A stretch of DNA of 64,000 nucleotides from an uncultured Pelagibacteraceae bacterium (GTDB lineage: Bacteria; Pseudomonadota; Alphaproteobacteria; Pelagibacterales; Pelagibacteraceae), in contig CACCZY010000001.1 of assembly GCA_902550635.1 (NCBI GenBank), forward strand, positions 1 to 64,000. Reading direction: 5' to 3'. Position 1 is the first letter of the stretch. Each line of letters begins with the position of its first letter. The notes beneath the pieces are model-generated. The model saw nothing but the letters and a program-made list of their open reading frames with translations. It had not been told where the DNA came from and did not search any database. The translations under genes and the position numbers were made by a program. Shown here piece after piece: positions 1 through 64,000 of this stretch.

Positions 1-362
1 ATTATATTCCAAAAGGTATGGCTGGCACTAGACAACTACTTAAATATTTTAAAAAAGGTTACTCAATTGCTATAATGATAGATCAAAGAGTTAGTCAAGC
101 CAAAAAAATAAAATTTTTTAATCATTATGCATATACAACAACAATACCAGCACAATTTTCAAAAAAATATAAATCTGAAATAGTTCCTATTCATATCGAA
201 AGATTAGATGGAATTAATTTTAAAATAAAAATTAATAAACCTATGAAGTTTAAAGATGAAGATAGTGTAGAAAAAATTACAACTGATCTTAATTTGTGGC
301 TTGAAAATATGATTTTAGAAAATCCTGGTCAATGGATTTGGACCCATAATCGTTGGAAATAA
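1..362 (+). CDS. Lipid A lauroyl/myristoyl acyltransferase (LpxL/HtrB family), 3' part only
   Basis: The gene enters from the left edge; the frame is open from base 3 and about 119 C-terminal residues are visible. The family adds secondary acyl chains to lipid A at the inner membrane, using acyl-ACP. Seen here are the IDQR segment that follows the central catalytic region and the family's C-terminal ending, WIWTHNRWK, just before the stop. The catalytic HX4D motif lies upstream of the window. The first ATG in the window, at 18, is internal and should not be taken as the start. The family call is good, but lauroyl versus myristoyl specificity cannot be told from this fragment. Confidence 0.85.
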   Translation, partial: YIPKGMAGTRQLLKYFKKGYSIAIMIDQRVSQAKKIKFFNHYAYTTTIPAQFSKKYKSEIVPIHIERLDGINFKIKINKPMKFKDEDSVEKITTDLNLWLENMILENPGQWIWTHNRWK

Positions 363-369
363 ATAAGTT

Positions 370-561
370 TTAATTTTTATTATCCTTCTTTTTGAAAGCT
401 TCCACATATGAAAAATATGGTTCTTGTAAATCTACGTTCCAATAGGTTAACTCATTTAAAAAAATTTTCTTTCCTGATACTGCACAAATCACGTGATCAC
501 CATCCTCAATAATTTTAAAACTATTTGGCAAATATTCTAATTTAGCTAACTTATTTTTCAT
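370..561 (-). CDS. DUF2093-type small conserved protein
   Basis: A 63-residue acidic/basic protein with the pattern LEYLPNSFKIIEDGDHVICAV followed by a LNELTYWNVDLQEPY stretch. This resembles the short alphaproteobacterial DUF2093 family, whose function is unknown. I place the start at the ATG ending at 561 (MKNKLAKLEYL), because the longer reading adds only a hydrophobic run not expected for the family. It is convergent with the acyltransferase gene, with 7 bases between stops, and divergent from purD, whose start is 23 bases away, so the two share a tiny promoter region. Confidence 0.65.
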   Translation of the reverse strand: MKNKLAKLEYLPNSFKIIEDGDHVICAVSGKKIFLNELTYWNVDLQEPYFSYVEAFKKKDNKN

Positions 562-584
562 TATTATTATATAATTTATCATAT

Positions 585-1850
585 ATGAATATTGCTATTA
601 TTGGAAGCGGAGGCAGAGAACATGCTTTATGTTTTAAACTATCAGAATCACAAAATGTAAAAAAAATATTTTGCATTCCAGGAAATGCTGGAACCGAAAA
701 AATTGCTAAAAATATAAATATAAACTTTAATGATTTTAAAGAATTAAAAAAAGTTATTTTAAAAAATAAAATTGAAATGGTCATTATTGGACCTGAAAAG
801 CCTTTGGTAGATGGTATTGTCGATTACCTTGAAAAAAATAATATATTAGTTTTTGGACCCAATAAAATTGCATCACAATTAGAAGGTTCTAAAACATTTA
901 CAAAAGAATTATGCAAAAAAAATAATATTCCTTCTGCAAAATTTGAAATATTTTACAAATCTTTAGATGCAAAAAAATTTTTAAAAAAATCAAAATATCC
1001 TTTAGTTATAAAAGCAGATGGTTTGGCTTCAGGAAAAGGTGTTTATATATGTGAAAATGAATCATCAGGCCAAACAGCTATTGATGAAATTTTTAATGGA
1101 AAGTTTGGAAAAGCAGAAAAATTATTAATAGAAGAGTTTCTTCAAGGGGAAGAGATGAGTTTTTTTATTATTTCTGATGGAAAAACTTTTAAAACTTTTC
1201 AAACTGCACAAGATCACAAAAGAGTAGGCGAGGGTGATACGGGCAAAAACACTGGAGGAATGGGAGCTTACTCACCTTCAAGACTAATAAATTCAGATCT
1301 CGAAAAAAAAATTATAAACAAAATAATTCAACCTACATTAAAATCACTTAATAACATTGGCTGTTCATATAAAGGATTTTTATATGCCGGCTTGATGATT
1401 GTTAACAATGAACCATATCTTATTGAATACAATGTAAGAATGGGTGATCCTGAATGTCAAACAATAATTCCTAGATTAAAGACAGATTTATTTGAAATTA
1501 TTTTATCATGCTGTAATGGTTCTTTAAAAAATATAATTTTAGAATGGGACTCCAAATTTAGCGTGAGTATAGTTTTATGTTCAAAAGGATATCCAGATAA
1601 ATATCAAAAAAATATTAAAATAGATGGTTTGGAAAATCTAATTCATTCAAAAGATCAATTTATTTTTCATGCAGGAACAAACAGAAAGAATAATGAAATT
1701 GTAGCTACAGGAGGAAGAGTTTTAAACTTTACTTCTCTTTCTGAAAGTTTTTATTCGTGTCAAAAAGAATCTTTAAAACTAATTAATAATTTAGATTGGA
1801 ATAATGGATTTTTTAGAAAAGATATAGGATTTAAAGTAATTAAAAAATGA
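585..1850 (+). CDS. purD: Phosphoribosylamine-glycine ligase (GARS)
   Basis: Makes glycinamide ribonucleotide from phosphoribosylamine, glycine and ATP, the second step of purine synthesis, in the cytoplasm. The 421 residues match the normal length. The N-terminus has GSGGREHAL at 7-15. The ATP-grasp core shows KADGLASGKGV at 143-153 and GDTGKNTGGMGAYS at 217-230, and the metal-binding RMGDPECQ is at 285-292. The stop overlaps the rsmD start by four bases (ATGA), so the two are probably translated together. No anomaly seen. Confidence 0.97.
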   Translation: MNIAIIGSGGREHALCFKLSESQNVKKIFCIPGNAGTEKIAKNININFNDFKELKKVILKNKIEMVIIGPEKPLVDGIVDYLEKNNILVFGPNKIASQLEGSKTFTKELCKKNNIPSAKFEIFYKSLDAKKFLKKSKYPLVIKADGLASGKGVYICENESSGQTAIDEIFNGKFGKAEKLLIEEFLQGEEMSFFIISDGKTFKTFQTAQDHKRVGEGDTGKNTGGMGAYSPSRLINSDLEKKIINKIIQPTLKSLNNIGCSYKGFLYAGLMIVNNEPYLIEYNVRMGDPECQTIIPRLKTDLFEIILSCCNGSLKNIILEWDSKFSVSIVLCSKGYPDKYQKNIKIDGLENLIHSKDQFIFHAGTNRKNNEIVATGGRVLNFTSLSESFYSCQKESLKLINNLDWNNGFFRKDIGFKVIKK

Positions 1851-2413
1851 AAATAATTTCTGGTTATTTAAAAAATAAAAAATTAATTTTGCCATTAGAC
1901 AAAAGTACAAGACCATTAAAATCAATGGTAAGAGAGTCAATTTTTAATATTGTAGAACATTCAAAAATATTTAATTTTAAAATTAAAGATTCAAATGTAT
2001 TAGACCTATTTTCTGGTATAGGTTCATTTGGCTTAGAATTTATATCTAGAGGAGCTAATAATGTGATTTTTTGTGAAAATTATCAACCATCAGTTAAAAT
2101 TTTAAAAAAGAATATACTTAACTTAAATTGCTCTAAAAATACTTTGGTATTTGAAAAAGATATTTATAGCCAAAACTTTTTTCAAAATTTACCAAATAAA
2201 AAGTTTGAAATTATTTACTTAGATCCACCTTTTAAAGAAAAAAGAATAAATGAAATTTTGCACAACATAAATAACAAAAAATTATTAAGTAAAAACGGTA
2301 TAATCATTCTACATAGAAATAAAAAAACTATAGATAATTTTAATGATTTTTTTTTAATTAAAAAAGAAAAAATTTATGGTTTATCTAAAATTATTTTTGG
2401 TTCCTTTTTTTAG
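1847..2413 (+). CDS. rsmD: 16S rRNA (guanine-966-N2) methyltransferase RsmD
   Basis: SAM-dependent methyltransferase acting on 16S rRNA in the small subunit. The SAM-binding loop DLFSGIGSFG is at 53-62 and the catalytic DPPF motif of N-methyltransferases at 126-129. At 188 residues it is full length. It starts inside the purD stop. Its last 33 bases overlap the 3' end of the convergent pgi gene, so both C-termini are encoded by the same DNA. Confidence 0.93.
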   Translation: MKIISGYLKNKKLILPLDKSTRPLKSMVRESIFNIVEHSKIFNFKIKDSNVLDLFSGIGSFGLEFISRGANNVIFCENYQPSVKILKKNILNLNCSKNTLVFEKDIYSQNFFQNLPNKKFEIIYLDPPFKEKRINEILHNINNKKLLSKNGIIILHRNKKTIDNFNDFFLIKKEKIYGLSKIIFGSFF

Positions 2414-3577
2414 CAAAATTTTTTTGGTTTCTTTTTTAATTAATTCAACTGCTGGCTGATCAAAAGGATTTACTTTTAATAATCTACCCAAAAGTATTGT
2501 TTCTAATATAAAAAAAGTAAACAAAGTCCCAAGACTTTTCTCATCTTTGCTTAATATTTCAAAACTTCTAAAAGGTATCTTTTTTGAATTAAAAACATTT
2601 TGAGTTGCTATATTCTGAGAGTAAATTATTTCATTTAATTTTTTTCCTTTTAAAAATTTATAAGGTTCTAATATTTTTTTATGATTTATTTTTATTGTAT
2701 TTTCTTGGTGTGAGAAAAAAAAAGTATAAAAACCCTTGGGTTGACCATCCAGGTAATATTGCATTAAACTATGATTATCTTTTGGCATTGTAGAAATCAC
2801 TGGTATCACGCCATTTAATTTTTTCCCTAAACTTTCCGAAACTAGCTGTTGATACCATTTAAAAAAAGGCTCTGATAAAGGATCATAATTTAATATAAAT
2901 GATAAAAATTTACCTTTTTTCACATTTAAATAAATTGACTGAACATTGGCCAATAATTCTTTAACAAAAATTTTATTTTTAATTAAATAGTTAAATTGTT
3001 TAAATTTAATAACATTTAACCCCATTAACTCTGCTGGAATCATTCCTACTTCTGATAATACAGAGTATCTGCCGCCAATATAATTTTTATGTTCAATTAT
3101 ATCAGACTTTAAATCTGCTGCTAATTTATTTAAATAATTATTTTGCAATTCTGAAATAATAATATTTTTTTGATTATCTTTTAAAAGAATATTTGAATTA
3201 CATATGGTTTCTAAAGTATTTCCAGATTTTGATATAATTATATTAACTTGAGTTTTTTTATTTTTTTTTAAATTTATATTATTCTGAAGATTGTTTATGA
3301 ATGAAAAATTTTTTATTATTTTTTTTTTCAAAAAACTATAAATTGCTTCAGATCCTAAAATTGAACCCCCCATGCCAATTACTCTAAAAAAAGATTTTGT
3401 TTTTAATTTTTTTATGGTTTTAGAATTAAAATTATTGTTATAATCTTTGGATAAAGTATTAAGAATATTGTTTTTATTTTTATAATAATCTGAAATTAAT
3501 GAATGAAACTCTTTTTTTGCTATATTTAATTTTTTTTTAATTTTAAAATTTTTAAAATTAATATTATTAACATTCAT
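2381..3577 (-). CDS. pgi: Glucose-6-phosphate isomerase, short form
   Basis: Interconverts glucose-6-P and fructose-6-P. The 398 residues are well short of the roughly 550 of enterobacterial Pgi but near the compact bacterial form. SIS-fold motifs are all present: GMGGSILGS at 68-76, SKSGNTLET at 116-124, GGRYSVLSEVGMIP at 168-181, and a C-terminal QPAVELIK segment. The start lies one base from the stop of the upstream lipoprotein gene on the same strand, suggesting an operon ileS-lspA-lipoprotein-pgi. The 3' end overlaps rsmD by 33 bases. Confidence 0.93.
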   Translation of the reverse strand: MNVNNINFKNFKIKKKLNIAKKEFHSLISDYYKNKNNILNTLSKDYNNNFNSKTIKKLKTKSFFRVIGMGGSILGSEAIYSFLKKKIIKNFSFINNLQNNINLKKNKKTQVNIIISKSGNTLETICNSNILLKDNQKNIIISELQNNYLNKLAADLKSDIIEHKNYIGGRYSVLSEVGMIPAELMGLNVIKFKQFNYLIKNKIFVKELLANVQSIYLNVKKGKFLSFILNYDPLSEPFFKWYQQLVSESLGKKLNGVIPVISTMPKDNHSLMQYYLDGQPKGFYTFFFSHQENTIKINHKKILEPYKFLKGKKLNEIIYSQNIATQNVFNSKKIPFRSFEILSKDEKSLGTLFTFFILETILLGRLLKVNPFDQPAVELIKKETKKILLKKGTKNNFR

Positions 3578-3578
3578 T

Positions 3579-3911
3579 TTATTTAATTTTCTTCAAAATT
3601 GATTCCTCTAAAGATTTATTTGTGTTATCAATTTTAATATCATTACTAGCACCATTGTTTTTTAATATCTTTTTTATATCTTCTTTAAAGCTTGTTTCCT
3701 CTCTATCGGCTAAATTTTTACTATCGTCAGGCTCGGGGAAATCTTCAAAATTTGGAGGCAATACTAATGGGTTTTTTTTTTCTACTAAAAACTCATCGCC
3801 AATCGGTTTGGTTTTTCCTGTTACAGCACTTTTTATACTTGATCCTAAACCACAAGAATTCAAAATCATAAAAAAAAGCAAAATTAAAATATTAAAAAAT
3901 TTTCTACTCAT
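3579..3911 (-). CDS. Small outer-membrane lipoprotein, BamF/DUF3035-like
   Basis: A 110-residue protein with a short basic N-terminus, a hydrophobic stretch and a lipobox ending at Cys20 (ILNSC), so it should be processed by signal peptidase II and lipidated. After it comes a DEFLVEKKNPLVLPPNFEDFPEP segment in two pieces, which matches my memory of the DUF3035 family, described in alphaproteobacteria as BamF of the outer-membrane beta-barrel assembly complex. The C-terminal third is charged and low in complexity. It overlaps lspA, which encodes its likely processing enzyme, by 8 bases. The lipoprotein call is strong; the BamF identity is moderate. Confidence 0.7.
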   Translation of the reverse strand: MSRKFFNILILLFFMILNSCGLGSSIKSAVTGKTKPIGDEFLVEKKNPLVLPPNFEDFPEPDDSKNLADREETSFKEDIKKILKNNGASNDIKIDNTNKSLEESILKKIK

Positions 3912-4395
3912 GTGTTTTTTTATTAATTAATAATTCAGCAATAATAAGGCAAATAACACCAAGTGTAATAAATATATCTGATACATTGAAAATAAACCAG
4001 TGGAACTCCCTAAAATTTATATCAATAAAATCTGGAACTGATCCATAATACAATCTATCAAATAAATTTCCCAAAGAACCTCCTAGTATCATTAAAAAAA
4101 AAAGGGCACGTAAATCTTTATAAATAAAAACTAAATATAAAATAATTAAATTTATTATTACAATTAAAATAGTAATCAAATTGTAAATTAAAGATTTTTC
4201 AAATGAAAACAGGCCAAAAGCAACCCCTTTGTTCCAAACTAAATTTAAGCTCAAAAATTGATTAATATATATGTTCGTGTCTAAATTATTTGATGCAAAT
4301 TGAAGAATATAAATTTTGGATACTCTATCTAAAAAAAAAATTAAAGTTAAAACTGATATATATATAATAATTTTCTTATAAAAGTTATTATTCAT
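3904..4395 (-). CDS. lspA: Lipoprotein signal peptidase (signal peptidase II)
   Basis: Inner-membrane aspartyl protease that cleaves the signal peptide of prolipoproteins after diacylglyceryl transfer. It has 163 residues and four hydrophobic segments. The two catalytic aspartates are visible: Asp122 in NLFDRLYYGSVPDFID and Asp140 in FNVSDIFITLG. It sits 11 bases downstream of ileS, the classic ileS-lspA order, and overlaps the start of a lipoprotein gene. Confidence 0.95.
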   Translation of the reverse strand: MNNNFYKKIIIYISVLTLIFFLDRVSKIYILQFASNNLDTNIYINQFLSLNLVWNKGVAFGLFSFEKSLIYNLITILIVIINLIILYLVFIYKDLRALFFLMILGGSLGNLFDRLYYGSVPDFIDINFREFHWFIFNVSDIFITLGVICLIIAELLINKKTHE

Positions 4396-4406
4396 ATCTT
4401 ATATTG

Positions 4407-7130
4407 TTATCCATGTCTTTCGCACTTGCCTTTTTTTATTTTCCAACAAATTTTGCATTTTTCGCCCTCTGCTTTAATTGTTTCAACATTTATTTCATTA
4501 TCAAGTTTTTCATCAAGTATTATCTCTGCTCCTGAAGTTATACAAATTTCAGCAAAATCAAAATTTTTTGCCAATTCATAAAATTTTTTATTCAGTTTTA
4601 TTTTAACTTTCGCTTCTAAACTTGAACCTATAACTTTACTTGCTCTTTTATTTTCAATGCTTATATTAGCTAAATCTCTTATTTTTTTTATTTTTATCCA
4701 GTTTTCATTTAATACTTGATTTTTCCATTTCGATGGTATTTTAACAAATTTTTCTAGGTGAATACTATTATCATTGTCTTTATTAACTAAATTAAAAATT
4801 TCCTCGGTGGTAAATGACAATATTGGTGCGAACCATTTAAGTAAACTTTCAAGAATTATATTTAGAACTAAAATGCAATTTTTTCTTCTTTCAGAATTTA
4901 AATCATCACAATAAAGCGAATCTTTCCTAATATCAAAATAAAATGCTGAAAGATCTACTGTACAAAAATTTAATAGTTCTTTATATAAATTATGAAATGT
5001 ATATGACTTAAAATTTTTATGGAAATTTTCATTCAAAATAAAAATTTTATGAAGCATGTACTGTTCTAACTCATCAAGTACATTTGGATTTATTTTTTCA
5101 AAATCTGTTTTTAAAAAATTATCTTTCAAGTTTCCCAAAATATATCTAAATGTATTTCTTATTTTTCTGTATGATTCAGCGTGTTGTTCTAGAATTAAAT
5201 TATCTATTCTTAAATCTTCGGAATAATCTGCTGCTGTAACCCAGACTCTTAAAATATCAGCTCCATATTTTTTTAAAATGTCTTCTGGTGATATAATATT
5301 TCCCAATGATTTAGACATTTTTAATCCTTTGCCATCGACAACAAAACCGTGTGATAATATAGTTTCAAATGGTGCTCTACCTCTAGTTCCGCAGGACTCT
5401 AACAGTGAAGAATGAAACCACCCCCTATGCTGATCAGATCCTTCAAGATACATGGATGCGGGCCATTTTAAATCTTTCCTTGTTTCCAAAACATAGGAAT
5501 GGGTTGAGCCACTATCAAACCATACCTCAACAATATCACTTAATTTTTCATAATCTTTAGCAATATATTTCTTTCCTAAAAATCTTTGAGGATCATCTGT
5601 AAACCAACAATCCGAACCTTCTTTTTCATAAATTTTAGCAATATTATCAAAAACTTCATCATCTATTAAAATTTCATTTGTTTTTTTTGAAATAAAAATA
5701 GGTAAAGGAACTCCCCAAACTCTTTGCCTTGACACGCACCAATCTGGTCTTGTTTCTATCATTGATTTCAATCTTTCTTTTCCTTTGCTAGGATAAAATT
5801 TGGTATCTTCAATAGCTTTTAAGGCTTTTTTTCTTAACCCATGGCTTTCCATTGAAATAAACCATTGTTGGGTAGCTCTATGAACAAGGGGAGCTTTAGA
5901 TCTCCAAGAATGTGGGTATGAATGATTTAATTTTCCGTTGGCTAGAAGTTTATTAAGATCTTTTAACTTTTCTATTACAATAGAATTTGCTTTAAAAATA
6001 TGTGTACCTTCAAAAACAGGAATATTTTTTGTATATCTTCCATCATCATCAACCGTTTCCAATGCTTTAATTCCGTTGTTTAGACATAAATTAAAATCAT
6101 CTGGTCCATGACTTGGAGCACAATGAACTATTCCTGTGCCCTGTTCTGTTGTAACAAATCTAGCTTCCAACATTGGAATATCATATTTATAGCCAATATT
6201 AAAAAAAGGATGTTGGCAAACAGTTCCTAAAAAATCCTTTCCATTAATCTCTTCTAAGGTTTTATAACTTTCAACATTACATTCTTTAATTACGGACTCT
6301 AAAAGATCTTTTGCTACAACTATCTTTTTATTTTTAAATTTATTGTCATCTAATAATTGAACAATCAAATATTTCAAATTATTATTATAGGCCAAAGCTT
6401 TATTTGCTGGAATTGTCCAAGGTGTGGTTGTCCATATAATTATTTCGCAATTATTTAATTCTTTTAAATTAGATTTCTTAACCTCAAAAGAAGCATAAAT
6501 TGTATCTGACGTGTGATCCATATACTCAACTTCAGCATCAGATAATGCAGTTTTTTCTACTGTTGACCAAAGAACCGGCTTATATCCTTTGTAAAGGCTT
6601 CCTTCTTTTAAAAATTTTCCAAGCTCTCTTACTATTTGTGCTTCAGCATCAAAACTCATTGTTGAATAATAATCTTCCCAATCCCCAATGACCCCCAGCC
6701 TTTTAAATTGATCCTTATGAACTTTAATCCATTTATTTGCAAATTCTCTACATTCTTTTCTAAATTCGGTAATTGGTACTTCATTTTTATTTTTTTTATT
6801 TTTCTTATATTGTTCTTCAATCTTCCATTCTATTGGCAACCCATGACAGTCCCACCCTGGAACATAAACAGAGTCTTTTCCATCCATTTGATGGAATTTG
6901 GTTATTATATCTTTTAGTATTTTATTTAGTGCAGTCCCCATATGAATATTGCCGTTTGCATAAGGAGGCCCATCATGAAGAATAAATTTTTCTTTGTTTT
7001 TAGTTCTTGCTCTTAACTTCTTATATAAATTTATCCTATCCCAATATTGAACAAAACCAGGCTCCTTAGACGGAAGGTTTGCTTTCATTGAAAAAGCTGT
7101 TTTAGGAAGATTAATATTTTCTTTTCCCAT
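4407..7130 (-). CDS. ileS: Isoleucyl-tRNA synthetase
   Basis: Charges tRNA-Ile. The 907 residues are full length. The class I nucleotide-binding motif reads HMGT at 63-66 where HIGH is usual, KMSKS is at 604-608, and the CP1 editing domain shows TTTPWTIPAN near 234-243 and GTGIVHCAPSHG near 331. The C-terminus ends in a zinc ribbon, CKICW then CERHG, which I read as a compact version of the family's CxxC...CxxC. It is followed by lspA and preceded by ribF, five bases away on the same strand. Confidence 0.97.
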   Translation of the reverse strand: MGKENINLPKTAFSMKANLPSKEPGFVQYWDRINLYKKLRARTKNKEKFILHDGPPYANGNIHMGTALNKILKDIITKFHQMDGKDSVYVPGWDCHGLPIEWKIEEQYKKNKKNKNEVPITEFRKECREFANKWIKVHKDQFKRLGVIGDWEDYYSTMSFDAEAQIVRELGKFLKEGSLYKGYKPVLWSTVEKTALSDAEVEYMDHTSDTIYASFEVKKSNLKELNNCEIIIWTTTPWTIPANKALAYNNNLKYLIVQLLDDNKFKNKKIVVAKDLLESVIKECNVESYKTLEEINGKDFLGTVCQHPFFNIGYKYDIPMLEARFVTTEQGTGIVHCAPSHGPDDFNLCLNNGIKALETVDDDGRYTKNIPVFEGTHIFKANSIVIEKLKDLNKLLANGKLNHSYPHSWRSKAPLVHRATQQWFISMESHGLRKKALKAIEDTKFYPSKGKERLKSMIETRPDWCVSRQRVWGVPLPIFISKKTNEILIDDEVFDNIAKIYEKEGSDCWFTDDPQRFLGKKYIAKDYEKLSDIVEVWFDSGSTHSYVLETRKDLKWPASMYLEGSDQHRGWFHSSLLESCGTRGRAPFETILSHGFVVDGKGLKMSKSLGNIISPEDILKKYGADILRVWVTAADYSEDLRIDNLILEQHAESYRKIRNTFRYILGNLKDNFLKTDFEKINPNVLDELEQYMLHKIFILNENFHKNFKSYTFHNLYKELLNFCTVDLSAFYFDIRKDSLYCDDLNSERRKNCILVLNIILESLLKWFAPILSFTTEEIFNLVNKDNDNSIHLEKFVKIPSKWKNQVLNENWIKIKKIRDLANISIENKRASKVIGSSLEAKVKIKLNKKFYELAKNFDFAEICITSGAEIILDEKLDNEINVETIKAEGEKCKICWKIKKGKCERHG

Positions 7131-7134
7131 AATA

Positions 7135-8064
7135 TTATATTTTTTTTGCTATTTTCAAATCCTTATTAATTTGATTTCTAAGCTGATCAACTCCTCTGAA
7201 TTTTTTTTCACTTCTAATAAATTTTTTAAATTCAACTGTTAATTTCTTATTATAAAGATTTCTAGCAAAATTAAATATATTTACTTCTAAAAGAATCTTT
7301 TTTTGATTAAAAGTTGGTCTATATCCTAAATTTGCTATACCATTTAAATTAAGCTTGCTACCATGAATATTAACTTTTACGGCATAAACTCCTGTTTTTG
7401 CAATCAAATAGTTCGATAACCCTATGTTGCATGTGGGAAAACCAATTTTCTTTCCCATCTCTCTTCCCTTTTGAACTTTTCCTTCTATAGACCAAAACCT
7501 ATCAAGGTATTGATTAGCAATATCTAATTTTCCCGATTGTAATAAACTTCTAATTAAAGTTGATGAAATAATTTTTTTTTGTTTCTTTAGAGGAGAAGGA
7601 TTTATAATTTTATATTTATATTTATTTGATAATTTTTTTAAAAGATTAACATCTCCTTCTCTTTTATTTCCAAATCTAAAATTATTACTTACAAAAATAT
7701 ATTTTGATTGAAGTTTTTTTGACAATATGTTTTCAATAAAACTATAACTTTTAATTTTTGAAAATTTTCTATCAAATTTTTTAATTATTATAAAATCTAC
7801 ATTATATTTTTTCAAATAACCTATTTTTTGGTTAGTATTTGAAATCCTATAATTTTTAATTTTTTTATTAAAAAACATTTTTGGAATAGGATCAAAGGTT
7901 ACTACTCCAAGCTTGCATTGCAGTTTTTTTTTATATTTTTTTGCCTGTCGAAATAATTTTTGATGTCCCAAATGTAAACCATCAAAATTACCTATTAAAA
8001 TTATTGAATTCTGATCTGAAACTGAAACATTAAAATTCTTATATATTTTAATTCTTTTTACCAT
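7135..8064 (-). CDS. ribF: Bifunctional riboflavin kinase / FAD synthetase
   Basis: Converts riboflavin to FMN and FMN to FAD. The N-terminal adenylyltransferase domain has GNFDGLHLGH at 25-34; the C-terminal riboflavin-kinase domain begins near residue 180 with GREMGKKIGFPTCNIGL. At 309 residues it is the usual length. The start overlaps the upstream HAD gene by 7 bases and the stop is 4 bases before ileS, so the HAD-ribF-ileS-lspA set reads as one transcription unit. Confidence 0.95.
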   Translation of the reverse strand: MVKRIKIYKNFNVSVSDQNSIILIGNFDGLHLGHQKLFRQAKKYKKKLQCKLGVVTFDPIPKMFFNKKIKNYRISNTNQKIGYLKKYNVDFIIIKKFDRKFSKIKSYSFIENILSKKLQSKYIFVSNNFRFGNKREGDVNLLKKLSNKYKYKIINPSPLKKQKKIISSTLIRSLLQSGKLDIANQYLDRFWSIEGKVQKGREMGKKIGFPTCNIGLSNYLIAKTGVYAVKVNIHGSKLNLNGIANLGYRPTFNQKKILLEVNIFNFARNLYNKKLTVEFKKFIRSEKKFRGVDQLRNQINKDLKIAKKI

Positions 8065-8873
8065 TTTAAATTTGATTGAGCATAATTTACTGTAACATTA
8101 TATTTTTCAAATAGTTTATCAATGCCACAATTAGTTTCATTTCTATGAACTCCATTTAAAACTAACAAAGAGCTAAAGTTTTGTAAATTAGCTCCTCTAA
8201 TATCTGTGTTTAAATTATCGCCTATGCACAATACTCTTTTATTTTTTATTTCTATAGATTGGGTGTAAACTAATGGATATGGCTTTCCAAAATAATCTAC
8301 TTTTCCACCTAATTCTTCAAATACTTTAGCGACAGAACCGGCACAAAATTCTCTTTCTTCACCTCTGTCAACTATCAAATCAGGATTTGTACATATCATT
8401 TTTTTATCTATTTTACTTTTTAAAAAACTTCTATAAAAATCCATATTTTTATCCTGATTATCAAACAATCCTGTACATAATAATAGTTCTGCTTCATCAA
8501 TTTTTTTTACTTTATTTTTCTCAAACATTTTAAATAAATTAAAATCTCTGGGAGGACCGATATGAAAAAATTTAGAATTTTTCCAATTAGAATTTAAATG
8601 TTTTAGAGCAGCTTCACCTGAAGTATAAACTTTTTTACATTTACCATCATCTAAACCCATTTTTTTTAAAAATTTAATCACATCTGAATTTGGTCTTGGT
8701 GCATTTGTTAATAAAACATATTCTTTTTTATTTTTTTCTAGTTCGTTAAGAACATTGATTGAATTTTGAAACAGTTTTATTCCATTGTGCACAACTCCCC
8801 ATATATCGATAAAAAATAATTCGAATTCATGAGTTATTGATTTAAGACCTTTATTGTCCAAATTTAATGTCAT
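8058..8873 (-). CDS. HAD-superfamily class IIA hydrolase (NagD-like)
   Basis: A 271-residue HAD phosphatase of the NagD/class IIA type. Motif I is FFIDIWGVVHNG: the nucleophile Asp is present, but the second acidic position is Trp, as in one bacterial subfamily of this class. Motif II is LLTNAPRP, and the C-terminal KPYPLVYTQS and CIGDNLNTDIRGA carry the lysine and acidic metal ligands. The substrate is unknown. It is the first gene of the minus-strand ribF-ileS run and lies back to back with groES, 123 bases between their starts. Confidence 0.85.
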   Translation of the reverse strand: MTLNLDNKGLKSITHEFELFFIDIWGVVHNGIKLFQNSINVLNELEKNKKEYVLLTNAPRPNSDVIKFLKKMGLDDGKCKKVYTSGEAALKHLNSNWKNSKFFHIGPPRDFNLFKMFEKNKVKKIDEAELLLCTGLFDNQDKNMDFYRSFLKSKIDKKMICTNPDLIVDRGEEREFCAGSVAKVFEELGGKVDYFGKPYPLVYTQSIEIKNKRVLCIGDNLNTDIRGANLQNFSSLLVLNGVHRNETNCGIDKLFEKYNVTVNYAQSNLKW

Positions 8874-8941
8874 TTAGGAGATATAGCCCAAAAATCAGCG
8901 AATTTCTTTGTTTTTTTGAATATATATATTTTAATTATAAC

Positions 8942-8970
8942 CTTGAAATCATTGAACCATATATCTATAT
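8942..8970 (+). promoter_or_regulatory. Candidate heat-shock (RpoH-type) promoter of groESL
   Basis: CTTGAAA at 8942-8948 is the consensus -35 element of sigma-32 promoters. After 16 bases comes CTATAT at 8965-8970, close to the alphaproteobacterial -10 form. The groES start follows 26 bases later, behind a strong AGGAG ribosome-binding site at 8986-8990. I see no CIRCE inverted repeat in this 123-base region, so HrcA control is not supported. Confidence 0.45.
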
Positions 8971-8996
8971 GAAATCAATATTTATAGGAGTATTTT

Positions 8997-9290
8997 ATGA
9001 AATTTAAACCGTTACATGACAGAGTTTTAATTTAAGTTTTAGATAGCAGTGAAAAAACTGCTGGTGGAATAATAATACCAGACACAGCGCAAGAAAAACC
9101 TCAGGAAGGTAAAGTTGTGGCCGTAGGTGGAGGTGCAAAAACAGAAGATGGAAAAATAATAGCAATGGATGTCAAAGTTGGTGACAAAGTATTATTTGGA
9201 AAATGGTCTGGAACAGAAGTAAAAATAGATGGTAAAGAATACAGTATAATGAAAGAATCTGACATTATGGGTATTTCTAGTGGAAAATAA
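8997..9290 (+). pseudogene. groES: Co-chaperonin GroES (HSP10), interrupted by an in-frame TAA
   Basis: Translation from the ATG at 8997, six bases after AGGAG, gives MKFKPLHDRVLI, then TAA at 9033-9035, then [18 protein letters not shown] and a complete GroES sequence to the TAA at 9288-9290. Without the internal stop it is 97 codons, the normal length, and includes the mobile loop. The residue expected at the stop is Glu, so a single G-to-T change (GAA to TAA) explains it. No ATG, GTG or TTG just downstream could restart translation. GroES caps GroEL and is normally essential, so this may be a sequencing or assembly error, a recent mutation with a second copy elsewhere, or readthrough. Confidence 0.9.
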
Positions 9291-9309
9291 TATTAATAAA
9301 GGAGAGTAA

Positions 9310-10965
<1,656 letters not shown>

Positions 10966-11016
10966 TACGTTTCCATTTAGAGATCACTCTAAAAACATAC
11001 ACTAAACAAAATTAGA

Positions 11017-11049
11017 ACCCTCGGAATGAAAGTTTCGGGGGTTTTTTTT
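11017..11049 (+). terminator. Rho-independent terminator of groESL
   Basis: ACCCTCGGAA at 11017-11026 pairs with TTTCGGGGGT at 11033-11042 across a six-base loop, followed by a run of eight T. It is the clearest intrinsic terminator in the window. Its T-run overlaps the stop codon of the convergent YczE-type gene. Confidence 0.92.
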
Positions 11050-11695
11050 ATTTAAAAGTCTTTTCTGTTAAAAAAAGTCCTAAAGCAACCGCTGGACCAA
11101 TCCCAAAAGCAAATAATAAAGTTCCTGCTCCAACTGTTCCTCCCAAGTACCAACCAACTGTAACTACGAATATTTCAAGAAATGCCCTAACTGCTGCTAT
11201 TGGTATGTTTGTTTTTTTTTGTAGTCCTACCATTAAGCCATCTCTTGGTCCTGCTCCCAAATTTGCAACTAAATAAATTCCACCACCAAATCCTACGGTA
11301 AATACAGCAACTATAGCTAATATTAATTGTGAAATATAATTTTCTGGTGTTGGTACATATTTAATACAAATATCTATCATCATGGCGATTATTAAAGCAT
11401 TAAGTATTGTTCCAATTCCTGGTTTTTGTTTTAAAGGCAGCCAAAAAAGCAAAACACCTAAACTTATAAACAAAGTGATTGTTCCGATTGATAAATTTAC
11501 ATTCAATGATATGCCTTGGGCTAAGACACTCCATGGAGATGCTCCGGTAAATGAAACTATTAATAATCCTTCACCTAAACCAAATAATGTTAAACCTAAA
11601 CATAAATATAAAAAAGTCCAAAATTTTGGCTTGAAATTAAGTGGTTTTTTAGAACTCCATGAAGTTTTTGGTATTTTTTTTATAGTTAAAAACAT
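11048..11695 (-). CDS. YczE/YitT-type integral membrane protein
   Basis: A 215-residue protein with about five or six hydrophobic segments. It carries the glycine-rich signature GFGGGIYLVANLGAGPRDGLM and an early FTGASPWSVLAQG, which match my memory of the COG2364 (YczE) family of uncharacterised membrane proteins. The function is not known. It is convergent with groEL, and its upstream region faces the DUF6134-like secreted protein with 45 bases between the starts. Confidence 0.7.
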   Translation of the reverse strand: MFLTIKKIPKTSWSSKKPLNFKPKFWTFLYLCLGLTLFGLGEGLLIVSFTGASPWSVLAQGISLNVNLSIGTITLFISLGVLLFWLPLKQKPGIGTILNALIIAMMIDICIKYVPTPENYISQLILAIVAVFTVGFGGGIYLVANLGAGPRDGLMVGLQKKTNIPIAAVRAFLEIFVVTVGWYLGGTVGAGTLLFAFGIGPAVALGLFLTEKTFK

Positions 11696-11740
11696 AATTT
11701 TAAGTATTATTTATACTTTCGTGAGATAAAATCCAATAAA

Positions 11741-12421
11741 ATGAAAAAAAAAATTTGTTTATTTATAATACTTTTATTTTCTACAGACACTTTTGCTCAT
11801 AGTAATCATTACAAAGGAATTGTTAAAATTGAAATGGACGTAATTAGGAATGGCAAAATAATTGGTTATAGCAATTATTTTTTTGAACACGATAATAAAA
11901 AAATGACTATAAAAAATTATACTAAATTTAAAGTGGAGTTATTTGGTGTAAGTATATTTTCCATATTAAGTGAAGCTATAGAAGTTTATGAAGATAATAA
12001 ATTAATTAATTTTAAATCAAATACATTTCAAAATAAAAAAAAAAAATATGTTAATTTAAATTACGATAACAAGTCTAAAAAATTTATTATAAACGGATCA
12101 TCATATAAAGGAAAAGCTGAGTTAGATTGTGTAATTGGAAATTGGTGGAACCATAAAATTTTAAAAGCCAATAAACAAATTAGTCCACTTTCTGGAAGTA
12201 TAAAAGAGCAGGTTGTAAATTTTGTAAAAAGTGAAAACTTAATTATTAATGGTCAAAATTACTCTGCAGACCATTATAAATTAAAATCTAAAAATGAAAA
12301 TTTACCAGACGATAAAAAATTAAATTTTGACATTTGGCTAGATAAAAAAAATAATTTGATTTTAAAAGTAAAGTACAAAAGAATGGGGGAATGGGAATAT
12401 AGACTTAAAGATTTTAAATAA
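11741..12421 (+). CDS. Secreted/periplasmic protein, DUF6134-like
   Basis: A 226-residue protein with an N-terminal signal peptide (KKKICLFIILLFS then TFA, likely cleaved near residue 19). The mature part is beta-rich, with a DCVIGNWWNHKIL stretch in the middle and a WLDKKNNLILKVKYKRMGEWEYRL ending (given in part). It reminds me of DUF6134, a periplasmic family of unknown role in alphaproteobacteria; that assignment is from memory. It stands alone, between divergent and convergent minus-strand neighbours. Confidence 0.55.
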   Translation: MKKKICLFIILLFSTDTFAHSNHYKGIVKIEMDVIRNGKIIGYSNYFFEHDNKKMTIKNYTKFKVELFGVSIFSILSEAIEVYEDNKLINFKSNTFQNKKKKYVNLNYDNKSKKFIINGSSYKGKAELDCVIGNWWNHKILKANKQISPLSGSIKEQVVNFVKSENLIINGQNYSADHYKLKSKNENLPDDKKLNFDIWLDKKNNLILKVKYKRMGEWEYRLKDFK

Positions 12422-12438
12422 AATTAAATTTTCCATAA

Positions 12439-12732
12439 TTAATTTAATATTCTCAAAAGAATCTGATTCATAAAAGACATAAATACAACAAATGATAAAA
12501 AGAATATAAAGTACATAAATGTAACTACTCTATTCCTTTTTCTTCTAAGTAAAACAAATTCTTTATCATCTAAAATTGAAACATCTCTTTTTCCAATAAC
12601 AGGATAATCATAACTATATCTCCAGATAGATATTCCAAATCTTTTATCAAGTTGATTATAATATTTTATCCATGATACTGACCACATATAAATGATATAT
12701 AAAATTACAAGAACTATACTTGTTGTTAACAT
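12439..12732 (-). CDS. Hypothetical protein with two membrane segments
   Basis: Not recognised. The 97 residues have a hydrophobic segment at about 3-22 and another at about 72-93, separated by a charged cytoplasmic or periplasmic loop containing DVSILDDKEFVLLRRKRNR. It is divergent from djlA (32 bases between starts) and convergent with the secreted protein. The ATG start follows an A-rich leader without a clear Shine-Dalgarno. Confidence 0.6.
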   Translation of the reverse strand: MLTTSIVLVILYIIYMWSVSWIKYYNQLDKRFGISIWRYSYDYPVIGKRDVSILDDKEFVLLRRKRNRVVTFMYFIFFLSFVVFMSFMNQILLRILN

Positions 12733-12764
12733 AAAAAAATTAAATTATATTTAAATTTAATCAT

Positions 12765-13490
12765 ATGTCTATCTGGGGAAGTTTAATTGGTGGAATGGTA
12801 GGGTTTTCTCTTGGTGGCCCATTTGGGATGTTGTTGGGCTCTCTTATAGGTGGAAAAATATCACGAGCAAGATCAGCTAGTAGTTTTAGATCTTTTGGAC
12901 AGCCACAACAAATATTTGCTTTATCTTTAATTGTGTTATCGGCTAAACTAAGTAAAGCAGACGGAAATGTAAGTAAAGAAGAGCTGGTAGCAGTCAAAAA
13001 TAAGTTAAAAATTCCAGATAATGAAATAGATCAGGTTGGTAAAATATTTAATCAAGCAAAAAAAGAAAAAACGGGTTATGAGCCTTATGCTCAACAAATA
13101 GCACAAATTTACAAAAATAATCCTAATGTGCTTGAAGAAGTCATTAATATTTTATTTTATATTGCAGAAGCAGATGGTCATGTGAGTCAATCTGAATTAA
13201 ATATGATCCAACATATAGGTCAAATATTTGGATTAAACGAAATTCAATTAAATAGTATAAAAGAAAGTAGAAAATCTTCTAACAAACTTAATCCTTATAT
13301 TGTTTTAGAAAGTAAACCTGAAGACGATCTTAAAATTATTAGAAAAAAATATATTAAATTAAGCAAAGAACATCACCCTGATTTATTAATGAATAAAGGT
13401 ATTCCTGCAGAGGTAATCGAAGAAAGTAAGAAAAAAATGAGAGCTATAAATTCTGCCTGGAACAAAATACAAGAACTAAAATCTACTTAA
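12765..13490 (+). CDS. djlA: DjlA-type co-chaperone (TerB-like plus J domain)
   Basis: A membrane-anchored DnaK co-chaperone. The first 30 residues are a glycine-zipper hydrophobic anchor, GGMVGFSLGGPFGMLLGS. A helical TerB-like domain follows (about 40-165), with the duplicated acidic pattern KADGNVSKEE and EADGHVSQSE. The C-terminal J domain (about 180-241) has the essential HPD in KEHHPDLL. This order is the DjlA architecture. The stop overlaps the convergent coiled-coil gene by four bases. Confidence 0.88.
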   Translation: MSIWGSLIGGMVGFSLGGPFGMLLGSLIGGKISRARSASSFRSFGQPQQIFALSLIVLSAKLSKADGNVSKEELVAVKNKLKIPDNEIDQVGKIFNQAKKEKTGYEPYAQQIAQIYKNNPNVLEEVINILFYIAEADGHVSQSELNMIQHIGQIFGLNEIQLNSIKESRKSSNKLNPYIVLESKPEDDLKIIRKKYIKLSKEHHPDLLMNKGIPAEVIEESKKKMRAINSAWNKIQELKST

Positions 13491-14330
13491 AATTTTTCCG
13501 TCTCGGTTGATCTTTCTCTTGCAAGTAATTGTGTTAGTGAGTCAACCATCAGATCAGATGCTTTAAATATTTCATTTGGTTTAAATTCGTAAGAATTATT
13601 TTTTTCAGGGTCAGATTTATCTTCTATTATTATTTCATTATTTGGAGAATTATCTTTGATATAAATTAATATTAACCACTCATCTTCAGGGCTTTCGTCC
13701 CATTTAATAAATATCTCACCATTTTCGAACCTTCTGTCGATACATCTAAAAAATGACATTTTTTTTGTTAGGTATCTTCTGTTTAATTGAAAAACTAAAC
13801 TATTTGCACTTCTGTAAAAACTTTCTAGAGAAAATTCAATTTTTTGTCTAAGAATATTAAACTCTTGTTCTTTTTTTAATAAAGCTTCTCTATCATCGCT
13901 ATCCAGAGTTTTAATACCTAGAGCTTCAACTCTCTCTCTGATTTTCTGATCCCTTATAAGTCTATATTTTTCTTTAAGATCATCTATTCTTTTCTGTAAA
14001 CCTTCATAATCTTCTCTTTTTTCTTTTAAAGATGTTTTTTCTAATATTTCAAGTTCTTTAATCTCTCTTATTCTGAATTTTTCAATTTGCTTTTCAATTT
14101 TAATTTCCTCTAGAAATTTTCTCTGTTTTTCTGCTTGTTCTTTTCTAATTATAGCTTGTTCAGCTCTTAAAAATTTTTTAATTTCTTTCGTTCTTTCTTT
14201 TTCTAATTTAATTTCATCCTTTAATTGCTTTTTTTTTAATTTAATTTCTTGCTCTTTTTTAATTTTTTCTTCTTCCTCAAGTTTTTTTGATTTTTTTTGA
14301 TTTTTTATTTTTTTTAGCTTTATTTTTCAT
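13487..14330 (-). pseudogene. Coiled-coil protein of unknown function, frameshifted in a poly-A tract near its start
   Basis: The frame ending at 13487 is open for 280 codons back to a TGA at 14327-14329, but has no ATG, GTG or TTG before 13759. An ATG at 14330 in the neighbouring frame starts MKNKAKKNKKSKK and then hits a TGA at 14277-14279. Removing one A from either A8 or A7 run (14284-14298) joins the two frames into about 280 residues: a Lys/Glu-rich coiled coil (about 15-195), then a folded C-terminal part with SFFRCIDRRFENGEIFIKW. The gene is thus broken by a one-base indel, rescued by slippage, or misread in the homopolymer. If not, only the 90-residue ORF from 13759 is translated. 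I do not recognise the family. Confidence 0.7.
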
Positions 14331-14362
14331 TTTAGTATGTTTAAGCTAATTTTATCAATTAT

Positions 14363-15553
14363 TTATTGATAAATATAGTCTCTTCTCGTAGGAACTGAAT
14401 TAAGTTTTTTAGATAACTGCAATTGAAATACAACCTGATCACCCCATTTAAAAGCCATCTCACAACTTGCGAGATAAAATTCCCACATTCTAAAAAATTT
14501 TTCATCGAACGAGTTAAGAACTTTTTCTTTTTTACTCAAAAATCTTTCTTTCCAATGTCTAAGCGTATGGGAATAATGCATTCTTAAAACCTCCATATCA
14601 CTCAATACAAGATTTGATTTCTCTATTGGTCCTGCAATTTCACTTAAACTAGGTGTGTACCCTCCTGGAAAAATATATTTTGTAATCCAAGGATGTGGGT
14701 CTCTCGGAGAAACTACTGATCCTATTGTGTGTATTAGTGCTACTCCTTCATCATTTAAAAGTTTGTTAACAGTTTTAAAATAACTTTTATAAAACTTTCT
14801 TCCTACATGCTCAAACATACCAACACTTACAATTCTATCAAATTTCTCATTTAATTCTCTATAGTCCTTTAATTTAAATCTTACTTGATTTTCAAGATTC
14901 ATTTCTTTTATTCTTTTTTGACAGTGTTCTAATTGATTTTTTGAAAGAGTAATTCCCAAAACTTCACATTTAGTTTTTTTTGCAATTTCAATGGCTAATG
15001 CCCCCCATCCACACCCTATATCTAAAACTTTTTGATTCGGCTTAAGATTTAGCTTTTTTATTATGTGTTCCATTTTGTTAATTTGAGCAGTTTCTAAGCT
15101 ATCATTTTCATTTTTAAAATATGCACAAGAATAAATTCTTTTTTGATCTAAAAAAAGGTCATAAAGTTTTTCTGAAATATCATAATGATGTGAAACATTT
15201 TTTTTTGATATATTAACTAAATTATAATTTGTTAAATATCTGTAGGTGCCTCTAATCTTATTAATAATCCTAGCATAGATATTTGTTTCCTTTCTTCCAA
15301 TATTTTTAAAAGCAATTTCTAAAAATTCCGAAAGTGTTCCATTTTCAATTACTAAAGTACCTTCCGTGTATGCTTCGCCAAAATATAGATCAGGAAGTAA
15401 AAGCAATTTATAATGTAAACTTTTATCAAATAATCTTATTTTTATTGGATTATTTTTTTTTGGTTTTCCAATAATAAACTCTCTTGAGTTTGCATCAATT
15501 AATACAAACCCATCTTCTCTAAAAAGATTTTTTAAAAAAATAACTAAATTCAT
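14363..15553 (-). CDS. cfa: Cyclopropane-fatty-acyl-phospholipid synthase family methyltransferase
   Basis: Transfers a methylene group from SAM to unsaturated acyl chains of membrane phospholipids. The 396 residues have an N-terminal substrate domain (about 1-120) and a SAM domain with VLDIGCGWGALAIEIAKK near 175. Downstream YRELNEKFDRIVSVGMFEHVG and PGGYTPSL are typical of the family. It follows the DapA-like gene by one base, so the two are probably cotranscribed. Related enzymes methylate other lipids, so the exact product is an inference. Confidence 0.9.
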   Translation of the reverse strand: MNLVIFLKNLFREDGFVLIDANSREFIIGKPKKNNPIKIRLFDKSLHYKLLLLPDLYFGEAYTEGTLVIENGTLSEFLEIAFKNIGRKETNIYARIINKIRGTYRYLTNYNLVNISKKNVSHHYDISEKLYDLFLDQKRIYSCAYFKNENDSLETAQINKMEHIIKKLNLKPNQKVLDIGCGWGALAIEIAKKTKCEVLGITLSKNQLEHCQKRIKEMNLENQVRFKLKDYRELNEKFDRIVSVGMFEHVGRKFYKSYFKTVNKLLNDEGVALIHTIGSVVSPRDPHPWITKYIFPGGYTPSLSEIAGPIEKSNLVLSDMEVLRMHYSHTLRHWKERFLSKKEKVLNSFDEKFFRMWEFYLASCEMAFKWGDQVVFQLQLSKKLNSVPTRRDYIYQ

Positions 15554-16438
15554 TTAACCTATTTTTAAATTATCAATATTAAAGTCTAATTTTTCTAAAT
15601 CTTCAAACAGTTTTTTTTTATTTTTCTCCGTTAACAAGCTAAGTATAGGTAAAATATTTTCAAAAATTTTATCTTTTTTTGACAAAAATGTATGAAGTGC
15701 TGAAATTAAGTTATGTTTATCAAATGCTTGTCTTACCTTGCATAATTTTTCATTGGCGGTTTGAGTATTGTTTCTATAAAAATCATCATAAACTTTTCTG
15801 GCTAATGATGCAGTTACATTGCATGTGGCTGTTATTATTCCAGAACAACCAAGTTTTAAACCTTTAAGTAGTTTTTCTTCCGATCCAGGAAAAATTGAAA
15901 AATTTTTAATTTTCAATGTTTCAAACAAGTTATATGAACTATCTTTAACACCAATAATTTGTTTTGGAAATTTGTTAACTAATTTCTCAACACATTCTTT
16001 GCTAAACTTATATCCACAAAGTTTTTCAAAATTATATAATATAATTCTACAATCTGTTATTTGTTCAATAATTCTTGAATAATAATTTAGCACATCTTCA
16101 TCGCCATATTTATAATATGCTGGTGGCATTATTAAAAAATCTTTAAAATTTAATGTCCTGGCTATTTTAACCAAATTAATTGTTTCAGTTAAGGAATTAA
16201 GTCCTGTTCCAATAATATACTTTTCATTAAATTTGCTTTTAGACAATTTATTAATTAATTGAATTTTTTCACTTACTGAAATTAACTGTGATTGGCCAGT
16301 GCTTCCAAATATTGCTACACCATGACAACCAGCATCAATAAGATTTTCAGCATGCCGAATGGTTTTATCAATATTTAGACCTAAATTTTCATCAAGTATG
16401 GATAATGAGGCCGCATAAATGCCTTTAATTTCAGTCAT
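15554..16438 (-). CDS. Dihydrodipicolinate synthase-family aldolase (not necessarily DapA)
   Basis: A 294-residue TIM-barrel class I aldolase. The Schiff-base lysine is in GVKDSS and the tyrosine in ILYNF, both family hallmarks. The usual GTTGE loop reads GSTGQS, and the Arg of true DapA is not obvious, so this may be a paralogue acting on another 2-oxo acid. Its partner is cfa, not lysine genes; dapD and dapE are 43 kb away. It is divergent from the GT9 gene across a 56-base AT-only gap. Confidence 0.8.
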   Translation of the reverse strand: MTEIKGIYAASLSILDENLGLNIDKTIRHAENLIDAGCHGVAIFGSTGQSQLISVSEKIQLINKLSKSKFNEKYIIGTGLNSLTETINLVKIARTLNFKDFLIMPPAYYKYGDEDVLNYYSRIIEQITDCRIILYNFEKLCGYKFSKECVEKLVNKFPKQIIGVKDSSYNLFETLKIKNFSIFPGSEEKLLKGLKLGCSGIITATCNVTASLARKVYDDFYRNNTQTANEKLCKVRQAFDKHNLISALHTFLSKKDKIFENILPILSLLTEKNKKKLFEDLEKLDFNIDNLKIG

Positions 16439-16494
16439 AAGTAAAAATTTAAAGTATTATAACTTATATTAAATTAAAAAAATAAATTTAATTT

Positions 16495-17436
16495 ATGAAA
16501 ATTGGTGTTTTTTTAAACTATGTTGGTCTTGGATCAAACTTACTTCACCTATGCTATTGCCATGAGATAGCAAAGAAATATGGGCCAATTACCATAATAA
16601 CTTTATGTGAAAATTTAAAAATGGCACTAGAAGATGACCCTTTAATTAAAAACGTAATTTTTATTGAAGGAAAAAAATATAGAAGATTAATAGATTTAAT
16701 TGAATTAAGTAAAAAATTAAAAATAAACTCTTTTAATAAATTGTATATATTTTATCCAAGTATAAGAACTTATTTGGCTGCAAAATTGGCAAATATTAAA
16801 GAGGTATATTCTTATTCTTTTTTTAAAAAAAAAAAACTTCATCTAGTCCATGCTGCTAAAGAATTTACTGAAAGATATTTAAAAATTAATAACTGCCCAA
16901 CAGAAACTAATTTATTTATAAAAGATCATAAAAAAGAAATTGCCAAAAAAAGTATTAATCAAAATAGTTTTAATATAATTGTTGGTGCAGGATCTTCCGG
17001 ACCTACTACCAAATGGGGTGAAAAAAATTATATCGATCTTATAAATAAATTAAATTTAAATGATAATTATTTTTTTTATATTTTATGTGGTCCAAATGAA
17101 AAAAGTTTATCAGATAAAATAATTTCAAATATAAATAAAAAAAATTGCATTTCTCTAGCAAATAAAAAAATTTCTGAAATTATACCTTTGATTTCCTTGT
17201 GCAGAATGTACGTGGGTAATGACTCATTTGGACAACATGTATCTTCACAATGTAATATTCCAAGTTTAATTTTGTTATTAGATACTCCTAAAGCATATTC
17301 TGATTATAGTAAAAATCAATACCAAATTATTCCTGAAGGCGAAAATATAAATATGATTGAACACAATACTGCATTCGAACCTAGTTCAATAACAGTAGAT
17401 CAGGTTTACAAAAAAATATTAGAATTAAAAAATTAA
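16495..17436 (+). CDS. Glycosyltransferase family 9 (heptosyltransferase-like)
   Basis: A 313-residue GT-B fold protein resembling ADP-heptose:LPS heptosyltransferases. The N-terminus MKIGVFLNYVGLGSNLL is the acceptor-side loop. The C-terminal half has the donor-side VGAGSSGPTTKWGEKNY and the NDSFGQHVSSQCNIPSL segment, equivalent to the GT9 'NDSGPMHLAAA' motif with Phe-Gly for Gly-Pro. It probably acts on LPS core or another surface sugar. The stop overlaps the convergent J-domain gene by four bases. Confidence 0.78.
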   Translation: MKIGVFLNYVGLGSNLLHLCYCHEIAKKYGPITIITLCENLKMALEDDPLIKNVIFIEGKKYRRLIDLIELSKKLKINSFNKLYIFYPSIRTYLAAKLANIKEVYSYSFFKKKKLHLVHAAKEFTERYLKINNCPTETNLFIKDHKKEIAKKSINQNSFNIIVGAGSSGPTTKWGEKNYIDLINKLNLNDNYFFYILCGPNEKSLSDKIISNINKKNCISLANKKISEIIPLISLCRMYVGNDSFGQHVSSQCNIPSLILLLDTPKAYSDYSKNQYQIIPEGENINMIEHNTAFEPSSITVDQVYKKILELKN

Positions 17437-17939
17437 TTTAATGTTTTTAATATTAGTTCTTTTGCCTCATTAACTATAGCTGATAAACGAGAGGTTTCTG
17501 GCGAAACATCAGGGTGAATTTTTTTTTGTATTTTTGTATGAGCTTTTTTAACATCCTCTTCAGTCACATTTTTATTTCTATCTAAATTTAAAATTTTGTA
17601 AGCTTCTTCAAGAGATAAGTTTGAGACATTGTTGAAATTATTTTTTTTATTAAAAGAAAATCTTCCTGAGTTTTTTAAAGTTTGTATTAATCTAAACAAA
17701 CCAATTAGTTGATAAATAGTAAGTCCTTTTAATTTAATAATTCCAAGGCTTAACAAAATTAAAGGCAGGGAAAGTAAGAATCTTCCACCAACTGCGAATA
17801 AAGCTGCTAAAGCTAATGAAATGATAAAAATTAAAATTCTCACAAATTTACTTATTTTTTTAGTTGAAGCATTTGCTATAAATCTAAGCAATAAATAACA
17901 GATGACAAAAATAATAAGTGAATAAATTATAATATTCAT
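17433..17939 (-). CDS. Membrane-anchored J-domain protein (TIM14/DnaJ-like)
   Basis: A 168-residue protein with a first hydrophobic segment (about 3-18), a double hydrophobic block (about 33-70) and a C-terminal J-like domain (about 110-168). The domain starts LSLEEAYKILNLDRN, contains HPD in KIHPDVSPETS, and ends NEAKELIL. This resembles alphaproteobacterial relatives of mitochondrial Tim14/Pam18. It probably recruits DnaK to the membrane. The start is divergent from ptrB, 15 bases apart. Confidence 0.8.
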   Translation of the reverse strand: MNIIIYSLIIFVICYLLLRFIANASTKKISKFVRILIFIISLALAALFAVGGRFLLSLPLILLSLGIIKLKGLTIYQLIGLFRLIQTLKNSGRFSFNKKNNFNNVSNLSLEEAYKILNLDRNKNVTEEDVKKAHTKIQKKIHPDVSPETSRLSAIVNEAKELILKTLN

Positions 17940-17954
17940 ATATCAAAGTTTTTT

Positions 17955-20030
17955 ATGAAAATACCACAACTTCAAAAAAAACCGGAAACAAAATCTTATC
18001 ATAATATAACATGGAAAGATAATTATAGCTGGGTACATCAACCAAATATTCTTGAAGTTTTGAAAGATAGTTCAAAACTACTTCCTGAGGTAAGAAAGTA
18101 TTTAGAAGAAGAAAATGCTTTTACTGATTATTATCTAAAAGATACAAAAAAACTTCAAAAAAATTTATTTAAAGAAATTAAAGGAAGAATAAAATTAGAA
18201 GATGAGTCCTTGCCATATAAGGATAAACAATACGAATATTGGACAAAAACAACAGCTGAAGGAAATTATTCAATTAAATTAAGAAAAAAAAGGGAGTCTG
18301 ATAAAATAGAAGAAATTTGGAATGGAGATAAAGAAAAAGAAAAATTAAATTGTGAATATTTTGGTATTGGAGATTTGGAAGTAAGTTATAATGACAAATT
18401 TTTAGGATACTCTCTAGATCTTAAAGGTTCAGAATATTACACGATATACATAAGAGATATTTATTCAAATAAGCTAGTAACAGAAAAAATAGAGGATACA
18501 ACTGGAGGGATTACTTTTAGCTTAGATGATAAATATATTTTTTATTCAAAACTTGATAAAAATCATAGAGCAAAAAAAATCTTTAGACATAAAATTGGTG
18601 AAACTGTTAAAAATGACAAACTAATTTTCGAAGAGGAAAGTGAAACTTTTACAGTTGGAATTTCTTTGAGCTCTGATGAAAAATATTTTTTTATAAACTC
18701 ATCTGATCATAATACAAGTGAACAATATTATTTTTCAGTTAGTGAGGAAAACCCTAAACCAAAATTAATTAAAAAGAGAGAAAGAGGAATTATTTATTCA
18801 GTAAATTCATGGAATGGAAAATTTTATAATCATACAAATAAAGATGCAGAAGATTTTAAAATTGATATAAGCAATAGTTTAATTAATCAAAAATGGGAAG
18901 CTTATATTCCTCCAAGAGAAGAAGTTTTAATTGGGGGACTCTTTTTTTTAAATAGATGGATTTTGAGAAGTGAAGTTTCAAATGCTTTAGGAAAATTGTT
19001 TGTAAAAAATCTAGAAACAAATAAAGAGGAGATAATTAAGTTCACAGATGAGAAAGTGATTGATCCAAATATATCCTTAAAACAAAGAGATAGAAACACC
19101 GATTATGTTTACATAAGTTATTCATCTCCAAAGACGCAAAGTAAAGTTTACTCATTTAACTTAAGCACAAAAGAAAAAAAATTAGTTAAAGTACAAGAAA
19201 TTCCATCGGGTCATAATCCTGATGATTATATAGTTGAAAGACTTGAATGCCCATCACATGATGGGAGAATGGTCCCAATGACTATTATAAGACATAAAAA
19301 TACTAAAATTGATGGCTCATCCAATCTTTTGCTTTATGGATATGGATCATACGGGAATTCAATGTCTCCTAGTTTCTCTTCAACTAGATTATCTCTAATT
19401 AATAGAGATATAATTTGGGTCACAGCTCATATTAGAGGTGGAATGGAAAGAGGAATGAAATGGTGGAAAGAAGGAAAGTTATTAAACAAAAAAAATACTT
19501 TTGAAGACTACATAGCGGTCGCAAAATATTTAATAAATAAAAAATATACATCAAAAAATAAAATTATAGGAATGGGTGGATCAGCTGGAGGACTTTTAAT
19601 GGGAGCAGTAATAAACCAAGCGCCTGATTTGTTTTTGGGAGTAATAATGGCTGTTCCATTTGTGGATTCTTTAACAACTAATTTAGATCATTCATTACCA
19701 TTAACTGTAGGAGAGTTTGATGAATTTGGTAATGCAAAAGAAAATGTTGAGCATTTTAAATACATATATTCATATGCTCCATATAATAATTTAAAGAAAA
19801 TGAATTATCCTAATATGCTAATAACAACAAGTTTGAGTGATAATAGAGTTTTGTTTGATGAACCTGTTAAATATACAGCCAAATTAAGAGATTTAAAAAC
19901 AGATAACAATATCCAATTGCTTAAAACTGAAATGAATGCAGGACATGGAGGGAAGTCAGGAAGAGATGGTGCAATTGAAGAAATTGCATTGGACTATGCT
20001 TTTATATTAAAGATCACAAAAAAAAATTAA
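17955..20030 (+). CDS. ptrB: Oligopeptidase B (S9 family serine peptidase)
   Basis: Hydrolyses short peptides after basic residues. The 691 residues comprise an N-terminal seven-bladed propeller (about 70-400) and a C-terminal alpha/beta-hydrolase domain. The nucleophile is Ser543 in GMGGSAGGLLMG and the catalytic His is His664 in NAGHGGKSGR. YGYGSYG and AHIRGGMERGMKWW precede the Ser. The length is normal for the family. The stop overlaps convergent recR by four bases. Confidence 0.92.
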   Translation: MKIPQLQKKPETKSYHNITWKDNYSWVHQPNILEVLKDSSKLLPEVRKYLEEENAFTDYYLKDTKKLQKNLFKEIKGRIKLEDESLPYKDKQYEYWTKTTAEGNYSIKLRKKRESDKIEEIWNGDKEKEKLNCEYFGIGDLEVSYNDKFLGYSLDLKGSEYYTIYIRDIYSNKLVTEKIEDTTGGITFSLDDKYIFYSKLDKNHRAKKIFRHKIGETVKNDKLIFEEESETFTVGISLSSDEKYFFINSSDHNTSEQYYFSVSEENPKPKLIKKRERGIIYSVNSWNGKFYNHTNKDAEDFKIDISNSLINQKWEAYIPPREEVLIGGLFFLNRWILRSEVSNALGKLFVKNLETNKEEIIKFTDEKVIDPNISLKQRDRNTDYVYISYSSPKTQSKVYSFNLSTKEKKLVKVQEIPSGHNPDDYIVERLECPSHDGRMVPMTIIRHKNTKIDGSSNLLLYGYGSYGNSMSPSFSSTRLSLINRDIIWVTAHIRGGMERGMKWWKEGKLLNKKNTFEDYIAVAKYLINKKYTSKNKIIGMGGSAGGLLMGAVINQAPDLFLGVIMAVPFVDSLTTNLDHSLPLTVGEFDEFGNAKENVEHFKYIYSYAPYNNLKKMNYPNMLITTSLSDNRVLFDEPVKYTAKLRDLKTDNNIQLLKTEMNAGHGGKSGRDGAIEEIALDYAFILKITKKN

Positions 20031-20629
20031 TCTATATTTGATCTGTTTTTGAATGCAGAAAATAAAGTGCCATCATCTAAATTTTCAATTTCACCTCCCA
20101 CAGGTAAACCTTGAGCTAATTTTGTAATTTTAACATTTAAATCTTTTAAAATATCCTTAATATAAAATGCTGTAGTTTGTCCTTCTACAGTTGCACTAGT
20201 TGCTAAAATTACTTCATCGATATTATTTTTTTTAACTCTATCAACAAGAGAATCTAGTAATAAATCTTTTTTTTGATTTTTTTTAATTGAGCTTATTGTT
20301 CCTCCAAGAATATGAAAATATCCTTTAAATATGTTTGAACTTTCAATGGACCATTGGTCTGAAATCGTTTCTATAACGCAAATTTTATTTAATTTTTGTT
20401 TATTATTTTCACAATTTGAACAGTTGATTTTTTTTGATTTTAAAGTTCCACAATATGGACATCTAATAATATGATCATAAAATTCCAATAAATATTTAGA
20501 AAGTGGCTGAAGTATTTCGCTTCTATTATTTATAAGTTTTAATATTATTCTTTTTGCGGATTTTGGACCTAATCCTGGTAATTTAGATATAATTTTAACT
20601 AGATTATCTATTTCATCTAAAGTTTGCAT
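20027..20629 (-). CDS. recR: Recombination mediator protein RecR
   Basis: Works with RecF/RecO in loading RecA at gaps. It has an N-terminal helix-hairpin-helix with KLPGLGPKSAKR, a zinc finger CPYCGT...CSNC, and a Toprim domain with CVIETISDQWSIE and ILGGTIS. I choose the start MQTLDEID at 20629; the alternative ATG at 20647 only adds residues translated from the end of ybaB. The order ffs-dnaX-ybaB-recR is the usual alphaproteobacterial one. Confidence 0.94.
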   Translation of the reverse strand: MQTLDEIDNLVKIISKLPGLGPKSAKRIILKLINNRSEILQPLSKYLLEFYDHIIRCPYCGTLKSKKINCSNCENNKQKLNKICVIETISDQWSIESSNIFKGYFHILGGTISSIKKNQKKDLLLDSLVDRVKKNNIDEVILATSATVEGQTTAFYIKDILKDLNVKITKLAQGLPVGGEIENLDDGTLFSAFKNRSNID

Positions 20630-20634
20630 AAAAT

Positions 20635-20952
20635 TTACAATGGCCACTTAAAACCTGGTATTCCTAAACCACCTGTGGCCTTAGAAATCTCTTCAGACGT
20701 CTTTGATTTAAGTTGAGATTTTGCGTTATTAAATGCAGCAATTATTAAATCAATTAAAATATTTTTTTCTTCTTTATAAGCCTCATCTGAAATTTCAATA
20801 TTTACTATTTCACTATCTCCATTAATAGTAATCTTTACTGAATTATTACCCGACACACCTATTGCTTCTATATTCTTAATTTTTTCTTGACTATCTTTTA
20901 TTTTAGCTTCTATTTCTTTTGCCTGGCTAATAATTTTGGTAAAATCATTCAT
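20635..20952 (-). CDS. ybaB: YbaB/EbfC family nucleoid-associated protein
   Basis: A 105-residue DNA-binding dimer. It shows an amphipathic helix (KIISQAKEIEAKIKDSQEKI, roughly 5-24) and the core VSGNNSVKITINGDSEI, and ends GLGIPGFKWPL, close to the family's GxxxPG tail. It overlaps dnaX by eight bases and abuts recR, and is presumably translated from the same mRNA. Confidence 0.93.
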   Translation of the reverse strand: MNDFTKIISQAKEIEAKIKDSQEKIKNIEAIGVSGNNSVKITINGDSEIVNIEISDEAYKEEKNILIDLIIAAFNNAKSQLKSKTSEEISKATGGLGIPGFKWPL

Positions 20953-22630
20953 TGTCTAAATTTTTATTATTTTTCTTAATATCTAAAAGTTTAGCATCTG
21001 GAAATAACTCTTTAATTTTTTTATATAATGGAGTTACTTTAAATGCATTAATTTCCTTATCTATTAATTTTTTTTTATTATCTTTAATCGATAAATTACC
21101 CTTTTCTTTAGAAAGTGTAATTATCCATCTTTCATTAGTCCATTCAAAAAGTTTTTTTGTAATATCTTTTATAAAATTTTTTGCAAGTTTATCATTAAAA
21201 GATATTTCTATTCTTTTATTTTCAAACTTCACTAAATTAACGTTACTTTCTAATTCATATTTTAATTGCATTTCTTTTTTTTCATCACATTTTTTTATTA
21301 AATCGCTAAAAGATTTAATTTCATCTTGAATAGAAGAAAAATTTTTAATATTTTTTTCAATATTTTCTTCTTGAGTATAGTTTTTTATTTGATTAATTGG
21401 TCCATTTTTGTTTATTTCTAAATTTGATATTTCCTCTTCTGGTTTTTCAATAGTATCTAAAACTTTGTCCTGAGTTTTTAATTGAATGTTGTCTTTTTTT
21501 GTGTTTGTTTCATTAATAAAATTATTGTCAACTAAATACAAAAGTCTTATCAAAAACATTTCGATGGATATGTTCTGATCCGATACAATATCTAATTCAC
21601 TTAATGTTTTAATTGTAAATTGCCAAAATAAAAGAATACTTTTTTTGTCTAAAGAGCTTGAGATTCTTTTTATTTCATTAAATTCAGTATTATTTAATGC
21701 AAAATTAGAGTTTTCTACATTTAAAAATTGAATATTTTTAAAATAATAAAGAATTTCTAAAAAATCATTTAAAAAAGTTTTTGGATTGACTCCTTGCTCG
21801 TATATCTTTCTATAAAACTCTAAAGTTTCTTTTTCATTTCCATTAAAAATAAGATTAATTAACTCAATAAGTTTCGATCTATCAAAATATCCAAAAATTT
21901 TTTGAGCATACTCTAAACTAATCTCATCATCGTTATCCCTGGTTACGATTGCCCTGTCTAATAAAGATAGACTATCTCTGACCGATCCTTCAGATATTTT
22001 AACTATTAATTTTAAAGCTTCGTCACTTATATTTCCTTTTTCTTTATCAGAAACAATTTTGATATAATTAAATAATTCTTCTGCATTTATTCTTGATAAA
22101 TCAAATCTCTGACATCTTGATATAATCGTTACAGGAATTTTTCTTATTTCTGTTGTCGCAAATATAAATTTTAAATACTCGGGTGGTTCTTCTAAAGTCT
22201 TAAGCAATGCATTAAATGCTTGTTTGCTTAGCATATGAACTTCATCAATTATAAAAATTTTATATTTGGCAATTGAGGGACCATATCTAGAAAATTCAAT
22301 TAAATCTCTAATATCATCAACTCCGGTTTTGCTCGCAGCATCCATTTCAAGAACGTCTAAATGATTTGAATCTCTTATTGATTTACAATTTTCACACAAA
22401 TCTTCTTTACAAATTTTTTCAAATCCATTTTTACAATTTAAAGATTTTGCTAAAATCCTGGCTATTGTTGTTTTGCCAACTCCTCTGATTCCAGTAAAAA
22501 GATATGCGTTAGAAGTCTTTTTTGTTTTTATTGAGTTGATTAGTGTACTAACAATGACTTCTTGACCAATCAAATCTTCAAATACTTGGGGTCTATATTT
22601 TAATGCTAATACTTTTGATTTATTTGACAT
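20945..22630 (-). CDS. dnaX: DNA polymerase III subunits gamma/tau
   Basis: Clamp-loader ATPase. The start is set at 22630 (MSNKSKVLALKYRP), because the longer ORF to 22657 would run into the SRP RNA. Walker A is GIRGVGKTT, the zinc module is CKEDLCENC, the DExH box is FIIDEVHML, and the sensor is near TTEIRKIP, all in the first 200 residues. The C-terminal third (after about 360) is Lys/Glu-rich and divergent, as is usual for the tau region. The total of 561 residues suggests full-length tau; I did not find a convincing gamma frameshift signal. Confidence 0.96.
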   Translation of the reverse strand: MSNKSKVLALKYRPQVFEDLIGQEVIVSTLINSIKTKKTSNAYLFTGIRGVGKTTIARILAKSLNCKNGFEKICKEDLCENCKSIRDSNHLDVLEMDAASKTGVDDIRDLIEFSRYGPSIAKYKIFIIDEVHMLSKQAFNALLKTLEEPPEYLKFIFATTEIRKIPVTIISRCQRFDLSRINAEELFNYIKIVSDKEKGNISDEALKLIVKISEGSVRDSLSLLDRAIVTRDNDDEISLEYAQKIFGYFDRSKLIELINLIFNGNEKETLEFYRKIYEQGVNPKTFLNDFLEILYYFKNIQFLNVENSNFALNNTEFNEIKRISSSLDKKSILLFWQFTIKTLSELDIVSDQNISIEMFLIRLLYLVDNNFINETNTKKDNIQLKTQDKVLDTIEKPEEEISNLEINKNGPINQIKNYTQEENIEKNIKNFSSIQDEIKSFSDLIKKCDEKKEMQLKYELESNVNLVKFENKRIEISFNDKLAKNFIKDITKKLFEWTNERWIITLSKEKGNLSIKDNKKKLIDKEINAFKVTPLYKKIKELFPDAKLLDIKKNNKNLDNE

Positions 22631-22644
22631 TCTTAAAATTAATA

Positions 22645-22732
22645 GGAGACTAATCAACCCAAGAAACGATGGTTTGAGCTGCTCAGTTTCCTGCCTAACT
22701 CGGTAGACCTCGGTCTTGCCTGTTTAGCCTCC
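22645..22732 (-). ncRNA. ffs: Signal recognition particle RNA (4.5S, small bacterial type)
   Basis: On the minus strand an 88-base RNA starts GGAGGCUAA and ends UUAGUCUCC, which pair over nine positions to close the molecule. The apical part is GUUAGG, CAG, GAAA tetraloop, CUG, AGCAGC: the conserved asymmetric loop and symmetric loop bound by Ffh. The tetraloop is GAAA, where GGAA is more usual. It lies 14 bases upstream of dnaX, the standard alphaproteobacterial position. Confidence 0.93.
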
Positions 22733-22738
22733 AGACTT

Positions 22739-22766
22739 ATTGTACTAAATGATTTTAAATCTACAA
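22739..22766 (-). promoter_or_regulatory. Sigma-70-type promoter of the SRP RNA gene
   Basis: On the minus strand TTGTAG (22766-22761) is followed after 16 bases by TACAAT (22744-22739), and six bases later the RNA's first G at 22732. The spacing fits a housekeeping promoter and an RNA 5' end exactly at the closing stem. It sits in the 50-base gap after pheA and probably also drives dnaX-ybaB-recR. Confidence 0.65.
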
Positions 22767-22782
22767 GAAAACTAATAAATTA

Positions 22783-23610
22783 TTATTTTTTCCTAAATTT
22801 GCTAGCTTCATATACTCCTAATACGTGAAAATCTAAAGTGTGAAGTCCAAGCTCTTCTAGAGATTTTTTAACTTTCTCATCTTGAATATGGCCTTCTAAA
22901 TCAAGTAAAAAAAAATACGATGAAAAACTATTTTTTTCTGGATAACTTTGAAGCTTAGTCAGATTTACACCATTAATTGCAAATCCAGACAAAGCTGAGT
23001 AAAGAGCAGCTGGTTTGTCTTTTAATTTAAACAAAAGAGAAGTAATGTAATTTTTATTTTGCTTTTCTGGTTCAAAAATTTCTTTTCCAAATAAAATAAA
23101 TCTAGTTGTATTATCTTTTTCGTCTTGAATATTTCTTTTTAAAATATTCAAATCATATATTTTAGAACTTAATTCAGATGCTATAGCAGCATTATTTTTT
23201 GATTTACTTTCTGATACAAACTTTGCACTTCCTGCTGTATCCGCTCTAACATTTTCATTAAAATTATTTTTTTTTATAAAACTTGATGACTGGGAAAGTG
23301 CTTGAGCATGTGAAAATATTTCTGTTATATCTTCAATTTTAGCGCCTTTAAGAGCCATAAGATGATGATTAATCGGAAAAAAGTGTTCTGCATAAATATT
23401 TAATTTATATCGAAAAATTAAATACTCGACGCCAATGTTTCCTGTAGTTTTATTTGATTCTGGAATTAAAGCCTTAATATTATTATCTCTTGATGCCTTC
23501 TCAAAACATTCATCAAAAGTTTTGCAAGCAATTGTTTCAATTCCTGGATAATTTTTTTGTGCACAGGCCTCGCTGTAACTTCCAGAAATTCCTTGATAAA
23601 CAATCTTCAT
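22783..23610 (-). CDS. pheA: Prephenate dehydratase
   Basis: Converts prephenate to phenylpyruvate in phenylalanine synthesis. The 275 residues form a periplasmic-binding-like catalytic domain with the essential Thr in DNTTRFILFG, followed by an ACT regulatory domain (about 190-270) with AINGVNLTKLQSYP and YFFLLDLEGH, so feedback control by Phe is likely. There is no chorismate mutase domain. It follows kdsB by three bases. Confidence 0.95.
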   Translation of the reverse strand: MKIVYQGISGSYSEACAQKNYPGIETIACKTFDECFEKASRDNNIKALIPESNKTTGNIGVEYLIFRYKLNIYAEHFFPINHHLMALKGAKIEDITEIFSHAQALSQSSSFIKKNNFNENVRADTAGSAKFVSESKSKNNAAIASELSSKIYDLNILKRNIQDEKDNTTRFILFGKEIFEPEKQNKNYITSLLFKLKDKPAALYSALSGFAINGVNLTKLQSYPEKNSFSSYFFLLDLEGHIQDEKVKKSLEELGLHTLDFHVLGVYEASKFRKK

Positions 23611-23613
23611 AAT

Positions 23614-24351
23614 TTAATTCTTATATGACATTATTTTTTTAATATCTATATAATCTTGCATTGTATCTATTCCTATTGGAGCTTCATCTATTAATTTAAC
23701 ATGAATTTTTATATTATTTTCCAAAGCTCTCATTTGTTCAAGTTTAAGCATCTTTTCTTTTTTTGATTGTTTTAAATTAACAAATTTTTTAAGTGTTTCA
23801 ATTTTGTACTGATATATGCCTATATGATGATAAACATTTGTTTCGCTCTTACTAAAGCTTCTATTAAAATCTAAAGCAAGTGAAAAATCTTTTTTCTTTA
23901 GGTTTTCCGAAGTTTTAACTTTAACTATATTATTATCATTAAGTTTGCCTTCAGAGACTATATTGGCCGCTAAAGTTCCTAAATCCAGATTATTTAAAGT
24001 TACATAAGAGTTTAGCCTTTTAATATCCTCTGGATTAATCAATGGTTCATCTCCCTGTAAATTAATTACATATTTAATATTTTTTAAATTTAATTTAGAA
24101 ACAGCTTCGAAAATCCTATCTGATCCACTGTTGTGTCCTTTTTGAGTCATTATGCAATTTCCACCATTTTTTTTAACCTCTTCATAAATTGCCTCATCTT
24201 CTGTTGCCACATATACCTTGCCTAGATCTACTTTTTCAGCTCTTTTGAATACAGTGGTTATTATTGTATTATTGTTTAATTTTAAAAGAGGTTTTCCCGG
24301 TAGCCTTTTAGCGGCCATTCTAGAGGGTATAATGATCACTGTCCTAGACAT
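23614..24351 (-). CDS. kdsB: 3-deoxy-manno-octulosonate cytidylyltransferase (CMP-KDO synthetase)
   Basis: Activates KDO with CTP for LPS inner-core synthesis. The N-terminal nucleotide-binding segment is IIIPSRMAAKRLPGKPL; QGDEPLINPEDI and the C-terminal EQMRALENNIKIHV and GIDTMQDY segments match the family. It has 245 residues, the normal size. It pairs functionally with kdsD at 30.3 kb. A GC-rich hairpin lies 16 bases upstream of its start. Confidence 0.95.
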   Translation of the reverse strand: MSRTVIIIPSRMAAKRLPGKPLLKLNNNTIITTVFKRAEKVDLGKVYVATEDEAIYEEVKKNGGNCIMTQKGHNSGSDRIFEAVSKLNLKNIKYVINLQGDEPLINPEDIKRLNSYVTLNNLDLGTLAANIVSEGKLNDNNIVKVKTSENLKKKDFSLALDFNRSFSKSETNVYHHIGIYQYKIETLKKFVNLKQSKKEKMLKLEQMRALENNIKIHVKLIDEAPIGIDTMQDYIDIKKIMSYKN

Positions 24352-24366
24352 AAATTTTATAAACCT

Positions 24367-24381
24367 GCGTCCTACGGACGC
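24367..24381. other. Perfect GC-rich hairpin upstream of kdsB
   Basis: GCGTCC, TAC, GGACGC form a six-pair stem with a three-base loop. It is very GC-rich against surroundings of about 80% A+T. Read on the minus strand it lies in the kdsB leader, 16 bases before the ATG; read on the plus strand it precedes the cytochrome gene by 60 bases. It could be a translational control element or a small intergenic repeat. It has no useful T-run, so it is not a standard terminator. Confidence 0.5.
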
Positions 24382-24441
24382 AAAATATTTATTAAGAATT
24401 TTTTATAATAAAGTGTTATACGTGAAACATAAAATAAATAA

Positions 24442-24978
24442 ATGAATTCATTTGAAATTAACAAAATAATAGCTAGCATTTTACTGGTAGTATTGCTTGT
24501 TGTTAGTGTAAATAAACTTGGTGATATAGTATTTGAAGTTGAAAAACCAAAAATGGCTGCATATAAAGTTGAAGGTTTAGTTGCTACAGCTAAATCCACT
24601 ACAAATTCTAATACAGCCGAAGCAGTAGATGTTTCAGCTCTACTAGCATTAGGAAGTGTTGAAAAGGGAAAAAAAGTATTTAAAAAATGTGCTGCTTGTC
24701 ACTCAATAAATGCAGGTGGCGGAAACAAAATTGGACCAAAACTTTGGAATGTAATGTTTCGACCTGTAGGCGCAATAACGGATTATAAATACTCAAAAGC
24801 ATTATCTTCATATGGTAAAGAATGGACTTGGGAAGAAATGAATGGTTTTTTAATAAAACCAGCTAGCTGGATAAAAGGCAATAAAATGGGATTTGCTGGA
24901 TTAAAAAAAGAAGAAGATAGAGCATCAATATTGCTTTATCTTAATGAAAATAGTGATAGCCCTAAATCGTTACCTTAA
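24442..24978 (+). CDS. Membrane-anchored cytochrome c (CycM type)
   Basis: A 178-residue c-type cytochrome. An uncleaved N-terminal anchor (about 9-23) is followed by a flexible Ala/Thr/Ser linker and a class I cytochrome c domain with the heme site CAACH at 83-87. The axial Met is in KGNKMGFAGL. The layout matches the membrane cytochrome that passes electrons from bc1 to the aa3 oxidase in alphaproteobacteria. Its last nine bases overlap the end of convergent argF. Confidence 0.88.
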   Translation: MNSFEINKIIASILLVVLLVVSVNKLGDIVFEVEKPKMAAYKVEGLVATAKSTTNSNTAEAVDVSALLALGSVEKGKKVFKKCAACHSINAGGGNKIGPKLWNVMFRPVGAITDYKYSKALSSYGKEWTWEEMNGFLIKPASWIKGNKMGFAGLKKEEDRASILLYLNENSDSPKSLP

Positions 24979-25902
24979 TTTTCCAAAGCAATATAACAGT
25001 ATACTTTTTTGAACATGTACTCTGTTAAAAGCTTGTTGCCAAACCTTAGACTGTTTTCCTAGAAAAACATCTTCTGAAACTTCATTTCCTCTTGGAAGAC
25101 AATGTAAAAATATCGTTGAACTTTTTTTTGTTTTTTTCATTAAGCTTGAATTAATTCTATAATTTTTGAAATCTTTATTTTTTTTTAATTTATTAATTCT
25201 ATCATTTAAAGAAACTACTTTATCAGAAAATATTACATCCGCATTTTCAACTGCTTTTTTAGGATCATCAAAAAAATTAATTTTTCTTTTATTTTTTTTA
25301 ACCCAATCCATAACAAATTTAGGAGGTCTATAGCTCTTAGGACATCCAACATTCAAATTGAATTTAAGTTTTACTGAGGTAGCTATTAAACTGTTTAAAA
25401 CATTATTAGTATCACCTATCCAACATATATTTAAATTTGATATAGGTTTTTTTTTGATTTCTTCTACGGTAAATATATCAGAAAGAACCTGGCATGGATG
25501 GGAGCTTGGACTTAATAAGTTGATTATTGGAATAGTTAAATTTTTACTAAAATTTTCAATTTTTTTATCACTATCTGTTCTAATCATAAAACCATCACCA
25601 TAAGTTGACAAAATCTTAGCGGTATCCGCTAAAGTTTCTCCACCTTTTCCTAAATGTAATTCATTTGCTTTGATAGTTATTGATCGACCTCCTAATTGAG
25701 CTATTGAAAGATGAAAGCTCAGACGAGTTCTAGAACTTTGTTTTTCATACATTTGAATCAATAATTTTCCCTTTAATGGCTTGTCTTTATCAACATCGAG
25801 GGTACTTAACTTTTTTCTTTTGTTTTTTCTTTTTTTTGCATCATTCAATATTTTTCTTAAATCTTTAGCGGATATATCTTTAAGATTAATAAAGTTTTTC
25901 AT
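24970..25902 (-). CDS. argF: Ornithine carbamoyltransferase
   Basis: Makes citrulline from ornithine and carbamoyl phosphate. The 310 residues carry the carbamoyl-phosphate motif SSRTR, the family HPCQ motif within SHPCQVLSD, and the ornithine-side LHCLPRG. It follows argD by two bases, giving an argD-argF pair as in many alphaproteobacteria; argB is at 57 kb. Confidence 0.96.
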   Translation of the reverse strand: MKNFINLKDISAKDLRKILNDAKKRKNKRKKLSTLDVDKDKPLKGKLLIQMYEKQSSRTRLSFHLSIAQLGGRSITIKANELHLGKGGETLADTAKILSTYGDGFMIRTDSDKKIENFSKNLTIPIINLLSPSSHPCQVLSDIFTVEEIKKKPISNLNICWIGDTNNVLNSLIATSVKLKFNLNVGCPKSYRPPKFVMDWVKKNKRKINFFDDPKKAVENADVIFSDKVVSLNDRINKLKKNKDFKNYRINSSLMKKTKKSSTIFLHCLPRGNEVSEDVFLGKQSKVWQQAFNRVHVQKSILLYCFGKLR

Positions 25903-25904
25903 AT

Positions 25905-27071
25905 TTATTTATACTCTTTACAAACTTTACTTATAATCTTTAAAGCTAAATCAATTTCATTTTTTTTAACATTTAAAGGCGGTAAAATTCTTATTACATT
26001 TTCAGCTGCTCTAATTGTTAATAAATAATTTTTTTCCAAAGATTTAATAAACTTCGATTGATCAAAATTTAATTGTATTCCGATTAATAAACCTTTGCCT
26101 CTAATTTCTTTAATAATATTGGGATAATCTTTTTTAATTTTATTTAATTCTTTGTAAAAATATTTTGATATTTTTTTTAAATTATTAAGAAATCCTTTTT
26201 TTAAAATTTGATCCAAAACAGCATTACCAACGCACATTGCCAGCGGATTCCCTCCAAAAGTAGAGCCGTGTGTACCAGGTGACATTGCAAATGCGACTTT
26301 TTTTGTCATTAACACTGCCCCTATTGGAAATCCACCCCCAATTCCTTTTGCAATAGGGACGATATCAGGTTTAACTTTTGAGTTTTCAAATGCAAAAAAA
26401 TTTCCAGTTCTACCGATTCCACATTGCACTTCGTCTAATATTAAAAGAATTTTTTTTTTATTACAAATTTTTCTTAGTTCTCTCAAGCACCAATCTGGTA
26501 TCACTTTAATACCACCTTCTCCCATTATAGGCTCAACCATAATTGCTGCTGTCTTATTTGTAATAGATTTTTTTAAAGATTTGTGATCTCCAAATCTAAA
26601 GTGGTCAAAACCTGCAACTGTTGGTCCAAATCCTTCAGTCATTTTTTTTGATCCACTTGCAAATATTGCTGCGATAGTTCTTCCATGAAATGAATTTTTT
26701 ACACATAAAATTCTATTTTTGTGTGGTTTGCCCTTGGAATAAAAATATCTTCTTGCGATTTTTATTGCTGCTTCAGTTGCTTCAGTTCCTGAATTTTGGA
26801 AAATAACATAATCAGCAAAAGTTTTTTGAGCAAGTCTTTTAGCAAGTTTTTCTCCTTCGGGAATTATAAATGCATTTGATACATGCCATACTTTTCTAGC
26901 TTGTTTATTAATAGCTCTAATTAGCTTTGGATTTGCATGACCTAGTGAATTAACTGCTATTCCTTGTACAAAATCTAAATATCTTTTTCCATTTAATGCA
27001 TAAAGAAAACTTCCTTTTCCTTTTTTAAATGCAATTTTTCTTCTATTGTAATTTCTTGCTAAAGCGCTCAT
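25905..27071 (-). CDS. argD: Acetylornithine aminotransferase
   Basis: A PLP class III aminotransferase of arginine synthesis, possibly also acting on succinyl-DAP. I place the start at 27071 (MSALARNYNRRKIAF), one base after the permease stop, rather than the ATG at 27116, which would overlap it. Motifs: FQNSGTEATEAAIKIARRY, LDEVQCGIGRTG, and the PLP lysine in PIAKGIGGGFPIGA. It has 388 residues from this start. Confidence 0.95.
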   Translation of the reverse strand: MSALARNYNRRKIAFKKGKGSFLYALNGKRYLDFVQGIAVNSLGHANPKLIRAINKQARKVWHVSNAFIIPEGEKLAKRLAQKTFADYVIFQNSGTEATEAAIKIARRYFYSKGKPHKNRILCVKNSFHGRTIAAIFASGSKKMTEGFGPTVAGFDHFRFGDHKSLKKSITNKTAAIMVEPIMGEGGIKVIPDWCLRELRKICNKKKILLILDEVQCGIGRTGNFFAFENSKVKPDIVPIAKGIGGGFPIGAVLMTKKVAFAMSPGTHGSTFGGNPLAMCVGNAVLDQILKKGFLNNLKKISKYFYKELNKIKKDYPNIIKEIRGKGLLIGIQLNFDQSKFIKSLEKNYLLTIRAAENVIRILPPLNVKKNEIDLALKIISKVCKEYK

Positions 27072-27072
27072 A

Positions 27073-27885
27073 TCAACTTTTAATTTTATATCCTCTCTTC
27101 CATAAAATCCAAGCACAGAACCATAATATTACAAAAATTATAGATAAATAAATTAAACCAAATCTTATTGATCCATCATATACTTGTATAAAAGCAAATC
27201 TAAATCCATCTATCATATGAAAAAATGGGTTAAAAAAACTAAGTTTTTCTAAAAAACTTGGTAATCTTTCAACTGAATAGAATGTTCCAGATAAAAAACT
27301 TAAAGGTACTATAAAAAAGTTAGTTACAGTGCTCATGTGATCGAATTTATCTGCCCACAGACCAGCTATTAGTCCGGCTGAAGCCAAAATAAAACTAGTT
27401 AAAAAAAGGTATATAAAAAAATATGAGTAACTTAAAATTTTTATTTCAATAAAAAAAGAAAAAGCTATTATTGATAACAAAGATATAGTTAAAGCTCTGG
27501 TTGTGGCAGCTAAAATAAGAGAAGTGGTAATTTCTAAAGCAGACAAAGGGCTACCAACAACATCTACAATATTTCCCATCATTTTACCCATGAGAATTGA
27601 GGACGAAGTATGTGAGAAACTTTGTTGAACTACTTGCATCGCTATAAGTCCTGGTGCAAGAAATTCAATAAAAGGTACACCTAAAACTAATCCTTTGTTT
27701 GGTCCAATTGCTAGAGATATTACAAGTAAAAATAGAAATGCAGTAACTACTGGCCCAAGAACTGTTTGTCCAAATACTATCAAAAATCTTAATGTTTCTT
27801 TTTTATATAGCGTGTAAGAACCAACCCAATTAATTTTTCCAAATCTTCTTTTTCCAATTTTATAATCTTTTTTTAATTCAACCAT
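27073..27885 (-). CDS. ABC-2 type transporter permease
   Basis: A 270-residue inner-membrane protein with six hydrophobic segments after a cytoplasmic N-terminus. It has an AGLIAGLWADKFDHMSTVTNF stretch (given in part) and an FIVPLSFLSGTFYSVERLP loop, typical of NodJ/YadH-type ABC-2 exporters. No ATPase gene lies beside it; the next genes are argD and, on the other strand, gcrA. The substrate is unknown. The gene stops one base before argD, so the two share a transcript. Confidence 0.85.
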   Translation of the reverse strand: MVELKKDYKIGKRRFGKINWVGSYTLYKKETLRFLIVFGQTVLGPVVTAFLFLLVISLAIGPNKGLVLGVPFIEFLAPGLIAMQVVQQSFSHTSSSILMGKMMGNIVDVVGSPLSALEITTSLILAATTRALTISLLSIIAFSFFIEIKILSYSYFFIYLFLTSFILASAGLIAGLWADKFDHMSTVTNFFIVPLSFLSGTFYSVERLPSFLEKLSFFNPFFHMIDGFRFAFIQVYDGSIRFGLIYLSIIFVILWFCAWILWKRGYKIKS

Positions 27886-27968
27886 CAGTAACTATTTAAT
27901 CTAAAATGTTAATAAATATTAAAAAAAACTTGTTTTAAATTTTTTTTTATGTGTATCTCCATATTGTA

Positions 27969-27983
27969 TATAATAAATATAAT
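27969..27983 (+). promoter_or_regulatory. Candidate gcrA promoter region with tandem TATAAT boxes
   Basis: TATAAT occurs at 27969-27974 and again at 27978-27983, inside an imperfect inverted repeat bounded by ATTGT and ACAAT (27963-27990). The gcrA start is 19 bases beyond the second box. No good -35 hexamer is seen and no GANTC methylation site lies in the gap. Confidence 0.35.
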
Positions 27984-28001
27984 ACACAATATATAGATCT
28001 T

Positions 28002-28502
28002 ATGAGCTGGGACGATGAAAAAGTAGAAAAGCTAAAAGAGCTTTGGGGTAAGAAAACTGCAAGTGAAATAGCTCAAATTATTGGAAATGTAAGTAGAAAT
28101 GCAATTATCGGAAAAGCGCATAGATTAAATCTATCTATAAAATTACAATCAAGCAAAAATATAAAAAATAATTATATTAAACCAAAAGATAGTAGTGAAA
28201 AACAACTATTAAGAAAAGGTAGAAAATCAAAATTTAAATCTTTAATTATTGATAAAAATTTTGAGCCTGAAAATCCAAAAACTCTTGAAGAATTAGACAA
28301 CACTACTTGTAAGTGGCCAATTGGTCATCCCAATGAAAAAAATTTTTACTTTTGTGGAAGAACATCATTAAAAGATTTTTCATATTGTAAGTTGCATTTA
28401 CTTTATGCTTTTCAACAAAAAAACGACAAAAAAGAAAATGTTATTATTAACAAAGAGGATGGGGTACCAAAATTTTTAGCAAAAAAAATTAAATCTGCTT
28501 AG
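28002..28502 (+). CDS. gcrA: GcrA family cell-cycle regulator
   Basis: Alphaproteobacterial transcription regulator that binds sigma-70 and DNA, often near CcrM-methylated GANTC sites. The start is set at 28002, because the family begins MSWDDEKVEKLKELW; the earlier ATG at 27951 adds an unrelated, promoter-encoded tail. The N-terminal helix-turn-helix has SEIAQIIGNVSRNAIIGKAHR. The C-terminal part has the conserved CKWPIG, FCGR and SYCKLH cluster, probably metal-binding. It has 166 residues. Confidence 0.93.
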   Translation: MSWDDEKVEKLKELWGKKTASEIAQIIGNVSRNAIIGKAHRLNLSIKLQSSKNIKNNYIKPKDSSEKQLLRKGRKSKFKSLIIDKNFEPENPKTLEELDNTTCKWPIGHPNEKNFYFCGRTSLKDFSYCKLHLLYAFQQKNDKKENVIINKEDGVPKFLAKKIKSA

Positions 28503-28504
28503 AT

Positions 28505-28753
28505 TTAATTACTTAAAATTTTTTTTTTAATATTTATAAATTCCTTTTTTGTTATAACTCCTTTTTTTTTCATTTCGTTTGCTTCTTTTAATTGATTTAA
28601 AATATCATTTTTTGAATAATTTAAAGTTTGATTTATGTTATTTGAACTAATGTTTTTTTTTAATTCAATGTTTGATTTAATACCTCTAAAAGATATATAA
28701 ATAACAAAAGCTAGAATAAAAAAAATTAATGTGTATATCGTATAAGTAATCAT
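28505..28753 (-). CDS. Small membrane protein with C-terminal SHOCT-like domain
   Basis: The 82 residues from the ATG at 28753 (MITYTIYTLIFF) start with one membrane segment (about 3-23), then a linker, and end with NQLKEANEMKKKGVITKKEF, the short helical SHOCT motif. The ATG at 28792 would overlap the upstream NDUFA9-like gene by 37 bases and is less likely. SHOCT is usually an oligomerisation or tethering motif; the role here is unknown. Confidence 0.7.
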   Translation of the reverse strand: MITYTIYTLIFFILAFVIYISFRGIKSNIELKKNISSNNINQTLNYSKNDILNQLKEANEMKKKGVITKKEFINIKKKILSN

Positions 28754-28755
28754 CT

Positions 28756-29706
28756 TTAAATTTTTTTTGAAAATTCGCCACCATCTCTCCACATATGAGC
28801 ATATTTTTCTACCTCTTTTACAAAATAACTTGTGGAATCTAAATTAAAATCTTTTTGATTTTTATATTTATTAGACAAAATATTATCATATTTTAATATT
28901 TTAAATTGATCTAAAGTAATAATTGGTTTTGGAAAATACTCTAAAAATATACTTGAATATTTTCCAATAAAATTAGGCAAAGAAATTAGAAGTCTTTTTT
29001 TATTAATTAATTTTAAAAGTTCTTTTATTATATTTTCAAAAGTTAAGATTTCGGGTCCTGCACATTCAATCGTTTCGGAAAATATTTTTTTTTTAATAAT
29101 TTCAGAAATTATGTTTGTAAGGTCTGAACAAAAAATTGGTTGAAATTTAGTTTGGCCTTTGTAATAAAGAGGAAAAAAAGGCAGTAAGTTTAGCATCGTC
29201 ATGAACTTAGTGGTAAATTTGTCATCTACTGAAAATACTACAGAAGGTCTTAATATAGTAGTATTTTCAAAATTTTTTTTTATAGCATTTTCACCATTTA
29301 ACTTACTTTTGGCATAATCTGAATCTTGCACTTTTTCGACTCCTAACGCAGACAAATGAATTAACTGTTCAACATTATTTTGTTTGCAATACTTGGAGAG
29401 GATGTAGGGAAATTTGACATGAATGTTTTCAAAAGAGTTAAGTTTATTGTTTTGATGTAAAATTCCAATTAAATTAATTACTACTTGTGCCTCTTGAGTA
29501 AGTCGATTTATTTTTTCAATATCAAAAATATTTGCCTCTACTATATCAATAAATCCAGGGTTGGCTTGCGTTTTTAAAATGTACCCATTTTTATGGGTAT
29601 TGCGAGTTACAGCAGTCACTCTAAAATTATCTTTTGTTAATTTTCTAATCAGATTTCTACCTATTTGACCCGAGGCGCCCCAAATTAGACAATTTTTTTG
29701 TTTCAT
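28756..29706 (-). CDS. NDUFA9-like NAD(P)-binding protein (atypical SDR)
   Basis: A 316-residue extended short-chain dehydrogenase-like protein. It has an N-terminal Rossmann loop GASGQIGRNLIRKL, then VINLIGILHQ and a LIHLSALGVEK stretch where classical SDRs have the catalytic Ser/Tyr; the YxxxK is present as YAKSK. This is the complex I accessory (NDUFA9) family of alphaproteobacteria and mitochondria. It may assist complex I assembly or quinone metabolism. It is divergent from rnd, 17 bases between starts. Confidence 0.82.
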   Translation of the reverse strand: MKQKNCLIWGASGQIGRNLIRKLTKDNFRVTAVTRNTHKNGYILKTQANPGFIDIVEANIFDIEKINRLTQEAQVVINLIGILHQNNKLNSFENIHVKFPYILSKYCKQNNVEQLIHLSALGVEKVQDSDYAKSKLNGENAIKKNFENTTILRPSVVFSVDDKFTTKFMTMLNLLPFFPLYYKGQTKFQPIFCSDLTNIISEIIKKKIFSETIECAGPEILTFENIIKELLKLINKKRLLISLPNFIGKYSSIFLEYFPKPIITLDQFKILKYDNILSNKYKNQKDFNLDSTSYFVKEVEKYAHMWRDGGEFSKKI

Positions 29707-29723
29707 ATATATATAATTAAAAT

Positions 29724-30335
29724 ATGAGCATTGATATTAAACTGTACAAGAATGATCTACCAGAAGATTTAGAATTAGGCAACTCGGTAGCTATTGATTG
29801 TGAATTTATGGGACTTCGTTTAGGAAGAGACCCTTTGTGTTTAATACAGATATCTACAGGAAAAAAAGACGCACACATTGTTCAGTTTGACAGAAAAAAT
29901 TACAATGCACCAAATGTGTGCAAAGTTCTTAATAATCCCAAAATTAAAAAAATTTTTCATTATGCTAGATCTGATATATCCTTTTTAAAACTTCATTTGA
30001 AAGTTGAAGTAGAAAATATTGAAGATACAAAAATTCAATCTAAATTAGCTAGATCATATACTGATAAACATGGTCTAAAAGATTTAGTTAAAGAGTTCAT
30101 AGGAATAGATATAAACAAACAAAAACAAAATTCAGATTTTGGAGGAAGTTTATCAGAGGCACAATTAAAATATTGTGCTAATGACGTAATTTATTTGCAT
30201 GAAATTAATAATAGGCTCAATGATATCCTCAAAAGAGAGAATAGAATAGAATTATACAAAAAATGTTTAAAATTTATTAATACAAGAGTTGATTTAGATT
30301 TAGCATCTTTTGTAGATGATATATGGGCCCACTAA
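29724..30335 (+). CDS. rnd: Ribonuclease D-like 3'-5' exonuclease
   Basis: A DEDDy exonuclease with only the catalytic domain (203 residues); the HRDC domains of full RNase D are absent, as in many alphaproteobacterial homologues. Exo I is AIDCEFMGLRLG, exo II is KIFHYARSDISFL, and exo III is YCANDVIYL with the Tyr of the DEDDy class. It probably trims tRNA and other RNA 3' ends. Its TAA overlaps the kdsD ATG by one base. Confidence 0.88.
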   Translation: MSIDIKLYKNDLPEDLELGNSVAIDCEFMGLRLGRDPLCLIQISTGKKDAHIVQFDRKNYNAPNVCKVLNNPKIKKIFHYARSDISFLKLHLKVEVENIEDTKIQSKLARSYTDKHGLKDLVKEFIGIDINKQKQNSDFGGSLSEAQLKYCANDVIYLHEINNRLNDILKRENRIELYKKCLKFINTRVDLDLASFVDDIWAH

Positions 30336-31300
30336 TGAAAAAACAAAAATTAGACATTGGAAAAAAAACCTTACAAATTGAAATAGATTCATTAAAAAAA
30401 TTAAAAAACAACTTTCCAAAAAATTTCAATAAAGCTGTAGAAACTATAGTAAATTGTAAAGGAAAGGTTATAGTTTCAGGTGTAGGAAAAAGTGGAGCAA
30501 TAGGAGCAAAAATAAGCTCTACGTTAGCTTCTGTTGGAACTCCATCATTTTTTATAGATGCAAATTCATGCTCTCATGGAAACTTAGGAATGATTGATAA
30601 TAAAGACTGCTTAATTGTTATAAGTTTAAGTGGAATGTCAACCGAATTAAAAAATATTATTCAATACTCTAATAGAAGAAAAATTACATTGATAGCAATT
30701 GTATCAAAAAAAAATTCAATACTTTACAAAGCAGCGGATATAAAAATTTTATTGCCAGAAGTAAGAGAAGCAGATCATAATCAAATAGTTCCAACTAGTT
30801 CTACTATAATCCAGCTAGCAATTGGAGATGCACTTGCAGTTGCATCGATGAAATTTAGAAAATTTGACAAGTTAGATTTTAAAAAATTTCATCCTGGAGG
30901 ATCCTTATCGATCCAATTAAAAACTGTTGAAGATTTAATGATTACAGGAAAAAAAATACCATTTATAAATGAAAACAGAAACATGAAAAATGCATTAAAA
31001 ATTATATCTGAAAAAAAATTAGGTGTTTTAATAATAATCAATAAAAAAAAACAGATAAAAGGAATTATAACAGACGGTGATATTAAAAGAGCTGTACAAA
31101 AAAATCATAATTTACAGAAGTTAACAATTAAAAAAATTATGACAAAAAAACCTATTTGTGTTGATAAAAATATGTTGGCTGCAAAGGCACTATCAATTAT
31201 GAATGAAAAAAAAATAACCAGTTTATGTGTTACTAATAAAATGAAAAAAACTATAGGTTTAATTCATATACATAATATTTTAGCTGGTGGTATTAAATAA
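30335..31300 (+). CDS. kdsD: Arabinose-5-phosphate isomerase (KpsF/GutQ/KdsD)
   Basis: Makes arabinose-5-P from ribulose-5-P for KDO synthesis. The N-terminal SIS domain has SGVGKSGAIGAKIS and ISLSGMSTELKN; two CBS domains fill the C-terminal half (KKLGVLIIINKK and KKITSLCVTNK). I prefer the ATG at 30335 (MKKQKLDIGK), which overlaps the rnd stop by one base, over the one at 30323. It leads into lptC-lptB, so KDO supply and LPS export are on one mRNA. Confidence 0.94.
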   Translation: MKKQKLDIGKKTLQIEIDSLKKLKNNFPKNFNKAVETIVNCKGKVIVSGVGKSGAIGAKISSTLASVGTPSFFIDANSCSHGNLGMIDNKDCLIVISLSGMSTELKNIIQYSNRRKITLIAIVSKKNSILYKAADIKILLPEVREADHNQIVPTSSTIIQLAIGDALAVASMKFRKFDKLDFKKFHPGGSLSIQLKTVEDLMITGKKIPFINENRNMKNALKIISEKKLGVLIIINKKKQIKGIITDGDIKRAVQKNHNLQKLTIKKIMTKKPICVDKNMLAAKALSIMNEKKITSLCVTNKMKKTIGLIHIHNILAGGIK

Positions 31301-31900
31301 ATGCTTTATAAAAGTATTTTTTATTTTTTAATCAGTTTATTGTTGTTTGTCCTTATATATGTAATGGGTTTTTATTATATAAATACAAAAAAAAATAATC
31401 CATCATATCAAGAAGATAAAAGTTTAACAAAAGATAGTTCCTCTAAAAAAAAAGAAAGCAATTTTATTGAAAATATTATTTATACATCAACAGATAGTAG
31501 TGGAAATAAATATCAAATAAAATCTGAAACGGGTTATTTTGATAAAAAAGATGAAGAACTAATTCTAATGAATAATGTTAATGCAGAAATTTTATTGAAA
31601 GATAAAACCAAAATTTTTATAACTTCTAAAAAAGCTATATATAATAACAAAACTAATGATACAATTTTTACAAAAAATATTAATATTTCTTATATTAATC
31701 ATAAAATATTGTGTGAAGAATTAAATTTTATGTTTACAAAAAATTTAATGTCATTAAAAGAAAATATTGTTTATCACAATGGTTATGAAAGTTTTTTTGC
31801 AGATATCTTGATAATGAATCTACTAACAAAAGAAACTAAAATATTTATGAATGACAACACAAGTAAGGTAAAATTTTTGAAAAATAATGGCTATAATTAA
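31301..31900 (+). CDS. lptC: LPS export system protein LptC
   Basis: A bitopic inner-membrane protein of the Lpt bridge. One N-terminal membrane segment (about 5-27) precedes a periplasmic beta-jellyroll domain of roughly 150 residues with regularly spaced beta strands, for example TGYFDKKDEELILMNNVNAE (start given). The length of 199 fits the family. It starts immediately after the kdsD stop and overlaps lptB by 14 bases. No lptA follows, although lptC-lptA-lptB is the common order. Confidence 0.82.
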   Translation: MLYKSIFYFLISLLLFVLIYVMGFYYINTKKNNPSYQEDKSLTKDSSSKKKESNFIENIIYTSTDSSGNKYQIKSETGYFDKKDEELILMNNVNAEILLKDKTKIFITSKKAIYNNKTNDTIFTKNINISYINHKILCEELNFMFTKNLMSLKENIVYHNGYESFFADILIMNLLTKETKIFMNDNTSKVKFLKNNGYN

Positions 31901-32663
31901 AAAATTTAGAATAAAATCTTTTAAAAAAAAAAAAAGTATAATTTCTTTTAAAAAGGTATCTTTATCTTTTGGAAATAGAAGAATTATAAATGAAGTAAAT
32001 TTTGAAGTTAATCATGGAGAAATAATGGGAATTCTAGGACCAAATGGTGTTGGAAAATCAACTATATTCAATTTAATAACAGGATTAATAAAACCTGATG
32101 CTGGAGAAATATTATTTGAAAATAAAAACATTACTAATTTACCAATGTATTTAAGAACTAAAAAATTTAATATAGGATTCGTACCTCAACATGGAGGCTT
32201 TTTTCATGACTTAACTTTATTTGAAAATCTAAATGCTATCGCAGAAATAATTATTAAAACTCAAAGAGAAAGATTGCAAAAAATTAATTATCTAATTTCA
32301 AAATTTGAGTTAGATTCTGTAAGAGATATTAAGGCTAAATTTTTATCTGGTGGTCAAAAACGTAAATTAGTAATTGCTCTAGCATTAATTGGAAATCCTA
32401 GGATCATTTTATTGGATGAACCTTTTTCTGCTTTAGACTTAATATCAATACAAATGTTAAAAGAAATCATAATTAATTTACAAACAGAAAACAGAATTTC
32501 TATAGTTATTGCTGATCACCAAGCAAGAGATCTTTTAACTTGTGTTGATTCAGCAATAATTCTTCATAACGCCTCTATAGTTGCATCTGGCACACCTAAT
32601 CAATTAATGGAAAATAAGAAAGCAAGAAGTGCATATTTCGGTGATTCTTTTAAATTTAATTAA
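31887..32663 (+). CDS. lptB: LPS export ABC transporter ATPase LptB
   Basis: Powers LPS extraction with LptFG. Walker A is GPNGVGKST at 51-59, the Q-loop is FVPQHGG, the signature is LSGGQKRKL, Walker B is ILLDEPF, and the H-loop is VIADHQARD. It has 258 residues with a basic N-terminal extension of about 15. The gene overlaps lptC directly, where lptA is normally found. Confidence 0.93.
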   Translation: MAIIKKFRIKSFKKKKSIISFKKVSLSFGNRRIINEVNFEVNHGEIMGILGPNGVGKSTIFNLITGLIKPDAGEILFENKNITNLPMYLRTKKFNIGFVPQHGGFFHDLTLFENLNAIAEIIIKTQRERLQKINYLISKFELDSVRDIKAKFLSGGQKRKLVIALALIGNPRIILLDEPFSALDLISIQMLKEIIINLQTENRISIVIADHQARDLLTCVDSAIILHNASIVASGTPNQLMENKKARSAYFGDSFKFN

Positions 32664-32669
32664 TTTAAA

Positions 32670-34004
32670 ATGACAAATTCAATTTTGATAAATAAAAAAA
32701 TTAAAGATTATAATAAAAAAATTAATGTAAGCTCCGATAAAAGTATTTCTATAAGATGGGCTTTAATAGCTTCACAAGCAATCGGTAAATCAAAAGCATC
32801 TAATTTATTAATTTCCGAAGATGTATTAAGCACCCTAAATTGTCTAAAAAAACTTGGTATAAAAGTAAATTTAAATAAAAAAAAAAAAATATGTGAAATA
32901 TTCGGAAATGGTATAAATGGTTTTAATTATAAAAAAAATATTATTTTAAATGCAAATAACAGTGGAACATTAGCTAGATTAATTTGCGGTTTGTTGGTTA
33001 AGTCGAAAAATAATATAAAAATTATTGGTGATAAAAGTTTATCAAGAAGAGATTTTTCGAGAGTAATAGATCCTTTAAATAAATTTGGAGTGAATTTTTA
33101 TCCTAAATTTAAAAAAAAATTACCCTTAATAATTAAGGGTACAGAATTTTTAAGACCAATTGAATTTGTAGAAAAAATAGGGTCTGCACAAGTAAAAAGC
33201 TTATTAATTTTTGCTGGAATGAATGCACCTGGAACCACAATTATTCATGCAAAAAAATCTAGAGATCATACAGAAAAATTTTTAAAACATTTAAAAATTC
33301 CTATAAAAATCACTAAAAAAAATAGCTATGATATTATCAAAATCAGCGAAACAAAAAAAATTGATCCAATAGATTATAAAATTCCTGGTGACATAAGCTC
33401 TGCAGCTTTTTTTATTGTTTTAACTATTTTGTCAAAAAATTCAAAGTTGCTTATTAAAAATGTCTTAACAAATCCAACTCGTTCAGGAATTTTAACAATA
33501 TTAAAAAAAATGGGAGCAAAAATAATTTTAAAAAATAAAAGATTATATAAAGGAGAAGAAATTTCAGATATATTTATTAAAAGTTGTAATTCATTAAAAA
33601 GTATAAATTGTTCTGAAAAGTATAATGCTAATGCAATAGATGAATTTTTAATAATTTTTCTGGTTGCTGCCAAAGCAAAAGGCTGTTCGTATTTTAAAAA
33701 TCTTTCAGAATTAAATAAAAAAGAAAGTCCGAGATTAGATATGGCTACAAAAATTCTAAAAATGATGGGTGTAAAATTATATAGAAATAAAGATTCTATA
33801 AAAATTTATGGAAATCCAAATTTAACTCTAGATAAAACTTATGAAGTCAAAAACTTTCATAATGATCATAGAGTATTCATGATGTCAGTAATCGCGGGAT
33901 TATGTTATGGTGGCAAATGGAAAGTACATAATAAAAATTCGATAAAAACATCTTTTCCGGAATTTATTAATCTTACAAAAAAACTAGGAGCAATATATAA
34001 TTGA
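32670..34004 (+). CDS. aroA: 5-enolpyruvylshikimate-3-phosphate synthase
   Basis: The sixth step of the shikimate pathway, giving EPSP. The 444 residues show SSDKSISIRWALIA near the start, NNSGTLARL near 90-98, GDKSLSRRDFSRV, GSAQVKSLLIFAG, PGDISSAAFF, the acidic pair in AIDEF, and NDHRVFM. All substrate-contact motifs are recognisable, though several flanking positions are unusual for the family. The stop overlaps the TTG start of cmk. Confidence 0.93.
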   Translation: MTNSILINKKIKDYNKKINVSSDKSISIRWALIASQAIGKSKASNLLISEDVLSTLNCLKKLGIKVNLNKKKKICEIFGNGINGFNYKKNIILNANNSGTLARLICGLLVKSKNNIKIIGDKSLSRRDFSRVIDPLNKFGVNFYPKFKKKLPLIIKGTEFLRPIEFVEKIGSAQVKSLLIFAGMNAPGTTIIHAKKSRDHTEKFLKHLKIPIKITKKNSYDIIKISETKKIDPIDYKIPGDISSAAFFIVLTILSKNSKLLIKNVLTNPTRSGILTILKKMGAKIILKNKRLYKGEEISDIFIKSCNSLKSINCSEKYNANAIDEFLIIFLVAAKAKGCSYFKNLSELNKKESPRLDMATKILKMMGVKLYRNKDSIKIYGNPNLTLDKTYEVKNFHNDHRVFMMSVIAGLCYGGKWKVHNKNSIKTSFPEFINLTKKLGAIYN

Positions 34005-34666
34005 TTAAAACTACAAAAGATTTTAGATTTTCAATTGCAATAGACGGAGGCGCAGCGTCAGGAAAATCTACGGCAAGTAAAATAATTGCAAAACATTTTA
34101 ATTTTAAACTTCTAAATTCAGGAAGACTTTATAGATTTTTAGCTTTTAAAATGATTAAAGATAAAAAAAATTTGAAAGATAAAAAATATCTTAAAAAAAT
34201 TTCAAAAAGTATTTCTACTAGTAAATTAAACAAAACAAGACTTGATGAACAAAATGTTTCTTATCTTGCTTCAAAAATAGCAAAAAATATATATATAAGA
34301 AAATTGTTAAGAGATTTTCAAAAAAAATTTTCAAAGAACAAAAAATTTATTATAGAGGGAAGAGATATTGGATCAATAATTCTTCCAAATGCCGATTTAA
34401 AAATTTTTTTTAAGTGTTCATTAAATGAAAAAGCAAAAAGAAGATATAATGAATTAAAAAAAATAAATCCAAATACAAGCTTTAAAAAAGTTAAAAATGC
34501 TTTAAAAAAAAGGGATTTTTTCGATAAAAATCGCAAAGAAAGTCCCTTGCTTTTTGTTAAAGGTTCTGTATTAGTTGTGACCACAAATTTAAGTATTAAA
34601 AAAATGAGGCTAAAACTTATAAAATTAGTAAGAAATGCAATAAAGAAAAAATATGGAAATTTATAA
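34001..34666 (+). CDS. cmk: Cytidylate kinase
   Basis: Phosphorylates CMP and dCMP. The P-loop GGAASGKST is at 16-24, and the phosphate-side EGRDIGSIILPNADLKIF and a Lys/Arg-rich lid follow. The only reasonable start is TTG at 34001, overlapping the aroA stop (TTGA), which suggests coupled translation. It is in the conserved alphaproteobacterial order aroA-cmk-rpsA-ihfB. Confidence 0.93.
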   Translation: MIKTTKDFRFSIAIDGGAASGKSTASKIIAKHFNFKLLNSGRLYRFLAFKMIKDKKNLKDKKYLKKISKSISTSKLNKTRLDEQNVSYLASKIAKNIYIRKLLRDFQKKFSKNKKFIIEGRDIGSIILPNADLKIFFKCSLNEKAKRRYNELKKINPNTSFKKVKNALKKRDFFDKNRKESPLLFVKGSVLVVTTNLSIKKMRLKLIKLVRNAIKKKYGNL

Positions 34667-36386
34667 AAATATTGATTCAAAAGCCTCAAAAGAATTCGAA
34701 AAACTGTTAAATAGCCAAATATCAAAATCTAAGATTGTAGAAGGTAAGATCATTGATGGAAAAGTAACTAAAATTACAGATAAGTATGTGTACCTTTATA
34801 TTGAGAACTTAAAATCAGAACCAATTTTAGACATAAGTGAAATTAAAACTTTAAAGTTAGAAGGCATAAAAATAGGAACTAAAATACCTGTTTTGTTAGA
34901 AAAAATTGAAGATAGAAATGGTGATGTAATTGTATCGGCAATAAAAGCACAAAGAATAAAAGGTTGGCATGAACTTGAAAAAGCTTATGAAAAAAAAGAA
35001 ATAATTATGGGAAAAATTACTGGAAAAGTAAAAGGTGGAGTAATTGTCGAACATGTGGATACTGGTTCTTTGATGTTTTGTCCAGGAAGTCAAATTAGCG
35101 ATAAACCTTTAAAAGATATTTCACACTTAATGAATGAGCCACAAAAATTTGCCTTAATCAAACTTGATAAATTAAGAGGAAATGCGTGTGTATCTAGAAG
35201 ACAAATTATTACAAGCAACAAAAAAGAAGATAAAGCAAAAATAGTTGAAAAATATAAAGTTGGAGATGTGATTAAAGGAGCTATTGTAAAAGGATATAGT
35301 TCTTTTGGATGCTTTTTTGATGTTAATTCTGAACTTGATGTCTTAGTTCATCTTCACGAAATAAGTTATTCAAGAGTTAACCATCCTGAAGAAGTTTTTA
35401 ATATTGGTGAAAAACATAATTTGCTAGTAATTTCTGTTGATAAAGAAAAACTTCAAGTTGGATGTTCTATAAAACAACTAACACCCGACCCATTCGAAAA
35501 TATTAAAAATTACAAACTCAATACTCCTTATAAGGCAAAAGTAGTAAAAATCATGGAATATGGTGCATTTTGTGAACTTGATGGAAAAGCAGGTCTTACA
35601 ACTTTACTTCATTCTAGTGAATTAAGTTGGACAAAAAAAAATGTATCAGCAAAAAAAATGCTTAAGGTAGATGATGAAATTGAATGTGTAATAACTGAAA
35701 TTGATAAAGAAAAAAGAAGAGTTTCAATATCTCATAGACTTGCAAAAGAAAATCCTTTTTCAACTATGCAAAAAAAATATCCGGAAGGAAGCATCGTAGA
35801 AGGAAAAATAAGCTCAATAAATGAATATGCAATTTATTTAAATATAAATGATTTAGATATTGATGCCTTTTTACATTGTAACGATTTAACATATAAAAAA
35901 GATAATGAAGAAGAATTAAAAAAATATAAAAAAAATGACTCTTTAAAAGTAAAAGTGCTAGAAATTAAACCAGATCAACAAAAAATACGGGTAGGACTAA
36001 AACAACTAGAGCCAGATCCTTTCGATTGGTTTAAAAATAAAAAAGTAAATGACCAAATCACAGTAAAAGTTACATCGTCTGATTCTAAAGGTTTAAAAGT
36101 TATACCAGAAGGTACAGATCTAGAATTTATAATAAAAAAATCACAAATTGCCATAAACACTGCTGATGCTAGGCCAAATAGATTTATAAAAGGTGATAGA
36201 ATAGATGCGGCAATTTCAGAGTTAGAATTTAGTAAAAGAAAAGTAAGTCTAAGTATAAAATTATTAGAAGAATTACAAAATCAAGCAGCATTGAAAATGG
36301 GATCAAATCCTCTTTCTGGTAGACAACTTCCATTCTCTTCGTTATCTGATAAACTTGAAAATAGTGATAAAAAAAAAAAGAAATAA
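34653..36386 (+). CDS. rpsA: 30S ribosomal protein S1
   Basis: Binds mRNA on the small subunit. The 577 residues contain six S1 domains, each with a G-x-V/I start, for example EGKIIDGKVTKITDKYVYL, MGKITGKVKGGVIVE, KGAIVKGYSSFGCFF, KAKVVKIMEYGAFCE, EGKISSINEYAIYL and ITVKVTSSDSKGLKV. The last is more divergent. It overlaps cmk by 14 bases and precedes ihfB by six. Confidence 0.97.
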   Translation: MEIYKNIDSKASKEFEKLLNSQISKSKIVEGKIIDGKVTKITDKYVYLYIENLKSEPILDISEIKTLKLEGIKIGTKIPVLLEKIEDRNGDVIVSAIKAQRIKGWHELEKAYEKKEIIMGKITGKVKGGVIVEHVDTGSLMFCPGSQISDKPLKDISHLMNEPQKFALIKLDKLRGNACVSRRQIITSNKKEDKAKIVEKYKVGDVIKGAIVKGYSSFGCFFDVNSELDVLVHLHEISYSRVNHPEEVFNIGEKHNLLVISVDKEKLQVGCSIKQLTPDPFENIKNYKLNTPYKAKVVKIMEYGAFCELDGKAGLTTLLHSSELSWTKKNVSAKKMLKVDDEIECVITEIDKEKRRVSISHRLAKENPFSTMQKKYPEGSIVEGKISSINEYAIYLNINDLDIDAFLHCNDLTYKKDNEEELKKYKKNDSLKVKVLEIKPDQQKIRVGLKQLEPDPFDWFKNKKVNDQITVKVTSSDSKGLKVIPEGTDLEFIIKKSQIAINTADARPNRFIKGDRIDAAISELEFSKRKVSLSIKLLEELQNQAALKMGSNPLSGRQLPFSSLSDKLENSDKKKKK

Positions 36387-36392
36387 AATAAA

Positions 36393-36683
36393 TTGGCAGT
36401 TGTAAAATCTAATTTAGTAAAACAAATCTCAGATCAGTATCCAAATTATTTAAAAAAAGATCTAAATAAGTTTTTAGAAATTTTACTTAAAGAAATTACT
36501 AATTCTTTAAAAAAAGGAGAAAGAGTTGAATTTAGAGACTGGGGCATATTCTATACAAATATACAAAAAGAAAGAATTTCAAGAAATCCTAAAACTGGTG
36601 AAAAAGTAAAAACACCACAAAAAAGAAGCATTCATTTTAAAATGTCAAAAAAAATGTTTAATAAAATTAATAATAATGAATAA
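36393..36683 (+). CDS. ihfB: Integration host factor beta / HU-family DNA-binding protein
   Basis: A DNA-bending heterodimer subunit of 96 residues. The beta-arm motif RNPKTGEKVKTPQKRSIHFK carries the conserved RNPxTG, preceded by VEFRDWGIFY in place of the usual 'IRGFGSF'. The start is TTG at 36393, as there is no ATG nearby. Position after rpsA is where alphaproteobacterial ihfB lies. The stop overlaps pyrF by eight bases. Confidence 0.88.
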   Translation: MAVVKSNLVKQISDQYPNYLKKDLNKFLEILLKEITNSLKKGERVEFRDWGIFYTNIQKERISRNPKTGEKVKTPQKRSIHFKMSKKMFNKINNNE

Positions 36684-37347
36684 AAAAATTTTTATAGCTA
36701 TTGATACCAATAGTATACATAAAGCAAAAAAAATTATTACCGAAACAAAGACAAAAAAACTTAAAATTGGTTATAAATTTGGATTAGAATTTTTAAACTC
36801 TAAAAATGGAAGATTATTTATATCTAAAATTAGAAAAAAAATTATATTCGCTGATTTAAAGCTTAATGATATTCCAAATACTTGTATTTCAACAATAAAA
36901 TCAATTAAAGATTTAAAGATAAATTACTTAACAATACATATAAGTTCGGGATTAAATGCTCTAAAATCTACAAAAAAAGTTTCGGGTAAAATAAAACTAG
37001 TTGGTGTAACTACTCTAACTTCATTAAATAATAAAGATATAAAAGAAATTGGATATACAAAAAGTATTAAAAATTTAGTTATTCATCAAGCAAAATTAGC
37101 AAAAAAAGCTAAATTAGATGCTATTGTTTGTAGCGCTCACGAAGTTAAAGAAGTAAGAAAAATATTTAAAAAAGAAATTATTACCCCTGGAATAAAATTA
37201 AATTCAAAATCAAAAGACCAAAGAAGAGTAATGACTCCAAAAAAAGCATTTGAAAAAGGAAGTGATTGGCTAGTTATTGGAAGATCCATAACCAAAAATA
37301 ATATAAAAAAAAATATGAAAGATTTAGTTGATAATCTTAACGAGTAA
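36676..37347 (+). CDS. pyrF: Orotidine 5'-phosphate decarboxylase
   Basis: The last step of UMP synthesis. The catalytic charge network is intact in FADLKLNDIPNT (near 55-66), the phosphate loop includes TPGIKL, and the C-terminal DWLVIGRSIT matches the family. It has 223 residues. Its stop overlaps the trpF start by one base. Confidence 0.93.
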   Translation: MNKKIFIAIDTNSIHKAKKIITETKTKKLKIGYKFGLEFLNSKNGRLFISKIRKKIIFADLKLNDIPNTCISTIKSIKDLKINYLTIHISSGLNALKSTKKVSGKIKLVGVTTLTSLNNKDIKEIGYTKSIKNLVIHQAKLAKKAKLDAIVCSAHEVKEVRKIFKKEIITPGIKLNSKSKDQRRVMTPKKAFEKGSDWLVIGRSITKNNIKKNMKDLVDNLNE

Positions 37348-37970
37348 TGGAAGCAAAAATCTGTGGAGTAAGAGACTCCAAAACTTTGAATTATATAGTA
37401 AATCATAAGTATCCACCAAAATTTATTGGTTTTATTACAAACTATAAAAAATCAAAAAGATATGTTGAGTACAATGATTTAAAAAAATTAATTAATGTTA
37501 AAAAAAAAGGTATAAATTTTGTATCAGTATTAGTGGATCCAGATGACCATATATTAGAGAAAATAAAAAATCTAAACTTTGACTTTTATCAGCTTTATGA
37601 TGTTGCTCCAGAAAAAGTAAAATTAATAAAAAATAAATATAATAAAAAAATAATTTCTGCCATAACTATTGAAAATAAACCAGATGTAGAAAAATACAAA
37701 AATTTTGAATTATTCTCAGACATTATTTTATTTGACAGTAAAGGTTATGAAAAATCACTTGGATTTAATCATGATCTACTTAATGGTATACCTCGCTCTA
37801 TAACCAAAATGCTTGCGGGAAACATTCAATTTGATGATAGACTTGATAAATATTCTAAAATAACAGATATTATTGATATATCGGGAAGTTTGGAAACGTC
37901 AGGTAAAAAAGATATTTTAAAAATAAATACTTTTTTAAAAAATATTAACAAAATAAAAAATGAAAATTAA
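37347..37970 (+). CDS. trpF: Phosphoribosylanthranilate isomerase, divergent
   Basis: The 207-residue TIM barrel starts MEAKICGVRD, with the catalytic Cys6 in KICG, and keeps the catalytic Asp in ILFDSKG and the C-terminal DISGSLETSGKKD. Other hallmarks differ: QLHGDE reads QLYDVAPE, the GGTGxxFDW loop reads YEKSLGFNHD, and LAGGL reads LAGNI. The chemistry residues are therefore kept while substrate-loop residues are not. It lies between pyrF and trpB, overlapping both, so tryptophan synthesis is the natural role. Confidence 0.85.
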   Translation: MEAKICGVRDSKTLNYIVNHKYPPKFIGFITNYKKSKRYVEYNDLKKLINVKKKGINFVSVLVDPDDHILEKIKNLNFDFYQLYDVAPEKVKLIKNKYNKKIISAITIENKPDVEKYKNFELFSDIILFDSKGYEKSLGFNHDLLNGIPRSITKMLAGNIQFDDRLDKYSKITDIIDISGSLETSGKKDILKINTFLKNINKIKNEN

Positions 37971-39189
37971 AAAAAAAATCGCTCTTATTGACCAACATGA
38001 TAAAAATGGTTTTTGGGGAGGAAAATTTGGTGGAAGCTTTATTCCAGAAACATTAAAAAAACCTGTACATGACCTTGCTAAAAGCTTTGCAAAGCTTAGG
38101 AAAAATAAAAATTTTATAAAAAAAAGAGATTATTATTTTAAAAACTATATTGGTTCTCCCACTCCTTTTATTAAATTAGAAAATTTATCTAGTCATTTGG
38201 GGGGAGCTCAAATATGGGCAAAAGTTGTTTCTGAAGCAAATGGCGGAGCCCATAAAATTTATAATGCAACGGTACATGCTTTACTTTGTAAAAGTATGGG
38301 TAAAAAATATATAGTTGGGGACACAGGTGCTGGTTATGCTGGAAAAATGTTAAGCATGGCAGCAAAAAAATTCGGTCTAAAATGTAAAATTTTTATGGGT
38401 GTTAAAGACATTAAAAGACAAAAACCTAATTGTATTGCTATAAGAAAAAATGGAGCTGAAATTGTTCCTGTTTATACTGGGAGTCAGACGTTAGTTGATG
38501 CCGTAAGTGAATGTATGAGATATTGGGTTTCTAATTGCGATACAACACACATGTGCGTAGGATCAACGGTTGGACCAAATATCTTTGTAAAAGTATGTGG
38601 ATGGAGCACCAGTCAAATTTCAAGAGAACTAAAAGTTCAAATAAAAAAAGAATTCGGAAAAATACCAAAAAAAATTAAACTTATAAATTGTGTTGGTGGT
38701 GGAAGTTCTGCTTATGGTTTTTGGAGTGAATTTGTTGATTTTCCCAAAACACAAATAGAATTTATTGGCGTTGAAGCAGGAGGACCAAAGAATTCTAAAT
38801 TACATGCTGCTCCTTTGAGTAAAAATGCTAAATTAGGAGTGTTGCATGGTTCTGCTTCTTATGTTTGTCAAAATAAAGATGGACAAATTAATGAGACTGA
38901 TTCTATTTCTGCTGGACTTGATTACCCAGGAGTAAGTCCAATACATTGTTTTTTAAAAGATACCAAAAGAGCAAAATACACTTATGCAACAGATGAAAGT
39001 GCCTTAGCAGCTTACAAAATGGTAACTAAATTTGAAAAATTAAATCCAAGCCTCGAACCTAGTCATGCATTCGCAGAGGCAATAAAAATTGCACCTAAAT
39101 TATCAAAAGACACAATTATAATAGTAAACTCATGTGGTGACGCAAAAAAAGACAAAGATATTCTGAAAAAAAGATTAGGAAAATATTAA
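37960..39189 (+). CDS. trpB: Tryptophan synthase beta-chain homologue with atypical active site
   Basis: A 409-residue fold-type II PLP enzyme of the TrpB family: FGGSFIPET near the start, the PLP lysine Lys99 in GGAHKIYN, the phosphate loop CVGGGSSA at 244-251, SAGLDYPGV near 317, and a roughly TrpB length. Hallmark positions differ. The usual ETGAGQHG reads DTGAGYAG (121-128), so the catalytic Glu is Asp121 and Gln-His is Tyr-Ala. The KREDLxHTG stretch before the lysine reads KVVSEANGG. GGGSNA reads GGGSSA, and NLSGRGDKD reads NSCGDAKKDKD, putting Cys392 where the pyridine-binding Ser is expected. Its place between trpF and trpA still implies a Trp role. Confidence 0.8.
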   Translation: MKIKKKIALIDQHDKNGFWGGKFGGSFIPETLKKPVHDLAKSFAKLRKNKNFIKKRDYYFKNYIGSPTPFIKLENLSSHLGGAQIWAKVVSEANGGAHKIYNATVHALLCKSMGKKYIVGDTGAGYAGKMLSMAAKKFGLKCKIFMGVKDIKRQKPNCIAIRKNGAEIVPVYTGSQTLVDAVSECMRYWVSNCDTTHMCVGSTVGPNIFVKVCGWSTSQISRELKVQIKKEFGKIPKKIKLINCVGGGSSAYGFWSEFVDFPKTQIEFIGVEAGGPKNSKLHAAPLSKNAKLGVLHGSASYVCQNKDGQINETDSISAGLDYPGVSPIHCFLKDTKRAKYTYATDESALAAYKMVTKFEKLNPSLEPSHAFAEAIKIAPKLSKDTIIIVNSCGDAKKDKDILKKRLGKY

Positions 39190-39992
39190 TGTTATTATCT
39201 CCAATAAATATAGCATTTAAAAATTGCAAAAATGAAAAAAGACCAGCACTTCTTACCTATACAGTTGCATCTGATCCCAGTAAAAATAAATCATTAAAAA
39301 TTTTAAAATCAATCTCAGAATATGTGGATATTTTAGAGGTTGGATTTGGTCACTCAACACCAATAGCAGACGGAGGACAAATTCAAACTAGCTCTTACAG
39401 AGCAATTAAAAATGGTTTTAAAATGAAAGATGCTTTTCAAATAGTTAAAAATTATAAGAAATTAAAAAATACGAAACCTATAATACTTATGGGTTACTAC
39501 AATATGATTTATCAATATGGAGAAGATAAATTTATAAACAAATGTAAAAAAGTAGGAGTAAATGGATTAATCGTAGTAGATTTACCTTGGCCAGAAAATA
39601 AAAAGTTTTCAAAAAAATGCAAAAAAAAATCTATTACATTTGTTCAATTGCTTTCACCAACTACATCAAAAGATAGGTTAAAAAAAATAGTTAAAGATTC
39701 CCATGAAATGATTTACTATATAAGTATGCTTTCTACAACAGGTGGCAAATTAAAAGTATCTCCAAAAAAAATACTTAAAAATTATAATAAAATAAAAAAA
39801 ATTGACCCTAAAAAAAATTATGTAATAGGTTTTGGAATTACTGATAAAACTATTTCAAAATTAAAAACTGCTGATGGACTAGTAGTAGGAAGTGCAATTT
39901 GTAAAGAAATAACGAAAAGTTTAAATAAAAGACAAAATCCTGTCACAAATGTAAGCAATATGGTAAAAAGATTAAAAAACAAAATTATATGA
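39189..39992 (+). CDS. trpA: Tryptophan synthase alpha-chain homologue, divergent interface loop
   Basis: A TIM barrel of 267 residues that cleaves indole-glycerol phosphate in canonical members. The catalytic acids are retained: Glu50 in DILEVG and Asp61 in IADGG. However, the usual GIPFSDPxADG loop reads GFGHSTPIADG, replacing the Asp that signals to the beta subunit by Thr57; AGDP reads ASDP; YNPI reads YNMI; and the mobile GVTG loop reads STTG. Phosphate-binding GFGI and VVGSAI are normal. It starts on the last base of trpB and overlaps accD. Confidence 0.85.
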   Translation: MLLSPINIAFKNCKNEKRPALLTYTVASDPSKNKSLKILKSISEYVDILEVGFGHSTPIADGGQIQTSSYRAIKNGFKMKDAFQIVKNYKKLKNTKPIILMGYYNMIYQYGEDKFINKCKKVGVNGLIVVDLPWPENKKFSKKCKKKSITFVQLLSPTTSKDRLKKIVKDSHEMIYYISMLSTTGGKLKVSPKKILKNYNKIKKIDPKKNYVIGFGITDKTISKLKTADGLVVGSAICKEITKSLNKRQNPVTNVSNMVKRLKNKII

Positions 39993-40915
39993 ATTGGATT
40001 AAAAAAACCCTACAACTGGGTGAAAAAATTAAAAAAATTTTAAAGAAAAGACCTTCAAAAGAAGATATAGAAAACTCTGAATGGACCAATTGTTGCAAAG
40101 GACCAATATTAAAAACTGATTTAGAAAAAAATTTATGGGTTTGCAATTCTTGTGGAAAACATCATCGAATATCATCAAGGCATAGATTTGATATAATATT
40201 TGGAAAAAATAATTATCAAATACTTGATACCCCCATCCCAACTGAGGATCCATTAAATTGGAAAGATACCAAATCATATAAAGATCGATTAAAAGCAGCG
40301 AGAAAAAAAACTAACCAAAATTGTGCTGTATTAATAGCTAGTGGTAATTTAGGGGGAATCAATATAACTGCAGCTGCAATAAATTTTGATTTTATCGGTG
40401 GATCTATAGGTGCCGCCGAAGGAGAAGCCATAATATATGGGGTACAACATGCAATAGATAATAAAACACCATATGTATTTTTTCCATGTGGAGGGGGACA
40501 GAGAATGTTTGAATCTCCAATAGCTTTGGCAAATATGACTAGAACTACTCTTGCAATAAACGAATTAAAAAAAAATAATCTTCCTTATATTGTTTGTTTT
40601 ACAGATCCAACAGCTGGTGGAATTACAGCATCCTTTGCAATGCTTGGGGATTTTCATTTTGCCGAACCTGGTTGTTTAATAGCATTTGCTGGTAAAAGAG
40701 TAATACAGGCTACAGTCAAAGAAGAGTTAAGCCCAGATTTTCAAACTTCAGAGTTTGTTGAAAAACATGGTTTTGTGGACAAAGTTATTCAACGAAAAGA
40801 TTTAAGAGACCAAATAACTATGCTTTTATCTATATTGCTAAATAAAAATTCTGAGGTAGTTTCTGACACTAATGAAACTTCAGAACTTAGTGGCGAGACT
40901 AGAGAAGCGTCATAA
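39989..40915 (+). CDS. accD: Acetyl-CoA carboxylase carboxyltransferase subunit beta
   Basis: Transfers CO2 from biotin to acetyl-CoA in fatty-acid synthesis. The 308 residues have an N-terminal zinc ribbon, unusual here because the first pair is CC (35-36) and the second CNSC (52-55), not CxxC twice. The crotonase-like core shows GGSIGAAEGEAI, FPCGGGQRM and PTAGGITASFAMLGD. It is in the conserved trpA-accD-folC order. The 3' end overlaps folC by 44 bases. Confidence 0.95.
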   Translation: MNWIKKTLQLGEKIKKILKKRPSKEDIENSEWTNCCKGPILKTDLEKNLWVCNSCGKHHRISSRHRFDIIFGKNNYQILDTPIPTEDPLNWKDTKSYKDRLKAARKKTNQNCAVLIASGNLGGINITAAAINFDFIGGSIGAAEGEAIIYGVQHAIDNKTPYVFFPCGGGQRMFESPIALANMTRTTLAINELKKNNLPYIVCFTDPTAGGITASFAMLGDFHFAEPGCLIAFAGKRVIQATVKEELSPDFQTSEFVEKHGFVDKVIQRKDLRDQITMLLSILLNKNSEVVSDTNETSELSGETREAS

Positions 40916-42137
40916 AAAAAAAATCGATCTATCCTTAGATAGAACTTTTAATTTACTTAAAAAATTAGGAAACCCCCAAAATAAATTAAAAAATATAGTC
41001 ACCATTGTGGGAACGAATTCTAAGGCGAGCATGGCCTATGGTTTAAAATCTATATTAAATGAGGCAGGATATAAGTGTAATCTTTATACTTCTCCTCATT
41101 TACAATCTTATACTGAAAGATTTATTTTTAATGATAAAGAGATAAGCAATAAAAATCTTTTTGATTTGTTGTCTGATATAGAAAAATTTCTTGGAGATGA
41201 TCAAGCAACTATATTTGAGATGCTCACATGTGGATTTATTAAATATGCTGAAAATTTTCAAAATAATATAAATATAATTGAAGCTGGTCTTTTTCATCAG
41301 TTCGATAGCACCAATGTATTTAAAGAAAATCTATTAACACTAATTGGTTATATCCATTTAGATCATTTAGCATGGTTGGATAATAAAACAATTGATGGAA
41401 TTATTCATGAAAAAACCACTAAATTATTAAATTCTAATATTTTTGTTAATCAACAAGAAAATAAAGAAATTTCTTTAAAAATTGAAAATGCACTAATTAA
41501 TAATTCATCTAAAAAATATATTTTTGGGAAAGATTTTAACATTCACAGAGCAGAAAATAATTTTATTCAATATCAGGATCAATTAGGAGAAATTATTTTA
41601 CCTGAACCCAATATTTTAGGAGATCATCAATTAGGAAATTTAAGCACAGCTATAGCAGCATCCAGAAAATTATTTAACGTTAAAGATGATCATGTAAAAA
41701 AAGGTATAACTAAAATTGAACTTAAAGGAAGATTACAAGAAATAAAATCTGGAAAATTAAAAAATCTTATAGGACAAAATAGATTAATAATTGACGGCGG
41801 CCACAATATTGGTGCATCTAAAGCAATAGCCAATTGGATCAAAAATCAAAATCAAGATGTACATATAATTGTGGGCATGATGAAAGACAAAACTCACAAA
41901 GAATTTATTAATTCTTTTAAAGATATTGTTAAATCTATTCAATTAATAGATATTCCAAACCAAGAAGGCGCTCTGTCAAAAGAACAGTTTAAAAGTAAAC
42001 TAAATGGAATTAATGTAAATATTTCTTTAGCAAACAATATAGAAGAAAGTATTAAATCACTTTCAAATTACCAAAATTCAATTGGAATTTTTACAGGATC
42101 GTTATATCTAATTGGAGAGGTTTTAAATCTAAATTAG
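40872..42137 (+). CDS. folC: Folylpolyglutamate/dihydrofolate synthase, variant P-loop
   Basis: A Mur-ligase-fold enzyme that adds glutamate to folates. The 421 residues are standard. The P-loop, normally GTNGKGS, reads GTNSKAS at 47-53; the lysine is retained. Other marks: TSPHLQSYTERF, HLDHLAWLDN, the carbamylated-lysine region replaced by IIHEKTTKL, and LIIDGGHNIGASKAI. The start ATG lies within accD. The stop overlaps convergent trxA by four bases. Confidence 0.9.
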   Translation: MKLQNLVARLEKRHKKKIDLSLDRTFNLLKKLGNPQNKLKNIVTIVGTNSKASMAYGLKSILNEAGYKCNLYTSPHLQSYTERFIFNDKEISNKNLFDLLSDIEKFLGDDQATIFEMLTCGFIKYAENFQNNINIIEAGLFHQFDSTNVFKENLLTLIGYIHLDHLAWLDNKTIDGIIHEKTTKLLNSNIFVNQQENKEISLKIENALINNSSKKYIFGKDFNIHRAENNFIQYQDQLGEIILPEPNILGDHQLGNLSTAIAASRKLFNVKDDHVKKGITKIELKGRLQEIKSGKLKNLIGQNRLIIDGGHNIGASKAIANWIKNQNQDVHIIVGMMKDKTHKEFINSFKDIVKSIQLIDIPNQEGALSKEQFKSKLNGINVNISLANNIEESIKSLSNYQNSIGIFTGSLYLIGEVLNLN

Positions 42138-42457
42138 ATATTTTCCTTAATCCATTTTACAAAATCTTGCTTAGTAGTCATGCCTACTTTTAAAGATTTT
42201 ACTTCCTTTGAAACTATAATCGCACAAGTAGGAATTCCTCTTACAGAAAATTCAGGTCTTATTGGAACATTTGGATTTTTATCAATATCCATTACTCCAA
42301 ATTCAACTTCATTCATTTCATTTGAAATTGATTCTACAATGGGAGCTAATGCTTTACATGGACCACACCAATCAGCAGTAAATCTCAAAAGAAATGGCTT
42401 TGGGCTATTTAAAACTTTTTCTTCAAAATTATCATCTGTTACGTTTGTAATTGTCAT
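42134..42457 (-). CDS. trxA: Thioredoxin
   Basis: A 107-residue disulfide reductase with WCGPC at 30-34 and the cis-proline segment RGIPTCAI. The short length and absence of a signal peptide make it cytoplasmic. It is convergent with folC, an arrangement shared by other alphaproteobacteria. Its 57-base upstream gap separates it from the exonuclease gene on the same strand. Confidence 0.96.
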   Translation of the reverse strand: MTITNVTDDNFEEKVLNSPKPFLLRFTADWCGPCKALAPIVESISNEMNEVEFGVMDIDKNPNVPIRPEFSVRGIPTCAIIVSKEVKSLKVGMTTKQDFVKWIKENI

Positions 42458-42513
42458 AATCTCTATATATAAATAATTAAATTATATTCAATAGATAAAA
42501 AAATTTATCCACA

Positions 42514-43944
42514 TTAAACATTTTCATATTTTTTTTGAATTTCCATTACATAACTATTTAATTTATCTAAAAATTTTAATTTTTCATGATCATTTTCATT
42601 AGTATATTTTTCTCTCAAATTGTCGCACTCAAAGTAAAATTCTTTACAAGTCCACCATTTTTCCTTTTCATCGCTAAGTATTCTTTTAGCAATTTGCATT
42701 TTAATACTTTTCAACATTTCAGTTGGCAAAGTTTCGGGTGACTCTTGAAAAATAATTTTTTTACCAAATCCCACGAGCCTTTCATCATCAAATTTATCTA
42801 ATAGTTTTAACTTATCTTTCCAAGAAGCGGCGTGCCATGATGGAAAGAGTGCTGTATCTTTATTTGATGTAAACTTTTTGTAGATACTTTCTTCTGCATA
42901 TATATCTTCTTGTGATTTTAATTGTTCTTTTTCCTCCGCAATTTCTCTTAAAGCAGTTAGAATATTTTGAGAAAACTTTTCATTATCTCTTATTAATTGT
43001 GCTCTTTTTTTTATCAATTCAGGATCTATAACATTATATGGCTCTTCCTTCATTCCATACTTTGCCTCAAGTATAATTGGTGCTTTGTTGGATCTAATTG
43101 TTCTTAAAAACTTTGGTGTTTTCTTCATTTCTACTTTTAATTCATTAATAGACATTTTTAATAAGGGTTGAACATCAACTCTTAAATCTACCGCTTGGCC
43201 CCATTGATAAATTGGATGAATGCAATGTTTTGGGTGAAGTGGAGCACATAAATATAATCTAGATTTTCCATAAAAATATTCGTTCAAAGTTATTATATTT
43301 TCTTTTTTAAAAATTGTTTCAGTATCTAATTTGTTTGCTGTTTTTAAAAAAGCATCCCAAATACCTGCTTGTTTTTTCTTAATTAAACCAAGTATTTTCA
43401 TAGTCAATGTTGCATCAAATAGTGCTGAATGAGCGTTGCTTGAGTCGAATCCATTCATGCGGCTTAAAGACTCTAATTTAAACACAGGATTATTTTTTTC
43501 ATTAATTTCCGTCTGTAAAACATTTTTATCTATAGCATACGCAGCTCTTGCGATGTTAATTCCATCGTGTCTTTTATTAGGAGAGGCATTAGTAATATAA
43601 GGATATCTAATTCCTTTAAAAAACTCTTTTCTAATCATTTCATCGTCAAACCCAATGTTGCTCCATCCAAGAAAAATTGCTGGGCTCCATTTTTTGAATA
43701 TTTTTTCAATTTCTCCAAGCATTTGATAATGACTCAAATTAACTTGAGTTAGTTGTTTTACTGTTGTTTTGTTTACTATAAGAGCCATTGCTTGAGGTAT
43801 TTCACCTTCAGGCAATCTACATCTTAAATTAAATCTATCTAATTCTTTGAAATCTTGATTTACCAGCACGCCACCTATTTCAATTATACTTCCAAAATCA
43901 GTGCTAGCGCTTGATGACTCGATATCCCAAATAGCTAAATTCAT
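42514..43944 (-). CDS. sbcB: Exodeoxyribonuclease I-like 3'-5' exonuclease
   Basis: A 476-residue DEDDh exonuclease similar to E. coli ExoI. Exo I is WDIESSS (Asp7, Glu9), exo II is GWSNIGFDDEM, and exo III is NAHSALFDA with the His. A long C-terminal region with KHCIHPIYQWGQAVDLR and FLRTIRSNKAP matches the ExoI SH3/helical extension and argues against a plain DnaQ-type protein. It acts on single-stranded DNA in repair. The gene is monocistronic, with a 128-base gap upstream. Confidence 0.85.
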   Translation of the reverse strand: MNLAIWDIESSSASTDFGSIIEIGGVLVNQDFKELDRFNLRCRLPEGEIPQAMALIVNKTTVKQLTQVNLSHYQMLGEIEKIFKKWSPAIFLGWSNIGFDDEMIRKEFFKGIRYPYITNASPNKRHDGINIARAAYAIDKNVLQTEINEKNNPVFKLESLSRMNGFDSSNAHSALFDATLTMKILGLIKKKQAGIWDAFLKTANKLDTETIFKKENIITLNEYFYGKSRLYLCAPLHPKHCIHPIYQWGQAVDLRVDVQPLLKMSINELKVEMKKTPKFLRTIRSNKAPIILEAKYGMKEEPYNVIDPELIKKRAQLIRDNEKFSQNILTALREIAEEKEQLKSQEDIYAEESIYKKFTSNKDTALFPSWHAASWKDKLKLLDKFDDERLVGFGKKIIFQESPETLPTEMLKSIKMQIAKRILSDEKEKWWTCKEFYFECDNLREKYTNENDHEKLKFLDKLNSYVMEIQKKYENV

Positions 43945-43981
43945 ATATTATTTATCCTTTTAAAAGCTATGTTTTAATGAA

Positions 43982-44024
43982 TGTTTAGATTGTTTTTTAT
44001 GACTAAACCATTTGCATCTAAACA
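43982..44024. other. Inverted repeat in the gap between the nuclease genes
   Basis: TGTTTAGAT (43982-43990) and ATCTAAACA (44016-44024) are perfect inverted copies around a 25-base loop. They lie in the 128-base gap 3' of the RecB-type nuclease and 5' of the ExoI-like gene. It could be an mRNA 3'-end structure or an operator. No open reading frame of interest is in the gap. Confidence 0.35.
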
Positions 44025-44072
44025 AGTAGCTCTTAGTTAGTATTATCTTTTCTAAGAATTTATTAACGAAAG

Positions 44073-44759
44073 TCAACTTAAATTATTCATTTCGTTAAAT
44101 TTTTTTACTCTTCCTAGAAATAAATTTTGGTACATTTGTAATTCTGGTCCTTCAATTTTAAAATCTTGAAATAAATTGTCTACTGTACATAATAATATTA
44201 CTCCTAAAGTAATATTTGTTTTGTAGACAATATTGTGTGCTAAAGTATACGCACCTAATTGTAGAAAATAATCTTGAATATAATCAATTTTTTTTGGTTT
44301 ATTTGCTTGTTTAAAGTCTATAATAGCTTCTTTTCCTTGATAAACTCCTACAAGATCTGCTGTACCGGCATATTTTTCTGGATAGTGAAGTGTTGTTTCC
44401 ATTCCAAATATTTCTTCTAATTTTCCTTTGATACCTTTATTTATTATTTCTTTAGCCATATTTTTATATTGCTCATTGCTTTCAAAAAAACTCTCATTAA
44501 TCCTGCCTCTTAAAAAATCCTCTATATAAGAATGCATTGAAGTACCTCTGCTGGATGCCTCAGTTTTAATTTTATTAGCTTCTTTGTGGCCTACTCGCTG
44601 TTTCCAATTTTCTAATGCTGCTTTATCCTCCTCTGATTTGGTTGCTTGTAAAATAGAGGTAACACTTGGTAATTTTTCATCATTAAATAAATATTTTCTC
44701 ATACCATTTTCAATGGATCTTGATGATTTTGGATAATTAAATTTATTATTCCACTTCAT
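44073..44759 (-). CDS. PD-(D/E)XK exonuclease, RecB/Cas4/phage-exonuclease type
   Basis: From the ATG at 44759 (MKWNNKFNYP) the protein has 228 residues; the longer start at 44828 would run into rmuC. The nuclease motifs are in order: RGTSMH (His near 76), GTADLVG (Asp near 135), IIDFK (Asp 148, Lys 150) and QLGAY (Gln 167, Tyr 171). This is the RecB-family motif set, seen in lambda-type exonucleases of marine phages as well as in bacterial repair enzymes. It lies just after rmuC, so a role in recombination or repair is plausible. A phage origin is possible but unproven. Confidence 0.78.
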   Translation of the reverse strand: MKWNNKFNYPKSSRSIENGMRKYLFNDEKLPSVTSILQATKSEEDKAALENWKQRVGHKEANKIKTEASSRGTSMHSYIEDFLRGRINESFFESNEQYKNMAKEIINKGIKGKLEEIFGMETTLHYPEKYAGTADLVGVYQGKEAIIDFKQANKPKKIDYIQDYFLQLGAYTLAHNIVYKTNITLGVILLCTVDNLFQDFKIEGPELQMYQNLFLGRVKKFNEMNNLS

Positions 44760-44796
44760 TGTGTCACTTATAAATGTATTTAATTTGAAAATGAAA

Positions 44797-45852
44797 TTAA
44801 TTTTTAAGTTGTTTTGAGTGGTCGACAAATTTTTCTACGTTTTCAGTTTTAACAGCTTTTTCAACTTGCTCGGGATCTTTTATATTTTCTAAAGTTCTAG
44901 TGATTGATCTTGCATCTGTGCCAAATGTATCTACAACTTTCATTGCTTCTTCTAATTTTTTTCGAAGTACAATTACATTATCAAAATGCTTTGCAAACCT
45001 TGTACTAATTGTTTTTAAATGATTGTAAATTTCTGTTGCACCCTTTTGTACCTTTAATGATTGAAAGCCCATATGTAATGATTGCAGATAAGCTGAAAGA
45101 GTATTTGGACCCATAATTACAATTTTATACTTTTTCATTAATTCTTGAGTTAATAATTCTTTAGTACTAGGATCTTGGTAGTCAGTTAATTCTTTATATA
45201 AACTCTCAGTTGGCGCATATACTATTCCAAAATCTGTGGTTTTAGGTGGAACAATATATTTTTCATTTACACTTTTAGCTTTATCTTTAAAAGCTTTAGC
45301 TAATTTTGTTCTAGCATCTGCCATTGCTTTTTTATCATCTTCTTGGTGAGCATCATCTATTGCTTTAAATCTTTCTACTGGAAAATGACTATCTACTGGA
45401 ACTAAAACATCTCCTTGAAGTTTTATAGCAAATTCTACATTTTCTGAGGTATCTTCTTTCATCTTAACATTTGATATAAATTGAGAAGCTGGCAATAAAT
45501 CTTTTAATAAAGATGCCAAGCTAAACTCAGCCAAGGTTCCATATTTTTTAACTCCAGCTAAAATCTTAGTAATCCCCTCCTGGCTTTTATTTAAATTTTC
45601 AACTTGTGTATTAAAAGCAGAAACTTTTTCATTAACTGAAGTTAAAGTTTGTGTCATGTCTCTTGTCACATCTTTTGATAGACTATTAAAAGAAGTAGAC
45701 ATACTATTAAATGAATTGTTGATACTTTCTTTTAAATTATTAAGTTCTTGAGTGTTGTCTTTTGGCTCTTCTTTATTTTTACGCTGAGTAACCAAAAGGT
45801 AAATAACAATCCCTATTAGGACTAAAATTATATATAGTAACGAATCTTGCAT
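44797..45852 (-). CDS. rmuC: DNA recombination protein RmuC
   Basis: The 351 residues begin with one N-terminal membrane segment (about 4-22), followed by a long coiled coil (30-105) and the RmuC domain, a predicted PD-(D/E)XK-like fold with VLVPVDSHFPVERF and DFGIVYAPTESLY. RmuC limits inversions at short inverted repeats in E. coli; the mechanism is unclear. It precedes the RecB-type nuclease by 37 bases on the same strand. Confidence 0.92.
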   Translation of the reverse strand: MQDSLLYIILVLIGIVIYLLVTQRKNKEEPKDNTQELNNLKESINNSFNSMSTSFNSLSKDVTRDMTQTLTSVNEKVSAFNTQVENLNKSQEGITKILAGVKKYGTLAEFSLASLLKDLLPASQFISNVKMKEDTSENVEFAIKLQGDVLVPVDSHFPVERFKAIDDAHQEDDKKAMADARTKLAKAFKDKAKSVNEKYIVPPKTTDFGIVYAPTESLYKELTDYQDPSTKELLTQELMKKYKIVIMGPNTLSAYLQSLHMGFQSLKVQKGATEIYNHLKTISTRFAKHFDNVIVLRKKLEEAMKVVDTFGTDARSITRTLENIKDPEQVEKAVKTENVEKFVDHSKQLKN

Positions 45853-45875
45853 AGATAATGTAATACTAAGATAAT

Positions 45876-46562
45876 TTATTTACCAAGCAAGTTTATAATC
45901 TTTTTAATTCCTGATTTTCTTAAGGATAATTTTGATATCATTAAGCATGCTTGTGATTTTAAAATTTCACCATCTTTTAAAACTCTTAAATTATTTGCTT
46001 TTAATGTTGCTCCTGTACTTGTTATATCTGATATAATTTCAGCAGTACCTGTAAACGGAGCTACCTCGGTACTTCCCAAACTTTTGACAAGTTGAAATTG
46101 AGTTACTCCTTTTGAATATAAAAATTGTCTAGTTAAATTGGGATATTTTGTTGCAACTCTTAAAAGTTTTTTTTTCTTTTTTTTAAATTCATCTGCAACC
46201 TCATCTAAATCCAGTAAAGTTTGTACATCTATCCAAAGATCAGGTATCGCAAGAACAAGGTTTGCTTTGCCAAATTCATATTTTTTTATAACTTTAATTT
46301 TATTTTGAATATTTATTTCACTTTCTTTTAATAGATCTATACCAGAAAAACCAACATCAATATTTCCCAAAGATAATTGTTCAATACATTCTCTTGCGTG
46401 AAGATATATAATTTTTATATTAGATTTTTTTATATGACCAAATAAATCTCTTTCTCCTCTTTCAGAATAAATTTTCAATTTCTTTTTCTTAAAGATATTT
46501 AGAGTATCATTCTTTAATCTACCCTTTGATGGTATCCCTATATTGATAATATTCTTATTCAT
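45876..46562 (-). CDS. hisG: ATP phosphoribosyltransferase catalytic subunit, short form
   Basis: The first step of histidine synthesis. The 228-residue short form lacks the C-terminal regulatory ACT-like domain and needs HisZ, which is encoded just upstream. Motifs: IGIPSKGRL at the start, VGFSGIDLL and the PRPP-binding EVAPFTGTAEIISDITSTG (19 residues). It overlaps hisZ by eight bases. Confidence 0.95.
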   Translation of the reverse strand: MNKNIINIGIPSKGRLKNDTLNIFKKKKLKIYSERGERDLFGHIKKSNIKIIYLHARECIEQLSLGNIDVGFSGIDLLKESEINIQNKIKVIKKYEFGKANLVLAIPDLWIDVQTLLDLDEVADEFKKKKKKLLRVATKYPNLTRQFLYSKGVTQFQLVKSLGSTEVAPFTGTAEIISDITSTGATLKANNLRVLKDGEILKSQACLMISKLSLRKSGIKKIINLLGK

Positions 46563-47610
46563 AAACGCTCATATTGACCGCTGCTCCAGCTGCTGAAACT
46601 TTTCTGAAACCTAAGTTGCTAGTTAATTCATCGTATCTTCCACCTGAAATAAAATTTTTAAATTTTTTTCCTTTTTTAACTTCTATTGAAAAAATCATTG
46701 AACTATAAAATTCTACATCTCTTCCACTTGATGCAGAAAATTCTACTCTTAAATTCTTATTATTTATATTGTTTAGTGGAAAAAAATCTTTTCCAACAAA
46801 TATATTAAGTCCGTATTTTTGAAAAAAATTATTCAATACGTTAGGAGCATTTTGCAATTTACATTTTATTTTTAAATATTCTTTAATAATTTTTGTATTA
46901 ATTTTGCCTGATGAAGATCTTCTAGGATCTTTTATTTTCATATCAAATCGATCTAATATTTCTTTGTAGCTTCTTCCTGCAACTTCTTTGAAATTTTCAA
47001 GTTTTCTCATTTTTAAATATCTTGATTTATCAATTTCAACAAAAACAGGATCTATATCTAAGTTTGTTTCTAATCTTTTTAAAAGTTCGTTGAAATAAAC
47101 CTCATTCCAATAATATCTTTTTAATCTATTTTTCCATCTTCTTGGAATATCAAGTTTGTTAATTAGGAGATTAAATAATTCAACATTTCCAATTTTTAAA
47201 ACTGCTTTTTTAAAACCACTACTCTTTAAAATTTTTATTGATGTATCTATAATTTCTCGATCTTCTTTTTGTTTATCTTTTGAACCTAATATTTCAAAAC
47301 CAATTTGATTTTTAATTATAGAGTCTTGTTTTCTATAAGTTTTTCTAAATGCTTCGCCACTATAAAAAACTTTTTGTTTTTTATTTAATTTATTTTGAAC
47401 AAATCTTAAGACAGAAGAAATTGTTAGATCTGGTCTAAGGCACAACTCATTTCCATTTAGATCATAAAATGAAAATAATAATCTTTTAAAATTCTCTCCT
47501 GACCTTTGCAAAATATATTTTGTTTCCAATACTGGATCTAATTCAATGTTATTAAACCCTTTGGATTTTATTAATCTAAGGATTTTTTCAGATAAGTTTT
47601 TTGATTTCAT
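46555..47610 (-). CDS. hisZ: ATP phosphoribosyltransferase regulatory subunit HisZ
   Basis: A histidyl-tRNA-synthetase paralogue of 351 residues that lacks the anticodon-binding domain and activates short HisG, giving histidine feedback. Class II fold motifs are degenerate: LCLRPDLTISSVLRFV (motif 2 region) and ISGGRYDELTSNLG near the C-terminus. It overlaps hisS by 23 bases, so the enzyme and its non-catalytic copy are adjacent. Confidence 0.92.
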   Translation of the reverse strand: MKSKNLSEKILRLIKSKGFNNIELDPVLETKYILQRSGENFKRLLFSFYDLNGNELCLRPDLTISSVLRFVQNKLNKKQKVFYSGEAFRKTYRKQDSIIKNQIGFEILGSKDKQKEDREIIDTSIKILKSSGFKKAVLKIGNVELFNLLINKLDIPRRWKNRLKRYYWNEVYFNELLKRLETNLDIDPVFVEIDKSRYLKMRKLENFKEVAGRSYKEILDRFDMKIKDPRRSSSGKINTKIIKEYLKIKCKLQNAPNVLNNFFQKYGLNIFVGKDFFPLNNINNKNLRVEFSASSGRDVEFYSSMIFSIEVKKGKKFKNFISGGRYDELTSNLGFRKVSAAGAAVNMSVYE

Positions 47611-48979
47611 TAATTAAGTTTTCTTTGGAAACAGTTATTTGATCATTCTCTTTAGAAGAAGTTAATTTTTTTAAAATGATTTTATTTTCTTTAATTTCGT
47701 TTTCTCCCATTATAATTGCAATGGGGCAGCCTCTTTTATCTGCATAAGTTAATTGTTTTTTTAAATTTTTTGAGGAATCAAGATATAATTCTGAATTTAT
47801 TCCATTATCTCTTAAAAGGTTTAAAATTGAATAATAATTTTGCATAAGCTTTTCTTCCAATATGCAGATTAATATTGGTTCATTATTTTTAACTTTAATT
47901 TCATTAATTTGGTTTATTGCAAATAATAATCTATCAACTCCAATACTCATTCCAGTCCCTGGAAAATCTGCTCCTTTAAACCTTGAAATTAACTTGTCAT
48001 ATCTCCCTCCTGAAGCAATACTTCCAATATCTATTTCTTTTCCTTTTGGGTTTTTAACTTTAAAATTTATTTTTGTTTCAACACAAAAACCATCATAATA
48101 TGCAAGTCCTCGTACTATAGTAAAATTTGTTTTAATTTGATTAGAAAAATTTCCAAGGCTGACTATTTCTAAAAGCTCTTCAGTTTCTCTTATACCTTCT
48201 GCGGAAACTGAATTTTTCAATACTTTCTTTAATTCTTGAATATTTTTTATTTTTATAAAATTTAAAATTTCTGATGCTTGATCATTTGATAAATTTGCAC
48301 CCTTTGTAACTGCACCAGATTTATCTACTCTCTCTTTTTTTAATAAATCTTCAACACCTTTTATTCCTACTCTTTCTAATTTATCTATGGCTCTAATTAC
48401 TTTAAGCTCTTGATTTTGATCGCTGATTTTAAGTTCCCTAATCAATCCTTGAACTATTTTTCTATTGCTTATGGAAACACTAAATTGATCTTTTTTAAGA
48501 CCACAATTTAAAAGTGTGCCAACAATTACATTGCAAATTTCTGAGTCAGACTGTGATTTATTTGTGTTCCCAATTATATCAACATCAGCCTGAGTAAACT
48601 CTCTATATCTTGCGTTTCCACTTTTTTCATTTCTCCATACATTTCCAATTGCATACCTTTTAAATGGAAAAGCTAAATCCCTATAATTTTGTGCAACAAA
48701 TCTGCTTAGAGGACTACTTAAATCATATCTCAATGTTATTTGTTCATTGTCATCTTTAAATGAAAAAACATCAGACATAGGATTAGCCTCATCATCTGCC
48801 AAAAATGATCCGATATTTATACTTTTTTCAAAAGATGGGGTTTCTAATGGTGCAAAACCATACTTTAAAAAATTAGCCTCAATAGAGTTAATTAACTTTT
48901 TTTTAATAGCTAATTTTTTATTCCATCTATCTTCAAACCCAGAAGGTAAATCAGGTATTAATTTTTTTTCTTTTTCCAT
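47588..48979 (-). CDS. hisS: Histidyl-tRNA synthetase
   Basis: A class II synthetase of 463 residues. Motif 2 is RYREFTQADVDIIG, the histidine loops are RGLAYYDGF and SGGRYD, and motif 3 is GTGMSIGVDRLLFA. A C-terminal anticodon-binding domain follows (about 370-463). Its cognate tRNA-His gene ends four bases upstream of the start, so tRNA and synthetase are on one transcript. Confidence 0.96.
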   Translation of the reverse strand: MEKEKKLIPDLPSGFEDRWNKKLAIKKKLINSIEANFLKYGFAPLETPSFEKSINIGSFLADDEANPMSDVFSFKDDNEQITLRYDLSSPLSRFVAQNYRDLAFPFKRYAIGNVWRNEKSGNARYREFTQADVDIIGNTNKSQSDSEICNVIVGTLLNCGLKKDQFSVSISNRKIVQGLIRELKISDQNQELKVIRAIDKLERVGIKGVEDLLKKERVDKSGAVTKGANLSNDQASEILNFIKIKNIQELKKVLKNSVSAEGIRETEELLEIVSLGNFSNQIKTNFTIVRGLAYYDGFCVETKINFKVKNPKGKEIDIGSIASGGRYDKLISRFKGADFPGTGMSIGVDRLLFAINQINEIKVKNNEPILICILEEKLMQNYYSILNLLRDNGINSELYLDSSKNLKKQLTYADKRGCPIAIIMGENEIKENKIILKKLTSSKENDQITVSKENLINEIKKLI

Positions 48980-48983
48980 TTTT

Positions 48984-49058
48984 TGGTACTGACGCTGGGA
49001 ATCGCACCCAGATAGCCCGCTCCACAGGCGGGAGTAATAACTGTTATACGACGTCAGC
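48984..49058 (-). tRNA. tRNA-His (GTG)
   Basis: A 75-base cloverleaf with encoded CCA. The acceptor GCTGACG pairs with CGTCAGT (a G-U at 1:72), and the anticodon stem CCCGC/GCGGG encloses CTGTGGA with anticodon GTG. The T-arm is CTGGG/CCCAG. Base 73 is A and base -1 is A, so the G-1:C73 identity pair is absent. It is directly upstream of hisS. Confidence 0.95.
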
Positions 49059-49226
49059 TCCTTTTACTGTTTTATACTAAATGTGGATAAAATTAAATTT
49101 ATAATATGATTAAATTGCTAGCATGCAGCCAGCATGAAAATGATGTCTGTGTAAGTTTGTCAGTATTTTTACTTTTTTAATCATCGCTTGTTAAATAACA
49201 GTTATTTTTATAAATGCAAGATAGTA

Positions 49227-49276
49227 TTGTATAGGAAGTAAAAAGCTTTTTTATAGCTTTTAACATCCCTATACAA
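49227..49276 (-). other. Long two-part hairpin downstream of cspA
   Basis: TTGTATAGG (49227-49235) pairs perfectly with CCTATACAA (49268-49276), and inside it AAAAGCT (49241-49247) pairs with AGCTTTT (49255-49261) across a seven-base loop. It lies 17 bases after the cspA stop in the minus direction. It is probably the 3' end structure of the cspA mRNA or part of a small RNA. The rest of the 235-base gap between tRNA-His and cspA shows no gene that I can recognise. Confidence 0.55.
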
Positions 49277-49293
49277 ATATTTTTGAATTAGAA

Positions 49294-49503
49294 TTAAGAG
49301 GTTTTTTGCAATTTTACTGCGGAAGGACCTTTATCTCCATCTTCAACTTCAAATGTAATCTCATCACCTTCATTTAAAAATCTTAAACCAGCTTCTCTTA
49401 CAGCTGAGGCATGAACAAATACATCTTTTTCTCCATCAGTTCTTTCGATAAAACCGTATCCTTTTTTACCGTTGAACCATTTTACTTTACCTTTTAGACT
49501 CAT
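49294..49503 (-). CDS. cspA: Cold-shock-domain protein (CspA family)
   Basis: A 69-residue single OB-fold RNA chaperone. RNP1 is KGYGFIER and RNP2 is [19 protein letters not shown] is the family start. A 97-base leader separates it from tRNA-Phe, long for this genome, consistent with a regulated 5' UTR. It is monocistronic and ends at a long hairpin. Confidence 0.96.
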
Positions 49504-49600
49504 TTTTACTCTTTCTTATTAGTTGTTTATTTTGCTATTAAGCAGCATCTCAGTAATAGATTTTTTAAGTTAATTCAAGATATTATTTTTAATTATTTGG

Positions 49601-49675
49601 TGGTGGCTTTGGTTGGAATCGCACCAACGACACATACCTTTTCAGGGTACTGCTCTACTACTGAGCTACAAAGCC
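49601..49675 (-). tRNA. tRNA-Phe (GAA)
   Basis: A 75-base cloverleaf with encoded CCA. Acceptor GGCTTTG/CAAAGCC, D-stem GCTC/GAGC, anticodon stem GTACC/GGTAT around CTGAAAA (anticodon GAA), T-arm GTTGG/CCAAC. It begins six bases after the infA stop, so it is probably processed from the hisD-infA transcript. Confidence 0.96.
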
Positions 49676-49681
49676 TTATAT

Positions 49682-49900
49682 TTAGTACCTAAAAACAATT
49701 CTTCCTTTTGTTAAATCATAAGGTGTTACTTCAACAGTAACATTATCTCCTTGCAAGACTCTAATTCTATTTTTTCTCAATTTTCCTGCTGTGTGGGCTA
49801 TAACAATTTTATTATTACCCTCCAATTGTACACGGAACATAGCATTAGGCAGCAAATCAATAACCTTTCCTTTAAATTCAAGTAAGTCTTGTTTTGACAA
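49682..49900 (-). CDS. infA: Translation initiation factor IF-1
   Basis: A 72-residue OB-fold factor that binds the ribosomal A site during initiation. The typical core [13 protein letters not shown], the [17 protein letters not shown] stretch, and the ending [12 protein letters not shown] are all present. It lies five bases after hisD and just before tRNA-Phe. Confidence 0.98.
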
Positions 49901-49905
49901 AATTA

Positions 49906-51168
49906 TTATCTCCTCATTCTCGATTTTATACTTTCGGCATGGCCATATAAATTTTCATACTCGGCAAGATTTATAGCTTGCTTACCAATAACTTCAATCC
50001 CTTTTTTTGATAATCTTATTTGGCTTATTTTTTTATAAAATTCACTTACATTAAGTCCTGAAGAAAATTTTGCTGATCCTAAAGTTGGTAGAACGTGGTT
50101 TGTGCCTGCTGTATAGTCAGTCACTGCCATTGCAGAATATCTTCCAATACATATACTTCCCGCATTAACAATTTTTTTTAAGTATTTATTTGGTTTTTTA
50201 ACATTAATTTCTAAATGTTCAGGTGAAATTAAATTTATTATTTCCGGAATCTTTTTATCCTCATTAACGTAAATTATTAAACCATTTTTTCTTAAACTTT
50301 TTGATGCAATGAATTTTCTAGGTATTTTTTTTAGTATAATATTAATTCTTTTTATTACTTTTTTAATTAATAATTTGTCCTTAGTTAGTAAAATACATTG
50401 TGAGTTTTCATCATGTTCTGCTTGCCCAATTAATGACGTTGATATTTCATTTATATTTGTATTTCGATCTGCAACTACGCAAATTTCACTAGGCCCTGCT
50501 ATCATGCTCTCTATTCCTATTTCGCCAAACAAAGAAAGTTTGGCTTGGGATACAAATTTATTACCTGGACCTACAATCTTATCAACGTTTTGTATATAAC
50601 TTAAACTTGCTATTGCCTGAGCTCCTCCCATTGAGAAAATTTCTTTTATTCCTAACTTTCTTGCAACATACATAACTGCAGAATTTAATTTTCCATCAAC
50701 TCTTGGGTTTGCCAATACGATTCTTTTAACCTTTGCAATTTTTGCCGGAATTGCATTCATTAATAAAGAACTTGGTAAATTAGATGGAACATATATACCA
50801 ACTGAATTTAATGGAATAATTTTGTATTCTAATAGATTTTTATACTTATCAAAATACCTTACATTTTTCATTTTTTGTTTAATATGAAAATTAAAAATTC
50901 TTTTGTATGCAAAATCCAAGGAAGATTTAATTTTTGGACTTAGTTTTTTTATAGATTGAGTAATTTCTTTAGAATTTACTCTAATTCTTGAATTTTTACT
51001 ATATTTCTTTTCATATTTTATTAATGCCTTAATTTTATTTTTTTTAACATCATTTAATATTTTTTTTACAACAAAGTTATTAGATCTGGTTTTGAGTCTT
51101 CTATAATTTAAAAATTTATTTATATTTAATAAATAATTCCTGTTGCTTGTGTTTAATATTTTAATCAT
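49906..51168 (-). CDS. hisD: Histidinol dehydrogenase
   Basis: The last two steps of histidine synthesis. The 420 residues contain [22 protein letters not shown] (in part), the zinc-ligand region [13 protein letters not shown] and SPEHLEI, and the C-terminal [10 protein letters not shown]. It overlaps the DUF2948 gene by eight bases in a murA-DUF2948-hisD-infA string, an order found in other alphaproteobacteria with more genes between. Confidence 0.96.
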
Positions 51169-51553
51169 TTATCTGTTTTAAATCTTCTAATGTTGCCTCA
51201 ATAATTTCTGCGGAGAGATTTATAATTGCATTATTTGAAAATAACAGTGTTATTTCATAATTTTTTTTTACTTTAAAAAGCTTAATTGCTATTAATTTAA
51301 GCAATATTTTATCATCTTTTTGATTTATATTTTTTGATTTTGACGAATCAATAAATTCAAATTTTAATATACTGCTAATTTTTTGATTTTTTTTATCTTG
51401 ATTAACTCTTTCAAGCAAAATTAAAAAAATTTTATTTTTTTTTAAATATTTAATATTATTGATTTTTACACTAGAGTTAGAACAATAAGCCGAAATAAAT
51501 TGTAAATCATCAGAAGAACGAGCTATAATTTTTTTAAAAAATTTATTTCTCAT
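51161..51553 (-). CDS. DUF2948-like conserved protein
   Basis: The 130-residue cytoplasmic protein has the pattern ARSSDDLQFISAYCSNSSVKI, mid-section FLILLERVN, and ending LSAEIIEATLEDL, which matches my memory of the alphaproteobacterial DUF2948 family. Its location between murA and hisD supports this. The function is unknown. It overlaps hisD and shares one base with murA. Confidence 0.75.
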   Translation of the reverse strand: MRNKFFKKIIARSSDDLQFISAYCSNSSVKINNIKYLKKNKIFLILLERVNQDKKNQKISSILKFEFIDSSKSKNINQKDDKILLKLIAIKLFKVKKNYEITLLFSNNAIINLSAEIIEATLEDLKQIND

Positions 51554-52812
51554 TAACGTATTTTTTTTATATCTACTCCTATTTTCTTTAATTTTTTATC
51601 TAAATTTTCATATCCACGAGAAAGATGATAAATTCTATGAATAATTGATTTACCTTTAGCAGCAATTGCCGCCAATACTAATGCTACGGAAGCTCTTAAG
51701 TCACTGCTCATTAATTCAGCTCCTTCAAAATTAGCTCCTCCTAGAATTATTGCTTTTTTATTCCTAACTATAATGTTAGCGCCTAACCTTCTTAGTTCAG
51801 CACAATGCAAATACCTGTTCTCAAAAATGTTTTCTTTAATAATTGATCTCCCTTTTGCTTTACATAACAATACCATAAACTGCGCTTGTAGATCAGTAGA
51901 AAAACCTGGATATTCTTTTGTACTTAACAATTTTAAATTTTTTATTTTTTTTGAACCTTTGACTATAATTTTATTTTTTTTAGTTTTAATTTCTGCACCA
52001 ATTTTTTTTAGCAAGTTAATTTCAGTATTAATTATTTCTGGTTTCAAACCACACACTTCTAAATTACCCTGAGTTAATGCAGATGCTATACAAAACGTTC
52101 CAGCTTCAATTCTGTCTCCCATTACAGAATAGCTAGTTGAATCTAAAGATTTCACGCCGTAAATTTCTAAAGTTCTTTTTCCAGTCCATTTAATTTTTGC
52201 TCCTGCTGATTTAAGAAAATTGACTAAATCTTTTATCTCAGGTTCTATTGCACAGTTTTTTAAAATAGTTTTCCCATTAGCTAATGTTGCTGCCATTATT
52301 AAATTTTCTGTTGCTCCAACAGAAATTTTTGGAAATTTAATTTTTGAACCTATTATTTTTTTTGCATTTGCATGAACATATCCTTTTTTAATTTTATAAT
52401 TCATTTTTAATTTTTTTAACCCTGATAAATGATAATTTATTGGTCTGACACCTATCTGACAGCCTCCTGGCATACTTACAGTAGCCAAACCATACCTTGA
52501 TATTAAAGGACCAAGAACTAATATTCCTGCACGCATTGTTTTGACATGAGAATAAGAAGCAAAAAAATTTTTAATTTTGTAATTTTTAATTTTTACTATG
52601 CGTTTATTTTGTGAAAAAGATATTTTTGAACCTAATGATCTAAGTAGATTAATCATTGTTTCAATATCTTTAACTTTTGGTAAATTTTTAATCTTAACTG
52701 TTTTATTAAATAAAAGTGTTGATGCTAAAATTGGCAAAGCCGCATTTTTGCTACCTGAAACACTAACCACTCCTTTGACCTTGCAAGGTCCTTTGATAAC
52801 AAACTTTTCCAT
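51553..52812 (-). CDS. murA: UDP-N-acetylglucosamine 1-carboxyvinyltransferase
   Basis: The first committed step of peptidoglycan synthesis. The 419 residues show SGSKNAALP near 19-27, the catalytic Cys118 in MPGGCQIGVRP (the fosfomycin-sensitive Cys form), GATENLIMAA and TDLQAQFM with the Asp. It lies two bases after dcd. Numbering suggests an intact enzyme. Confidence 0.97.
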   Translation of the reverse strand: MEKFVIKGPCKVKGVVSVSGSKNAALPILASTLLFNKTVKIKNLPKVKDIETMINLLRSLGSKISFSQNKRIVKIKNYKIKNFFASYSHVKTMRAGILVLGPLISRYGLATVSMPGGCQIGVRPINYHLSGLKKLKMNYKIKKGYVHANAKKIIGSKIKFPKISVGATENLIMAATLANGKTILKNCAIEPEIKDLVNFLKSAGAKIKWTGKRTLEIYGVKSLDSTSYSVMGDRIEAGTFCIASALTQGNLEVCGLKPEIINTEINLLKKIGAEIKTKKNKIIVKGSKKIKNLKLLSTKEYPGFSTDLQAQFMVLLCKAKGRSIIKENIFENRYLHCAELRRLGANIIVRNKKAIILGGANFEGAELMSSDLRASVALVLAAIAAKGKSIIHRIYHLSRGYENLDKKLKKIGVDIKKIR

Positions 52813-52814
52813 GG

Positions 52815-53372
52815 TTATTTAATTTTTGCTAGTGTTACACCTTTTTGACCTTGGTATTTACCACCTCTAGACTTATAACTTGTTTCTGGTTGTTCATTCC
52901 CTTTTAAAAATAAAAATTGTGCACACCCCTCTCCTGAATAAATTTTAGCAGGATTTGGTGTTGTGTTAGAAAATTCTAATGTTATGTGACCTTCAAACTC
53001 ATTTTCAATTGGAGTTACATTAATCACAATACCACATCTTGCATAAGTACTTTTGCCAACACAAATACACAAAATATCTCTGGGTATTTTAAAAAATTCA
53101 ATTGTCCTTCCTAAAACAAAAGAATTTGGTGGAATTATACATTCTGATCCTTTTCTATCCACAAAATTTGATTCACTAAAATTCTTTGGATCTACAATTG
53201 ATGAATTAACATTAGTAAAAATTTTAAACTCATCTGCTACTCGTACATCATAACCAAAAGAACTCAGTCCATAGGATATTTTTCCAGATGAGACTTGTTT
53301 TTCCACAAATGGATCTATCATACCATGTTCCAAAGACATTTTTTTAATCCATTTATCAGATTGAATACTCAT
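52815..53372 (-). CDS. dcd: dCTP deaminase
   Basis: Deaminates dCTP to dUTP for thymidylate supply. The 185 residues show SSFGYDVRV, the [13 protein letters not shown] core, [10 protein letters not shown] and the catalytic Glu in [11 protein letters not shown]. The ending [20 protein letters not shown] (20 residues) is the family tail that closes over nucleotide. The start overlaps a 35-codon ORF (ATGA). Confidence 0.96.
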
Positions 53373-53476
53373 TTAATAACTTTATTTTTTTTAATTTTTT
53401 TTTGAAAAATTTTTCTTTTTTTTAAATTTTTTTTTAAAGCAATCTCAAGCCTATTTTTTTTATGTTTATTATCCAT
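53369..53476 (-). CDS. Small basic ORF upstream of and coupled to dcd (35 residues)
   Basis: A short frame from an ATG at 53476 to a TGA sharing ATGA with the dcd start. The peptide begins [20 protein letters not shown] and ends IKKNKVIK, highly basic with a likely single helix. The [14 protein letters not shown] pattern is reminiscent of short alphaproteobacterial proteins with an Arg-rich 'ALRxNLRRRK' core, which is from memory. The exact overlap with dcd and the six-base gap to the gene before support translation; the poly-A composition argues for caution. Confidence 0.5.
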
Positions 53477-53482
53477 TTTAAA

Positions 53483-53680
53483 TTATTTTTCTGGATTTGT
53501 AAGATCATCGAGAGTTAATGGCTTAGAGGTATCTCTTTGATCTACTTTAGATTTTTTTTCTTCCGGACTTAATTTCGCTGCTCTTTTCGCTCTTCTTTCA
53601 GCAAGCTTTTTTTCTCTTTTAGCTTGCTTCTCCATAGCTTTCATTCCTCTAGTAGATTTATAATCGTAGTGAATACCCAT
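53483..53680 (-). CDS. Small highly charged hypothetical protein (65 residues)
   Basis: Not recognised. It starts MGIHYDYKSTRGMKAMEKQ, then has a Lys/Arg/Glu/Ala helix (about 13-47) and an acidic end TLDDLTNPEK. It looks like a soluble helical protein with no membrane segment. It is upstream of the 35-codon ORF and dcd on the same strand. tRNA-Thr is 93 bases away on the other strand. Confidence 0.6.
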   Translation of the reverse strand: MGIHYDYKSTRGMKAMEKQAKREKKLAERRAKRAAKLSPEEKKSKVDQRDTSKPLTLDDLTNPEK

Positions 53681-53773
53681 AATTTACCCTTCAAACTTAT
53701 AAAACATTTTGAAAAAAAATTAAGGCAATAATTTGTAAATTATTAATTTATACACTAATCTTGTATTTTTTTT

Positions 53774-53849
53774 GCCCAGATAGCTCAGTTGGAAGAGCAT
53801 TTGCATGGTAGGCAAAAGGTCAGCAGTTCGATCCTGCTTCTGGGCACCA
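53774..53849 (+). tRNA. tRNA-Thr (GGT)
   Basis: A 76-base cloverleaf with encoded CCA. Acceptor GCCCAGA/TCTGGGC, D-stem GCTC/GAGC, anticodon stem TTTGC/GCAAA around ATGGTAG (anticodon GGT), T-arm AGCAG/CTGCT. The final A directly abuts the stop codon of the convergent TVP38-like gene. Confidence 0.96.
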
Positions 53850-54560
53850 TTATTTTTTAAAAAAAATTTTTTTTGTAAAATATGCTAACAAAAAAATTAT
53901 AATAAATGAAATTATAGGATAGTAAATATTGGGAGAGCTGAGTATTTGGTAAAATGTTGGTTTATTTAAATTATTACTTATAATTTTTTCTATTCCGGAA
54001 CCCATAGAAACCATTATAAAAATCTGTGGCAATATACCAAAAAAAGTTCCAAAAAAGTAATTTTTAATCTTTATATTAAATAACGTTGGTAGAATGTTTG
54101 CTATAAAAAAAGGTATTCCTCCAACAAATCTGTAAATAAAAAAATATAAAAACTCTTGTTTCTTAAATTTTTCTATTAAATAAATATATTTTAAAGAAAA
54201 CTTTTTTTTAATAAAATCTTTAAAAAAAAAACTGGCAATCAAGTAAAGCATTAATGCGCCTATGCTTAAAGAAAATGTAGCAATAATAGTACCCAGCCAT
54301 TTTCCAAAAATATAACCACTAAGTAATGCAACTGGGCTTCCAAAACCAAGAAGTAAAACCCAAATAACAATAAATAATATTGTTAATAAAATTGAAATAA
54401 ATAAATTAGAATTTTTTAAACTTAAAATAAATTGACTATTAGTTTTAATAAAATCATAGTCTGTTATTTCATTTAATGAAAAATTCATCAAAAAAACCAT
54501 TAAAAATGTTAAAACTAAACACAAATATGTGATTCCTAAAACAATTTTTATTTTTTCCAT
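53850..54560 (-). CDS. TVP38/TMEM64-family membrane protein (VTT domain)
   Basis: A 236-residue protein with about five or six membrane segments. The DedA-like VTT core is [19 protein letters not shown], and later [15 protein letters not shown] and [15 protein letters not shown]. Relatives are implicated in lipid scrambling or proton-dependent transport; the substrate is unknown here. It is divergent from rpmH, 86 bases between starts, in an AT-rich gap with TATATA near 54607 as a possible -10. Confidence 0.85.
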
Positions 54561-54646
54561 TTAAAACAATTTATTTAAATTTTCTGTACTTTTCACTTCA
54601 TTTTTTCTATATATACAAAACTTTAACAACAATTAATAAAGTATTT

Positions 54647-54781
54647 ATGAAAAGAACTTATCAACCATCAAAAATTGTGAGGTCAAGGCGTCATGGATTT
54701 AGATCTAAAATGAGAACTAAAGGTGGTAGAAAATTAATAAAAAGAAGAAGAGCTAAAGGAAGAAAAAAATTAACAGTTTAA
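54647..54781 (+). CDS. rpmH: 50S ribosomal protein L34
   Basis: Only 44 residues: [20 protein letters not shown], continuing with [10 protein letters not shown] and a basic tail. This is the typical L34 sequence. Its TAA shares one base with the rnpA ATG. It opens the rpmH-rnpA-yidD-yidC cluster. Confidence 0.98.
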
Positions 54782-55122
54782 TGAAAAATAAGATTTTGAG
54801 TCTTTCAAAAAATGAAGATTTTAAATCTCTTCTTTCTGGAAAAAAATATTCTAATAAATATTTAACAATTTTTTTTAAAAATATACCTGGTAAAAGTAAT
54901 AAAAAATTAAATATAAGTTTTATAACAAAGAAAAAAATTGGAAATGCTGTCAAAAGAAATAAAATTAAAAGAAGATTAAGAAATATAATGAATGATGCAT
55001 TAAAAAACCTTAGTATAAATCTCAATTATTCTTATTTATTTATTGCAAAAAAAAGTCTTTTAGAAGAAAAATATGGAAAAATAAAAGAAACACTTTTTAT
55101 CGAATTAAATAAAATTAAATAA
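54781..55122 (+). CDS. rnpA: Ribonuclease P protein component
   Basis: Basic 113-residue cofactor of the RNase P ribozyme that matures tRNA 5' ends. The RNR motif lies in GNAVKRNKIKRRLRNIMND, and FITKKKIG precedes it. The catalytic RNA gene is not in this window. It starts on the last base of rpmH. Confidence 0.95.
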   Translation: MKNKILSLSKNEDFKSLLSGKKYSNKYLTIFFKNIPGKSNKKLNISFITKKKIGNAVKRNKIKRRLRNIMNDALKNLSINLNYSYLFIAKKSLLEEKYGKIKETLFIELNKIK

Positions 55123-55125
55123 ATT

Positions 55126-55365
55126 ATGAAACCTTTAACATTTTTATTAATAATTATAATTAAATTATATCAATTGTTACTTTCTCCGTTAATTGGAAAT
55201 AATTGTAGATATTTACCAACCTGTTCAAATTATTTTATTGATTCTTTAAAAGAATTTGGATTTTTTAAAGGAATTTTTATCGGATCAAAAAGAATTCTCT
55301 CTTGTCATCCATTTAAATTGTTAGGTGGTGGCGAAGGTTTTGATCCAATTAAAAAAAGGAAATAA
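55126..55365 (+). CDS. yidD: Membrane protein insertion efficiency factor YidD
   Basis: The 79 residues contain CRYLPTCSNYFIDSLKEFG and SCHPFKLLGGGEGFDP, the three-cysteine pattern of YidD, and an N-terminal amphipathic hydrophobic helix that attaches it to the inner membrane. It sits in the standard rnpA-yidD-yidC position, three bases from each neighbour. Confidence 0.96.
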   Translation: MKPLTFLLIIIIKLYQLLLSPLIGNNCRYLPTCSNYFIDSLKEFGFFKGIFIGSKRILSCHPFKLLGGGEGFDPIKKRK

Positions 55366-55368
55366 TTA

Positions 55369-57051
55369 ATGGAAACAAAAAATATAATTGCAGCTATATC
55401 CTTAAGTGCAGCAGTTATAATACTATATAGCCTCTTTTTTGCACCAAGCCAAGATGAGCTTAATAAATTAAGAGTTGAAAAAGAGAAAGATAAAATAGTT
55501 AAAAATTCTGAAGCACCAAGTTTGGATAATGAAAATAATATATCTACAATTAGCAGAAGTGATGCAATACAAGAAGTTCAAAGAATAAATTTTGAAAACA
55601 AAAATCTCTTAGGATCAATATCATTAACTGGAAGTACAATAGATGATTTAACTTTTAAAAATTATTCTAAAATTTTAAATGGTAAAGAAAAAGTAACTTT
55701 ATTAAATCCTAGAAAAGTTAAAAATGGTTATTATATTGAAACTGGTTGGGTAACAAATGATAAAAATATCGATTTACCTAATTCTAAAACAAATTGGAAA
55801 GTTGAAGGTAATAAAAAACTTTCGCCCAATAATCCTGTAAAAATATTTTGGATTAATCAACAAGAAATTAAATTTGAAAAAAAGATTAGTTTAGATGAAC
55901 AGTTTCTTTTTACTGTAGAACAAAGCATAACTAATAACACAGATAAAAAGTATGATTTTTATACTTATGCTCAAATAATTAGAAATACAGCGCCAGAAGT
56001 TACTAACTTCTATATTTTACACGAAGGAATGCTTGGAGTTTTTGAAGATCAACTAGTAGAAGAAGATTACGATGACATTGAAGAAAAAAAATACTCTTAC
56101 AATGCTACTTCTGGATGGCTCGGAATTACTGACAAATATTGGCTAGCAAGTTTAATCCCAGAAAAAAGTAAAAGTTTTAGAGCAGATTTTGATTACAAAA
56201 ATAAGTTTAGAGCTAGTTTTATTGAAACTGAACCATTAGAAGCGAACAAAAAAGAAAAAATAACCAATGAAATAAATATCATTGTCGCTGCTAAAGAAGT
56301 GAATGTCATTGATGGTTATGCTGAAAAATTAAAAATTAGCAAATACGATCTAGCTATTGATTGGGGTTGGTTTTATTTTATAGTTAAACCTTTATTTTTT
56401 GCAATTGACTACTTTTTCAAACTGACAGGAAATTTTGGTATCGCAATAGTTTTAATTACAATATGTGTTCGAGTGGTTTTTTTTCCATTAGCTAACTATT
56501 CTTTTAGATCAATGGCTAAAATGAAAATATTACAGCCAGAAATGGCAAGACTAAAAGAACTTCACAAAAATGATAAAATGAAACTACAACAAGAAATTAT
56601 GTCGCTTTATAAAAAAGAAAAGGTCAATCCTTTGTCTGGCTGTCTTCCTATATTAATCCAAATACCTTTTTTCTTTGCAATCTATAAAATGTTATTTGTT
56701 ACAATTGAAATGAGACATCAACCTTTTTTTGGTTGGATAAAAGATTTATCTGAAAAAGATCCAACATCCATTTTTAATTTATTTGGAATTATTCCCTGGG
56801 ATCCTCCGTCTTTTTTAGTTATTGGAGCTTGGCCTTGCTTAATGGGCCTAACAATGTACTTTCAGCAAAAATTAAATCCTGCGCCACCAGATCCTATCCA
56901 GCAAAAAATTTTTATGTTTTTTCCTTTATTTTTGACAGTAATACTAGCTCCTTTCCCTTCAGGTCTAGTAATTTATTGGACAGTTAATAATATACTTACA
57001 ATGGCCCAACAAGTTGTCATAATGAAGAGAACAACAGTAAAAACTAAATAA
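55369..57051 (+). CDS. yidC: Membrane protein insertase YidC
   Basis: The 560 residues comprise an N-terminal anchor (about 5-24), a large periplasmic beta domain (about 55-330) and a C-terminal insertase core with five membrane segments. RVVFFPLANYSFRSM carries the conserved Arg of the hydrophilic groove, and CLPILIQIPFFFAIYKML the signature segment. It is followed by argB without the engB GTPase that often sits there. Confidence 0.97.
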   Translation: METKNIIAAISLSAAVIILYSLFFAPSQDELNKLRVEKEKDKIVKNSEAPSLDNENNISTISRSDAIQEVQRINFENKNLLGSISLTGSTIDDLTFKNYSKILNGKEKVTLLNPRKVKNGYYIETGWVTNDKNIDLPNSKTNWKVEGNKKLSPNNPVKIFWINQQEIKFEKKISLDEQFLFTVEQSITNNTDKKYDFYTYAQIIRNTAPEVTNFYILHEGMLGVFEDQLVEEDYDDIEEKKYSYNATSGWLGITDKYWLASLIPEKSKSFRADFDYKNKFRASFIETEPLEANKKEKITNEINIIVAAKEVNVIDGYAEKLKISKYDLAIDWGWFYFIVKPLFFAIDYFFKLTGNFGIAIVLITICVRVVFFPLANYSFRSMAKMKILQPEMARLKELHKNDKMKLQQEIMSLYKKEKVNPLSGCLPILIQIPFFFAIYKMLFVTIEMRHQPFFGWIKDLSEKDPTSIFNLFGIIPWDPPSFLVIGAWPCLMGLTMYFQQKLNPAPPDPIQQKIFMFFPLFLTVILAPFPSGLVIYWTVNNILTMAQQVVIMKRTTVKTK

Positions 57052-57065
57052 ATAAATACTTCAAA

Positions 57066-57911
57066 ATGGATTTAGAAAAAATACTTCCTGCTGATGGTCC
57101 AAATATTAAAAAAATTCAAAAATACATTAATAAGTACAAAGGTGAGATAATCGTTATAAAATGTGGAGGTTCTGTTTTAACCAATCAAAAATTATTTGAA
57201 CAATTTATTGAAGATGTTTCAATCCTAAATAAATTAAATCTTAGTATTTGTTTAATACATGGTGGTGGAGTTTTAATAAGTAAAAAATTAAAAGAAAAAA
57301 ATATACAAAATAAATTTATAAATGGTTTAAGAATTACAAATGAAGAAACTATAAAAGTTGTTGAGGAAGCGCTAATAGAATTAAATTTAGAAATAATTAA
57401 TAATTTAAAAAAAAGAAATTGCATTGCTCAATCAATTGCAGCAAAAAAAAAATTAATTATTGTAGACCCAAAAAATAAGGAATTAGGTTTTGTAGGTAAC
57501 CCTAAATACGTAAATAAAGATGTTTTAATAAAAATTTTAGAAAAAAATGAAGTTCCAGTAATCATACCTATGGGAATAGGAAAAGATGAAAAAACATACA
57601 ATATTAATGCTGACATAGCCGCTGGCTCTATAGCAAAAAATCTAAAATCAAGAAGACTTCTTTTGATGACTGATGTTGATGGAGTTTTGGACAAAGATAA
57701 ATTATTAATTCCAGAAATAAATTCTGAAAAAGCAAAAAAAATGATTGATCAAGGTACAATAAATGGGGGAATGATCCCAAAAATAAATACTTGTATAGAT
57801 GTTGTTAACAATGGTGTTACAGGAGTTGTAATTGTAGATGGAAGAAAAACTCATTCAATTTTGTTTGAACTATTTTCAGATGAAGGTTCTGGAACTCTAA
57901 TTAGAAAATAA
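57066..57911 (+). CDS. argB: Acetylglutamate kinase
   Basis: The second step of arginine synthesis. The 281 residues show VIKCGGSVLTNQ, HGGGVLISK, the acetylglutamate region GLRITNEET, NINADIAAGSIA, LLLMTDVDGVL and GGMIPKI. An N-terminal extension before the first strand suggests the arginine-sensitive hexameric form. It abuts the nucleotidase gene, sharing a base. Confidence 0.95.
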   Translation: MDLEKILPADGPNIKKIQKYINKYKGEIIVIKCGGSVLTNQKLFEQFIEDVSILNKLNLSICLIHGGGVLISKKLKEKNIQNKFINGLRITNEETIKVVEEALIELNLEIINNLKKRNCIAQSIAAKKKLIIVDPKNKELGFVGNPKYVNKDVLIKILEKNEVPVIIPMGIGKDEKTYNINADIAAGSIAKNLKSRRLLLMTDVDGVLDKDKLLIPEINSEKAKKMIDQGTINGGMIPKINTCIDVVNNGVTGVVIVDGRKTHSILFELFSDEGSGTLIRK

Positions 57912-58597
57912 TGGATCTCAAAAATATAAAATATATTATTTTAGATATGGATGGTTGCTGCTACCATCCAAGGTATTTGAAGACTTTATTTGGACAAGTA
58001 AGTTCACGAATGACTGATTTTATTTCACTTAAACTTGAAATTGAAAAAACAAAAGCAAAACAAATTCAACAAGAATATTTTTATAAGTATGATACTTCCT
58101 TAAATGGATTAATGAAGAATTACCCAAAATTAATTGATCCTTATGAATTTCTTAAATATGTGCACAATATTAACTACGATTGCCTTAAAAAAGATATCGA
58201 CCTTAGAGAAGAACTTTTAAAATTAGATGTGAAAACTTATTGTGCAACTAATGGAAGCAAAGAACATGCAATTAATTGTATGAAAAAAATAGGAATTGAG
58301 GATTTATTTGAAGGTAAAATTATGGATATAGTAGATTTTAATTTTAAACCAAAACCAAACCCTGATTCACTTAATTTAATGTGTAAAAAATTTCAAATTC
58401 CAACCAATGAAGAAACTGTCTATATAGAAGATATAGCAAAAAATCTATCTTCAGAGACTGCAAAAGACATGATAAAAGTTTGGTTTGTCAATGACCAACC
58501 TATTAATGATATGGACAAATATAAACATCTAATTCAATATAAAATTGATAATCTTGCTTTATTTTTAAAAAAAATAAGGTTATTAAAAGAGGAATAA
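57911..58597 (+). CDS. Pyrimidine 5'-nucleotidase-type HAD hydrolase
   Basis: The 228-residue HAD protein has motif I LDMDGCCYHPR, motif II CATNGSKEHA, and motif III KPNPDSL with YIEDIAKNL. It is similar to yeast Sdt1/Phm8-type nucleotidases. The expected substrates are UMP/CMP or similar, an inference. It lies between argB and dapD, four bases before the latter. Confidence 0.85.
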   Translation: MDLKNIKYIILDMDGCCYHPRYLKTLFGQVSSRMTDFISLKLEIEKTKAKQIQQEYFYKYDTSLNGLMKNYPKLIDPYEFLKYVHNINYDCLKKDIDLREELLKLDVKTYCATNGSKEHAINCMKKIGIEDLFEGKIMDIVDFNFKPKPNPDSLNLMCKKFQIPTNEETVYIEDIAKNLSSETAKDMIKVWFVNDQPINDMDKYKHLIQYKIDNLALFLKKIRLLKEE

Positions 58598-58601
58598 TAT
58601 T

Positions 58602-59432
58602 ATGAGTAATATTGAAAAAATTATTAATGATGCCTGGGAAAATAAGGATCAAGTAAATCAAAATTCAGATAAGAATTTAAAAGATACAATCAACCAAATT
58701 ATTGATGAATTAGATAGTGGCAAAGTAAGAGTTGCAGAAAAAAAAAATGGTGAATGGATTACTCTTCAACATATAAAAAAAGCCATAATGCTTAGTTTTA
58801 AAATTTATCCAATGGAAAATTTAAGTGGTCCATATAGTAGTTGGTATGATAAAGCACATTTATTAAAGGGCAAAACAGCTGGATGGACTAAACAAGATCA
58901 CGAAAAAGCTGGATTTAGAATGGTTCCAAATTCTCCAGTAAGAAGGGGATCGTTCATTGGAAAAAATGTTGTCTTGATGCCATGTTATGTGAACATTGGT
59001 GCTTATATTGACGAAGGTACTATGATTGATACATTTGCAAGAGCTGGTAGTTGTTGTCAAATTGGAAAAAACTGTCACATTTCTGCTGGTACAGGCATAG
59101 GTGGAGTTTTAGAACCTGCACAAGCCTTACCAACAATTATAGAAGATAATGTATTTCTTGGAGCAATGTCCGAAGTAGTTGAAGGAGTTATAGTAGGAGA
59201 AGGCTCTGTCTTAAGTATGGGAATGTATATTGGACAATCCACAAAGATTGTTAACAGAAAAAGTGGAGAAATAACTTATGGAAAAATACCTCCATATTCA
59301 GTAGTTGTACCGGGTTCTTTGCCAGATAAAAACAATCCTTCTGCGCCGTCATTGTCTTGCGCCGTAATTATTAAACAAGTTGATGAAAAAACAAGATCTA
59401 AAACATCAATAAACGACTTATTAAGAGAATAA
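58602..59432 (+). CDS. dapD: Tetrahydrodipicolinate N-succinyltransferase
   Basis: Succinylates tetrahydrodipicolinate in the lysine/DAP pathway. The 276-residue left-handed beta-helix protein has FRMVPNSPVRRGSFIGKNVV, MPCYVNIGAYIDEGTMID and GAMSEVVEGVIVGEGSVL. It is followed by dapE after four bases, so two consecutive DAP steps are coupled. Confidence 0.97.
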   Translation: MSNIEKIINDAWENKDQVNQNSDKNLKDTINQIIDELDSGKVRVAEKKNGEWITLQHIKKAIMLSFKIYPMENLSGPYSSWYDKAHLLKGKTAGWTKQDHEKAGFRMVPNSPVRRGSFIGKNVVLMPCYVNIGAYIDEGTMIDTFARAGSCCQIGKNCHISAGTGIGGVLEPAQALPTIIEDNVFLGAMSEVVEGVIVGEGSVLSMGMYIGQSTKIVNRKSGEITYGKIPPYSVVVPGSLPDKNNPSAPSLSCAVIIKQVDEKTRSKTSINDLLRE

Positions 59433-59436
59433 ATTA

Positions 59437-60573
59437 ATGAAAAACTTAGAGATAAAGTTAGCCCAAGAGCTAATAAGATTTCCAACAATTAAAACTGAGG
59501 ATAAAGGAATAATGAAATTTTTATCCAAAAAATTATCCTCAAATGGTTTTAGATGTAAAATTATTAAATCAAAAGGAACAAGGAAAAAACCTGCATTAAA
59601 TTTGTATGCAAAATTAGGTAGCTCAAAACCTCATATAAATTTTTTAGGACACACTGATGTGGTTGCAAACCTTAATAATTGGAAAATTCCACCATTTAAA
59701 GGTGTCTTAAAAAAAGGATATTTAAACGGCAGGGGCTCCCAAGATATGAAGGGTGGGATAGCTTGCTTTATAAGTGCAATAAGTAATTTTATTAAAAATA
59801 AAAATTTTAAAGGATCTATTTCAATTATTATCGCAGCAGATGAAGAAACAACTGGTTTAGGAACACCAGCAGTAATTAAATATCTTAAAAGAAGAGGTGA
59901 AAAAATTGATTTTTCAATTATTGCGGAACCATCTTCAAATCGATCCATTGGTGATGAAATAAGAATTGGAAGGCGTGGTTCTATGAATGGAACAATAGTC
60001 GTATATGGAAAAAGTGGTCATTCAGCATTTTATGGGTCATATATCAATCCATGTACAGCTTTAGCTAAAATAATAGCAAGATTAAAAAGTATATCTCTAG
60101 ACAAAGGTACAAAATTTATGCCTCCATCGAATTTGGAATTTACAAAGATGGATGTAGAAAACTTGTCAGAAAATGTAGTACCACAATCTGCAAGTGCAAA
60201 ATTTAATGTAAGATTTAACTCAAAACACAAATCATCTTCTTTAAAGAAAAAGTTAAATAAAATAATTAATATAGTCGCAAAAAAAGAAAATTGTAAAACT
60301 AGAATAGAATATAAAGTTAGTGGTGAAGCTTTTTATACTAAGCCTAATAAAGAAATTAACATGGTAAAAAAAATTGTAAAAAAAATCACAGGAAATTCAA
60401 CAAAGTTGAATTGTAGAGGTGGAACAAGTGACAGCCGATTTTTAGGCTCAATTCCAAGACTAGAATTAGGATTAAGAAATAATAGTATTCACATGGTTGA
60501 CGAAAGAACATCAATTTCAGATTTGAAAAAATTGACTAAAATATATTATAATATTTTAGAAAATTATTTTTAA
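59437..60573 (+). CDS. dapE: Succinyl-diaminopimelate desuccinylase
   Basis: A dinuclear zinc M20 enzyme of 378 residues. Ligands are seen in FLGHTDVV, RGSQDMKGG, ADEETTGLGT and EPSSN, and the C-terminal His in NSIHMVDE. CRGGTSDSRF is the family's substrate loop. It abuts the deacetylase gene with no gap. Confidence 0.96.
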   Translation: MKNLEIKLAQELIRFPTIKTEDKGIMKFLSKKLSSNGFRCKIIKSKGTRKKPALNLYAKLGSSKPHINFLGHTDVVANLNNWKIPPFKGVLKKGYLNGRGSQDMKGGIACFISAISNFIKNKNFKGSISIIIAADEETTGLGTPAVIKYLKRRGEKIDFSIIAEPSSNRSIGDEIRIGRRGSMNGTIVVYGKSGHSAFYGSYINPCTALAKIIARLKSISLDKGTKFMPPSNLEFTKMDVENLSENVVPQSASAKFNVRFNSKHKSSSLKKKLNKIINIVAKKENCKTRIEYKVSGEAFYTKPNKEINMVKKIVKKITGNSTKLNCRGGTSDSRFLGSIPRLELGLRNNSIHMVDERTSISDLKKLTKIYYNILENYF

Positions 60574-61500
60574 ATGAAAACAGCTATTGTTACATCAGGC
60601 TCTTCGTTAAATCATAATACTGGATCTGGACATCCTGAGAGTATTTTTAGAGTTGTATCAATAGTTGAAACATTAAAAAAAAATAAAAAATTAATTTGGA
60701 AAAGTCCAACTGACTTTAACAAAGATATTATAAAGCAAACTCATTCATCCAGTTATATAGATACTATTGAAACTGCCTTTCCAAAGGAGGGATTAACCTT
60801 TTTGGATGGTGACACAGTTGTTTCGCCTGGAAGTAAAGATGCAACTTTTGATGCAGTTGGTTCAATAATAAGTGCAATTGATGGAGTTGAAAATAAGGAG
60901 TTTAATGCTGCACACTGCGTAACCCGGCCGCCTGGACACCACGCAGAAAAAAGTAAAGCCATGGGTTTTTGTGTAATAAATAATATTAGTGTGGCTGCAA
61001 ACTATTTAATTTCTAAATATAAATATAAAAGAGTTGCAGTTTTAGATTGGGACTGTCACTTTGGAAATGGAACTTATGATATTCTTAAATCGAATAAGAA
61101 TATTTTTTTCTCTAGTTTACACCAATATCCATATTATCCAGGTGGTGGAGCTGAGAATGAAAAAGGTGATCATAATAATGCTCTTAATATTCCATTGCCT
61201 GCAGGCACAAACTCTAGAGAGTATTTTGATGCTTACGAACATATGCTTAAAAGATTAAAAGAATTTAGGCCTGAGTTTATATTGATGTCAGCAGGATATG
61301 ATGCACATCGTCTTGATCCATTATGCCAGTTAAATTTAGAGTCTAAAGACTATTATGAAATAACCAGAAGAGCTTTGGAAACAACAAAGAATTTTTGTAA
61401 TGGCAAAGTTGTTTCTATTTTAGAAGGTGGTTATGACCTTGGGGCCTTAGCCGAAAGTGCAAATGAACATGTTAATGCACTTTTAGAATATAATAAATAG
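60574..61500 (+). CDS. Histone deacetylase-family amidohydrolase
   Basis: A 308-residue zinc amidohydrolase of the HDAC/acetylpolyamine amidohydrolase/AcuC superfamily. The catalytic dyad is RPPGHHA at 118-124, the zinc ligands are in LDWDCHFGNGT (158-162 region) and SAGYDAHRLDP, and the Tyr is in LEGGYDL. Bacterial members deacetylate polyamines or acetylated proteins such as acetyl-CoA synthetase; the substrate cannot be told here. It follows dapE directly and is 0.9 kb from a SET-domain gene. Confidence 0.92.
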   Translation: MKTAIVTSGSSLNHNTGSGHPESIFRVVSIVETLKKNKKLIWKSPTDFNKDIIKQTHSSSYIDTIETAFPKEGLTFLDGDTVVSPGSKDATFDAVGSIISAIDGVENKEFNAAHCVTRPPGHHAEKSKAMGFCVINNISVAANYLISKYKYKRVAVLDWDCHFGNGTYDILKSNKNIFFSSLHQYPYYPGGGAENEKGDHNNALNIPLPAGTNSREYFDAYEHMLKRLKEFRPEFILMSAGYDAHRLDPLCQLNLESKDYYEITRRALETTKNFCNGKVVSILEGGYDLGALAESANEHVNALLEYNK

Positions 61501-61518
61501 TAGTATATTAATAATTAA

Positions 61519-62367
61519 ATGAGCATAGTAACTGATATATTTTTACCTTTAGCTTTGGCATTCATTATGTTTGCACTTGGTTTGGGACTTACTGGGTTAG
61601 ATTTTTTAAGGGTTATCAAACAACCAAAAGATTTTTTTGTTGGTGCAATTGGTCAAATTATTTTACTTCCAGTAATTGCTTTTATCTTAATTTCTATTTG
61701 GCCAATATCACCAGAGCTAGCAATAGGTGTAATGATTATTGCTGCTGCACCTGGTGGAGTTACTTCAAACATACTAACATCATTTGCAAAAGGAGATGTT
61801 GCTCTTTCGGTATCACTTACAGCAATAATTAGTTTGTTGTGCGTTGTAACAGTGCCATTTATTATAGTAACTTCATTAAGTCTATTAGGTTTAGATAATA
61901 TAACTCAAAATATTTCACTAACTAGTATGGCAATTAGTATGTTTTTAATTGTTACAGTTCCTGTAATTATTGGAATGTTATTTAGAAAATTTGCATCAAA
62001 CCTAGCATTAAAATTTGAGCCAATTGCTAAAAAAATTTCTATGGTATTATTTATGATTGTTTTGCTTGGAGCTATTTTAGCAGAAAAAGATAATATCGTT
62101 TCGTATTTTGCTGATGCTGGATTGATAACATTAGTTCTAAATGTTGTTATAATGATTGCTGCTTTTTATGTTGCACAATTATTTGGTACGGGTAATTCTC
62201 AAAAAAAATGTATTGCTATAGAATGTGGTTTGCAAAATGGAACCTTAGCAATATTTGTTGGAACCACCTTATTTGGAGGTGGAACTTATGTAGTACCTGC
62301 GGCAACATATAGCTTAATAATGTTCGTAACTTCTATAATTTTTGTTTTCTTAGTAAAAAAAATATAA
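61519..62367 (+). CDS. Bile acid:sodium symporter family (BASS) transporter
   Basis: A 282-residue membrane protein with nine or ten hydrophobic segments. AAAPGGVTSNILTSFAKGDVA and IECGLQNGTLAIFVG are the crossover-helix motifs of the BASS/SBF fold. In marine bacteria these carry organic anions such as pyruvate, pantoate or osmolyte precursors; the substrate here is unknown. It is 18 bases after the deacetylase gene. Confidence 0.9.
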   Translation: MSIVTDIFLPLALAFIMFALGLGLTGLDFLRVIKQPKDFFVGAIGQIILLPVIAFILISIWPISPELAIGVMIIAAAPGGVTSNILTSFAKGDVALSVSLTAIISLLCVVTVPFIIVTSLSLLGLDNITQNISLTSMAISMFLIVTVPVIIGMLFRKFASNLALKFEPIAKKISMVLFMIVLLGAILAEKDNIVSYFADAGLITLVLNVVIMIAAFYVAQLFGTGNSQKKCIAIECGLQNGTLAIFVGTTLFGGGTYVVPAATYSLIMFVTSIIFVFLVKKI

Positions 62368-62386
62368 TAATAAATCTCCCAAGATT

Positions 62387-62854
62387 ATGAAACTTTATAA
62401 GCAGAAAAAATCAAATATAGATAAAAGAGGTTTGTTTGCCACAAAAAATATCAAAAGAGGAACTAGAATAATTGAATATAAAGGAAAAATAATTACTAAA
62501 AAAGAAACTGAAAAAAACTTAAAGTTTGATAACGATAAAGATATATATCTATTTAATTTAAATAGTAGATATGATCTTGATGGTGATTATAGTTGGAATA
62601 CAGCTAGACTAATAAATCACTCTTGTAATCCAAATTGTGAAGTAGAAGGGAAAGGTTTGAAACTCTGGATTATATCTATAAAAGATATTAAAAAAAACGA
62701 AGAATTTTCCTACGATTATGGTTTTGGTTATGACATAAATTACAAGCAATTTCCTTGTAAGTGTGCAGCAAAAAATTGTTGTGGTTATATTGTACGTGAA
62801 GGATCAAGATGGAGGATTAAAAATAAAAAAAATTTAATATATAACTTTTTCTAA
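62387..62854 (+). CDS. SET-domain protein (predicted lysine methyltransferase)
   Basis: A 155-residue stand-alone SET domain. The N-terminal KRGLFATKNIKRGTRIIEY, the pseudoknot motif NHSCNPNC at 77-84, EEFSYDYG at 105-112 with the catalytic Tyr, and a post-SET zinc cluster CKCAAKNC at 124-131 are all present. The combination is complete, so an active methyltransferase is likely. The bacterial substrate is unknown. The last 21 bases overlap the end of convergent truA. Confidence 0.9.
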   Translation: MKLYKQKKSNIDKRGLFATKNIKRGTRIIEYKGKIITKKETEKNLKFDNDKDIYLFNLNSRYDLDGDYSWNTARLINHSCNPNCEVEGKGLKLWIISIKDIKKNEEFSYDYGFGYDINYKQFPCKCAAKNCCGYIVREGSRWRIKNKKNLIYNFF

Positions 62855-63574
62855 ATATAGACCTTCTGCTACAGCTGGGGGAGCACATTTACTTCTATTT
62901 TTTGATTCTAGTGCACTTTTAAAATCTTCTAAAGTCCATTTTTCTTCACCTAATAATTTTAGGCATCCAACCATTGATCTAACCTGGTTTCTTAAAAAAC
63001 TTTGTGATTTAAATTGAAAAATAATTTTATCCTTACTTTTTTTAATTGTTACTTTTTTCATAGTTCTAATAGAACTTTTAGAATAACAATTTGATGCTCT
63101 AAATGTAGAAAAATCATGTGTCCCTAGTAATTTTGTTGCTCCTTTTTTCATTAATCTAATATTTAATTTTTTTCTTATATGCCAAACTTTATTTTTATCT
63201 ATTGATGGAGGAGATATTCTGTTTAGAATTATATACTTATAAACTCTTTGTTTTGCTGAATATCTAGCATGAAATTTGCTATCCTTTTTTTTTATATTCA
63301 ATATTGATATTTTTCTTGGATTTAAAAAAAAATTAAGAGATTTGATTTTTTTTTTTATATCTAATATTTTAATTTTGTTATCAAAATGTGCTGATTGTTC
63401 AATTGCATGAACACCTGTATCTGTTCTGCCAGAACCATAAATAACTATTTTATTTTTAAACAATTTTGACAATTCAAATTGAATAGCTTCTTGTACAGAA
63501 ATTCCTTTTTTTTGAATCTGCCAGCCTGCAAATCTTTTTCCATCATATTCTATTAGAATTTGATACCTAAACAT
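62834..63574 (-). CDS. truA: tRNA pseudouridine synthase A
   Basis: Modifies U38-40 of tRNA anticodon arms. Catalytic Asp52 lies in GSGRTDTGVHA, and YKYIILN, HDFSTFRA and SFLRNQVRSMVG match the family. It has 246 residues. It shares one base with fmt upstream and converges with the SET gene. Confidence 0.95.
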   Translation of the reverse strand: MFRYQILIEYDGKRFAGWQIQKKGISVQEAIQFELSKLFKNKIVIYGSGRTDTGVHAIEQSAHFDNKIKILDIKKKIKSLNFFLNPRKISILNIKKKDSKFHARYSAKQRVYKYIILNRISPPSIDKNKVWHIRKKLNIRLMKKGATKLLGTHDFSTFRASNCYSKSSIRTMKKVTIKKSKDKIIFQFKSQSFLRNQVRSMVGCLKLLGEEKWTLEDFKSALESKNRSKCAPPAVAEGLYLEKVIY

Positions 63575-64000
63575 TAAGTTATATAAGTGCCTTTTTTTAT
63601 TTTTGTTCCTAGAATAAATTCTTTAATATTTTGAACTTTTTTTCCTTCACGTTGAATGCAAAGAATTTTTATAGACTTATTGTTACAACCTATTTCAAAA
63701 TTATCACTAAACATCATTCCTTTTTCTCCCTTTGCATCTGATACTTCTGCTTTCAAAATTTTATACCTTTCGCCATTAAATAAAAACCATGCTCCAGGAA
63801 AAGGATAAAGTCCATTTATCTTTCCCATTATTTTTTCAGCATTTTCATTCCAATTAATTTTTCCTTCAGATTTATCAATTTTTTTTGCGTAAGTAGCTTT
63901 TGAATTATCTTGATTTGTAAGTTCTATATTTTCTTCAAAAATACTATCTAAATCATCAATTATTTTTTGTGATGCAAGTGTTGCTAAATTTTCTGACAAT
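63574..64000 (-). CDS. fmt: Methionyl-tRNA formyltransferase, C-terminal part
   Basis: The gene runs off the right edge; only about 142 C-terminal residues are in the window. The last helix of the catalytic domain (LATLASQKIIDDLD) is followed by the OB-like tRNA-binding domain with ATYAKKIDKSEGKINW and INGLYPFPGAWF. The ATG inside this stretch is not the start. The fmt-truA order is common in alphaproteobacteria. Confidence 0.93.
   Translation of the reverse strand, partial: LSENLATLASQKIIDDLDSIFEENIELTNQDNSKATYAKKIDKSEGKINWNENAEKIMGKINGLYPFPGAWFLFNGERYKILKAEVSDAKGEKGMMFSDNFEIGCNNKSIKILCIQREGKKVQNIKEFILGTKIKKGTYIT

Follow-up and report, generated by a model that had tools for sequence, protein, structure and literature searches.

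SAR11 are the most abundant bacteria of the ocean, and tryptophan synthase is the textbook enzyme for both allostery and substrate channelling, in which Glu109 of the beta subunit and the contact between beta Lys167 and alpha Asp56 are treated as central. The stretch of SAR11 DNA analyzed here (64,000 nucleotides, the window) carries a gene for a beta subunit (TrpB) with neither residue in place. Does this protein still make tryptophan, and which parts of the canonical mechanism does it retain? The gene (trpB; 37960..39189, + strand, 409 aa) was assigned from its ORF, profile and PDB searches, and a structural model. It lies in the order trpF-trpB-trpA on the + strand, between the genes encoding phosphoribosylanthranilate isomerase (trpF; 37347..37970) and the tryptophan synthase alpha subunit (trpA; 39189..39992). 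Its ORF is intact, sharing 11 bases with trpF and a single base with trpA.

The best family match was TIGR00263 (TrpB1), for which the score of 387.6 bits fell just below the curated cut-off of 392.45. Many other TrpBs of the same type (D-type) scored just above this cut-off, and all D-type scores lay far under those of the canonical proteobacterial TrpBs in a phylum-wide sample. The TrpB2 model TIGR01415 yielded 90.8 bits, short of its cut-off of 518.85. The best PDB matches were TrpBs (E 4e-100), and an AlphaFold2 model matched TrpB structures with Z of 35-37 and rmsd of about 4 at a pLDDT of 66; being weak at residues ~202-217, 247-254, and 280-328, the model is too poor for active-site geometry. 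A preceding inspection of the letters (the sequence-only reading) had placed a TrpB-like protein between trpF and trpA, which the family and PDB matches and the gene order bear out.

Residue equivalences were derived from an alignment to E. coli K-12 TrpB and are given with the E. coli number first. Among the residues kept are K87=K99, the Schiff-base lysine of PLP (38254..38256, + strand as for all codons below), R141=R153 and D305=D321, which form the main salt bridge of the closed state, and E350=E366. Changed residues comprise (i) E109=D121 (38320..38322), at the position of the carboxylate that activates indole N1 (PMC9512447); (ii) Q114=Y126 and H115=A127 (38335..38340), in the carboxylate loop and indole pocket (PMC9512447); (iii) R148=A160 (38437..38439), at the closed-state hydrogen-bond partner of Gln114 (PMC9512447); (iv) K167=V179 (38494..38496), in helix H6, which contacts the alpha subunit; (v) T190=S202; (vi) N236=S250 (38707..38709), in the PLP phosphate loop; as well as (vii) S377=C392 and R379=D394, on either side of Gly378=Gly393 (39133..39141). 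The numbers Lys99 and Asp121 of the sequence-only reading were thus correct, and the alignment reproduces the motif changes that it had described, from ETGAGQHG to DTGAGYAG and from GGGSNA to GGGSSA. The changes at R148 and K167, and the matching change in TrpA described below, go beyond it.

Several of these differences turned out to be ordinary. Cys392 does occupy the place of the Ser facing the PLP pyridine nitrogen, as had been pointed out, but it is no oddity: most alphaproteobacterial TrpBs have Cys at position 377, and of the TrpBs collected that possess Glu109 (73 proteins), 53 have it. Asp at position 379, two residues on, is not common. Met occurs at position 114 in several canonical TrpBs, so a change of Gln114 is not unusual, and GG instead of TG ahead of A-H-K is present in E. 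coli TrpB too. The unusual set consists of Asp109, non-His115, Ser236, non-Lys167, and non-Arg379. It is fixed throughout the SAR11 D-type clade, including all 112 SAR11 sequences that share the window's type. The wider clade also contains the motif forms DTGAGMFG, DTGAGYNG, DTGAGMAG, and DTGAGMNG, with Tyr or Met at position 114, Ala, Asn, or Phe at 115, and mostly Ala at 148. When TrpBs were thinned at 85% identity (19 D-type and 24 canonical proteins), about 47 beta-subunit positions had, in the D-type, lost completely or almost completely a residue that canonical TrpB keeps near-fixed, many of these positions being located in the indole pocket, the carboxylate loop, the COMM domain, and the alpha-facing helix. 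These switched positions support the earlier suspicion of a rebuilt active site.

Small, AT-rich genomes such as those of SAR11 could accumulate substitutions by drift, with no functional meaning. We consider this improbable for the D-type, as the changes are fixed within the clade, TrpA carries a counterpart to the change at beta 167, and pairwise dN/dS of trpB ranged from 0.027 to 0.045 (twelve closest pairs). The D-type trpB is under strong purifying selection, in line with the sequence-only reading that the gene, intact and overlapping its neighbors, is not decaying.

The exact DTGAGYAG codon pattern was detected in 113 of 147 genomes of the SAR11 order (85 of 105 among those with a completeness of 90% or more), far beyond chance, since the reversed control pattern gave 0 matches in the same 147 genomes. 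A search of 270 alphaproteobacterial genomes and of a phylum-wide sample of 120 yielded no D-type TrpB outside SAR11. Among the alphaproteobacterial genomes, the highest score of a non-SAR11 protein was 406 bits, compared with 759-817 bits for D-type proteins, and the phylum-wide sample displayed the same gap; all non-SAR11 alphaproteobacterial matches retrieved read ETGAGQHG. Pattern and tblastn searches detected no viral carriage of a D-type trpB. In a tree of 49 rows, the D-type rows were monophyletic with a support of 100/100. Their stem was long (1.24 changes per column) and the branches within the clade were short; the join of the stem to the other types was without resolution. Among the genomes sampled, the D-type is therefore a SAR11-specific clade that is spread throughout SAR11.

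Three more unusual TrpB types occupy the same SAR11 locus, each with its own divergent TrpA. These types read (i) ESGAGQHY/F (L031, 6849-7997; L032, 5934-7082; L185; L192); (ii) ETGAGAHL (L199); and (iii) ETGASMNA (L035, 5881-6999; L191). A TrpB2-like protein with ETGAGQWG is found in a few SAR11 genomes (L201, L202, L203, and L039), sometimes alongside another TrpB. At L031 and L035, pyrF and accD are 63-65% identical to those of the window, compared with 28-39% for trpB and trpA, which suggests that trpBA may have been exchanged as a pair. We also noted that in L114, L204, and L246 trpB is 82-84% identical to that of the window, while the neighboring pyrF and accD reach only 37-48%; given this disparity, the SAR11 trp locus looks like a patchwork shaped by gene-wise exchange.

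The partner subunit encoded downstream retains its catalytic residues E49 and D60, but Asp56 is replaced by Thr57 (39357..39359, + strand; TrpA comparison). In the TrpA of two other loci (L036, 7385-8179; L031, 8053-8757), Glu was observed in place of the catalytic Asp60. In Salmonella tryptophan synthase, alpha Asp56 forms a salt bridge with beta Lys167. The two residues lie close together along the indole channel, and each contacts beta Tyr279 (PMC8187860). Across all loci with both subunits readable, beta Lys167 was paired with an acidic alpha 56 residue (Asp or Glu) in 60 of 60 cases and beta Val, Ile, or Leu167 with Thr, Ala, or Cys in 143 of 143 (25 and 20, respectively, in the thinned set), most paired loci sharing one ancestor, so that these counts reflect few independent events, namely the D-type stem and the L035/L191 type. 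The latter combines Leu167 with alpha Thr56 and retains Glu109. Since the pairing is without exception, the Lys167-alphaAsp56 contact was lost in both subunits together.

Does the remodeled protein serve tryptophan synthesis? All seven trp genes are present in the genome from which the window derives: trpE, trpG, trpD, and trpC lie in a row on another contig, and trpF, trpB, and trpA at the locus described here. A lexA-like gene follows trpC in this genome (L234, 5039-6588); PMC2395257 reports the same for trp clusters of the Sargasso Sea. Nearly all complete SAR11 genomes contain one TrpB, and a few carry TrpB2 as well. In the window's own genome, which is 68% complete, no second canonical trpB was found, and by analogy with the complete genomes it probably has none. 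A second, weak TrpB match (G000, contig 44) was rejected as a 375-aa PLP ammonia-lyase-like protein. Three genomes of 94-96% completeness without TrpB were considered as possible tryptophan auxotrophs and likewise dismissed: the whole locus is probably unassembled, because accD was missing too.

A D-type protein is the sole TrpB of a closed SAR11 genome of 1,308,759 bp, and the same D-type residues occur in a closed genome of 1,456,888 bp, which we take to be that of HTCC7211. The former presumably belongs to 'Ca. Pelagibacter ubique' HTCC1062, whose genome was published as 1,308,759 bp (PMC3160333, PMC2704378, PMC3090418). Both HTCC1062 and HTCC7211 have been cultured in artificial seawater to which pyruvate, glycine, methionine, and vitamins, but no tryptophan, were added (PMC8437039). 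A previous study placed the single trpB of P. ubique in a third group of its tree and concluded, from the single copy, that this gene has to function in making tryptophan (PMC2395257). From the growth of HTCC1062 without added tryptophan and the single-copy TrpB, we infer that the window's protein converts indole and L-serine to L-tryptophan.

These observations also bear on two readings in which the protein would have left that role. Many pocket residues have changed, as might be expected if a different PLP beta-replacement enzyme, with another nucleophile or product, had taken over the trp locus; tryptophan-independent SAR11 would then have no TrpB at all, even though the remainder of the pathway is intact, which makes such a takeover very improbable. 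The suggestion that the protein may act on a different amino acid found no support. Equally hard to credit is a TrpB with little or no catalytic activity that is retained to activate TrpA, as in the indole-releasing plant TSB-like pseudoenzyme, which likewise is without the Glu109 equivalent (PMC12727527). In the plant protein, Glu has become Ala, Ser, or Pro and a canonical TSB remains, whereas the SAR11 protein retains both a carboxylate, in the form of Asp, and the PLP lysine, and nearly all complete genomes have no other TrpB.

Taken together, the sole copy, the purifying selection, the seven trp genes, the paired change in TrpA, and the presence in what is probably the genome of a tryptophan-independent isolate argue for a working SAR11-specific tryptophan synthase beta subunit with a remodeled indole site and interface, rather than a different enzyme; we assign this a probability of roughly 0.87. 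Of the earlier proposal that tryptophan is made by a modified mechanism, the tryptophan-making half is supported by the same single copy, gene set, selection, and isolate.

For the mechanism itself, we propose the following. The D-type TrpB would pair with the adjacent TrpA and receive its indole, which would be joined to the aminoacrylate formed on PLP-Lys99 from L-serine, the probable substrate. In canonical TrpB, the Glu109 carboxylate holds indole N1 and stabilizes charge during C3 attack on the aminoacrylate, Arg148 forms a hydrogen bond to Gln114 when the enzyme is closed, and the indole site owes its width to His115 and Phe306 (PMC9512447). Asp121, the obvious candidate, would take over from Glu109 as the indole-activating carboxylate. 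It is one methylene shorter, and the exchange of the Gln114-His115-Arg148 set, which shapes the indole pocket as well as the closed state, for Tyr/Met126, Ala/Asn/Phe127, and mostly Ala160 would then have to bring indole nearer or shift the loop. At the interface, the uncharged pair Val179 and alpha Thr57 replaces the Lys167-alphaAsp56 contact, and allosteric coupling would proceed without it. Possibly, serine-donor specificity has changed as well, in a manner suiting cells limited in glycine and serine; as a whole, this scheme of re-engineered site, altered coupling, and shifted specificity is a possible rather than a probable one.

A stronger version of the last point holds that the enzyme prefers another three-carbon donor, such as O-phosphoserine, as in some archaeal TrpB2, or another activated serine, in adaptation to glycine and serine shortage. 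Brzovic et al. 1992 reportedly found that Glu109Asp in Salmonella TrpB changes substrate specificity and activity, and in the D-type both the PLP-adjacent Arg379 and the Gln114-His115 loop have changed. The glycine-serine auxotrophy of SAR11, reportedly described by Tripp 2009, would provide a motive and not evidence. The D-type retains, however, the Asp305 and Arg141 that TrpBs using serine possess, and there is no resemblance to TrpB2 (90.8 bits for TIGR01415 against 518.85), so that we regard a different donor as unlikely, although less so than drift.

If a remodeled site and coupling are indeed at work, nature has an alternative solution for an allosteric enzyme that is among the best studied. 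A bacterial group that ranks with the most numerous on Earth lacks both Glu109 and the Lys167-Asp56 contact, which makes the D-type clade a natural experiment that can show which mechanistic elements are indispensable. The paired alpha/beta change is open to subunit-swap tests, and D-type TrpBs offer a new starting point for TrpB engineering. No published account of the active-site and interface changes of SAR11 TrpB was found in the literature searched; within that literature, the residue-level picture is undescribed, although the cluster has been known since 2008 (PMC2395257).

Compared with known systems, the D-type resembles canonical TrpB1 (Salmonella/E. coli, P. furiosus) in its fold, PLP lysine, Arg141-Asp305 pair, Glu350, GAG loop backbone, and position adjacent to trpA, but differs in having lost Glu109, Gln114, His115, Arg148, Lys167, Asn236, Arg379, and some 40 other near-fixed positions. 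In the Sargasso Sea metagenome, a P. ubique-like trpB cluster was set apart by Kagan et al. 2008 (PMC2395257); in its available text, that study gives distance only and describes neither the changes at the active site and interface nor the matching one in TrpA. The plant TSB-like pseudoenzyme offers a parallel in that the Glu109 equivalent was lost in a TrpB relative still working with TrpA (PMC12727527), yet there the carboxylate was removed and a canonical TSB is present, whereas the D-type keeps Asp and a canonical paralogue was not found. TrpB2/TrpB-like proteins (TIGR01415) belong to the same superfamily but, unlike the D-type, those of SAR11 genomes keep ETGAGQW.
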